Assembly: GCA_025361445.1 (NCBI GenBank)
Contig: JANYLP010000111.1
Span: 1-41,778, forward strand
Length of the DNA: 41,778 nucleotides
Source: Coriobacteriia bacterium
GTDB lineage: Bacteria > Actinomycetota > Coriobacteriia > Anaerosomatales > PALSA-660
Direction: 5' to 3'
Notes under the pieces: generated by a model
What the model saw: only the letters and a program-made list of their open reading frames with translations
The model's database searches: none
Told to the model about the DNA's origin: nothing
Shown: positions 1-41,778 of the stretch, piece after piece
Numbering within the stretch: position 1 is the first letter of the stretch
Layout: the number at the start of each line of letters is the position of its first letter
Translations under genes and position numbers: made by a program

Positions 1-1314
<1,314 letters not shown>

Positions 1315-1519
1315 GAAAGGCCTCATCACTTCGGATCGGGCGCTCGGTATTCTCATCTGTGTGTTTCTACATGCTACCCATACTCCCCTGCCGGGGCCTC
1401 GGCGAACGGGGCTCACCGCCTGCATCGGCGGCTATACTTGTGCGGGCGCCGGCACGGCTCGGTTCCCGTCGACGCGGGTATACCGGTAACGTCCACCACC
1501 TCAGTCAGCGAGGCGCACA

Positions 1520-2632
1520 GTGCGCACGGTCGTCATCGATACGAACGTCTTGCTCTCGGAGCCGGAGATCATCGGCCGGTTCCACGACGCCGACGTCGTC
1601 ATCCCCGAGATGGTCCTGGCCGAGATCGACAAGCTCAAGACCGCGCGAGTCGACCCGGAGCTGCGCTACAAGGGGCGGCAGATCAGCCGCGTCCTCTTCG
1701 AGCTTTCGGAGCTCGGGAACCTGAAGGACGGCGTGCCGCTGCCGGGCGGGGGCCAGGTGCGGGTCGTCGGCCTCGAATCCGACGCCGCGCTTCCCGCCGG
1801 GCTCTCGGGACGCAACACCGACGACCGCATCATCGGCGTCGCCGTGGCGGTCGCCGCGGCCGCACCGGAGTCGGTCACGCTGGTCACGAACGACCTGAAC
1901 ATGCTGATCAAAGCACAGGCGTTCCACCTCGAGGTCGAGCGCTTCGAGACTGATGAGAGCCTCCTGCGCCGCTTGCTCGTCCGTCCCTTCCAGCGCTACC
2001 GCGCGGCGCTCACGATCCTCGCCGTCGCGCTCGCGGTGTTCGCAGCGGCGATCTACCTCACGCTGTTCAGCCCGTTCGCCGCGGGACAGCAGAAGGTGGG
2101 CGTCACGTCGCTTCCAGCCGAGTTCGTCGAGCAGCTCTCGGTGGAACAGCAGCAGCAGCTCAACTACCTGTTCCGCCTGCAGGGCGACCCCAACAACCTC
2201 GACACCCTCACTTCGCTCGCCACTGTGTACGACAACCTGGCCCAGCAGAACTCCGCCTACCTCCCCTACGCGGTGCGGTACTGGGAGAAGGTTCTGTCGC
2301 TGAACCCGACGGACGATGACGCCCGGACCGATCTCGCGACCGACTACCTGCGGCAGAGCAAGGTCGATCAAGCCATCGGCGAGATCCGCAAGGTTCTGGC
2401 CCGCAACCCGGATCACATCAACGCGAACCTCAATCTCGGGGTCATGTACATGAACACGAACCCCAAGCAGTATCAGAGCGCCGCCAACCAGTTCGCCCGC
2501 GTCATCACCCTGACGCAGGGCAGCGCCGATCTGACGACCGTCACGCAGCATGCGCAGGCGCTTCTGACGCAAGTGATCAAGGACGCGAAGGCGGCCGGGG
2601 AATCGGTCACCGTGAAGGGAACGGGTCTGTGA
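1520..2632 (+). CDS. PIN domain (PhoH-associated type) - transmembrane helix - TPR repeat fusion protein
   Basis: N-term MRTVVIDTNVLLSEPEII...VVIPEMVLAEIDKLK...RNTDDRIIGVAV...VTLVTNDLNMLIKA is PIN-like; then TM helix AALTILAVALAVFAAAIYLTLF; C-term TPR-like (YWEKVLSLNPTDDDARTDLATDYLRQSKVDQAIGEIRKVLARNPDHINANLNLGVMY). Confidence 0.8.
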   Translation: MRTVVIDTNVLLSEPEIIGRFHDADVVIPEMVLAEIDKLKTARVDPELRYKGRQISRVLFELSELGNLKDGVPLPGGGQVRVVGLESDAALPAGLSGRNTDDRIIGVAVAVAAAAPESVTLVTNDLNMLIKAQAFHLEVERFETDESLLRRLLVRPFQRYRAALTILAVALAVFAAAIYLTLFSPFAAGQQKVGVTSLPAEFVEQLSVEQQQQLNYLFRLQGDPNNLDTLTSLATVYDNLAQQNSAYLPYAVRYWEKVLSLNPTDDDARTDLATDYLRQSKVDQAIGEIRKVLARNPDHINANLNLGVMYMNTNPKQYQSAANQFARVITLTQGSADLTTVTQHAQALLTQVIKDAKAAGESVTVKGTGL

Positions 2633-3570
2633 GCGACATCATCGACATCGCCATCATCGGCGGAGGTCCTGCCGGACTTGCCGCAGCGCTCTACGGCGCC
2701 CGCGGCCGGGCATCTTCGGTCGTCTTCGAGAGCCAGCTCCCGGGCGGTCAGATCATCACGACCGACTGGATCGAGAACTACCCGGGCATGCCCGAGGGCC
2801 TCAACGGCAGCCGTATCGCGGAACTCATGCACGCACACGCCGAGAAGTTCGGGGCCGAGTTCCGGACGTTCGCGGCCGTCGAGAGCATCACGGATGAGCG
2901 CGGCGGGTTCCTGATCACGGCGGACGGCGAGAGCTCGCTCGCCCGCAGCGTCATCCTCGCCACCGGAGCGCGCCCCCTGACACTCGGCATCCCGGGCGAG
3001 GCCCAGTTCACCGGCCGCGGTGTCTCTTGGTGCGCGACCTGCGACGGCGCGCTCTATCGCGGCAAAGTCGTTGCCGTGGTCGGTGGCGGCGACGCGGCGC
3101 TCGAGGAGGCGCTCTTCCTGACGAAGTTCGCGGAGCGCGTCCACCTCGTGCACCGCCGCGACGATTTCCGCGGCGCCCGCTGCATCCAGGAGCGCGTGCA
3201 TGCCAACGACAAGATCGAACTGCACCTCTCCCGGGTGCCGGTCGAGATCCTCGGCGAAGGCGGCAAGGTGTCTGCTCTGGTGTTGAGCCCCGCTGCGGGC
3301 GGCGGACCGGATGAGACGATCCCGGTCGCCGGCGTGTTCGAGTTCGTCGGCGTTCGTCCCGCGAGCGAACTCGTGGCCGATCTGGCGGAGCTGGCGGACG
3401 GCGGATGGGTAAAGGTCGATTCGTCGATGGCGACGTCATATCAGGGCCTCTACGCGGCCGGCGACGTCACCGACACACCGTTGAAGCAGGTCGTGACCGC
3501 GGCCGGACAGGGCGCGACAGCCGCTTTCGAGGCGCTTCGGTACCTCGATTCCGGTGTCTGCCCCTTGTAG
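2629..3570 (+). CDS. trxB: thioredoxin-disulfide reductase
   Basis: FAD-binding GGGPAGLAAALYGAR, redox motif WCATCDG, NADPH motif VVGGGDAALEEALFL, C-term GLYAAGDVTD. GTG start overlaps the upstream TGA. Confidence 0.95.
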   Translation: MSDIIDIAIIGGGPAGLAAALYGARGRASSVVFESQLPGGQIITTDWIENYPGMPEGLNGSRIAELMHAHAEKFGAEFRTFAAVESITDERGGFLITADGESSLARSVILATGARPLTLGIPGEAQFTGRGVSWCATCDGALYRGKVVAVVGGGDAALEEALFLTKFAERVHLVHRRDDFRGARCIQERVHANDKIELHLSRVPVEILGEGGKVSALVLSPAAGGGPDETIPVAGVFEFVGVRPASELVADLAELADGGWVKVDSSMATSYQGLYAAGDVTDTPLKQVVTAAGQGATAAFEALRYLDSGVCPL

Positions 3571-3624
3571 TAGTATCGGCGCACAGCGGCGGATGCCCCT
3601 GTGCCGAAGAACCCTGGAGGACCC

Positions 3625-3954
3625 ATGAGCGACATCATCGTCACCGTCACCGACGCCACGTTCGAGACCGCCGTCGCCGGCAGCCCGATACCTGTCGTGC
3701 TCGACTTCTGGGCGCCGTGGTGCGGCCCGTGCCGCATGATGGAGCCGGTCCTTGAGGAGCTCGCGGCCGAGCACCTTGGCAAGATCACGGTCGGCAAGCT
3801 CAACGTCGACGAGAACCCGAACACCGCGATGCGCTTCGACGTCATGTCGATCCCGACGCTGCTCGTCGTGGTCAACGGCCAGGTCGCGAAGAAGCTCGTG
3901 GGCGCGATGCCGAAGAAGAAGCTCGTCGACGAGCTGGCGGCCTGGATCTCCTAG
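3625..3954 (+). CDS. trxA: thioredoxin
   Basis: [19 protein letters not shown] active site; start placed at ATG 3625 behind a GGAGG Shine-Dalgarno rather than GTG 3601. Confidence 0.95.
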
Positions 3955-4001
3955 GCGACGGTTCCGCCCGACCTCCCGCAACACAGAGGAAGCAGACCGC
4001 C

Positions 4002-4253
4002 ATGTGTGAGAACAGCGTCAACGTGCCCCAGCTCAAGATCTCGGTCGGCCAAGTGGACGATGCAGTGGCGTTGTCGCAGCAGTGGCTCGAGCAGCTCCAT
4101 CACCTCGCGGACCACGGCAAGAAGCCTGAGGCCTCCGCCGAGCTCGCGCAGGCGACCGTCCTTCTCGGCGAAGCGCGCGGGCGCCTCGAGGCCGCGATCG
4201 ACGCCCTTGAGGGCCGCTCGTCCGCCTCGGAAGTGACCGTCGAGCTCGTCTAG
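4002..4253 (+). CDS. small hypothetical protein (83 aa)
   Basis: ORF MCENSVNVPQLKISVGQVDDAVALSQQWLEQLHHLADHG...; short intergenic distance after trxA, same strand. Confidence 0.6.
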   Translation: MCENSVNVPQLKISVGQVDDAVALSQQWLEQLHHLADHGKKPEASAELAQATVLLGEARGRLEAAIDALEGRSSASEVTVELV

Positions 4254-4279
4254 CACCGCACTCCATATCGCTCGGGTCC

Positions 4280-4315
4280 ACGAGCGGCCTCTTCCTTGAC
4301 GGAGAGGCCGCTCGT
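4280..4315. terminator. Perfect 13-bp inverted repeat, possible terminator between the trx and CDF/nikR transcription units
   Basis: ACGAGCGGCCTCT (4280-4292) / AGAGGCCGCTCGT (4303-4315), 10-nt loop; no clear U-tract follows. Confidence 0.45.
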
Positions 4316-4340
4316 GTTACGCTCTGTTCATTCGTGTTAC
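4312..4340 (+). promoter_or_regulatory. Direct repeat TCGTGTTAC x2 upstream of CDF/nikR, candidate regulatory site
   Basis: TCGTGTTAC at 4312-4320 and 4332-4340 (20-bp period), 28 bp upstream of the CDF start; a TTGACG at 4296 could be a -35. Confidence 0.25.
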
Positions 4341-4367
4341 TGCCGCAAACGATCGAGGGAAGCCCCC

Positions 4368-5261
4368 GTGGCGCACGACCACTCGCACAAGGACCAGCGC
4401 CTGGGAGGCCGCCTCATCGGCGGCATCGCGATCAACGTCGTGATCTTCGTCGTGCAGATCGTCGGCGGCGTGGTCTCCGGGAGCCTCGCGCTCATAACGG
4501 ACGCGCTGCACAACGTGACCGATGTGGCCTCGCTCGCTCTGAGCCTCGTGGCGTTCCGCGTGGCGCGCCGGCCGGCGGACGAGCGCTACACCTTCGCGTA
4601 CCGCCGGGCCGAGGTTCTTGCTGCGGTCGTCAACGCCACGCTGCTGCTCGTCATCGCGCTCTACGTCGGTTACGAGGCGGTACTTCGCATCGCGCATCCC
4701 GAGCCTGTCGGCGGCTGGATCATGATGGCGGCGGCCGCGTTCGGCGCGATCGCGAACGGCGCGGCCGCCCTGCTTCTTCACACGGGCGACAGCAACCTGA
4801 ACCGGCGCAGCGCGATGCTGCACCTCGTCACCGATTCGGTCGCTTCCGTGGGCGTCCTGGTCGCCGGGCTCGCGATCCAGCTCACCTCGCTCTACATCAT
4901 CGACCCGATCGTCTCGCTGCTCATCGCCGTCTGGATGTTCCGCGAGTCTTGGCGCCTCGTCGCGCGCGCGGCGCGCATCCTCATGCAGGGCGTCCCCGAG
5001 GACATGGAACTCGAAGCGGTGCGCGACGCGGTGCTCGCTGTGGACGGCGTCGCCGACCTGCACGACCTGCGTGTCTGGGCGATCTCGGGAGACGACGTCG
5101 TCCTCAGCGCGCATCTCGTCCTTGACCGCGCCGACATCCGCGACGGCACCGAGGTGGTCTCGGCAGTCAAGGCGGTGCTCCACGACCGTTTCGGGGTCGA
5201 GAACGCGACGATCGAGACCGAATGCGTCGCCGGCGGATGCGCCGGCTGCGCGGTCAGCTAG
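4368..5261 (+). CDS. cation diffusion facilitator family transporter (CzcD/ZitB-like)
   Basis: [86 protein letters not shown], a classic CDF signature (HNxx[12 protein letters not shown]). GTG start at 4368. Confidence 0.9.
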
Positions 5262-5278
5262 CCGAGAAGGAGACACCC

Positions 5279-5698
5279 GTGGGCGCTCTTGCACGATTCA
5301 GTGTGGCGATGGATGAGGACCTCCTCGCCAGCTTCGATGCGCTCGTGGCCAAACGCGGGGCGGCGGTCAACCGCTCCGAGGCGGTCCGCGACCTCGTCCG
5401 CGACGCGCTCGTGGACGCCGAGTGGGAGGACAGCGCGGGCGAGATCGTCGGTACGGTGACCATGGTCTTCGACCATCACGCGTCCGACCTCTCCGACAAG
5501 CTCGACGCCCTCCAGCATGCTCACCACGAGCACATCATCTCGTCGATGCACGTTCACCTCGATGCCCACAACTGCCTCGAGGTGATCGTCGTGCGCGGAA
5601 CCAGCGCGCAGGTCCGGGCGATCGCTGACGGCCTGCTCGGCACGAAGGGCGTCAAGCACGGCAAGCTCGTGTCGACCACCACCGGCATCCACCTCTAG
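5279..5698 (+). CDS. nikR: nickel-responsive transcriptional regulator NikR
   Basis: RHH N-term ([40 protein letters not shown]) and ACT-like metal-binding domain with FDHH...[25 protein letters not shown]. Confidence 0.93.
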
Positions 5699-5708
5699 CC
5701 GGCGCGCG

Positions 5709-6725
5709 GTGCACATCCCGGACGGGTACCTCGGACCTCAGACCTACGTCGTGCTCGACGCGGCCATCATCCCTTTGTGGGCGATCGCCGGGTCCAGGGT
5801 GAAGAAGGCGCTTCGGACCAAGCAGGTCCCGCTGCTGGCTTTGGCCGCCGCCTTCTCGTTCGTCATCATGATGTTCAACGTCCCGGTCGTGGGCGGATCC
5901 ACGGGGCATGCGGTCGGAGCGGTGCTCATCGCCATCCTGCTCGGACCGTGGGCGGCGGCCATCGCGGTCTCGATCGCGCTCGTGATCCAGGCGCTCGTTT
6001 TCGGGGACGGGGGTATCACCGCGATCGGCGCCAACTGCATCAACATGGCGATCATCATGCCGTTCGTGGGGTTCTACCTCTATCGGCTCGTCGCCGGCGA
6101 CCGTCCGGGAAGCGGACGCAGGATCGCCGCGGCGGGCATCGCCGCCTACGTGGCCATGGTCGTCGCATCGATCGCCGCCGGCGTCGAGTTCGGCATCCAG
6201 CCCCTGATCGCCCACACGGCTGCCGGGCAAGCACTGTACGCGCCGTATCCGCTCAGCGTCGCCGTTCCCACGATGGCAATCGAGCATCTCCTGTTCTTCG
6301 GGTGGGTGGAGGCGTTCGTCACAATGGGGATCGTCGCCGTGCTGGCGCGGCAGGACTCCGCCCTGCTCGATATGAAACCGGCGGCCAAGCCGTTGCGCTG
6401 GCTGTGGGCGGGCCTCGGCCTGCTCGTGATGCTCACGCCGATCGGCGTGCTGGCTCCGGGCACCGCATGGGGCGAATGGGGAGCCGGGGAACTCAAGTCC
6501 ATGCTCGGCTACGTGCCTGAGGGACTCGGGCGACTCGGCGGCGCGTGGACCTCCGCGATCCCCGACTACGCACCCGGCTTCGTCCGCGACCCGCTGGTCG
6601 GCTATCTGGTGGCAGCGATCGTCGGGGCCGCGCTGGTGATCGCGATCACATGGCTGCTCGGCAGGGTGCTGGCCCGCAAGGATCCCGAGTCCTCATCCGC
6701 CGCTCCCCCGGCGGACACGCCGTGA
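5709..6725 (+). CDS. cbiM: ECF-type nickel/cobalt transporter S component, CbiM/NikM with C-terminal NikN/PDGLE-like extension
   Basis: MHIPDGYLGPQTYVVLDA N-terminus diagnostic of CbiM/NikM; long C-terminal extension with extra TM helices. Confidence 0.92.
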   Translation: MHIPDGYLGPQTYVVLDAAIIPLWAIAGSRVKKALRTKQVPLLALAAAFSFVIMMFNVPVVGGSTGHAVGAVLIAILLGPWAAAIAVSIALVIQALVFGDGGITAIGANCINMAIIMPFVGFYLYRLVAGDRPGSGRRIAAAGIAAYVAMVVASIAAGVEFGIQPLIAHTAAGQALYAPYPLSVAVPTMAIEHLLFFGWVEAFVTMGIVAVLARQDSALLDMKPAAKPLRWLWAGLGLLVMLTPIGVLAPGTAWGEWGAGELKSMLGYVPEGLGRLGGAWTSAIPDYAPGFVRDPLVGYLVAAIVGAALVIAITWLLGRVLARKDPESSSAAPPADTP

Positions 6726-7603
6726 TCCCCGCCCTCGCTCACATCGGCGACTCCACTGCGGTGCGGCGCGGCCGCACCCGCTCGCTCGCGCGCCGGACGG
6801 CCGATGCCATCGGAAGCGCGATCAGCGAGGTGCTGGAAAACGACCGGGTCGCTTCCCTGCCGGGCCTGATGCAGGGACTCGATCCGCGGATGAAACTCGT
6901 CAGCATCGTGCTTCTCGCAGTGGTCGCGAGTTTTGTCCACTCGATCCCGATGCTGCTCGCGCTCGTGGCGGCGACGATGCTGCTCGCCGCGGCCTCCCAC
7001 GTGAGCGTGGGCTCTTTCTCCAGGAAGGTCTGGGCATCGGCGGGCTTCTTCGGACTGCTCCTGTCGGCTCCGGCGCTCACTGCGTGGATCACCCCGGGGC
7101 CGGTCGTGGTCACGCTCGGCCCTCTCTCCATCACCGGCCCGGGCCTCGTGGTGGCGACCCGGCTCCTTCTGCGCGTCGCCACCGGCGCGGGCTTCGGGCT
7201 GCTTGTCGTGTGGACCACCCGTTGGACGGACCTGTTGCGTGCACTCAGCGCGATGGGCCTGCCCGACCTTGTGGTTGCCACGCTGGCCATGACGCAGAAG
7301 CAGATCGTCTCGCTGCTGAGGACCGTGCAGAACATGCATCTGGCCCGCGAGAGCCGGATGCTCTCGAGCGGGTCGGCCCGCCAGAATCGCGGCTGGGTGG
7401 TGGAGCGGATGGCGTTCGTCGCGCGCCGCTCGATGAAGACCGCCGACGACGTCTACGACGCGATGCTCGCCCGCGGCTTCAGCGGAGCCATGCCCTCGCT
7501 TATCGATCTGAAGGCCACCGGTCGCGACGGCGTCTGGCTACTCGCGACCGTCGCCGCGTGCACGCTCGTCCTCCTCCTCGACAGGATGGTGTTCCCGCTG
7601 TGA
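6722..7603 (+). CDS. cbiQ: ECF-type Ni/Co transporter T component (CbiQ/NikQ)
   Basis: GLDPRMKLVSIVLLAVVASFVHS..., MTQKQIVSLLRTVQNMHLARESRML (CbiQ-like ARE motif). GTG overlaps the cbiM stop (GTGA). Confidence 0.9.
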   Translation: MIPALAHIGDSTAVRRGRTRSLARRTADAIGSAISEVLENDRVASLPGLMQGLDPRMKLVSIVLLAVVASFVHSIPMLLALVAATMLLAAASHVSVGSFSRKVWASAGFFGLLLSAPALTAWITPGPVVVTLGPLSITGPGLVVATRLLLRVATGAGFGLLVVWTTRWTDLLRALSAMGLPDLVVATLAMTQKQIVSLLRTVQNMHLARESRMLSSGSARQNRGWVVERMAFVARRSMKTADDVYDAMLARGFSGAMPSLIDLKATGRDGVWLLATVAACTLVLLLDRMVFPL

Positions 7604-8406
7604 CCGCCGAATTCGTCCTGACCGGAGCGACCCACACCTACGGCGCGGGTGTGTGTGCGCTGGACCGCATCGATCTCACGATCGAAGCGGGGCAGCACGT
7701 CGCGATCGTCGGCGCAAACGGTAGCGGCAAGTCCACGCTGCTCAAGATGCTCGACGGGCTCGTGTTCTGCGACGGCGGGGAGATCTCAGCGTTCGGCCAC
7801 GCCCTGACCGAGGATGCCCTCGAGGAACCGGCGTTCCGTCGTGAATTCCGCACGCGCGTCGGGTTCGTCTTCCAGGACGCGGACGTGCAGCTGTTCTGCA
7901 ACACGGTCTTCGACGAGCTCGCGTTCGGGCCGTTGCAGCTCGCCCTGGGGCCGAGCGAGGTCCGCGAGCGCGTGGCGGAGGTCGCAGGCGCGCTTCGCAT
8001 CGAGAAGCTACTCGACCGGGCGCCGTACACGCTCTCCGGCGGCGAGAAGAAGCGGGTGGCGATCGCGAGCGTGCTGACCATGCGGCCCCGGGTACTGCTG
8101 ATGGACGAACCCACCAACGCGCTCGACCCCCGTAGCCAGGTGTGGTTGCTCGACGTGCTCCGCGAATGGAAGGCCGCCGGCCGCACCGTCGTCATCGCGA
8201 CGCACGATCTGACCGCGGCTGCCGAATCGTGCGAGCGGATGGTCGTGCTGTCCGAGGAGCACCGCGTGGTCGCCGACGGGACGCCGGACGATGTGCTGTC
8301 CCAGCGCGAGCTGCTTCTGGCCGTGAACCTGATACATGAGCACGAGCACCGACACGGCGGGACGGGCCACACCCACGACCACGCGCACGGGCACACGCAC
8401 GCGTAG
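7600..8406 (+). CDS. cbiO: ECF-type Ni/Co transporter ATPase (CbiO/NikO) with His-rich C-terminal tail
   Basis: Walker A GANGSGKSTLLKML, signature LSGGEKKRVAIASVL, Walker B VLLMDEPTNALDP; tail HEHEHRHGGTGHTHDHAHGHTHA. GTG overlaps the cbiQ stop. Confidence 0.93.
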   Translation: MTAEFVLTGATHTYGAGVCALDRIDLTIEAGQHVAIVGANGSGKSTLLKMLDGLVFCDGGEISAFGHALTEDALEEPAFRREFRTRVGFVFQDADVQLFCNTVFDELAFGPLQLALGPSEVRERVAEVAGALRIEKLLDRAPYTLSGGEKKRVAIASVLTMRPRVLLMDEPTNALDPRSQVWLLDVLREWKAAGRTVVIATHDLTAAAESCERMVVLSEEHRVVADGTPDDVLSQRELLLAVNLIHEHEHRHGGTGHTHDHAHGHTHA

Positions 8407-8451
8407 CGCGGCCCCGCGTACGCACGCGCACGAAGCGGTACACTCCTGCTC

Positions 8452-9135
8452 ATGAGCGGATCAGCCACACAGCCGGCCGCGAAGGCCCCCGTCTTCTGGG
8501 AGTGCCCGGCCTGCAACTACCTGTCCGGCGACGCATCCTTCGCGTCGGCTGGCTCACCGTGCCCGGGCTGTGGCTCCACGTCGGGACCGCGCAGGCAGTT
8601 CCCGCCGGACAGCCAGCGCCTCCTCGACACGCGCATCCGCGCCTACTACTCCGACCGGGAGTGGCAGATCAGTGTCATCCTCGCGGCCGCCCTGCTTGAG
8701 GCGCTGCTCGAGGACATCCTCGACCGGATCATGGCCGCACACGGCGCCGATGTTGCCATCCGCGGAACGCTGCTGGACTCCGTCCGGGCCATCGGCACGC
8801 GCATCTCGCGGCTGTTCCCCGACCTGACCGGCATGGAGTTCGAGGACGCCGCTTCGGAAGCCGGCCACCGCGACTTCCCGAAGCGCTGGCGCAAGGTGCG
8901 CACCATCCGCAACGCCTTCATCCACGACACGCCCTACCGTGACGTCGAGGGGACGCTGGACGCGGGGACCGCCACCGAGTCGATGCTGCTTCTCGACACC
9001 GCCTATGACCTCTTCGTCGCGATCAACAACAAGTTCGTCGCCGACGGCCGCGAGCATCGCAACGAGCCGGCACACATCGCGCTCCACGGTGGCGCCGTCG
9101 ACGAAGAGGCTCCTCACGGAGCCGTCGGGCCGTGA
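8452..9135 (+). CDS. Zinc-ribbon + HEPN-like domain protein
   Basis: N-term WECPACNYLSGDASFASAGSPCPGCGS (two CxxC knuckles), then a helical domain ending RKVRTIRNAFIHDTPY, containing Rx4H typical of HEPN domains. Its stop overlaps the hypF start. Confidence 0.6.
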   Translation: MSGSATQPAAKAPVFWECPACNYLSGDASFASAGSPCPGCGSTSGPRRQFPPDSQRLLDTRIRAYYSDREWQISVILAAALLEALLEDILDRIMAAHGADVAIRGTLLDSVRAIGTRISRLFPDLTGMEFEDAASEAGHRDFPKRWRKVRTIRNAFIHDTPYRDVEGTLDAGTATESMLLLDTAYDLFVAINNKFVADGREHRNEPAHIALHGGAVDEEAPHGAVGP

Positions 9136-11483
9136 CGACCGCCGCTCGCATCGAGGTGGCGGGGGTCGTGCAGGGAGTGGGGTTCCGCCCCTTCGTGTAC
9201 TCGCTCGCGCGCTCGCGGGGCCTGACCGGCTGGGTGAACAACAACGCGGGCGGCGTGACCATCGTGGTCGAAGGCGACGAGAACGTAGTGCTCGCGTTCG
9301 CCGACGACGTCTGGCGTGAGGCCCCGCCGATGGCGGTGGTGCAGTCGCTGAACCTGCAGATAGTCGAACCGGACGGATTCACGGAGTTCGGGATACGCGA
9401 GTCGGAAGCCAGCGGCGGTCTCACGCTCGTGTCACCCGACATCGCCACCTGTCCGGCTTGCCTCGCGGAGCTGCTCGATCCGGCCGACCGCCGGCACGGC
9501 TACGCGTTCACGAACTGCACCAACTGCGGGCCTCGCTTCACGATCGTGGAGTCTCTTCCTTACGATCGCCCTGCGACCTCGATGAAGTCGTTCCCGATGT
9601 GCCCGGAATGCGGCGCCGAGTACGTCGACCCCGCCGACCGGCGCTTCCACGCTCAGCCGAACGCCTGCCACGTATGCGGCCCGCGCCTGTACCTGAACGG
9701 CGACGAGGCGCCGGCCGAGCTGGCCTGGAGCCCTGCGGAGGCATTCACGCCCCTTCCGGAGCGGAACCGCGCCACGGAAAAGGCCCGATCCTCACGCGTG
9801 CTCGATACGGCCGCCGGCATGCTGCTCGACGGCCGTATCCTCGCCATCAAGGGGCTCGGAGGCTTCCATCTCGCGTGCGACGCCACCAACGAGGCCGCCG
9901 TCGCCAGGCTGCGCGAGCGCAAGCGCCGCTGGGGCAAGCCGCTGGCCATCATGCTGCCGGATATCGATTCCGCCCGGCTTCTATGCGAGATCGGCGATGA
10001 GGAGGCGGCACTGCTTGAGGGCACGAAGCGCCCGATCGTCCTCCTGCGTTTGCTTCCGATGACCACCCACACCGTTCTCGCCCCGTCGGTCGCCCCCGGC
10101 CTGGCCGAGCTCGGCGTGATGCTCCCCTACACGCCGCTGCACCATCTGCTGATGGCGGCCGTGAGCGGGCGCCCGCTTGTGATGACGTCCGGCAACCTGT
10201 CGGACGAGCCGATTGCTATCGACAACGCCGAGGCCCTCACGCGCCTCGCCCCGATCGCGGACGCCTTCCTGCTCCACGACCGCGAGATCCTTCAGCGCTA
10301 CGACGACTCCGTCGTCCGCGTCGTCGCCGGCGTCACCGAGCTCGTTCGCCGCTCGCGCGGCTACGCACCGTTCCCGCTGCACCTGCCGTTCGACACCGAC
10401 GTCCACATCCTCGCGGCCGGCCCCGAGCAGAAGAGCACGTTCTGCCTCGCGCGCGGCACCCACGCCTTCGTCAGCCAGCACCTCGGCGACATGGAGAACG
10501 CGGAGACGCTCGAGGCCTACGAACACACGCTCGCGCTCTACCAGGAGATGTTCCGCGTGAGACCGGGCGTGGTCGCGTACGACCTGCACCCGGAATACCT
10601 ATCGACCAAGTTCGCGAAATCCCTCGGCCTGCCGTCGGTCGGCGTGCAACACCACCACGCGCACATCGCGAGCGTGACGGCGGAGCACGGCATCGCCGAG
10701 AAGGTGATCGGCATCGCCTACGACGGCACCGGCTACGGGACCGATGGAACGATCTGGGGCGGCGAAGTGCTGCTCGCGGACTGGAGCGGCTTCGAGCGGG
10801 TCGCCCATCTTCGTCCCGTGCCCATGCCCGGTGGCGCCGCGGCTATCCGCCGACCCGCCCGGATGGCATCGGGGTTGCTCTCAGGTCTGGATGAAGGGCT
10901 GTTCGATCATCCCGGGGCTTCGATCCTGCAAGAATCACTCACGAAGATGGAGCACGCCACGCTTCGCGCGATGGCGACCCGGGGGTTGAACAGCCCTTTG
11001 ACGTCATCCATGGGGCGTTTGTTCGACGCGGTGGCCGCGCTCGCGGGAGTCCGCGCCGATGCTCTCTACGAGGGACAGGCGGCGATCGAGTTGGAAGCGC
11101 TCGCGGACCGCACAGAACGAGGTGCCTACCACTTCGCGCTAACCGGTGACTCGCCCGTGATCATCGATCCCGAACCGATGGTCCGCGAGCTCCTTGACGA
11201 CCTGGCTGGCGGCGTCGGCGCCTCCACCGTCTCTGCGCGCTTCCACAACGCCGTCGTGGACGTGACGGTGGATGTCGCCGCTCGCGCCGCAGCGCGAGCG
11301 GGCGTGCGGCATGTGGCACTCGCCGGAGGCGTATTCATGAACCGCATCGTGCTCGCAGGCGTTCGCGCAGGCCTTGAAACAGCAGATCTCGTCCCGCTCG
11401 TGCACCGCGACCTCCCCACAAACGACGGCGACGTCTCATACGGGCAGGCCGTCGTGGCTTGGGCGCGACGCGATACGGTATAA
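9132..11483 (+). CDS. hypF: carbamoyltransferase HypF
   Basis: Acylphosphatase motif VAGVVQGVGFRPFVYSLAR, Zn fingers CPACLAEL...CTNCGPRFT...CPECGAEY...CHVCGPRL, YrdC-like KGLGGFHLACDA, Kae1-like VGVQHHHAHIASVTAEHG. Confidence 0.97.
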   Translation: MTTAARIEVAGVVQGVGFRPFVYSLARSRGLTGWVNNNAGGVTIVVEGDENVVLAFADDVWREAPPMAVVQSLNLQIVEPDGFTEFGIRESEASGGLTLVSPDIATCPACLAELLDPADRRHGYAFTNCTNCGPRFTIVESLPYDRPATSMKSFPMCPECGAEYVDPADRRFHAQPNACHVCGPRLYLNGDEAPAELAWSPAEAFTPLPERNRATEKARSSRVLDTAAGMLLDGRILAIKGLGGFHLACDATNEAAVARLRERKRRWGKPLAIMLPDIDSARLLCEIGDEEAALLEGTKRPIVLLRLLPMTTHTVLAPSVAPGLAELGVMLPYTPLHHLLMAAVSGRPLVMTSGNLSDEPIAIDNAEALTRLAPIADAFLLHDREILQRYDDSVVRVVAGVTELVRRSRGYAPFPLHLPFDTDVHILAAGPEQKSTFCLARGTHAFVSQHLGDMENAETLEAYEHTLALYQEMFRVRPGVVAYDLHPEYLSTKFAKSLGLPSVGVQHHHAHIASVTAEHGIAEKVIGIAYDGTGYGTDGTIWGGEVLLADWSGFERVAHLRPVPMPGGAAAIRRPARMASGLLSGLDEGLFDHPGASILQESLTKMEHATLRAMATRGLNSPLTSSMGRLFDAVAALAGVRADALYEGQAAIELEALADRTERGAYHFALTGDSPVIIDPEPMVRELLDDLAGGVGASTVSARFHNAVVDVTVDVAARAAARAGVRHVALAGGVFMNRIVLAGVRAGLETADLVPLVHRDLPTNDGDVSYGQAVVAWARRDTV

Positions 11484-11529
11484 CAGGCCGGTACGCCGGC
11501 ACGTCTTCGCGACCAAGAGGAGCTCTCCC

Positions 11530-11796
11530 ATGTGTCTAGCGATCCCGGCCCAGGTCATCCTCATGAACGAGAACCAGATGGCGGAGGTCGACATCCACGG
11601 CGTCACGCGCACCGTGAGCCTGTCGATGACGCCGGAAGCCGAGGTCGGCTCGTGGGTGCTCATCCACGCCGGCTTCTCGATCCAGGTCGTCGACGAGGAG
11701 TTCGCAGCCGAGTCCTGGGAGCTCATCAAGCAGATCGAGTGGGACGACGGCGACATGGCTGAGGTCGGCGCGGACGCGACAGAGGTCGGCGTCTGA
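11530..11796 (+). CDS. hypC: hydrogenase maturation chaperone HypC
   Basis: MCLAIPAQVI N-terminus (essential Cys2), VGSWVLIHAGFSIQVVDEEFA. Confidence 0.95.
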   Translation: MCLAIPAQVILMNENQMAEVDIHGVTRTVSLSMTPEAEVGSWVLIHAGFSIQVVDEEFAAESWELIKQIEWDDGDMAEVGADATEVGV

Positions 11797-11797
11797 C

Positions 11798-12892
11798 ATG
11801 GCGGACCTGCTGTCCGCATGGCGTGACCCCGAGCTGGCCAAGCACCTCGTTGAGCTGATCGCAGAAGCCGCCGACCGTCCCATGAAGATCATGGAGGTGT
11901 GCGGAACGCACACCGTGGCGATCGCCCGCTTCGGGCTGCGCGAGGTCATGCCTCCCAACGTGACGCTCATCTCGGGCCCCGGCTGTCCGGTCTGCGTGAC
12001 CGCGAACCGCGACATCGACTTCGCCATCGAGATCGGCCGCCTGCCGAACGTCGTGATCACCACGTTCGGAGACATGATGAAGGTCCCGGGCTCCTACTCT
12101 TCGCTGTCCCGTGAGAAGGCCGACGGGCGCGACATCCGCATCATCTACTCCCCCCTCGACGCCCTCAAGATCGCCGAGACCGAACCCGAGAAGCAGGTCG
12201 TCTTCATGGGCGTCGGCTTCGAGACCACGATCCCGACGATCGCCGTGACCATCAAGGAAGCGAAGAAGCGGGGCCTCACCAACTTCAGCGTGCTATCGGT
12301 CCACAAGACGGTCCCGAAGGCGCTCGAGGCGCTCATCAACGACCCCGAGGTCCAGATCGACGGGTTCATCCTCCCGGGACACGTGTCCACCATCATCGGG
12401 CCCGAGCCGTACCGCTTCCTCGCAACGCAGTACCACGTCCCGGGAGTGGCGACCGGCTTCGAGCCGATCGACGTACTCCAGGGCGTCTGGATGCTGGCCC
12501 GCCAGATCAAGGAGGGCCGCGCCGAGATCGAGGTCGCCTACAGGCGCGGCGTCAACGCCGACGGTAACCCCACCGCCCGTGCGCTCATCGAAGAGGTATT
12601 CGAGCCGAGCGACTCCGACTGGCGCGGCATCGGCGTCATCCCGGGCACCGGCCTGGCGATCCGCGCGGAGTTCGCCGACTTCGACGCCGCCAAGCGCTTC
12701 GACGTCACGCCGCCTGTGCCGAAGGACATCCCGGGTTGCAAGTGCGGCTCGGTCTTGCGGGGCGTCATCCTGCCGTTCGAGTGCAAGCTCTTCGGCAAGG
12801 GCTGCACCCCGGAGCACCCGATCGGGCCGTGCATGGTCTCGTCCGAGGGATCGTGCGCAGCGTACTACCGCTACACCGACTACGGCCGCTAG
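11798..12892 (+). CDS. hypD: hydrogenase maturation protein HypD
   Basis: MEVCGTHTVAIARFGL, SGPGCPVCVT, and C-term Cys cluster CKCGSVLRGVILPFECKLFGKGCTPEHPIGPCMVSSEGSCAAYYRY. Confidence 0.97.
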   Translation: MADLLSAWRDPELAKHLVELIAEAADRPMKIMEVCGTHTVAIARFGLREVMPPNVTLISGPGCPVCVTANRDIDFAIEIGRLPNVVITTFGDMMKVPGSYSSLSREKADGRDIRIIYSPLDALKIAETEPEKQVVFMGVGFETTIPTIAVTIKEAKKRGLTNFSVLSVHKTVPKALEALINDPEVQIDGFILPGHVSTIIGPEPYRFLATQYHVPGVATGFEPIDVLQGVWMLARQIKEGRAEIEVAYRRGVNADGNPTARALIEEVFEPSDSDWRGIGVIPGTGLAIRAEFADFDAAKRFDVTPPVPKDIPGCKCGSVLRGVILPFECKLFGKGCTPEHPIGPCMVSSEGSCAAYYRYTDYGR

Positions 12893-12922
12893 GGACGCTT
12901 CCTTCCCCGGCTCGATAGAACG

Positions 12923-12966
12923 AGTGAGGCCCCCGGGAATCCCGGGGACCTTCGTACTCACTCGAG
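12923..12966. terminator. Nested hairpin between the convergent hypD (+) and secreted-protein (-) genes
   Basis: Inner CCCCGGG-AAT-CCCGGGG (12933-12949) inside outer CGAGTGAG (12923-12930)/CTCACTCG (12959-12966). Confidence 0.5.
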
Positions 12967-12980
12967 TACCGGATCGGCTG

Positions 12981-14000
12981 CTAGGGCCTGTCGTGTCCGG
13001 GTCCGTCGTCGTGCATCGAGTCGCCCTTATGCATCACGGCTGCGTGGAACACGACCCTGACGGCCGTCTTCGCGCCGGCGAGCTCAGTGAACCTCACTTC
13101 GACGATCGCGCCCGCAATCAGGTCACCGGAACCGGCTACATGATCCGGCGCCACGATGTCCTCGCCCCACGCGAAGGTGGTGCCTGGGGCCACGGTCAGA
13201 TCGAAGGTGTGGTCGCTATGGCGGACCGCCTGTACGACGAGCGTCGCCGACGTCGTGTCGAAGCTGACCACTGCGGCGGTCATGTCCGCTTCCTGATGGT
13301 CGCCCTCGTCGTCGCCGTCGGCCTGCTCGGCCTTGAGCAGCACACGGGTCGCGAGCAGCGAACCGTCGGGCTGTGTCGTGGCGTCGACGGAGTGGACGCG
13401 AACGCCGACCACAAGGTCAGCGAGGGTGGGATCGGCGGTCGGTGTCGCATCGCCCCGGTGGTCGGTCTTCCACTTCAGAACGGTGTCGGCGTCGATAGTG
13501 ACGGTCGTCACAACGGACCTGCGGTGGCTGCGCGACGCGAGCGTCAGGATGCCGGTGAGCGGATCGAACGCGGTGATCGTTCCTCGGATCTCGTTCCCGT
13601 CACGGACGCCGTCGTGATCGGAGTCCGCGCCACGGGGGTTCGTGCCGTCCAGGAACTCCTGCGCGTTGTCGACGCCGTCGTGATCCGCGTCCTTCAGGGG
13701 GTCCGGCACGCCCGTGTGTCCGGTATCGGCGACGCGGGGGTTCGTCCCCGAGAGGAACTCCTGGATGTTGGTGAGACCGTCGTGATCGGCGTCCAGATTC
13801 GCTTGGTTCCTGTTCAGGCTCATGTGGAACTTCTTCTCCCATGAGTCCGGGATCTTGTTGTGGTTGCGGTCCGCGGGCCTCGCAAAAGCAGGAGTGCTGG
13901 TGGCGAGCATCATGGCCAGTCCCGTGCCGACGAAGAGAAGTACCCTTCCGGCACGTCCGATCGCCGATGAAAGCCCTCGATCGACCTTGTCTTCCCTCAT
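12981..14000 (-). CDS. Secreted protein with thrombospondin type-3/calcium-binding-like repeats and DUF5666-like beta domains
   Basis: Signal peptide (RVLLFVGTGLAMMLATSTPAFA), then DADHDGLTNIQEFLSGTNP...DADHDGVDNAQEFLDGTNPRGADSDHDGVRDGNEI and beta-rich repeats. Start ATG at 14000 with GGAAAGG upstream. Confidence 0.8.
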   Translation of the reverse strand: MREDKVDRGLSSAIGRAGRVLLFVGTGLAMMLATSTPAFARPADRNHNKIPDSWEKKFHMSLNRNQANLDADHDGLTNIQEFLSGTNPRVADTGHTGVPDPLKDADHDGVDNAQEFLDGTNPRGADSDHDGVRDGNEIRGTITAFDPLTGILTLASRSHRRSVVTTVTIDADTVLKWKTDHRGDATPTADPTLADLVVGVRVHSVDATTQPDGSLLATRVLLKAEQADGDDEGDHQEADMTAAVVSFDTTSATLVVQAVRHSDHTFDLTVAPGTTFAWGEDIVAPDHVAGSGDLIAGAIVEVRFTELAGAKTAVRVVFHAAVMHKGDSMHDDGPGHDRP

Positions 14001-14224
14001 GTGCGTGATTCCTTTCCCTCTCTGGTACCCGACTCGCTTCCAGCGAGCACCGTGCCGTTCCGCGCCACGCCGCGGCGCCCCGGGTGTCTTCTGAACCCGG
14101 AAACCGACTACAATCCCGATATGGCACACATCGCGCTGTTCGTTCGCAGCGTGTCTAACGTATATCGACCAGAACCACCCCGCGTATAACCGCTAACCTC
14201 CACTGAGCCGTCGAAAGGCACACC

Positions 14225-15235
14225 ATGCGCTCCGACCGTGTACTTCTCGCTCACGGCAGCGGCGGCACGATGATGCGCGAGCTGATCGAGGACGTCTTCA
14301 TCGCGCGCTTCAACGACGAGGCGTTGCTTCGCATGGACGACGCCGCGGCGCTCGAGATCCCGCCGGGCCGCATCGCGCTGACGACCGACACCTACGTCGT
14401 GACGCCGCGCTTCTTCCCCGGCGGGGACATCGGCCGCTTGGCCGTCGCGGGCACCGTGAACGACGTCGCCACAGCCGGCGCCACTCCGCTGTTCCTCACC
14501 GTCGGCTTCGTGCTCGAGGAAGGCCTGATGATCGAGGAGCTGCAGCGCATCCTGGACTCCATGGTCGCTGTGGCAGCCGAGGCCGGAGTCAGGATCGTCA
14601 CCGGCGACACGAAGGTCGTCGAGCGCGGGCATGGGGACGGCATCTACATCAACACGGCGGGCGTCGGTGTGGTCCGCGAGGGCGTCGACCTGTCGAGCCG
14701 CTACTGCAAGCCTGGCGACGTCGTGCTGCTGTCCGGCACGCTGGGAGACCACGGCATCGCGGTCATGTCCACTCGCGAAGGGCTCTCGTTCGGCACCGAC
14801 ATCGTTTCCGACGCGGCGCCGCTGAACCACCTCGTGGCGGCCACGCTCGACGCCGCCCCCGATGCGCGATGCTTCCGTGACCCGACGCGTGGAGGGCTTG
14901 CCAGCTGCCTGAACGAGCTCGCGTCCGCCTCCAAGGTATCCATCACCGTGGTCGAGGACGACGTACCCGTGCGCGAGCAGGTGCGCGGCGCGTGCGAGAT
15001 GCTCGGCTACGACGTCTATCAGGTCGCTAACGAAGGCAAGATGGTCGCCGTCGTCCCGGCCGACCAGGCGGATGCGGCGCTCGCCGCCATGAAGTCGGCC
15101 CCCTACGGCGCCGACGCCGCCATCATCGGCGAGGTCACCGAGGGGCCAGCGGGCCGTGTCTACGTTAAGACCTCGTTCGGCGCCCGTCGCATCATGGACA
15201 TGCTCGTCGGCGAGCAGCTGCCCCGGATCTGCTAG
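14225..15235 (+). CDS. hypE: hydrogenase maturation protein HypE
   Basis: LAHGSGGTMMRELIEDVF, GDTKVVERGHGDGIYINTAGVG, DPTRGGLASCLNELA, C-terminal ...EQLPRIC with terminal Cys. Confidence 0.97.
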   Translation: MRSDRVLLAHGSGGTMMRELIEDVFIARFNDEALLRMDDAAALEIPPGRIALTTDTYVVTPRFFPGGDIGRLAVAGTVNDVATAGATPLFLTVGFVLEEGLMIEELQRILDSMVAVAAEAGVRIVTGDTKVVERGHGDGIYINTAGVGVVREGVDLSSRYCKPGDVVLLSGTLGDHGIAVMSTREGLSFGTDIVSDAAPLNHLVAATLDAAPDARCFRDPTRGGLASCLNELASASKVSITVVEDDVPVREQVRGACEMLGYDVYQVANEGKMVAVVPADQADAALAAMKSAPYGADAAIIGEVTEGPAGRVYVKTSFGARRIMDMLVGEQLPRIC

Positions 15236-16210
15236 ATGACGGCACCGGGGGGTCGCCGCGCACAACTGATCGGTCTGCTCCTCGTCGGAGCGGCCGGACT
15301 CATCTGGGGATCGATCCCGGTCGTACTTCACGCCGCGGACGGCGCTTCCGTTGTGAAGGTCTTCTACCGTGTGTTCTTCGCCGACATCGTGCTCATCGGA
15401 TGGATGACCGTCAGCGGCGGATGGGCCGAGGTCAGGTCGCTGCCGCGCAAGAAGCTCGGGCAGCTGGTGCTACAAGGCACGATCCTGACCGTCAACTGGG
15501 TGCTGTTCCTCACCGCGCTCGACCTCACGAACGTCGCCACCGCGGAGCTGCTCGGATACATGGGCCCCGTCTTCGTCGCCGCTCTCGCACCGTTCGTGAC
15601 GAAGGAACGTTTCGACGTGCGGATACTCGCCCCGATGGCGCTCGCGCTGGGCGGCATCGGGGTCATCCTCGCGCCGCAGGGGCTGGGCGTTTCCGGAGGA
15701 CCGCAGCTCCTGGGCGCGGTACTGGCTTTCTGTTCCGCTCTCACCTACTCGGTGCTGTTGCTGCGATCGAAGAAGATCCTGCGCGGCGTGACCGGGCGCG
15801 CGCTCATGATCGTGGAGTACGGCACCGCGAGCGTCCTTCTCTTCCCGTTCGTGATCTGGATGTACTCGCGCGGCGAGGGACCGACGACGCTCGGCGCCTA
15901 CGGGGCGCTCGCCACGCTCGGCATCGTCCACACCGCCTTTGCCGGGATGCTGTTTCTTGCTGGGCTGCGCCGGGTGCGTACCGACCATGCCGCGGTTCTG
16001 ACCTACACCGAGCCCGCCTCCGCGGTGGTGTTCGCCGCGATCTTCCTCGGACAGGCCCTGACGGAGTGGACGATCATCGGCGGACTCATGGTCGTGGCGG
16101 GCGGCGCGCTGGTCGCACTCATGGAGTCCCGAACGGTGGACATCGCACCGGAGAGCGCCGCCGCTTTCGGAGACGCGGCCGATCCGCCGGAGCCCGATCC
16201 CCTCGCCTAG
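15236..16210 (+). CDS. EamA/DMT-family membrane transporter
   Basis: GAAGLIWGSIPVVLHAADGAS..., ten hydrophobic segments, YTEPASAVVFAAIFLGQALTEWTIIGGLMVVAGG. Starts directly after the hypE stop. Confidence 0.85.
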   Translation: MTAPGGRRAQLIGLLLVGAAGLIWGSIPVVLHAADGASVVKVFYRVFFADIVLIGWMTVSGGWAEVRSLPRKKLGQLVLQGTILTVNWVLFLTALDLTNVATAELLGYMGPVFVAALAPFVTKERFDVRILAPMALALGGIGVILAPQGLGVSGGPQLLGAVLAFCSALTYSVLLLRSKKILRGVTGRALMIVEYGTASVLLFPFVIWMYSRGEGPTTLGAYGALATLGIVHTAFAGMLFLAGLRRVRTDHAAVLTYTEPASAVVFAAIFLGQALTEWTIIGGLMVVAGGALVALMESRTVDIAPESAAAFGDAADPPEPDPLA

Positions 16211-16271
16211 GGTCCGTCGTTGTGAAGCGCTTCGGGTAGGATGTGCCGAAACGTGAGGAGGTTTCGCCGCG

Positions 16272-17861
16272 ATGGACGCACGCGACCGTCTGATCGAGAT
16301 GCACGCCGTCGAGCGCCTCGCCGCGCGTGACGCCTCGCTGTTCGCGGACCCGGGAATCGCAGCGGACCGGCTCGGATGGGTCGACGCCGGTGCCCGCGCG
16401 GTCGACGCCGCGACCGGCCTGAGGACGCTGGCGGCGGAACTGACCTCGCCCGGTATCACCGACGTGGTCGTCCTCGGCATGGGCGGCAGCTCGCTTCCCG
16501 CGGTGGTTCTCTCGCGGACGATCGGCTCGGCACCCGGTGCGCCCACGCTTCACGTCCTCGACACCACATCGCCGTCCCAGGTAGCGGCAGCGCTACGCTC
16601 GCTCGCGCCGGCCACGACCCTCGTGCTCGTCGCCAGCAAGTCCGGCTCCACGGTCGAGCCGCTCGCGCTCCTCGACGTGTTCCGGCCCTGGTTGACCGAC
16701 ACGCTCGGAGCCGAAGCGGGCAGTCACCTGGTCGCAGTCACGGACTCTGGTTCGTCTCTGGAGGCGCTGGCCCTCGCGGAAGGGTTCGCCTCGATCGTCC
16801 GGACGCCTTATGACATAGGCGGACGCTACTCCGCGCTGACCCCGTTCGGCCTCTTTCCCGCCGCCCTCGCCGGGATCGACGTCGCTCGCCTCGCCACAAC
16901 GGCCGCCGCCTTCGAAGACGCATGTCGCACTCCTTCTGCGGACAACCCGGCGATCGCGCTCACTTCGTGGATGGCGGACGCGTGCGCCGTGGGTCGCGAC
17001 AAGCTTGCCGTCGTGTGCTCACCGCGCCTCGCATCCTTCGGGCTGTGGGTGGAGCAGCTGGTCGCGGAGTCGACAGGCAAGGGAGGCGCCGGCCTGCTGC
17101 CGGTACTCGAGGACTCGCCGGGCCTACCCGCCGCGCACGCTGCGGACCGGATGACCTTCGTGCTGCGGCTGGAAGACGACACCGTGCTGGCGGGCCTTGC
17201 CGACCTGCTGCCCGACGGCGAGCCCGTCTTCGAGGTCGTCGTCGACGATGCGTACTCCCTCGCCGCCGAGTTCGTCCACTGGACGTGGGCCGTGGCGCTC
17301 TTTGCCGCGCTCGAGGGCATCGAGCCGTTCGACCAGCCCGACGTCGAAGAAGCCAAGTCCGCGACGCGCGCGATCCTGTTGAGCGGTGACGAGACGCCCG
17401 GGGAGTCCGTGCCTGCCTCTCCCGACGGCCCACAGGGCGATCTCGCCGCGCGGGTCCGTGCGCTCCTGGGCGACGTCCCGGACGGCGGCTACCTCGCCGT
17501 TCTCGCCTACCTGCCCGAAGATGAGAGCCTGCTCGGTCCCCTGCGGGCGGCGTGCGCCGATGTCGCTGTCGCCCACCGCGTCCCGGTCACTCTCGAACTC
17601 GGCCCGCGGTACCTGCACTCCACGGGCCAGTTCCACAAGGGCGGCACACCCAACGGCTCTTTCCTCGTGATCACTGCGCCCGCCGCTGATACGGACGGCC
17701 TGCGATCGCTGGCACGGCTGAACGCGGCGCAGGCGGCCGGAGACGCCTCGGCGCTCGTCGCCCACGGGCGCCCCGTGCTCGCCATCGTGCTCGATGGCGA
17801 TACGGTCGCCGACCTGGACCCGCTGCTCGACGCGATGAGCGCGGAGCGCTCGGGTACATGA
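16272..17861 (+). CDS. pgi: glucose-6-phosphate isomerase (type resembling the isomerase half of transaldolase-Pgi fusions)
   Basis: VVLGMGGSSLPAVVL, LVLVASKSGSTVEPLALLDVF, C-term RYLHSTGQFHKGGTPNGSFLVIT. Confidence 0.85.
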   Translation: MDARDRLIEMHAVERLAARDASLFADPGIAADRLGWVDAGARAVDAATGLRTLAAELTSPGITDVVVLGMGGSSLPAVVLSRTIGSAPGAPTLHVLDTTSPSQVAAALRSLAPATTLVLVASKSGSTVEPLALLDVFRPWLTDTLGAEAGSHLVAVTDSGSSLEALALAEGFASIVRTPYDIGGRYSALTPFGLFPAALAGIDVARLATTAAAFEDACRTPSADNPAIALTSWMADACAVGRDKLAVVCSPRLASFGLWVEQLVAESTGKGGAGLLPVLEDSPGLPAAHAADRMTFVLRLEDDTVLAGLADLLPDGEPVFEVVVDDAYSLAAEFVHWTWAVALFAALEGIEPFDQPDVEEAKSATRAILLSGDETPGESVPASPDGPQGDLAARVRALLGDVPDGGYLAVLAYLPEDESLLGPLRAACADVAVAHRVPVTLELGPRYLHSTGQFHKGGTPNGSFLVITAPAADTDGLRSLARLNAAQAAGDASALVAHGRPVLAIVLDGDTVADLDPLLDAMSAERSGT

Positions 17862-17905
17862 GGTAACGACGCCATTCCGCGTCCGACCACCCTATGGAGG
17901 AACGC

Positions 17906-18709
17906 ATGACACTCGCGCCCAGAAGGATCCTCATCGTGCTGGCCCTGGCGTTCGTCGCCCTGGCGACAGCCGCCTGCACGCAGCCGGCCCAGCCCGCGGA
18001 AACCGGTACCACGCCCACGGCCACCGCCCCCGTTGCCACGGACACCGTCGAGCCGACGTCGACTCCGGTGGAGGTCCCCGCGGCGTCGGCCGGACCGATC
18101 ACCACCCCGGCATCGGGAAGCGCTCTGCGCGCGGCGATCCTGAAGGCCGCGAGCACCGGACTCGGGCTGTCCGGGAACGTCACTGTCTACCAGCTCTTCT
18201 CGCAGGACAGCGCCGCAGTCGGCGACATCCTTCCGGCGGGCGGCACCCGCACCTTCTTCGCCGTGACGGGCGGCCCGAACGCATTTGAGATCTCGTGGAG
18301 CGCGCCGTTCGGCTCGAAACTCGCGACAATCGCCGGCCTTCAGAGCGCGGCTCCCTTGGTCTCACCGGAACTCGCGGCCAAGATCGACTGGACCAAGAAG
18401 GTGGCGAAGGTGACCGCTGCTCCGACACTGGCATCATTCAAGGCCTACGCGCTCAAGTCGGCGAAGAGCATGGCCGGTGCCACCTACACCGGCACCTTCA
18501 GCGTCACGGCGAAGATCGCCAAGGACTCGACCGGCGCGTGGTGGGGCAACGCGATGGCCGCCCCCTCCGCGGACGGCCTGGAATCGATCGGCGTCTGGGG
18601 CCGCTACCAGAGCGGCAAGTGGACCGGCGAGATCGCGGACTTCTCTACCGAGAACGCGATGGCGTCGTTCTTCGCTCCGGACGTGATCGTGGCGCTGAAC
18701 CTGCCGTAG
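17906..18709 (+). CDS. Putative lipoprotein, hypothetical
   Basis: Signal sequence with lipobox (RRILIVLALAFVALATAAC), Thr/Pro-rich linker, folded C-term; GGAGG upstream of ATG 17906. Confidence 0.75.
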   Translation: MTLAPRRILIVLALAFVALATAACTQPAQPAETGTTPTATAPVATDTVEPTSTPVEVPAASAGPITTPASGSALRAAILKAASTGLGLSGNVTVYQLFSQDSAAVGDILPAGGTRTFFAVTGGPNAFEISWSAPFGSKLATIAGLQSAAPLVSPELAAKIDWTKKVAKVTAAPTLASFKAYALKSAKSMAGATYTGTFSVTAKIAKDSTGAWWGNAMAAPSADGLESIGVWGRYQSGKWTGEIADFSTENAMASFFAPDVIVALNLP

Positions 18710-18711
18710 CG

Positions 18712-18732
18712 CGGGACAAGAAGCCCGTCCCG
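18712..18732. terminator. Possible bidirectional hairpin between convergent genes
   Basis: CGGGAC...GTCCCG inverted repeat in the 37-bp gap between the + lipoprotein gene and the - phosphoesterase gene. Confidence 0.3.
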
Positions 18733-18746
18733 ACGAAGCGGTCCGC

Positions 18747-19235
18747 CTAACCGAGCGGGACGATCTCCGCGCTGACGTCGCCGTCGGCTCCGATGCTGAC
18801 GATCGCCACCGATGCGGGCGAACCCAGCCGCGGCGAGACCGCACTTCCCGGATTGACCCAGAGCACCCCGTCGCGCGTCTCGATGCGCCCCACGTGCGTG
18901 TGCCCGATGATCGCCACGCGCGCGCCGGCGATCGCGGGCTCGAGGCTGCCGGCCAAGTCGCGCTCACGATGCGCGACGACAACGACGACGCCACCGAGTT
19001 CCACGCGCAGCGCGTGCGGACACGGGAGCGATCCCGGCAGGTCGCAGTTGCCGCAGACCGCCGTGACCGGAGCTATGCTCTCAAGGATGTCGAGCACGTA
19101 GCCCGTCCCGCAGTCGCCCGCGTGCACGATCGCGTCGACGCCCTCGAGCGCCCGCAAAGCGGCGACCGGGATCTCACCATGGGTGTCGGAGATCACTCCG
19201 ACACGAACCGACCCGACCGCCGGCTCCGGACTCAC
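18747..19235 (-). CDS. YfcE/MJ0936-family metallophosphoesterase
   Basis: VGVISDTHGEIPVAAL...VDAIVHAGDCG...VCGNCDLPG...VVVVAHRERDL...IIGHTHVGRIE...WVNPGSAVSPR. Confidence 0.92.
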   Translation of the reverse strand: MSPEPAVGSVRVGVISDTHGEIPVAALRALEGVDAIVHAGDCGTGYVLDILESIAPVTAVCGNCDLPGSLPCPHALRVELGGVVVVVAHRERDLAGSLEPAIAGARVAIIGHTHVGRIETRDGVLWVNPGSAVSPRLGSPASVAIVSIGADGDVSAEIVPLG

Positions 19236-19948
19236 AGTCCCAGGGCCTTCTTCAGCGACGGGACCCGCCTGCGCGAGACGGGCACCTGACTGGCCGCGCG
19301 GTCCTTCATGGTGAGCAGCAGCGTGCCGCCGTACATCGGCACGACCTCTTTGACCTTCTCGAGGTTCACGACGAACCGCCTGTGCACGCGGAAGAACCCG
19401 CGTGGCTCGAGCTTCCGCTCGAGGTCCTGAAGCGACATCGTCGAGAGGTACCGCTCGCCGTCGGTGTAGAGGTAGCTGTAGTCGTCCTTGGCCATGATGT
19501 GGAAGATCTCCTCCACGGACAGCAGCAGCTTCTTGCCGGCCTTCTCGACCGGAACGCGCTCGACGCGCGCCACCCCGGCGGCCGGCGCCTGCGGGCTGAG
19601 CCGCTCGATGGCCCGACGCAGGCGCGCCACTTCGACCGGCTTGACGAGGTAGTCGGCCGCCTCCACTTCGAACGCCTCGACGGCGTGCTCGGAGTACGCG
19701 GTCACGAAGATGATCGCGGGGGGCCGCTCGAGCTCGCCCAGAGCGGCGGCGAGCCGCATCCCGGACAGCCCCGGCATCTCGATGTCGAGGAATACGACGT
19801 CGTACGGGATCGCGCGGATGAGCTGCAGCGCTTCGGCGGCGTTGCTGGCCTCGCCGATGACCTCGATGCCGCCCGCCTCCCCGAGAAGGAAGCGGAGCTC
19901 GCTGCGTGAAGGGGCCTCGTCGTCGACGACGAGCGCCTTGAGCGTCAT
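19232..19948 (-). CDS. LytTR-family response regulator
   Basis: REC domain (LKALVVDDEAPSRSELRFLL...YDVVFLDIEMPGLSGMRLA) + LytTR domain (HIMAKDDYSYLYTDGERYLSTMSLQDLERKLEPRGFFRVHRRFVVNLEKV). Confidence 0.95.
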   Translation of the reverse strand: MTLKALVVDDEAPSRSELRFLLGEAGGIEVIGEASNAAEALQLIRAIPYDVVFLDIEMPGLSGMRLAAALGELERPPAIIFVTAYSEHAVEAFEVEAADYLVKPVEVARLRRAIERLSPQAPAAGVARVERVPVEKAGKKLLLSVEEIFHIMAKDDYSYLYTDGERYLSTMSLQDLERKLEPRGFFRVHRRFVVNLEKVKEVVPMYGGTLLLTMKDRAASQVPVSRRRVPSLKKALGL

Positions 19949-21234
19949 CGCGCCGTCTCCGGCGTCGCCGTACATGCGAGAGTGAGCGTCACTGTAGTGC
20001 CCTGCCCCTCGGTGCTCTGCACGCCAAGGCCACTGTCCGGTCCGAAGTGCCCCTTGAGTCTATCGTCCACATTCTTGAGCGCTATGCCAAGCCCCCGCCC
20101 GAATCCCGCGTCGAGCACCCGGGGAAGATCGGCCGCGGCGATACCCCGCCCGTCGTCGGCGACCTCGATCAGGACCGCGTCCCCGTGACTGCGCGCAACG
20201 AGCTTGATGTGGAGCGGACCTGCCGGGCGGATGCCGTGCTGCACCGCGTTCTCGACGATGGGCTGCAGCACGAACGCGGGGACGAGGAGTGCATCGAGCG
20301 AGGCAGGCACGTCCTCGGCGAAGCGTATCCGCTCCTCGCCGAAGCGCGCTCGCTCGAACACGAGGTAGCGCCGGACGTAGTCGAGCTCCTGCGAGAACGG
20401 GATCAGCTCGTCGCTGTTCTCGAGCGTGCGCCGGTAGAAGGTCGCGAACTCGCGGAGCAGTTCCCGGGCGCGCGGCGGGTCCGTGCGGATAAGGCTCGCG
20501 ATCGTGTTGATGGTGTTGAAAAGGAAGTGCGGGTTGATCTGGCTCTGGAGGGCCTTGAGCTCCATGCGGCACGCGAGCTGGGTCTGGCGCTCGAGTTCGG
20601 AGAGTTCGAGCTGGGTCGAGAGCAGGCGGGCGAGCCCGTCCACCATCGTGACCTGCGTCTCGTTGAGCAGCCGCGCCGTCGCGTAGTAGAACTTCAGGGT
20701 GCCCACCGGGACGCCACGCACCTCGAGCGGCACAACGATCGCGGCACGCAGCGGGCAGTCGCGCTTCGGGCAGCCGATCTCCTCACGGCTGACGAGCACG
20801 CGATGCTCGCCGGTCTCAAGGACCTCGACGGTGGCCCGGGTGATGATGGGGCCGCCAACCGTGTGGTGGTCCTCCCCTTCGCCGGCGAATCCCAGGACGG
20901 TGTCCCGGTCGGTTATCGCGACGGCGTCGGCCTCGGTACGCTGCAGCGTGAGCCGGCACACCTCCTGCGCGGTCACCGGAGTGAGTCCCTGCCGCATGTA
21001 GAACATGGAGACGTTCGCGATGTCGAGGATGCGCTGAGACTGGACCGCGCGCAGATGGTCGGGGCGCGAGGCCATGCGGCTCCACAGGGCGGCGATTGCT
21101 GCCGCCGCGAGCACGACAGCGGCGATGACGACCGCGCTCTCCGGAGCACCCAGCATCGGCCCGACGACCACGAAGGTGCCGAGAACGAGGACGGCTGATA
21201 TGGCCATCCAGTCGAACACGAGACGACGCTGCAT
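19945..21234 (-). CDS. LytS-type sensor histidine kinase (GAF + His_kinase/HATPase)
   Basis: N-terminal TM helices, GAF-like region with IGCPKRDCPLRAAIVVPL, QINPHFLFNTINTIASLIR, HATPase ...NAVQHGIRP...DDGRGI...GRGLGIALKNVDDRL. ATGA overlap with the regulator gene. Confidence 0.93.
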   Translation of the reverse strand: MQRRLVFDWMAISAVLVLGTFVVVGPMLGAPESAVVIAAVVLAAAAIAALWSRMASRPDHLRAVQSQRILDIANVSMFYMRQGLTPVTAQEVCRLTLQRTEADAVAITDRDTVLGFAGEGEDHHTVGGPIITRATVEVLETGEHRVLVSREEIGCPKRDCPLRAAIVVPLEVRGVPVGTLKFYYATARLLNETQVTMVDGLARLLSTQLELSELERQTQLACRMELKALQSQINPHFLFNTINTIASLIRTDPPRARELLREFATFYRRTLENSDELIPFSQELDYVRRYLVFERARFGEERIRFAEDVPASLDALLVPAFVLQPIVENAVQHGIRPAGPLHIKLVARSHGDAVLIEVADDGRGIAAADLPRVLDAGFGRGLGIALKNVDDRLKGHFGPDSGLGVQSTEGQGTTVTLTLACTATPETAR

Positions 21235-21238
21235 CAGC

Positions 21239-22102
21239 TCACCGCCCTTCTCCGGACCCGTTCCGCAGATCGGATGACGCGCACGCGACGAGCACGTCGC
21301 CCGTCTCATGGAAGCCCATACCCCTGTACAGCGACCGGGATGCCGTGTTGGTCTCCTGGGTGGACAGGATCGCGCTGTGTGCGCCCTTGCGGACCATCCA
21401 GTCGACGGCCTCGTCAGCGAGTGCCCGCCCTATCCCGCGACGCCTCGCATCAGGCGTGACCGCCAGCCGCCCGAGGCTCCCGTCGCCGGCCCGCGAGGTC
21501 GCCAGAGTATAGCCGACGGTCAGGCCATCGAGCGTCGCCACCGTCATGCGCCCGGTGCGTGCGAGACGCTCGATCCCCGCTCTGTCGTAGTGCCAGAACG
21601 GCTCGAAGCACGCTTCGTCGACGGCAAGGATACGGTCGATGTCGGTGGAGTCGGCCTCGCGCACGGTCAGCCCGGCCGCGCGCCCGCCCTCGTGCGCATA
21701 CGGGCCCGCACCTGCGCGCGGCCCCAGCGCGCGGCGCATCACCACGACGCGCTCGACCACCCGGAGCCCCGATTCCAGATAGGGCCGGCTGGAGCGCTCC
21801 GGAACCAGAGGCCCGAGCAGTCGTGCGAAGCCCTCCGCGCGCGCGACCTCGAGCAGGTCGGTGACGAGAACGGGGACGCGGCTCGGCGAGCACCAGAGCC
21901 CGAGCACGGCGCAATCGTCGAGATGCTCTCGCCAGCGCGCCAGGAGCGCGGCCTCCCCCCTGTCCGTCACACGGACGCGCCAGGGTTCGGCTTCGGCGAT
22001 CGCAACGAGTTCGACTCGGTGCTCCACGAGATGAGAGAGGATCGCGGCCGGGGCGATCCACGACAGCTCGGCAGTGGTCGCCGGCCGCGTCAGACCGCTC
22101 AC
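21239..22102 (-). CDS. GNAT-family N-acetyltransferase
   Basis: C-terminal GNAT signature GSLGRLAVTPDARRRGIGRALADEAVDWMVRKGAHSAILSTQETNTASRSLYRGMGFHETGD; GTG start at 22102. Confidence 0.85.
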   Translation of the reverse strand: MSGLTRPATTAELSWIAPAAILSHLVEHRVELVAIAEAEPWRVRVTDRGEAALLARWREHLDDCAVLGLWCSPSRVPVLVTDLLEVARAEGFARLLGPLVPERSSRPYLESGLRVVERVVVMRRALGPRAGAGPYAHEGGRAAGLTVREADSTDIDRILAVDEACFEPFWHYDRAGIERLARTGRMTVATLDGLTVGYTLATSRAGDGSLGRLAVTPDARRRGIGRALADEAVDWMVRKGAHSAILSTQETNTASRSLYRGMGFHETGDVLVACASSDLRNGSGEGR

Positions 22103-22914
22103 CGAAGCCCGCCGAGCTCGCTGACGGCCAGCCACACGCCGACGACCGCGAGCAGGAGCGCGAACCCCAGGCGCACGGCCCGATCGGACGCGCGTTCCGT
22201 GAGGCGCGCCCCGATGAGCGCCCCAGGCACCACGCCGAGCGCGAGCCACAGCGCGAGCATCCAATCGACGTGGCCGAGAAGCGCGTGGGTCAGTGTTCCC
22301 GGGATAGCAAGAACGGCCACCGTCACGAGGCTGGTCCCGATGGCGCGCTTGACCGGCATCCCGAGGTAGCGGGACAGACCCGGAACGATCACGAAGCCGC
22401 CGCCGAGACCGAGGAACCCGGAGTATGCGCCGGCGACGAGGCCTATGCCGACGAGGCGAAGAGCGCGTCGCCCGCCGTCAGCGACCGGAGCCAGCACCGG
22501 CGCCGCCGCTTCGTCGCTCTCGCCTTCCCCCGCGATCGCCGCAGCCCGACTCGCCGTCCGGTGTTGGAGCAGCATGTCGGCCGATGCCCATGCGATGAAT
22601 AGCGCGGTCGCCAGCAGCACGATCGGCCCGCCGACGACCTGCGACAGCAGCGCGCCGCCGACGGACGCGACCGACCCGAAGAGTCCCATCAGAAGCCCGG
22701 CGCGGACATCCGCTGAGCCGCGCTTCCAGTAGGTGACGGCGCCGGTGAGCGCACCGGGCAGGATCACGGGAAGCGGCGTCCCGACCGCGATCAGCGGAGC
22801 GTAGCCCAGGACGAGCCGTATGGCGGGCGTCGTGATGAGACCGCCGCCGATGCCGAACGCTCCCGACAGGACGCCGCTGAAGAGCCCGACGGCTACCTTC
22901 AGCACCTCGTACAC
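22099..22914 (-). CDS. TauE/SafE-family sulfite exporter-like membrane protein
   Basis: VGLFSGVLSGAFGIGGGLITTPAIRLVLGYAPLIAVGTPL...AGAYSGFLGLGGGFVIVPGLSRYLGMPVKRAIGTSLV, duplicated GxGGG motif. Confidence 0.92.
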   Translation of the reverse strand: MYEVLKVAVGLFSGVLSGAFGIGGGLITTPAIRLVLGYAPLIAVGTPLPVILPGALTGAVTYWKRGSADVRAGLLMGLFGSVASVGGALLSQVVGGPIVLLATALFIAWASADMLLQHRTASRAAAIAGEGESDEAAAPVLAPVADGGRRALRLVGIGLVAGAYSGFLGLGGGFVIVPGLSRYLGMPVKRAIGTSLVTVAVLAIPGTLTHALLGHVDWMLALWLALGVVPGALIGARLTERASDRAVRLGFALLLAVVGVWLAVSELGGLR

Positions 22915-22924
22915 GTCGTTGCGC

Positions 22925-24166
22925 CTACCGGCTGGGAATGACCGGGAAACGACCGGTGATCGCCGTGCGGTCGATCTGGCGCTCACCCGAGAAGAGGCTT
23001 CCGAGCGCCACATCCTCCCAGAGGCGTTCCATAAGCTGCGGCCAGCGGCGCTGGAACGCGAAGTAGTTGTCGCAATTGCGCCGCGCGTACTTGGCCGCAT
23101 CGGTGAACGCGGCTCGGGCGATGGCGAGGTTCGCGCCGGGCTCGCTGCCCGACAGCGCACGGAGCAGCGCCGTTGTGGCTGCGCGCCACGCGACCGAGTG
23201 CCCGACGAAGTCGCCGGGGTACGGCCGCAGCGACTGAGAGGTCACGCGCCTCAGATCGATCTGCGAACGGGCGAACTCGAGCTTCCGGTGCTCGTAGATG
23301 AACCGGTAGACATCCTGCCGGAATCGGAGCGCGCGGCTCGGCACCTCGGGCGGTTTGTGCACGACGCTCCACTGCCCGTCCAGGAACACGTCGCCGCCGT
23401 GCATGCGGGCGTTGATGACGTAGTCGACGTCCTCACCGCGCAGCACCCACGGGTCGAAGGAGACGTTGCAGTACATGTCACGGTGTAGCGACATGCATCC
23501 CCCGAAAGCGAACGTCGATGACTTCACGCGCGGCGGTGCGTCGACCGCGCCCATCGCCTTGTTGTAGTCGTCGGTCTCGCGCCACAGAGCGTCCGTCCAG
23601 TGGGCGTCGTCCTTGATGTGATGACCACCCGCCTCGTCGGCGTAATAGCCCGTCTTCGCGAAGACCGCTTTGCCATCGGGCGTCTTCATCCCAAGACCCT
23701 CGACCGCTGTCACGAGGAACTCCGTGTCGGTGATGACCTCGTCGTCGTCCACGAAGACAACGATGTCCTGACCGAGCGTTGCCGCCACGATCAAACCGGT
23801 GTTGCGGACCGCGCCGTAACCCGTGAGGCTGACGCCCGAGACCATGTCCGAGAACTCGAACTGCTCGAGCCGACGGTGGAGCGATCCGAGCTCGGCGGGA
23901 CCGAACACGAGTGAGTCGATCTCCGGGAAGTCCTCGACGATCTCGCGGACGCGATCCTCGGCTTCGTGCTCGATAGACGCGTCGGTTGCCGCGACGATCA
24001 CGACGACCTTGCCCAGGCCGCGCACCTTCTCGAGCGATCGCAGGCACTCGGGAAGAGGGCTGTCGCCGTCGATCGGCGTCGGGTGGTCGTACACGTTGAT
24101 GAGCCGGTCGCTGGAATGTCCGCCGCGGCGGGTCCAGAAGGTCGTGATGACGACGCAGGTTGTCAT
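22925..24166 (-). CDS. Family-2-like glycosyltransferase
   Basis: MTTCVVITTFWTRRGGHSSDRLINVYDHPTPIDGDSPLPECLRSLEKV..., DIVVFVDDDEVITDTEFL (DxD-like), FAFGGCMSLHRD...WVLRGEDVDYVINARMHGG. Start position estimated from ORF frame. Confidence 0.75.
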   Translation of the reverse strand: MTTCVVITTFWTRRGGHSSDRLINVYDHPTPIDGDSPLPECLRSLEKVRGLGKVVVIVAATDASIEHEAEDRVREIVEDFPEIDSLVFGPAELGSLHRRLEQFEFSDMVSGVSLTGYGAVRNTGLIVAATLGQDIVVFVDDDEVITDTEFLVTAVEGLGMKTPDGKAVFAKTGYYADEAGGHHIKDDAHWTDALWRETDDYNKAMGAVDAPPRVKSSTFAFGGCMSLHRDMYCNVSFDPWVLRGEDVDYVINARMHGGDVFLDGQWSVVHKPPEVPSRALRFRQDVYRFIYEHRKLEFARSQIDLRRVTSQSLRPYPGDFVGHSVAWRAATTALLRALSGSEPGANLAIARAAFTDAAKYARRNCDNYFAFQRRWPQLMERLWEDVALGSLFSGERQIDRTAITGRFPVIPSR

Positions 24167-24322
24167 GTGGGTCTCTTCGTCGTGAGGGGTAGGGCGATCC
24201 GCTCGTTTCGGGGAACCCCATACGGCCGGCGAGTCCAAAGTACTCGCATGGAGCCGGCCTCGATTGTACCGCTTCGCGCCGTCGCCTACCCGCGCGCGGA
24301 GAGTCCACACCGACAGGTCGCG

Positions 24323-25339
24323 CTACCCGGTGACGATTCCGCTCTTCCGGCCGCACGTGGGACAGGCGCCCTCCGGCATGCCCGCCCCGACCACCCGGAA
24401 GCCCTCACGCCTCACGAGAGTCGCGCCGCACCCCGGACAGACGGTGTCCTCGCCGCCCGGCTCCGAGACGTTGCCGAGATAGACGTGGAGCAGTCCGGCC
24501 CCGTGGCCGATCTCCCGCGCCCGGCGCAGCGTGGACAGAGGCGTGGGTTCGAGATGTGAGAAGTCGAGGTAGGGGAAGAACCGCGTGATGTGCCACGGCG
24601 TCTCGGGGCCGAGCTCCTGAGCGATCCATGCCGCGAGCGCCGTGAGCTGCGCTTCATCGTCATTGATCGTCGGCACGACGTTCGTGACGACTTCGACGTG
24701 CATCCCGTGTACGTGCTTCGCCCGCTCGGCCGCCCGCAGGATCGGGCCCACGCTCGGCACCCGGCACAGCGTGCGATACGCCTCGTCCGTCATGCCCTTC
24801 ACGTCGACGCGCCACACATCGATCGCGCCGGCGAGGTAGTCGAGACCCTCCGTGGTGATGTAGCCGTTTGTGACCATGATGGTGAAGAGGCCGCTCTCGT
24901 GCGCCAACCGCGACGTGTCGCGCACGTACTCCGCCTGGATCACCGGCTCGTTGTAGGTGAACGCGATGCCTTCGCAGCCTTCGCGCAGCGCCCCGGCCAC
25001 CACGTCGGCGGGCGACAGGTCCCGCAGCAGGTCGCCGTCACAGGACGCGCGGCTGATCTGCCAGTTCTGGCAGTGCCCGCAGCGCATGGTGCATCCCACC
25101 GAACCGACGGAGAAGACGAGAGTCCCGGGGCGATAGTGGAAGACCGGCTTCTTCTCGATGGGGTCGACGGCGACCGACGACACGCGCCCATACGTGAGCG
25201 CGATCAGCGACCCGCCCTCGTTGCGCCGTACGGCACAAAAGCCGACGCTGCCATCGCGAATGCGGCACGCGTGCGGACACAACTCGCAGCGGATGACGTC
25301 GCCCTCGGCGCGCCACAGATCCGCGCGGTGGATCTCCAT
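24323..25339 (-). CDS. amrS: AmmeMemoRadiSam-system radical SAM enzyme (AmrS/PFL-activating-like)
   Basis: MEIHRADLWRAEGDVIRCELCPHACRIRDGSVGFCAVRRNEGG..., CTMRCGHCQNWQIS (CX3CX2C), AFTYNEPVI; C-term Zn ribbon CPGCGATLV...CPTCGRKS. Confidence 0.88.
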   Translation of the reverse strand: MEIHRADLWRAEGDVIRCELCPHACRIRDGSVGFCAVRRNEGGSLIALTYGRVSSVAVDPIEKKPVFHYRPGTLVFSVGSVGCTMRCGHCQNWQISRASCDGDLLRDLSPADVVAGALREGCEGIAFTYNEPVIQAEYVRDTSRLAHESGLFTIMVTNGYITTEGLDYLAGAIDVWRVDVKGMTDEAYRTLCRVPSVGPILRAAERAKHVHGMHVEVVTNVVPTINDDEAQLTALAAWIAQELGPETPWHITRFFPYLDFSHLEPTPLSTLRRAREIGHGAGLLHVYLGNVSEPGGEDTVCPGCGATLVRREGFRVVGAGMPEGACPTCGRKSGIVTG

Positions 25340-25353
25340 GGTGAGAACGCCTC

Positions 25354-27141
25354 CTAGCCCGGCGCGAGCCTGACCTGGTTGCGGCCGTTCTGCTTCGCGT
25401 GATAGAGAGCGCGGTCGGCCGCCTCCAGCAACTCGTCGGGCGATAGGGTCGTGCCGTTCAAGGCTGCGACCCCCACCGACACACGCACTTCGAAGTCGAG
25501 CGGTGCTGCGGGACGCACGCGCCACATGACTTCGGCTTCCTCGATCTCGAGCCTCAGCTTCTCGGCCACCGCGAACGCCTCGGTCTTGCTCGTCTGCGGA
25601 AGGATGACTGCGAACTCGTCGCCCCCGTAGCGGACAGCGAGATCGATGACGCGCAGGGTCTCGCGAAGGATGTCCGCAACCCCGTTCAGCACGGCGTCTC
25701 CCGCCGGATGTCCGAATCGGTCGTTCACCTGCTTGAAGTGATCGATATCGACCATGAGCAGCGCAAGCTGTCCGTCGTAGCGGGCGTGCCGCGCGCACTC
25801 CTCGCCGAGTCTGCTGGCAAAAGCACGTCGATTCGCCAGGCCCGTGAGCGGGTCGAGCATCGCCGTCTCCTCGAGTTCCTCGAGCTCGTCGCTGAGAACC
25901 CGGCTGCGGCGAGGGAGGCACGCCCTCCAGGTCGTCTCACCGCGGAAGATCGAAAGGGCGAACTCCTCACAACTCGGCAGGCCGCACATCCCACAGTCGA
26001 GGGCAGCGGAATCCATGCCCCCTTCGACCATGATCTCGCGCAATTCGTCCCCAGTGGGACGCTCGAGTCTGACCGGAGCCGCCTCGAACGAACGCCGAAG
26101 ATCGATCCGCGGGAGATGCTTGAGTATCTCGCGGCTCGAGACCCGCGATCTGGCGCGTCCGCACCGATCCGAGGCGGCCAGGTGCCGCTTGGTGAACAGC
26201 GGCATCCCCGGATTGACCGCGGGGCCGTCGAGGCATCCCTCGCAGTTGAGTGCGTCGAGGATGTGCGGCGCAGATTCGCCCGACTCGGCCGCCCGCAGCA
26301 CCGCCTCGAGCTCCTCGAGCCCGCGCGCGACGCGCACGTCGGGAGCGATCATGTCGCGCGACTCGAACGTGGAGCGTGGGTACCCGTCGGTGAGTGAGAT
26401 CTCCTTCAAAGGCTCGGGCCTTCGCCCGCCGGCGTGCTCTCGCGGGCGGGTCGGATGCGCGCTCACCGCCTCGTTTCGGCTGAGCGCGCTCTCGAGCTCG
26501 AGGAAGTCGATGACCGCGTCCAGATCGCATGCGAATTCGTCACCACGAGCCTCGTCCTTGCGGGCGAAGCACGGGGACACGTACACGATCGCTACCTCCT
26601 CCTCGTACATCTCTCGGATGAGTCGCGCCTGTGCGATATAGGGCGGCACCAGCGGCGCGAGCGCGCCGGTGAGCGCCGGGTGATACGTCCTGATCCAGTC
26701 GTTGACTACGGGACAGGTGGACCGGATGACCGGTACTCCACTCCCGCCGGCATGTCGTACCTCATAGGCGGCCGCGACCGCCTCTTCGCCCAACAGCGTC
26801 GACTCAACGGCGAAGAAGCCGGCGGCCTCGAGCCGCGCCTCGACCGCCTCGGGCGTGAGCGGGTACAGGGCCGCGACGAACTCAGTGGCGAGCAGCGCCA
26901 CGACCGGCCTATCGCCGCGCAGCAGCTCATCCACCACATTGCCGTCGGAGCGGACCACCCACGCCCCATGCGGACATTCGGTCACGCACAGGCCACACCG
27001 GACGCACTTCTCGTCGATGATCGCGACCGATCCGTCCGCGCACACGCGGACCGCACGCGCCGGGCACCGGTGAGCGCAGCGCCAGCAGCGGCGGCACGCC
27101 TCCGGATCCAGCGCGATGAGTGGACCGCGTTCGGCTGTCAC
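25354..27141 (-). CDS. Multidomain redox protein: 2x[4Fe-4S] ferredoxin - Fe-hydrogenase large-subunit-like domain - Fes [4Fe-4S] domain - GGDEF (diguanylate cyclase)
   Basis: CRRCWRCAHRCPA and CVRCGLCVTECPHGA; hydrogenase-like RSTCPVVNDWI, YVSPCFARKDEARG, LNCEGCLDGPAV; Fes CGMCGLPSCEEFALSIFRGETTWRAC (CX2CX4CX16C); GGDEF DPLTGLANRRAF...DIDHFKQVNDRFGHPAGD...RVIDLAVRYGGDEFAVILP. GTG start 27141 overlaps the upstream stop. Confidence 0.88.
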   Translation of the reverse strand: MTAERGPLIALDPEACRRCWRCAHRCPARAVRVCADGSVAIIDEKCVRCGLCVTECPHGAWVVRSDGNVVDELLRGDRPVVALLATEFVAALYPLTPEAVEARLEAAGFFAVESTLLGEEAVAAAYEVRHAGGSGVPVIRSTCPVVNDWIRTYHPALTGALAPLVPPYIAQARLIREMYEEEVAIVYVSPCFARKDEARGDEFACDLDAVIDFLELESALSRNEAVSAHPTRPREHAGGRRPEPLKEISLTDGYPRSTFESRDMIAPDVRVARGLEELEAVLRAAESGESAPHILDALNCEGCLDGPAVNPGMPLFTKRHLAASDRCGRARSRVSSREILKHLPRIDLRRSFEAAPVRLERPTGDELREIMVEGGMDSAALDCGMCGLPSCEEFALSIFRGETTWRACLPRRSRVLSDELEELEETAMLDPLTGLANRRAFASRLGEECARHARYDGQLALLMVDIDHFKQVNDRFGHPAGDAVLNGVADILRETLRVIDLAVRYGGDEFAVILPQTSKTEAFAVAEKLRLEIEEAEVMWRVRPAAPLDFEVRVSVGVAALNGTTLSPDELLEAADRALYHAKQNGRNQVRLAPG

Positions 27142-27698
27142 TCGTCTCCGCCCTCGAGACCCGGCAGGCGGATGCGGCTCAGAGCCGTGAGCAGCGGCCA
27201 GCCGAGGCCGTAGACCACAACGGCCTGACCGAGGCCGAGGCCGATGACGCCGGCGAGGTACAGGAGCGGCCAGGAACTCGAGGCGGTGATGCCGAGCAGC
27301 GGGATCGTCGTGATGCCCGCCGCACCGAGCATGGCGGGAAGGTACGCGGGCACGATGAGCGCGTTGAAGATGACCGGGCCGAGCAACGCGAGCGCCCGGC
27401 GGCGGCGGAAGTGCCACGACCACGACGCGCCGAGAAGCGTCGCGAGGGAGCCGAGCACGACGTCCAGCAGCCCCAGGGCGCCGAAGAGGCCGACGCTCGA
27501 GAGATTCGCGAGCGCCGATCCGATCGCGAGTCCGGGCAGGGCGGCGGGAGTCAGGAGCGCTACCACCGTGAGCGCCTCGCTCAGCCGAAACTGGACGATG
27601 CCGTAGCTGAGCGTGGCTCCGAGCTGGATGACGAGGAAGGTCAGCGCCCCGTAGACGGCTGCTATGACACCGGCGGTCGCGACGCGACGCGCGTTCAT
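27138..27698 (-). CDS. QueT-family membrane protein (putative ECF S component, queuosine-precursor type)
   Basis: RRVATAGVIAAVYGALTFLVIQLGATLSYGIVQFRLSEALTVVALLTPAALPGLAIGSALANL, resembling the QueT N-terminal signature (FRLSEAL). Confidence 0.8.
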   Translation of the reverse strand: MNARRVATAGVIAAVYGALTFLVIQLGATLSYGIVQFRLSEALTVVALLTPAALPGLAIGSALANLSSVGLFGALGLLDVVLGSLATLLGASWSWHFRRRRALALLGPVIFNALIVPAYLPAMLGAAGITTIPLLGITASSSWPLLYLAGVIGLGLGQAVVVYGLGWPLLTALSRIRLPGLEGGDE

Positions 27699-27823
27699 CT
27701 GACTCCCCTCAGGCAGTACGGAACAAAACGGCACAGGCCATGCGCCCCCAGCGCGGCCGCGATACCGTCGCCGCGCGCAAGCAGCGCCGGGCGTTGAGGT
27801 ATCTTACCCCGCCCCGCGCGAAC

Positions 27824-28834
27824 TCACGCCTGCGGCAGAAGCAACTCCGCGATCTGGACAGCATTCAGGGCCGCACCCTTGCGGAGCTGGTCGGCGACGA
27901 CCCAGAACGCGAGCCCGTTCTCGACTCCCGGGTCGCGGCGCAGACGTCCGATGTACGTGTCATCGGTCCCCTCGAGCAGAGCCGGCATCGGATAGAGTTT
28001 GGCGGAGGGGTCGTCCAAGACCACGATACCCGGCGCCTCTGACAGCGCTGCGCGTGCGGCCGCGACCGTCAAGGGCGCGGCGAACTCGACGTTGACCGAC
28101 TCCGAATGGCACCGCAGGACCGGCACCCGCACACAGGTCGCCGACACCGCCACGCCGGGCAGGTGCATGATCTTCCGCGTTTCAACGACCATCTTCCACT
28201 CTTCCTTGGTTGAACCGTCCTCGAGGAAGACGTCGATCTGCGGGATGCAGTTGAACGCGATGCGGTGCGCGAACTGCGCAGGCTCAAAGCTGCGCGCGGC
28301 CAGGAAGTCGCCGCTCTGCTCGTAGAGCTCATCCATGGCGGCCTGACCGGCGCCCGACGCCGCTTGGTAGGTGGAGACGACTATGCGACGGATCGGCGCG
28401 AGCGCCGCCAGCGGGTGCAGAGCGACCACCATCTGGATCGTCGAGCAATTGGGGTTCGCGATGACGCCGGAATGCGTCGCCGCGTCGCCCGGATTGACCT
28501 CGGGCACCACGAGGGGGACGCCGTCCTCCATGCGGAAGGCGGATGAGTTGTCGATCATGACGGCGCCGGCGCCGGTGACCGCGTCCCGGAAAGCCCGAGA
28601 CACCTCGGCGCCTGCCGAGAACAGCGCGATGTCGACACCCTCGAAGCTCGCCTCGGTCATCTCCTCGACGACGAGCTCGCTGCTGGCGAAGGGGACGCGC
28701 TTCCCTGCCGAACGCGCGGAAGCGAGCGCGCGCACGCTCGAAGCGGGGAAGGCACGCTGCGCCAGCACGTTGAGCATCTCGACGCCCACGGCACCGGTGG
28801 CTCCGGCGACCGCGACGACGGGGTTCGGGGGCAT
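27824..28834 (-). CDS. asd: aspartate-semialdehyde dehydrogenase
   Basis: VVAVAGATGAVGVEMLNVL, MIDNSSAFRM, PEVNPGD, IANPNCSTIQMVVALHPL, STYQAASGAGQAAMDEL. Confidence 0.96.
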   Translation of the reverse strand: MPPNPVVAVAGATGAVGVEMLNVLAQRAFPASSVRALASARSAGKRVPFASSELVVEEMTEASFEGVDIALFSAGAEVSRAFRDAVTGAGAVMIDNSSAFRMEDGVPLVVPEVNPGDAATHSGVIANPNCSTIQMVVALHPLAALAPIRRIVVSTYQAASGAGQAAMDELYEQSGDFLAARSFEPAQFAHRIAFNCIPQIDVFLEDGSTKEEWKMVVETRKIMHLPGVAVSATCVRVPVLRCHSESVNVEFAAPLTVAAARAALSEAPGIVVLDDPSAKLYPMPALLEGTDDTYIGRLRRDPGVENGLAFWVVADQLRKGAALNAVQIAELLLPQA

Positions 28835-28848
28835 CGGCCGGTTCCAGA

Positions 28849-30114
28849 TCACAGCGCGCCGCCTTCAGTAGCCGAAGGTGACGTCTCGACCATGACGAGC
28901 CCTTCCGCCAGTCCGAACGCCTCGTGCAGCGCGCTGACCGCGGTCTGCACCTGGGCCGCGTCGATGACGCACGAGATGCGGATCGAGGAGGTCGAGATCA
29001 TGTCGAGGTTGACGTCGGCGTCGGCGAGCGTGCGGAACATGAGCGCCGCAACGCCCGGATGCGTCTTCATGCCCGCTCCGACGAGCGATACCTTGGCGAT
29101 CGACTCGTCGACCGAGAAGCTGCGGGCGCCGAGCACTTCGGTGACTTCGGCCACAGCGCGCCGCGCGCGGACGAGATCCTCCTTCGGCGTGGTGAAGGAG
29201 ATGTCGGTCGTGCCGTCCTCGGAAACGTTCTGGATGATCATGTCGACGTTGACGTTGTCCGTGGCGAGGCGGCCGAAGACCTCGGCGGCCACGCCGGGCT
29301 TGTCCGGGACATCGCGAACGGTGACCTTGGCCTCGGAGGTGTCGTGCGTCACTCCGGAGATGATCGCCTGTTCCATGGAATCGTCCGCCTCCTTGACGAT
29401 CGTGCCGGGCATGTCGGAGAACGAGGACCGCACGTGGATGACGACACCATGGTTGCGGGCGAACTCGACGCTGCGCAGTTGCAGCACCCGCGCCCCGGTC
29501 GCCGCCATCTCGAGCATCTCCTCGTACGAGATCGTGTCGATCTTTCGCGCCTTCGGCTCGATCCGGGGATCGGCTGTGAACACGCCGTCAACATCCGTAT
29601 AGATCTCGCACACCTCGGCGCCGAGGCCGGCGGCGACCGCGACAGCGGTCGTGTCGGATCCGCCGCGACCGAGCGTGGTGATGTCGCCCTCGGGGGTGAG
29701 CGCCTGGAACCCCGCGACGATCGCGATGAAGCCGCGGTCCAGCGCCTCCATGACGCGGTCGGCGCGGACTTCCTGGATGCGCGCCTTGGTGTGGCTGCCG
29801 TCGGAAACGATGCCCGCCTGCGCGCCGGTGAAGCTGATCGCCTCGTGTCCCTGAGCGTGGATCGCCATCGCGAGCAGTGCGATCGTGACCTGCTCGCCGG
29901 TGGCCAGAAGCATGTCCATCTCCCGCTCGGGCGGCTCCTCGCTGATCGCGAGGGCCTTCGCGAGAAGCTCGTCGGTGACGTCGCCCATCGCGGAGACGAC
30001 CGCGACGATCCGGTTGCCCCGCTCCTTGGCGGCGATGAGCCGGCGCGCGACCGCCATGATCCGGTCGGTCGTTCCGACGGAGCTTCCACCGAACTTCTGA
30101 ACGACGATCGCCAT
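28849..30114 (-). CDS. lysC: aspartate kinase
   Basis: MAIVVQKFGGSSVGTTDRI, GRGGSDTTAVAVAAGLGAEVCEIYTDVDGVFTADPRI, C-terminal tandem ACT domains. Confidence 0.97.
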   Translation of the reverse strand: MAIVVQKFGGSSVGTTDRIMAVARRLIAAKERGNRIVAVVSAMGDVTDELLAKALAISEEPPEREMDMLLATGEQVTIALLAMAIHAQGHEAISFTGAQAGIVSDGSHTKARIQEVRADRVMEALDRGFIAIVAGFQALTPEGDITTLGRGGSDTTAVAVAAGLGAEVCEIYTDVDGVFTADPRIEPKARKIDTISYEEMLEMAATGARVLQLRSVEFARNHGVVIHVRSSFSDMPGTIVKEADDSMEQAIISGVTHDTSEAKVTVRDVPDKPGVAAEVFGRLATDNVNVDMIIQNVSEDGTTDISFTTPKEDLVRARRAVAEVTEVLGARSFSVDESIAKVSLVGAGMKTHPGVAALMFRTLADADVNLDMISTSSIRISCVIDAAQVQTAVSALHEAFGLAEGLVMVETSPSATEGGAL

Positions 30115-30210
30115 GGCGTCTTCCCTGAAGCGTGAAGCGGACGAGCGGCCTCTCCCGAGGCCCGCGAAGGGACCTCGAAAGTGCGCATCAGTCTAGCGGA
30201 AGACCTCCGC

Positions 30211-32010
30211 TCAGGAGTGCCGGTACAGGGCGAGTTCGAAGGCGGAGCCCCGCAGCCGCTCGGTCAGACCTTCGACCGACTCGCTGTAGAAGTGTTCCAC
30301 GAGACTGCGCCCGGTGACGGCGGACATCAGATCGCCGAGCTGCCCGAGCGTCGAACGCATCGCAGCAAGCTCGTCGTCCGGGTCGCCGATGCGATCCCAG
30401 CTCGCGCTCAAGTGGCCTGCGCTGAGGGAGAACGCCGGCTGGTGGCCCGCAAGCCACTGCGCCATGGACGTCTCAAGGTTCGCGGTGAGTCGCGGCCCAC
30501 CGAGCCGGCGGAACGCCGAGAGCATCCCGTCCGCGATCGACACGAACACCGCGCGCGCTTCGTAGCGATCGACTTCGAGGCCTACGCGCTCGGGGCCGTG
30601 GGACTCGGAGTCGGAGGCCCGTAGCACCTCGATGAGCGAATCAACGACACGGGGGTCGAACTGCGTTCCGGCGCAGCCCTTGAGTTCGCTGATGGCGCCC
30701 TGGGCGCTGAGGCTCTTGCGATAGGGTCGATCGGCGATCATCGCTTCGTACGCGTCCGCGACGCACAGGACCCGTGCCAGGATCGGGATCTCCTCCCCCC
30801 GCAGCCCCGCGGGATACCCTCCACCGTCGTAGCGCTCATGGTGATGCCGCACGACCGGACCGATCGACCAGGGGAACGCCACGGGCCTCAGGATGTTCGC
30901 GCCGATGAGCGGATGGTGCCGCATCGTCAGGGTCTCTTCTTCGTTCAGCGGCCCCGGCTTGCGCAGGATGTGCCCGCTGATGCCGATCTTGCCGATGTCG
31001 TGCAGGTAGGCCGCCATCTCGAGTGCGGTGCACTGCTCGTGAGAAAGCCCCATGTTCTCGGCGATCGAACGCGAGAAGACGGCGACTCTCTCCGAGTGGC
31101 CGCGCATATGCGGCTCCTTGGCATCGACCGCTGCGGCCAGGGAGCGGACCGTGGCCAGATACGCGTCCTGGAGGCTCGCATAGAGCTCCGTGTTCCCGAT
31201 CGCCACGGTGAGGTGATTCGCGATGGTGGACAGGAGCCGGACGTGGTCGCCGGTGAAGCGCGCGTTGCGGTCGCGGCTCCCGACCGCGATCGCGCCGATC
31301 ACGCCGTCTGCGGCGTGCAGGGGAACGCAGACGGCGGCGAGCGCCCCCGTCATGCTGTCGACATTCTCGACGTCGCCGTTGCTCGTCGAAGGATTGAAGA
31401 TGAGAGGACGCCCCTGGCGCACGACCCATTCCGACATCGAAGAGCGCACCGCCCGGTCGTCCGGGGCGGCATCCGTCGTTCCCCGCCATGCGCGCAACTG
31501 CAGGTCGGACGAGGCGGGGTCGCGCAGGACCAGGTACCCGGAATCAACCGCGAAGCTGCGCATCGCGGCATCGAGAGTGGAGTCCAGGAGCGCGTCCAAG
31601 TCGAGCGTCGATCCCAGAGCCCGACTCGTCTCGTACAGCGTCGTGAGTTCGTCGACCTTCTGCGTGAGGTCCTCGGTCCGCTGCTGGATCGTCGCCGCCA
31701 TCGAGTTGAACGCCTGCGACAACTCGAACAGCTCCTTGCGCGAGCCGAGGTCGATACGCACGTCGAGGTCGCCATCGGCGACCCGTCGTGCGCTGTCGGT
31801 CAGCGCCCCGAGCGGGATCATCGTGGTGTTCGCGACCAGTAGGAACACGGCGAAGACGCCGATGCCGACGTGCAGGGCGATGAACCAGACGCCCGTCTGA
31901 GCGATGACTGCGTACACGATGCCGACGATCGACAGTACGCCCACGAGGATAGCCACCGCGGCGATCACGGTGCTGCGGTCGAACGCCCTATGCGACGTGC
32001 TCTTCGCCAT
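30211..32010 (-). CDS. HAMP-GAF-HD-GYP domain protein (putative c-di-GMP phosphodiesterase)
   Basis: Two TM helices, HAMP-like IPLGALTDSARRVADGDLDVRIDLGSRKELFELSQAFNSM, GAF-like region, HLHDIGKIGISGHILRKPGPLNEEE and HHERYDGGGYPAGLRGEEIPILARVLCVADAYEAM. Confidence 0.93.
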   Translation of the reverse strand: MAKSTSHRAFDRSTVIAAVAILVGVLSIVGIVYAVIAQTGVWFIALHVGIGVFAVFLLVANTTMIPLGALTDSARRVADGDLDVRIDLGSRKELFELSQAFNSMAATIQQRTEDLTQKVDELTTLYETSRALGSTLDLDALLDSTLDAAMRSFAVDSGYLVLRDPASSDLQLRAWRGTTDAAPDDRAVRSSMSEWVVRQGRPLIFNPSTSNGDVENVDSMTGALAAVCVPLHAADGVIGAIAVGSRDRNARFTGDHVRLLSTIANHLTVAIGNTELYASLQDAYLATVRSLAAAVDAKEPHMRGHSERVAVFSRSIAENMGLSHEQCTALEMAAYLHDIGKIGISGHILRKPGPLNEEETLTMRHHPLIGANILRPVAFPWSIGPVVRHHHERYDGGGYPAGLRGEEIPILARVLCVADAYEAMIADRPYRKSLSAQGAISELKGCAGTQFDPRVVDSLIEVLRASDSESHGPERVGLEVDRYEARAVFVSIADGMLSAFRRLGGPRLTANLETSMAQWLAGHQPAFSLSAGHLSASWDRIGDPDDELAAMRSTLGQLGDLMSAVTGRSLVEHFYSESVEGLTERLRGSAFELALYRHS

Positions 32011-32090
32011 GCGTCGCGCCAGCCTCCCCCCGGATGCGGATCACCCCGTCATGATGCACCATTCTCGCGCCGGATTGCAGCGCAACGAAA

Positions 32091-32118
32091 GGGAGGCCCC
32101 CCGGTGTGGGAGCCTCCC
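32091..32118 (-). terminator. Rho-independent-like terminator of the por operon
   Basis: On minus strand GGGAGGC(TCCCACACCGGGGG)GCCTCCC followed by TTTCGTT, 22 bp after the porB stop. Confidence 0.7.
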
Positions 32119-32139
32119 TCGACGAACGGTATGCGGCGC

Positions 32140-33078
32140 CTACTGCCCTGCGCGCTTGAGCACGTAGTCGAAGTTCCGGTCGACCTCGTCCTGGATCCGG
32201 GCGAGAAGCTCCTCGTTGCCGGCCTTGAACAGGTGCTTGAAGCGGCCCTGCGGACGCAGGAACTCTTCCACCGGCTTGCGGTTCTCGCGGGTCACGCGGC
32301 GGGTGGACATCTTCCACTCACCCTCGACGACCTCGAACAGCGGCCAGTAGGCGGTGTCCACGGCGAGCTTGGCGATCTCCACGGTCATGTCGTGCGGGAT
32401 GCGCCAGCCGCGCGGACACGGCGCGAACACGTTGATGAACGCGGCGCCCTCGGACGCGAACGCCTTCTCCGCCACCGCGGTCAGGCCCTTCCAGTCCGAG
32501 ATCGAGGCCTGCGCGACATACGGGATGTTGTGGGCGGCGATGATCGAGGTGAGGTCCTTGCGGCGCTGCTCCTTGCCCTGGTGCGCACTGCCGACCTCGG
32601 ACGTGGTCGCCCAGGCGCCGAGCGGTGTGGCACTGGAGCGCTGGATGCCCGTGTTCATGTAGGCGCCGTTGTCGTAGCAGACGTAGACCATGTCGTGCCC
32701 GCGCTCCATGGCGCCGGACAGGGACTGCAGACCGATGTCGTAGGTGCCGCCGTCGCCGCCGAACGCGACGAACTTCATCTTCTTGCCCGCCGGGATCTTG
32801 CCCGCGCGCTGCAGGCCCTTGAAAGCCGCCTCCACGCCGGAGATCGTCGCGGCCGAGTTCTCGAACGCGTTGTGGATGAACGGGACCTTCCACGAGGAGT
32901 ACGGATAGATCGTGGTGGAAACCTCGAGGCAGCCCGTGGCGCACCCCGCGATGATCGGAGTCTCGCCGGCGCCCAGCAGTACCTGCCGGACGGCTATCGA
33001 TGCGCCGCAGCCGCCGCAGAGGCGGTGTCCGCCTTCGAGCCGGTCCTCACGACGGGAGAGCTCTTTGATCGTTGCCAT
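32140..33078 (-). CDS. porB: pyruvate:ferredoxin oxidoreductase beta subunit (TPP-binding)
   Basis: HRLCGGCGASIAVRQVL, ATGCLEVSTTIYPYSSWKVPFIHNAFENSAATISGVEAAF, FGGDGGTYDIGLQSLSGAMERGHDMVYVCYDNGAYMNTGIQRSSATP. Confidence 0.95.
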   Translation of the reverse strand: MATIKELSRREDRLEGGHRLCGGCGASIAVRQVLLGAGETPIIAGCATGCLEVSTTIYPYSSWKVPFIHNAFENSAATISGVEAAFKGLQRAGKIPAGKKMKFVAFGGDGGTYDIGLQSLSGAMERGHDMVYVCYDNGAYMNTGIQRSSATPLGAWATTSEVGSAHQGKEQRRKDLTSIIAAHNIPYVAQASISDWKGLTAVAEKAFASEGAAFINVFAPCPRGWRIPHDMTVEIAKLAVDTAYWPLFEVVEGEWKMSTRRVTRENRKPVEEFLRPQGRFKHLFKAGNEELLARIQDEVDRNFDYVLKRAGQ

Positions 33079-33090
33079 GATCGCTCCCCT

Positions 33091-34278
33091 CTACCGTGTG
33101 CCCAGGTACGTGAGGCCCGCGGGGGCCGTCGCACCGGAAGCGATGTCGGACAGGTCGGTGAATACGCGCTCGATCAGCTCGGTCTTTACGTCCGAGCCGC
33201 CGAGACCGTAGATGTAGTCGACCAGCGGCACGCGGTCCGCAAGGTCGTACAGCGCGCTGCGCACCTCGAGGAAGAGCGGGCCGCCCTCGGCGCCGAAGCT
33301 CTCGCTGCGGTCCATGACGGCGACCGCCTTGACGCCCTTGAGTGCGTCCGCGAGCTCGGCGGCGGGGAACGGACGGAAGCAGCGCACCTTGACGATGCCG
33401 GCCTTGACGCCCTTGGCGCGCAGGCCGCGGGCGACGTGACGCGCATTGCCGGCGGTCGAACCGATGACCACGATGGCGACCTCGGCGTCCTCCATGCCGA
33501 AGGTCTCGATCATCCCGAACGGTCGACCGGTGATCCCGGACCACTCTGCCCCGATCGCGTTGACGACACCGTGTGCGCGATCCATCGCGAGCCGCTGGCT
33601 CCGCTTGAACTCGAAGTACGGGCCGCCGAGGCCCGCGAAGTTGCCGTGGCTGACGGGGTGGTCGGTATCCAGCAGTGCGTTCTTGGGAACGTAGTCGCCC
33701 ACGAAGGACGTGACCGTTTCGTCGTCCATCATCTCGGCGCGGTCGATCGAGTGCGTCGTGATGAAGCCGTCGAGCGTGGTCATCACCGGAAGAAGGACGT
33801 CCGGATGCTCGGCGATACGCACGGACATGATGGTGTTGTCGTAGGCCTCCTGCGCGGTCTCCGCGAACAGGATGACCCAGCCCGCGTCACGCGCTCCCAT
33901 GATGTCGCTGTGATCGCAGTGGATGTTGATCGGAGCGGACAGCGCGCGGTTGGCGTTGGCCATGACGATCGGCAGGCGCATGCCCGATGCGATGTGCAGC
34001 TCCTCCCACATGAGTGCGAGGCCCTGTGAGGAGGTCGCAGTCATGACGCGAGCGCCGGCCGCGGAGGCGCCGATGCACGCACTCATGCAGGAGTGCTCGG
34101 ATTCCACGGTCACGTACTGAGTGTGGACACGGCCGTTGGCCACGAACTTGGCGAACTCCTCGACGATCGTGGTCTGCGGCGTGATCGGGTACGCGGCCAT
34201 CATGTCCGGAGCGCACTGGCGCATCGCCTCGGCGACGAGCACGTTCCCGGTCTGAGCCACGGTCTTCTGCGTCGGCAT
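33091..34278 (-). CDS. porA: pyruvate:ferredoxin oxidoreductase alpha subunit
   Basis: AYPITPQTTIVEEFAKFVANGRVHTQYVTVESEHSCMSACIGASAAGARVMTATSSQGLALMWEELHIASGMRLPIVM; start ATG 34278 (MPTQKTVAQTGN). Confidence 0.95.
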   Translation of the reverse strand: MPTQKTVAQTGNVLVAEAMRQCAPDMMAAYPITPQTTIVEEFAKFVANGRVHTQYVTVESEHSCMSACIGASAAGARVMTATSSQGLALMWEELHIASGMRLPIVMANANRALSAPINIHCDHSDIMGARDAGWVILFAETAQEAYDNTIMSVRIAEHPDVLLPVMTTLDGFITTHSIDRAEMMDDETVTSFVGDYVPKNALLDTDHPVSHGNFAGLGGPYFEFKRSQRLAMDRAHGVVNAIGAEWSGITGRPFGMIETFGMEDAEVAIVVIGSTAGNARHVARGLRAKGVKAGIVKVRCFRPFPAAELADALKGVKAVAVMDRSESFGAEGGPLFLEVRSALYDLADRVPLVDYIYGLGGSDVKTELIERVFTDLSDIASGATAPAGLTYLGTR

Positions 34279-34280
34279 GG

Positions 34281-34601
34281 TCACTGCACCTCCGGAAGTT
34301 CGCAGCCCTCGGGCACCATCGTGATCGCATCCGACGGACACGCCTTCGCGCAGACGCCGCAGCCCTTGCAGTGGTCCAGGTTGAAGTCGGTGACCTTCTC
34401 ATCGACCACGTAGACCGCCGTGTCGGGGCAGTAGATCCAGCAGAAGAGGCACTGGGTGCACTTCGCCTCGTCGCGCACGGGGCGCTGGCTGCGCCAGCCA
34501 CCCGTCACGTAGTCGCGCGAGTTGCCCGAGTCCGGGATGACCGCGCCGAGGGGAAAATCGTCGGCCTTCCAGCCGGCCATGCCTGAGATGTCCCAGCTCA
34601 C
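34281..34601 (-). CDS. porD: pyruvate:ferredoxin oxidoreductase delta subunit (2x[4Fe-4S] ferredoxin)
   Basis: CTQCLFCWIYCPDTAVYV...CKGCGVCAKACPSDAITMV; GTG start overlaps the porC stop. Confidence 0.92.
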   Translation of the reverse strand: MSWDISGMAGWKADDFPLGAVIPDSGNSRDYVTGGWRSQRPVRDEAKCTQCLFCWIYCPDTAVYVVDEKVTDFNLDHCKGCGVCAKACPSDAITMVPEGCELPEVQ

Positions 34602-35173
34602 GAGCACTGCACCTCCTCGTAGGCCCGGGTCACGGCCGCCACGTTCGCGTCGATGACCTCCTGGCTGAACTTCTTGCCGAACGTCTTGCGGAGGTGGGCG
34701 ATGATCTGCTCGAGCGTGAAGATCCCGGTCACCTTGGCCAAGGCGCCGAGCATCGGCGTGTTCGGCATGTCGCGCTTGAGCGTGTCCTGAGAGATGCCGG
34801 TCGCGTCGACACACGCGACACGAGCGCTCGCGATGTGCAGCGCCTTGCGGACCGTGTCCGGCGGCGTGCACGTGTTGATGATCAGCACCCCGTCGTCGGC
34901 GAGTCCGCGCTGAACGTCCACGATCGGGAGCAGCGTCTCGTCAAGCACGACGACCACGTCGGGGAACTCGATGTTGTTGTGGATCTCGATCGGGCTGGCG
35001 CTGATGCGCGTGAACGCCTGGATCGGCGCGCCCATCCGCTCCGGGCCGTATTCCGGCATCGCCTGGATGTAGTGGTCCAGCTCCATCGCCGTTTCAGCGA
35101 CGAGCTTCGCCGCCGTGACGGCGCCTTGGCCCGCCCGGGCGTGCCAACGGATCTCCGTCAGCTGCTCGTGCAT
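34598..35173 (-). CDS. porC: pyruvate:ferredoxin oxidoreductase gamma subunit
   Basis: EIRWHARAGQGAVTAAKLVAETAMELDHYIQAMPEYGPERMGAPIQAFTRIS; ATG 35173 behind a G-rich RBS. Confidence 0.94.
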   Translation of the reverse strand: MHEQLTEIRWHARAGQGAVTAAKLVAETAMELDHYIQAMPEYGPERMGAPIQAFTRISASPIEIHNNIEFPDVVVVLDETLLPIVDVQRGLADDGVLIINTCTPPDTVRKALHIASARVACVDATGISQDTLKRDMPNTPMLGALAKVTGIFTLEQIIAHLRKTFGKKFSQEVIDANVAAVTRAYEEVQCS

Positions 35174-35392
35174 TCCAGCCCCCTTCGAACTACTCGATGA
35201 CATGCCCGCTCGGTGATCCTTGTGGCCACTCGCCTGCTCGTGCGCGCGTACGTGCGCGAGCGCACCCGCGAGTGTCCGCTCACGATACGCGTGCGGGCAC
35301 GGCACACGGGGGCAACGGCTCCGCCAGTGAGCACGAATCGTCGGTGAACGGTAGACAGATGCTGGAAGGCGCGCAGCCGCAACGGCGCACCA

Positions 35393-35992
35393 CTACATCT
35401 CCCGGCGTGCCTCCAGTGCGCGGCCGAGGGTGACCTCGTCGGCGAACTCCAGGTCCCCGCCGACCGGCAGGCCCGACGCGATGCGCGTCACCTTGATTCC
35501 GAGTGGCTTGATGAGCCGGGAGAGGTAGAGGGCGGTGGTCTCACCCTCGACGTTCGGGTTTGTCGCCATGACGACCTCGATCACGCTGCCGTCCGCGAGT
35601 CGGGCTATGAGTTCGTGGGCGCGGAGCTGATCCGGCCCAATGCCGTCGATCGGCGAGATGGCACCCTGGAGCACGTGGTACAGCCCCCGGAACTCGCCGG
35701 TGCGCTCGACGGCCACGACGTCGCGGGGCTCTTCGACCACGCAGATGATCGAGGAATCGCGGCCACCGTCCGCGCAGTACTCGCAGAGGTCCTCGGAGGC
35801 GAAGTTGAAGCACCGCGAGCAGAAGTGGATCAGACGCTTCACCTCGATGAGCGCGTCGGCCAGCCGCTGCGCCGAGGCGTCGTCGCCCTTGAGTATGTGG
35901 AAGGCGAGCCGCTGGGCCGACTTCGGACCGACGCCCGGAAGTCGCTCGAGTTCCTCGAGTAGTCGCGTGATGGGTTCTGCGTAGTAGGACAT
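35393..35992 (-). CDS. recR: recombination mediator RecR
   Basis: [25 protein letters not shown]2C..CX2C zinc finger [16 protein letters not shown], Toprim region [36 protein letters not shown]. Confidence 0.97.
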
Positions 35993-35996
35993 CGCG

Positions 35997-36323
35997 CTAG
36001 AAGCCCAGCCCACCGGGGAGGCTCAGGCCGCCCATGGCCCGCTGCATCTTCGAGTTGGAAAGCTCCTGCGCCTGGCGCACGGCCTCGTTCACAGCGGCGA
36101 GGACCATGTCCTGGAGCATAGCGACGTCCTCAGGATCCACCGCGCGCGGATCGATGACCACGTTCGTGACGGTGAGGTCGCCGGTGATCGAGACCTTCAC
36201 GGCTCCGCCACCGGCGGATGCGGTGACCATGTCGCTCTTGAGTTCCTCTTGGACGCGGGCCATCTCGGCCTGCGCCTGCTGCAGCTGCCTCATCGCCTGC
36301 GCCTGGTTCATGTTCGGCTTCAC
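35997..36323 (-). CDS. YbaB/EbfC-family nucleoid-associated protein
   Basis: [77 protein letters not shown]; between dnaX and recR as in many genomes. Confidence 0.95.
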
Positions 36324-38125
36324 GTGGTTCCCTTTCCTGGATCCTTCACGTTCTCGTTGACGATCGCGGCACCGAGGCCCTCGGTGAACATTCGGTCGAG
36401 AGAGTCATCGTCGGCCGCCTGGACCGGAGGAGTGGGTGGCGCGTTGCGTCCGCCGGCGACCGATGAGGGATGAACCTCGTCCGGGTCCTCGGCACGCACG
36501 GCTCCCCGACCCAGCTGGTACCGGATCGCGACGTGCCACCCGAGGACCGCCTGGATCGAGTTGCGGAGAAGCGCCGTGACCTCGGCGTCCTCGGCCATGC
36601 TCTTGAAGACGCGCGCCTCGGGGCGGAACTCGACGACCACGGTGTCGCCGTCGACGTCCGCTTCGGTGTCCATGAACATCTTGCTGGCCGCAGGGCGCAC
36701 CGTCTTGACCTCGCGAAGGACGTCCTTCCAGCGGCGACGCAGCTCGGCGACGTCGAAGGAGGGTGGCGAGGGACGGCGCGCGGGCGCGGACGTCGGCTCG
36801 AGTGCGGGCGCCGCTTCGGGAGCGACCGGGGCGGGCGCAGCGGCAGCGGGCTCCACGCGTACGGGTGCGGGGATGGGTGCCGGCGCGGCTACGGCAGGCG
36901 TCGGGGCCGGCTCAGGCTTCGCGACGGGCGCGGACACGGGCGCGGGGGCCGGCACGGGCGCCGCCACGGCTCGAACGGGCGCCCCCGCCTCGAGCGCGGC
37001 CACGCGCTCCGCGAGCGACTCGAGCGTGAGATCGGATCCAGGCCGGGCAATGCGGGCGAGCGCGATTTCCAGCGCGAGACGGTTGTCGGGCGCCCAGCGC
37101 AGCTCGCCGGCGACCCGACCGAGCTCGTCCAGGACGCGCGCGAGGCGATCCAGGTCGAAGCGCGCCGCCTGCGTGCGAAGTCGGGCCGCGTCGGCCTCGG
37201 TGACATCCACGATGCCTGCCGTCTCGGCAGTGGCCGCCAGGACGTAGAGGTCGCGCACGTGTCCGGTGAGGGCGCGCACGAACTCGGCGACGTCGTGGCC
37301 GGACTCGACGAGATCGGCGACGAAAGCGAACAGCCCGGCCACATCACGGTCGGCCAGAAGGCCGGTGACCTCGAACAGCCGCGCCGTGTCGACCTCGCCA
37401 AGCAGACCCTCGACATCCGCGACGGTGATCGACCCGCCGGTGAACGACGACAGCTGGTCGAGCGTGCCGATCGCGTCGCGCATCCCGCCCGCGGCATGCC
37501 GCGCGATGAGAGGAAGCGTCCCCTCCTCGACCGTGATCTTCTCGGCTGCCGCGATGTGCGCGAGCCGACCCACGATGTCCTCGGTGCCGATGCGTCGGAA
37601 GTCGAAGCGCTGGCAGCGGGACAGGATCGTCTCGGGCACCTTGTGCGGATGCGTCGTGCACAGCACGAAGACCGTCTTGGGTGGCGGCTCCTCGAGCGTC
37701 TTGAGCAGCGCGTTGAACGCCGCGGTGGAGAGCATGTGGACCTCGTCGATGATGTAGACCTTGAAACCGCCGCGCGTGGCGGCGTAGTTGACCTTGCTGA
37801 TGACCTCGTCGCGCAACGCATCGACGCCCGTGCGGGACGCCGCGTCGATCTCGTAGACGTCCGGGAAGCGGCCGTCGGTGATCTCGCGGCACGCTTCGCA
37901 GGTGTTGTCCGGGTCCGGAGTGGGGCCCGACTCGCAGTCGAGCGCCTTGGCGAGGATGCGCGCGGTGGTCGTCTTGCCGGTGCCGCGCGGCCCCGAGAAC
38001 AGGTAGGCGTGCGCGACCGATCCTTCCGTCACGGCGTTTCTCAGCGTGCGCGTCACGTGCACCTGGCCGACCACGTCGCCAAAGGTCTGCGGCCGGTACA
38101 CGCGATAGAGGGACTGATGCGCCAT
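36320..38125 (-). CDS. dnaX: DNA polymerase III subunit gamma/tau
   Basis: LYRVYRPQTFGDVVGQVHVTRTLRNAVTEGSVAHAYLFSGPRGTGKTTTARILAKALDC...YIIDEVHMLSTAAFNALLKTLEEPP; Ala/Pro-rich linker then C-terminal tau-like region. Confidence 0.96.
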   Translation of the reverse strand: MAHQSLYRVYRPQTFGDVVGQVHVTRTLRNAVTEGSVAHAYLFSGPRGTGKTTTARILAKALDCESGPTPDPDNTCEACREITDGRFPDVYEIDAASRTGVDALRDEVISKVNYAATRGGFKVYIIDEVHMLSTAAFNALLKTLEEPPPKTVFVLCTTHPHKVPETILSRCQRFDFRRIGTEDIVGRLAHIAAAEKITVEEGTLPLIARHAAGGMRDAIGTLDQLSSFTGGSITVADVEGLLGEVDTARLFEVTGLLADRDVAGLFAFVADLVESGHDVAEFVRALTGHVRDLYVLAATAETAGIVDVTEADAARLRTQAARFDLDRLARVLDELGRVAGELRWAPDNRLALEIALARIARPGSDLTLESLAERVAALEAGAPVRAVAAPVPAPAPVSAPVAKPEPAPTPAVAAPAPIPAPVRVEPAAAAPAPVAPEAAPALEPTSAPARRPSPPSFDVAELRRRWKDVLREVKTVRPAASKMFMDTEADVDGDTVVVEFRPEARVFKSMAEDAEVTALLRNSIQAVLGWHVAIRYQLGRGAVRAEDPDEVHPSSVAGGRNAPPTPPVQAADDDSLDRMFTEGLGAAIVNENVKDPGKGTT

Positions 38126-38244
38126 GGGCGGTTGAGCGGCCTCTCGAAGGAGCGGTGCGGAGACGGGCGGGTGCCCGCGAGAGAAGTATACAAGGGCGCA
38201 CCGACACCGAGCGGCACCCATCGCCGAAACGCACCGACGCCCCG

Positions 38245-38337
<93 letters not shown>

Positions 38338-38557
38338 CGAGGCGCCGGTGGAAGCGTAGTCTAACACTCGGCAGCACAGATCCACCTCAACCCCGAGCTG
38401 GGAACTGCAGAAGCACTCTGTGTACGTGCGGCGCATCGACAGGACCCCGGCGATGCAGAGCTCCCCCGCTCTCCTGCCGAGCCCATGTCGCCCGAACGTT
38501 GGGCGCGTATTGGATGGCTCGGCGGGGTCGGCAGGGCGCGGTTCGTTATGGTCGGCC

Positions 38558-39208
38558 CTAGTAGACCGAGCGGGCCAGATTTAGCAGCTCAGACACTGGC
38601 AACGTGGGGCTGGCTATCGAGTAGTAGGTGGAACCATCCACCCAGACCACGAGCGAGTCATCCCATCCGGAGACCTTGCCATCAGGACGCTCGTATTCGC
38701 CGCGGGTCAGGTAGTCGGCAGTGATGCCTTCCGATAGGTCTGCGTGCTTCAAGTAGAGCCCCCCGGCATCAGCAGAGAACAGAGAGGCTCTGATCCGCAG
38801 GGCATTGCTTTCGGAGGAGAAGGGGACGATGAGAAGGCGCACATCAGGTTTGTAGTGGAGGACGAGGGAGCTGGAGCCCTGGTACAGATTGGAATCAGCC
38901 GGAATAGCGCGAACCTGAGCCCCCTGGAATACCAATTCATCGCTCTTGGGCACGGCCGGATCGAACCCCGCTCGCTCGGTCGCTTCTGGAAGATCGTAGA
39001 CCGTCACGCTCTCCACGCGAGAGAAACTCAGGGCCCCACCGCGCGTGATGGGCAGCTGATAGGCCGGGAAACGTTTGGCAGCTCTGCTCCCCTGGACTGA
39101 TACGCGGTCATTCGGCGGGCGCGTTTCCGCCGTGCTACTGCAGCCGCTCAGGATGGCCGACACCAAGAGCAGACCCACGAACGTCGCTCCTAGCTTCGCG
39201 AGACGCAT
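38558..39208 (-). CDS. Putative lipoprotein, hypothetical
   Basis: MRLAKLGATFVGLLLVSAILSGCSSTAETRP lipobox (LSGC); 216 aa complete ORF. Confidence 0.7.
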   Translation of the reverse strand: MRLAKLGATFVGLLLVSAILSGCSSTAETRPPNDRVSVQGSRAAKRFPAYQLPITRGGALSFSRVESVTVYDLPEATERAGFDPAVPKSDELVFQGAQVRAIPADSNLYQGSSSLVLHYKPDVRLLIVPFSSESNALRIRASLFSADAGGLYLKHADLSEGITADYLTRGEYERPDGKVSGWDDSLVVWVDGSTYYSIASPTLPVSELLNLARSVY

Positions 39209-39226
39209 GTCACCCTCCTTCGAGTG

Positions 39227-39898
39227 CTACTGGTACGCGGTATGCCATGCGTTGTCGCTGTCGGGGACAGCAACGAAGCGAGTATCTTGGTCGTAGAGAT
39301 TCATGCCAGGCCAAGCGGTCCAAGCCATCGTGCTGTTGTTGAGATATCGAATGAATGTGGCGCGATGGTTGCCGCTGTCGTCGTACTCCTTCCTTTCCAT
39401 GAACGTGAGAGGCGCGCCCTTTGCAAACCCCGAATCCGGAATGAGCCCCTCCACCACGTTGTTGACGTATACAGTCCAGTTCTCCGCGCCCTCGTTGGAG
39501 AACCAGTTCGCTATGTGGAAACGGTAGTACTGTCCGGCTTGAACGGGCCAGCTTGCACGCATCTGCGTATTTGTCCACGGAGTCTCGTAGGCATAGAACG
39601 CGCTCAGTGGTTTGCCCCCTGCCGTCCACTTGAACAGACCGGCCTCGACGTAGTAGTCGCCGAGACCGCTCGGGAGCGGCTCAATCGCTGTGTTCGGCCA
39701 CTGATACATGTAGCAGCTGCTCACGCGCATACCACCACTGGCCAAGCTCCAGTCGTAGGCGTAGAAATCCGCAGCCACGCCAGACTGAAAACTTCGGAGG
39801 TATTCAGAGATCCAGTACGGATTGAGAGCGAATGCGGGAGAGGGCAGGACAAGAACACCTGCAAGCACGGTCATGACGAACAGAAGTCGCAGACGCAT
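39227..39898 (-). CDS. Secreted protein, hypothetical, aromatic-rich
   Basis: Signal peptide MRLRLLFVMTVLAGVLVLPSPAFA then Tyr/Trp-rich sequence (ALNPYWISEYLRSFQSGVAADFYAYDWSLASGG...). Start re-set to ATG 39898; 18 bp upstream of the lipoprotein gene. Confidence 0.65.
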   Translation of the reverse strand: MRLRLLFVMTVLAGVLVLPSPAFALNPYWISEYLRSFQSGVAADFYAYDWSLASGGMRVSSCYMYQWPNTAIEPLPSGLGDYYVEAGLFKWTAGGKPLSAFYAYETPWTNTQMRASWPVQAGQYYRFHIANWFSNEGAENWTVYVNNVVEGLIPDSGFAKGAPLTFMERKEYDDSGNHRATFIRYLNNSTMAWTAWPGMNLYDQDTRFVAVPDSDNAWHTAYQ

Positions 39899-40096
39899 TG
39901 CCACTCTCCCCTCCCGAGAAGTGGACACTTGCGGACCCAATGTAGCACCGCCCCGGACGTCGCGCCTGGAGACACACGCGACACTACGATCATCGGTGAC
40001 AGGCCACGCGGGCCCTGCATGCTCCGTCCAACGAGGGATCGTTCCCCCACTTGGGTATCCACCATGCATCGCACCGTTCCACAGAGAGGCCCGACC

Positions 40097-40570
40097 GTGA
40101 AGCTCACCAGCCCCGCATACCTCGACGGCGAGACGATTCCCGCGAGGTTCGCCACCGTGAACGTCGTCGGCGGCTCGGGCGTCTCCGTGCCGCTGTCCTG
40201 GGACGACCCGCCACCCGCGACGCGCTCGTTCGTTCTGGCGCTGATCGACACGCATCCGGTGGCACGCGGCTGGGTCCACTGGCTCGTCACGGACCTGCTT
40301 CCCGAGACGCGCAGCCTGCCGGAAGGCGCCTCGCGTCCGTTCGGGATCCCGTTCCCGGCACTCGAGATGCCGAACACCGGTGGTAAGCGCGGCTACGGCG
40401 GTATGCAGCCGCCGGTCGGGAGCGGCGTGCACGACTACGTCGCCAACCTCTACGCTCTCGACGTGCCTCGCCTGGACGCGCCCCACGATGCCTCGTGGGA
40501 CGAGGTTCGCGTAGCGATGTCGGGACACGTGCTCGAGAACGTGGCTCTCGTAGGGCGCTTCGGCCGCTAG
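40097..40570 (+). CDS. YbhB/YbcL-family (PEBP/Raf kinase inhibitor-like) protein
   Basis: KLTSPAYLDGETIPARFATVNVVGGSGVSVPLSWDDPPPATRSFVLALIDTHPVARGWVHWLVTDLLPETRSLPEGAS...YGGMQPPVGSGVHDYVANLYALD. Confidence 0.92.
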   Translation: MKLTSPAYLDGETIPARFATVNVVGGSGVSVPLSWDDPPPATRSFVLALIDTHPVARGWVHWLVTDLLPETRSLPEGASRPFGIPFPALEMPNTGGKRGYGGMQPPVGSGVHDYVANLYALDVPRLDAPHDASWDEVRVAMSGHVLENVALVGRFGR

Positions 40571-41355
40571 CCGATCCGCACGCCGCGCATCGACATACTG
40601 CCCATCTCGATCCCCTCGTGGAAGAACGCGAGCTGTTCCCCTTCACGCCGCAGCGCGGCCGCGTAGAGGAGCGGCAGGTAGTGCTCGTCGGTCGGATGCG
40701 CGAGCTGCGCGACGCGGCCGAGCGAACGGTAGCCGATGAGCGCGTCGGCATCAGCAGCGAGCAGCCGGTCGCGGACCCATGCGTCGAACTCGATCGCCCA
40801 CGGATACGGCTCCGCGTCGTCCTCCCAGCGCACCGCCATCAGGTTGTGCACGATGTTCCCGCTCCCGACGATGAGCACCCCGCGGTCGCGGAGCGGTGCC
40901 AGGAGCCGACCGATGGCGAAGTGCTGCTCGGGCGACGCGTCGGCGTCGAGCGACAGCTCGAGCATCGGGACATCGGCCTCCGGATACATGCGCCGGATGA
41001 CGGCCCACGCACCATGGTCGAAACCCCAGGACGAGTCGGTCACGCCGCCGACGAGCCCGGCGATCTCCTGCGCGAGCGTGGGGTCCCCCGGCGCCGGATA
41101 GCGGATGTCGTAGAGCTCCTGCGGGAAGCCGCCGAAGTCGTGGATGGTGCGCGGGGAGGCGTCCCCGGTCACGCGGGTCCCGTGCGCGCGCCAGTGCGCG
41201 GACACGACCAGCACGGCGCGCGGCCGCGGCAGATCACGGACCAGCCGGATGAGGGACCGGCTGAACGGGTTGTCCTCGATAGCGTTCATGGGCGAGCCGT
41301 GCCCGATGAAGAGAGCGGGCATCGGTGTCGCTTCTGCGTTCGTATGTGTGTCCAT
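40567..41355 (-). CDS. LigB-family extradiol dioxygenase (4,5-DOPA dioxygenase/YgiD-like)
   Basis: MPALFIGHGSPMNAIEDNPFSRSLIRLVRDLPRPRAVLVVSAHW...WGFDHGAWAVIRRMYPEADVPMLELSLD...VLIVGSGNIVHNL. Confidence 0.92.
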   Translation of the reverse strand: MDTHTNAEATPMPALFIGHGSPMNAIEDNPFSRSLIRLVRDLPRPRAVLVVSAHWRAHGTRVTGDASPRTIHDFGGFPQELYDIRYPAPGDPTLAQEIAGLVGGVTDSSWGFDHGAWAVIRRMYPEADVPMLELSLDADASPEQHFAIGRLLAPLRDRGVLIVGSGNIVHNLMAVRWEDDAEPYPWAIEFDAWVRDRLLAADADALIGYRSLGRVAQLAHPTDEHYLPLLYAAALRREGEQLAFFHEGIEMGSMSMRGVRIG

Positions 41356-41451
41356 GCGCACCTCCAAAGCGACTGTCGTGCCGAGACGCTATCGTGGTCC
41401 CGCCCGTGTCCACGCGTGCGCGTCCGCATCGGTCGCGCTACGCTGGCGGAC

Positions 41452-41778
41452 ATGACCACTCAGACGCCTCCGCTCCTGCAACTGACCGACTGCGTCGTCG
41501 TCCGCGACGGGCGCGCGATCCTGTCGGTCGACTCGCTGACGCTCGCCGCCGGAGAGCACGTCGCTATCCTCGGTCCGAACGGTGCGGGGAAGTCCACGCT
41601 CATCCGGCTGCTCACCCGCGACGTCCGCCCGCTCGCACACGATGACGGCTCCCCCGCTGTGGTCCTGCTCGGGCACGAACGCTGGGCTATTGCGGACGCG
41701 CGCAAAGTCATGGGCGTGGTGTCGAACGCGCTGCAAGACGACTATGCGGTGGGTGTGCCCGTGCGCGACACCGTTACG
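41452..41778 (+). CDS. ABC transporter ATP-binding protein (5' part; 3' end runs off the window)
   Basis: LLQLTDCVVVRDGRAILSVDSLTLAAGEHVAILGPNGAGKSTLIRLLTRDVRP, Walker A; open to the window edge. Confidence 0.85.
   Translation, partial: MTTQTPPLLQLTDCVVVRDGRAILSVDSLTLAAGEHVAILGPNGAGKSTLIRLLTRDVRPLAHDDGSPAVVLLGHERWAIADARKVMGVVSNALQDDYAVGVPVRDTVT

Follow-up and report, generated by a model that had tools for sequence, protein, structure and literature searches.

In the window, by which we mean the whole analyzed stretch of 41,778 nucleotides from an actinobacterial genome of the order Anaerosomatales, a single gene joins a hydrogenase-like iron-sulfur body to a GGDEF domain. This architecture raises the question of what such a protein might sense, hydrogen or something else, and how it would report the signal. 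A sequence-only reading of the locus had described two ferredoxin motifs, an Fe-hydrogenase-like core, a Fes-type cluster and a GGDEF domain in one frame, and had proposed a diguanylate cyclase responsive to H2 or to redox state. Translation of the minus strand gave 595 open codons from GTG to stop, followed by the stop codon, and a Pfam search of the 595-residue product recovered every one of these domains, including the Fer4 pair of a ferredoxin-type dicluster, all above their gathering cut-offs (Table 1). The proposed CX2CX4CX16C spacing of the Fes site was confirmed, as was an intact GGDEF active site with an RxxD motif five residues ahead of it; the sequence RYGGDEF is likewise present, although the interval assigned to it (25612-25626) covers GGDEF alone and the longer motif spans 25612-25632.

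Table 1. Features of the sensor-GGDEF gene and its operon partners, in window coordinates.
Feature	Position	Strand	Evidence
QueT-family transporter, upstream operon partner	27138..27734	-	PF06177, 1.7e-31; 40/40 order loci
Whole gene: 2x[4Fe-4S] ferredoxin, hydrogenase fold, Fes and GGDEF fusion	25354..27141	-	595 aa, GTG start, open frame
Two ferredoxin-type [4Fe-4S] sites, C16, C19, C22, C26 and C46, C49, C52, C56	26974..27096	-	8 Cys invariant, 54/54
Hydrogenase-fold domain Fe_hyd_lg_C, residues 80-307	26221..26904	-	Pfam E=1.7e-25; Foldseek of sensor model
Motif L1 (RSTCP), C143	26713..26715	-	Cys invariant; CpI C299 position is Thr (Thr142)
Motif L2, C191 to R194	26560..26571	-	C191 invariant; R194 at CpI K358 position, 54/54
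Motif L3, C300-E-G-C303	26233..26244	-	CxxC in place of CxxxC
Fes cluster domain PF04060, C383-X2-C386-X4-C391-X16-C408	25912..26001	-	Pfam E=8e-7 (residues 381-410); Cys invariant
Signalling helix, residues 409-427, Fes site to GGDEF	25861..25917	-	AlphaFold2 model
GGDEF domain, residues 427-589	25375..25863	-	Pfam E=9e-47; PDB matches PleD, WspR, DgcB
RVID, RxxD inhibitory site, residues 497-500	25642..25653	-	R and D invariant in order set; RxxD 30/30 outside
GGDEF active-site motif, residues 506-510	25612..25626	-	Intact in this protein; 31/54 intact among order homologues
AmmeMemoRadiSam-system radical SAM enzyme (AmrS), downstream operon partner	24323..25339	-	TIGR04337, 309 bits; 37/40 order loci

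An AlphaFold2 model built from 52 sequences (mean pLDDT 89) places a single helix between the last Fes cysteine and the GGDEF domain. In structural comparisons against the PDB, the sensor half alone matched [FeFe] hydrogenases (Foldseek, best E=2e-16, TM 0.66 on the query) and the GGDEF half matched known diguanylate cyclase structures. The best hydrogenase match among the NCBIfam models was that of group B1, at 112 bits against a cut-off of 450, and we are hence dealing with a divergent relative of these enzymes. All 16 cluster cysteines are invariant among 54 homologues from the order, and another 30 genomes, from elsewhere in the phylum, contain this fusion as well. This recurrence in dozens of genomes rules out a chance or artefactual fusion.

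Within the order, an Fe_hyd_lg_C protein was found in 63 of 69 genomes, one in each (one of the genes being split over two contigs), and it is in every case the orthologue of the window protein, with 42-74% identity to it among the aligned sensors. In a sample of 397 genomes from the phylum the sensor profile matched 43. Reading the C-termini of the 30 GGDEF-type loci outside the order, we observed an intact GGDEF motif in 29 and a retained RxxD in all 30; at three further loci, in two genomes, a histidine kinase takes the place of the GGDEF domain. Thus, the fusion is conserved over a deep anaerobic branch of the Actinobacteria. A census had been suggested as a means of learning whether the architecture is very common and already characterized: it is common in the deep part of one phylum, yet undescribed, since full-text literature searches, with many subscription papers outside their scope, returned no description of an [FeFe]-GGDEF protein.

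In the hydrogenase CpI, K358 is the lysine that anchors the H-cluster cofactor and C299 is the cysteine of the proton path. When the window protein is compared with a canonical H-cluster hydrogenase, the fold is present together with all four [4Fe-4S]H cysteines (C143, C191, C300, C303), which are invariant in the 54 order homologues; the CxxxC form of motif L3, a K358-type lysine, and HydG and HydF in the genome are all missing. Every actinobacterial sequence linked to GGDEF or to a kinase has CxxC as its motif L3, and the relatives from Ruminococcus, Monoglobus and Acetoanaerobium have CxxxC. The K358 position is occupied by Arg throughout the order; outside it, Ala or Gln mostly occurs there, and Lys is found in kinase- and PAS-linked relatives. 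Four basal GGDEF-linked members also have Lys at this position and lack HydG.

The H-cluster maturation genes bear directly on the question. Neither HydG nor HydF was found over cut-off in any of the 69 order genomes, 51 of which have a completeness of 90% or more and a contamination of 5% or less, and neither was found in the window's own genome; the positive control, Thermotoga maritima, was detected in both searches. In 63 of these genomes the fusion is the sole Fe_hyd_lg_C protein, unaccompanied by HydG or HydF. The stronger sub-cut-off HydG matches in the order (161-192 bits, the cut-off being 312) were considered as disguised HydG and rejected as ThiH-like: both of the two that we read were of this kind, one of them beside a thiamine-kinase-like ORF. 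Outside the order, HydG over cut-off is absent from the GGDEF-linked genomes, and the only positive was a kinase-linked genome, G252, where a HydA-like ORF (identified by eye) lies immediately before the sensor gene on the contig that carries HydG. Because this kinase-linked relative has the CxxC motif and shares its contig with HydG, CxxC alone is no proof against an H-cluster. Among relatives with other outputs HydG is carried by G252 and by the armatimonadote G484, and in the remainder its presence is mixed, partly because the assemblies are fragmentary MAGs. Taken across Arg-, Ala- and Gln-bearing proteins whose genomes lack HydG, the Lys-bearing kinase- and PAS-linked relatives, and a Geotalea relative with Ala and no HydG, loss of K358 tends to coincide with a missing maturase, the four basal GGDEF-linked members being the exception. 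The window itself encodes the [NiFe] hydrogenase maturation proteins HypF, HypD and HypE (9132-15235), with no [FeFe] maturases found alongside. This fits the cultured Anaerosomatales, which are described as having [NiFe] hydrogenases and Hyp genes, with no [FeFe] enzyme mentioned (PMC9686372).

The genetics thus argue against the window protein holding an H-cluster or reacting with H2, and H2 sensing by way of an H-cluster is not supported. Since genes for building the H2-binding cofactor are missing from the genomes that encode it, the protein is a likelier sensor of redox state or oxygen than of hydrogen. Of the earlier proposal, the idea of an iron-sulfur-sensing cyclase stands and the hydrogen half finds no support.

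With respect to its affinities, the window protein shows the features of the sensory group C/D hydrogenases: two N-terminal [4Fe-4S] sites, an H-domain, a C-terminal CX2CX4CX16C cluster whose spacing is that of the group C/D enzymes (PMC8163306), and replacement of Cys299. Its S189 and L298 match the Ser and Leu that TamHydS (group D/M2e, Thermoanaerobacter mathranii) has at the M353 and M497 positions (PMC8163306), and descent of the GGDEF-linked protein from the group C/D line is hence likely. TamHydS shares the same three cluster-bearing regions but binds an H-cluster and lacks a fused output, whereas the window protein has the GGDEF fusion, CxxC and Arg for K358, and its genome has no HydG or HydF. 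The group C sensory enzymes (TmHydS, Ruminococcus albus HydS; HydDB C1-C3) likewise carry a signalling module at the C-terminal end of such a sensor body; their known outputs, however, are PAS domains with kinase, chemotaxis or phosphatase partners. HydDB has no class of [FeFe] hydrogenase linked to diguanylate cyclases and lists that linkage only for [NiFe] group 2c, a putative hydrogenase-type sensor proposed to act via c-di-GMP, but an unrelated [NiFe] enzyme with another fold and cofactor. In our sensor tree (rooted on a distant hydrogenase, from a quick search and with some long branches) the GGDEF-linked clade is sister to the kinase-linked clade, with SH-aLRT supports of 99 and 98.

In a small survey of 23 genomes, identified by way of other loci, we recovered full-length relatives with kinase, sigma-54 AAA+ or PAS outputs, and none of those read had a GGDEF output. 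In Geotalea sp. SG265 (L225) the sensor, with a CxxxC motif and with Ala at the K358 position as judged from its sequence, is joined to a sigma-54 AAA+ activator that ends in a helix-turn-helix, and no HydG scored over cut-off in this genome. In the armatimonadote G484 (L224) it is fused to a histidine kinase and receiver; a divergent HydG-like gene adjoins it (G484:C354:4091-5422, 282 bits, below cut-off), and a full HydG lies elsewhere in that genome. In an actinobacterial MAG from Lac Pavin (L230) a HATPase-like domain stands N-terminal to the sensor, and HydG is present in the genome.

Based on these observations, we posit, with somewhat better than even confidence, that the fusion is an iron-sulfur sensor of redox state (or O2) that controls a diguanylate cyclase, with a simple [4Fe-4S] cluster occupying what was once the H-cluster pocket. 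Electrons would pass between the N-terminal ferredoxin clusters and a low-potential donor in the cell, reduced ferredoxin for example; the hydrogenase-fold domain would bind its cluster without the 2Fe half that binds H2; and the Fes cluster, adjoining the signalling helix, would communicate redox state or occupancy to a dimeric GGDEF domain. The geometry of that dimer would follow the state of the clusters, with c-di-GMP being made subject to product inhibition at RVID. Here we infer redox or O2 sensing itself, together with the cluster types, the electron donor, the signal, the direction of regulation and the dimer geometry. There are precedents for both halves of this proposal. Nar1/IOP1 (CIAO3), from organisms without the maturases, has the hydrogenase fold and binds Fe-S clusters but no 2Fe half (PMC12621388), although it is a eukaryotic Fe-S assembly factor with no signalling output domain. 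Bhr-DGC of Vibrio cholerae is a redox-dependent non-heme iron sensor fused to GGDEF and more active when reduced (PMC9388753), but its sensor is a hemerythrin diiron domain of unrelated fold. Conversely, H2 failed to reduce the C-terminal cluster of the related TamHydS, and the redox state of that cluster was considered an unlikely signal carrier (PMC13104023), which counts against this proposal. The four basal GGDEF-linked members with Lys at the K358 position also count against an explanation that dispenses with the H-cluster.

A variant that we regard as unlikely, if still worth serious thought, is that the protein is an alarm for O2 or NO, in which the signal is the assembly or destruction of a cluster and not reversible electron transfer. 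Exposed or semi-exposed Fe-S cluster sites are typical targets of O2, and the fusion protein has four of them in an anaerobic lineage; moreover, the hydrogenase-like Nar1 has been tied to oxygen sensitivity (PMC12621388). The invariance of the ferredoxin pair hints at a route for electrons and would favor reversible redox sensing, the reading that we prefer, though the present data fit both.

On the output side, the diguanylate cyclase residues D465, K470, N473, H478 and GGDEF are all present in the window protein and invariant among the intact homologues. The RxxD I-site of GGDEF proteins, which is common but not universal, confers product inhibition. The best reading of the domain is hence a predicted diguanylate cyclase, of the intact kind and product-inhibited at RVID. 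There are 11 GGDEF domains in the window's genome, and upstream of the fusion gene, past lysC and asd and in the same orientation, lies a HAMP-GAF-HD protein (30211-32010) that is probably an HD-GYP c-di-GMP phosphodiesterase; from these we take c-di-GMP signalling to be in use in this organism.

The GGDEF motif is decayed in the other 23 of the 54 order homologues. On the tree this amounts to three changes, counting one more case outside the order: a clade of 21, all of family f2 (support 100), a pair in f16, and one elsewhere. All 21 sampled members of f2 are decayed with RxxD invariant (L097-L100, L107, L109, L110, L112, L114, L118, L122, L125, L126, L128, L131, L134, L139-L142, L145). Across the 23 decayed domains K470 has mostly become Gly, H478 mostly Glu, and E509 Gln or Arg; R497 and D500 of the I-site are kept in every one, and the R530 position is Arg or Lys in all. 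Their sensors are no less conserved than the others (mean majority fraction 0.75 versus 0.66, partly reflecting the closer kinship of that clade). Thus, these members have kept the sensor and probably the binding of c-di-GMP, and have probably lost its synthesis, which suggests a conversion from cyclase to c-di-GMP receptor on these branches.

The invariance of RxxD in domains that have lost GGDEF could be extended to the whole family, with the GGDEF domain serving mainly as a c-di-GMP receptor or docking domain, perhaps for the neighboring AmrS. The stop codon of the QueT gene overlaps the GTG start of the fusion (GTGA), the AmrS gene begins 14 nt past its stop, and the resulting order of transporter, sensor cyclase and radical SAM enzyme (24323-27734) is tight and conserved. 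Such a role is nevertheless improbable for the window protein: most of the GGDEF-linked homologues, inside the order and out, retain the intact motif, with their other catalytic residues invariant in the intact set, and AmrS does not adjoin all distant bearers. At 19 loci outside the order, some of them short and three kinase-linked, AmrS was present in five and QueT in one.

We give equally little credence to a true H2 sensor, in which an H-cluster in the H-domain would bind H2 and so set cyclase activity, as the sequence-only reading had suggested. HydDB supposes as much for group C enzymes with other outputs, the four [4Fe-4S]H cysteines are retained, S189 and L298 match pocket residues of an enzyme that interconverts H2 (PMC8163306), and [NiFe] enzymes probably allow members of the order to live on H2, as hypF, hypD and hypE suggest. 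Against this stand the missing maturases, the CxxC motif and the loss of K358 in all order members. Poorer still are the prospects of a non-canonical H2- or CO-reactive iron site assembled without HydEFG, which would make the pocket a new gas-sensing cofactor coupled to c-di-GMP.

We therefore return to the iron-sulfur-regulated diguanylate cyclase, for which the window protein is a candidate. Sensory [FeFe] hydrogenases have been labelled H2 sensors on circumstantial grounds. A conserved clade with the body of a sensory hydrogenase, apparently without the H2 cofactor, points to the possibility that the clusters, and not H2 binding, may carry the signal. This idea can be tested on the fusion, which is one protein, probably soluble, and has in c-di-GMP an output that is simple to measure. 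Moreover, the family appears to offer a natural progression from intact to decayed cyclases, with the c-di-GMP-binding site retained.
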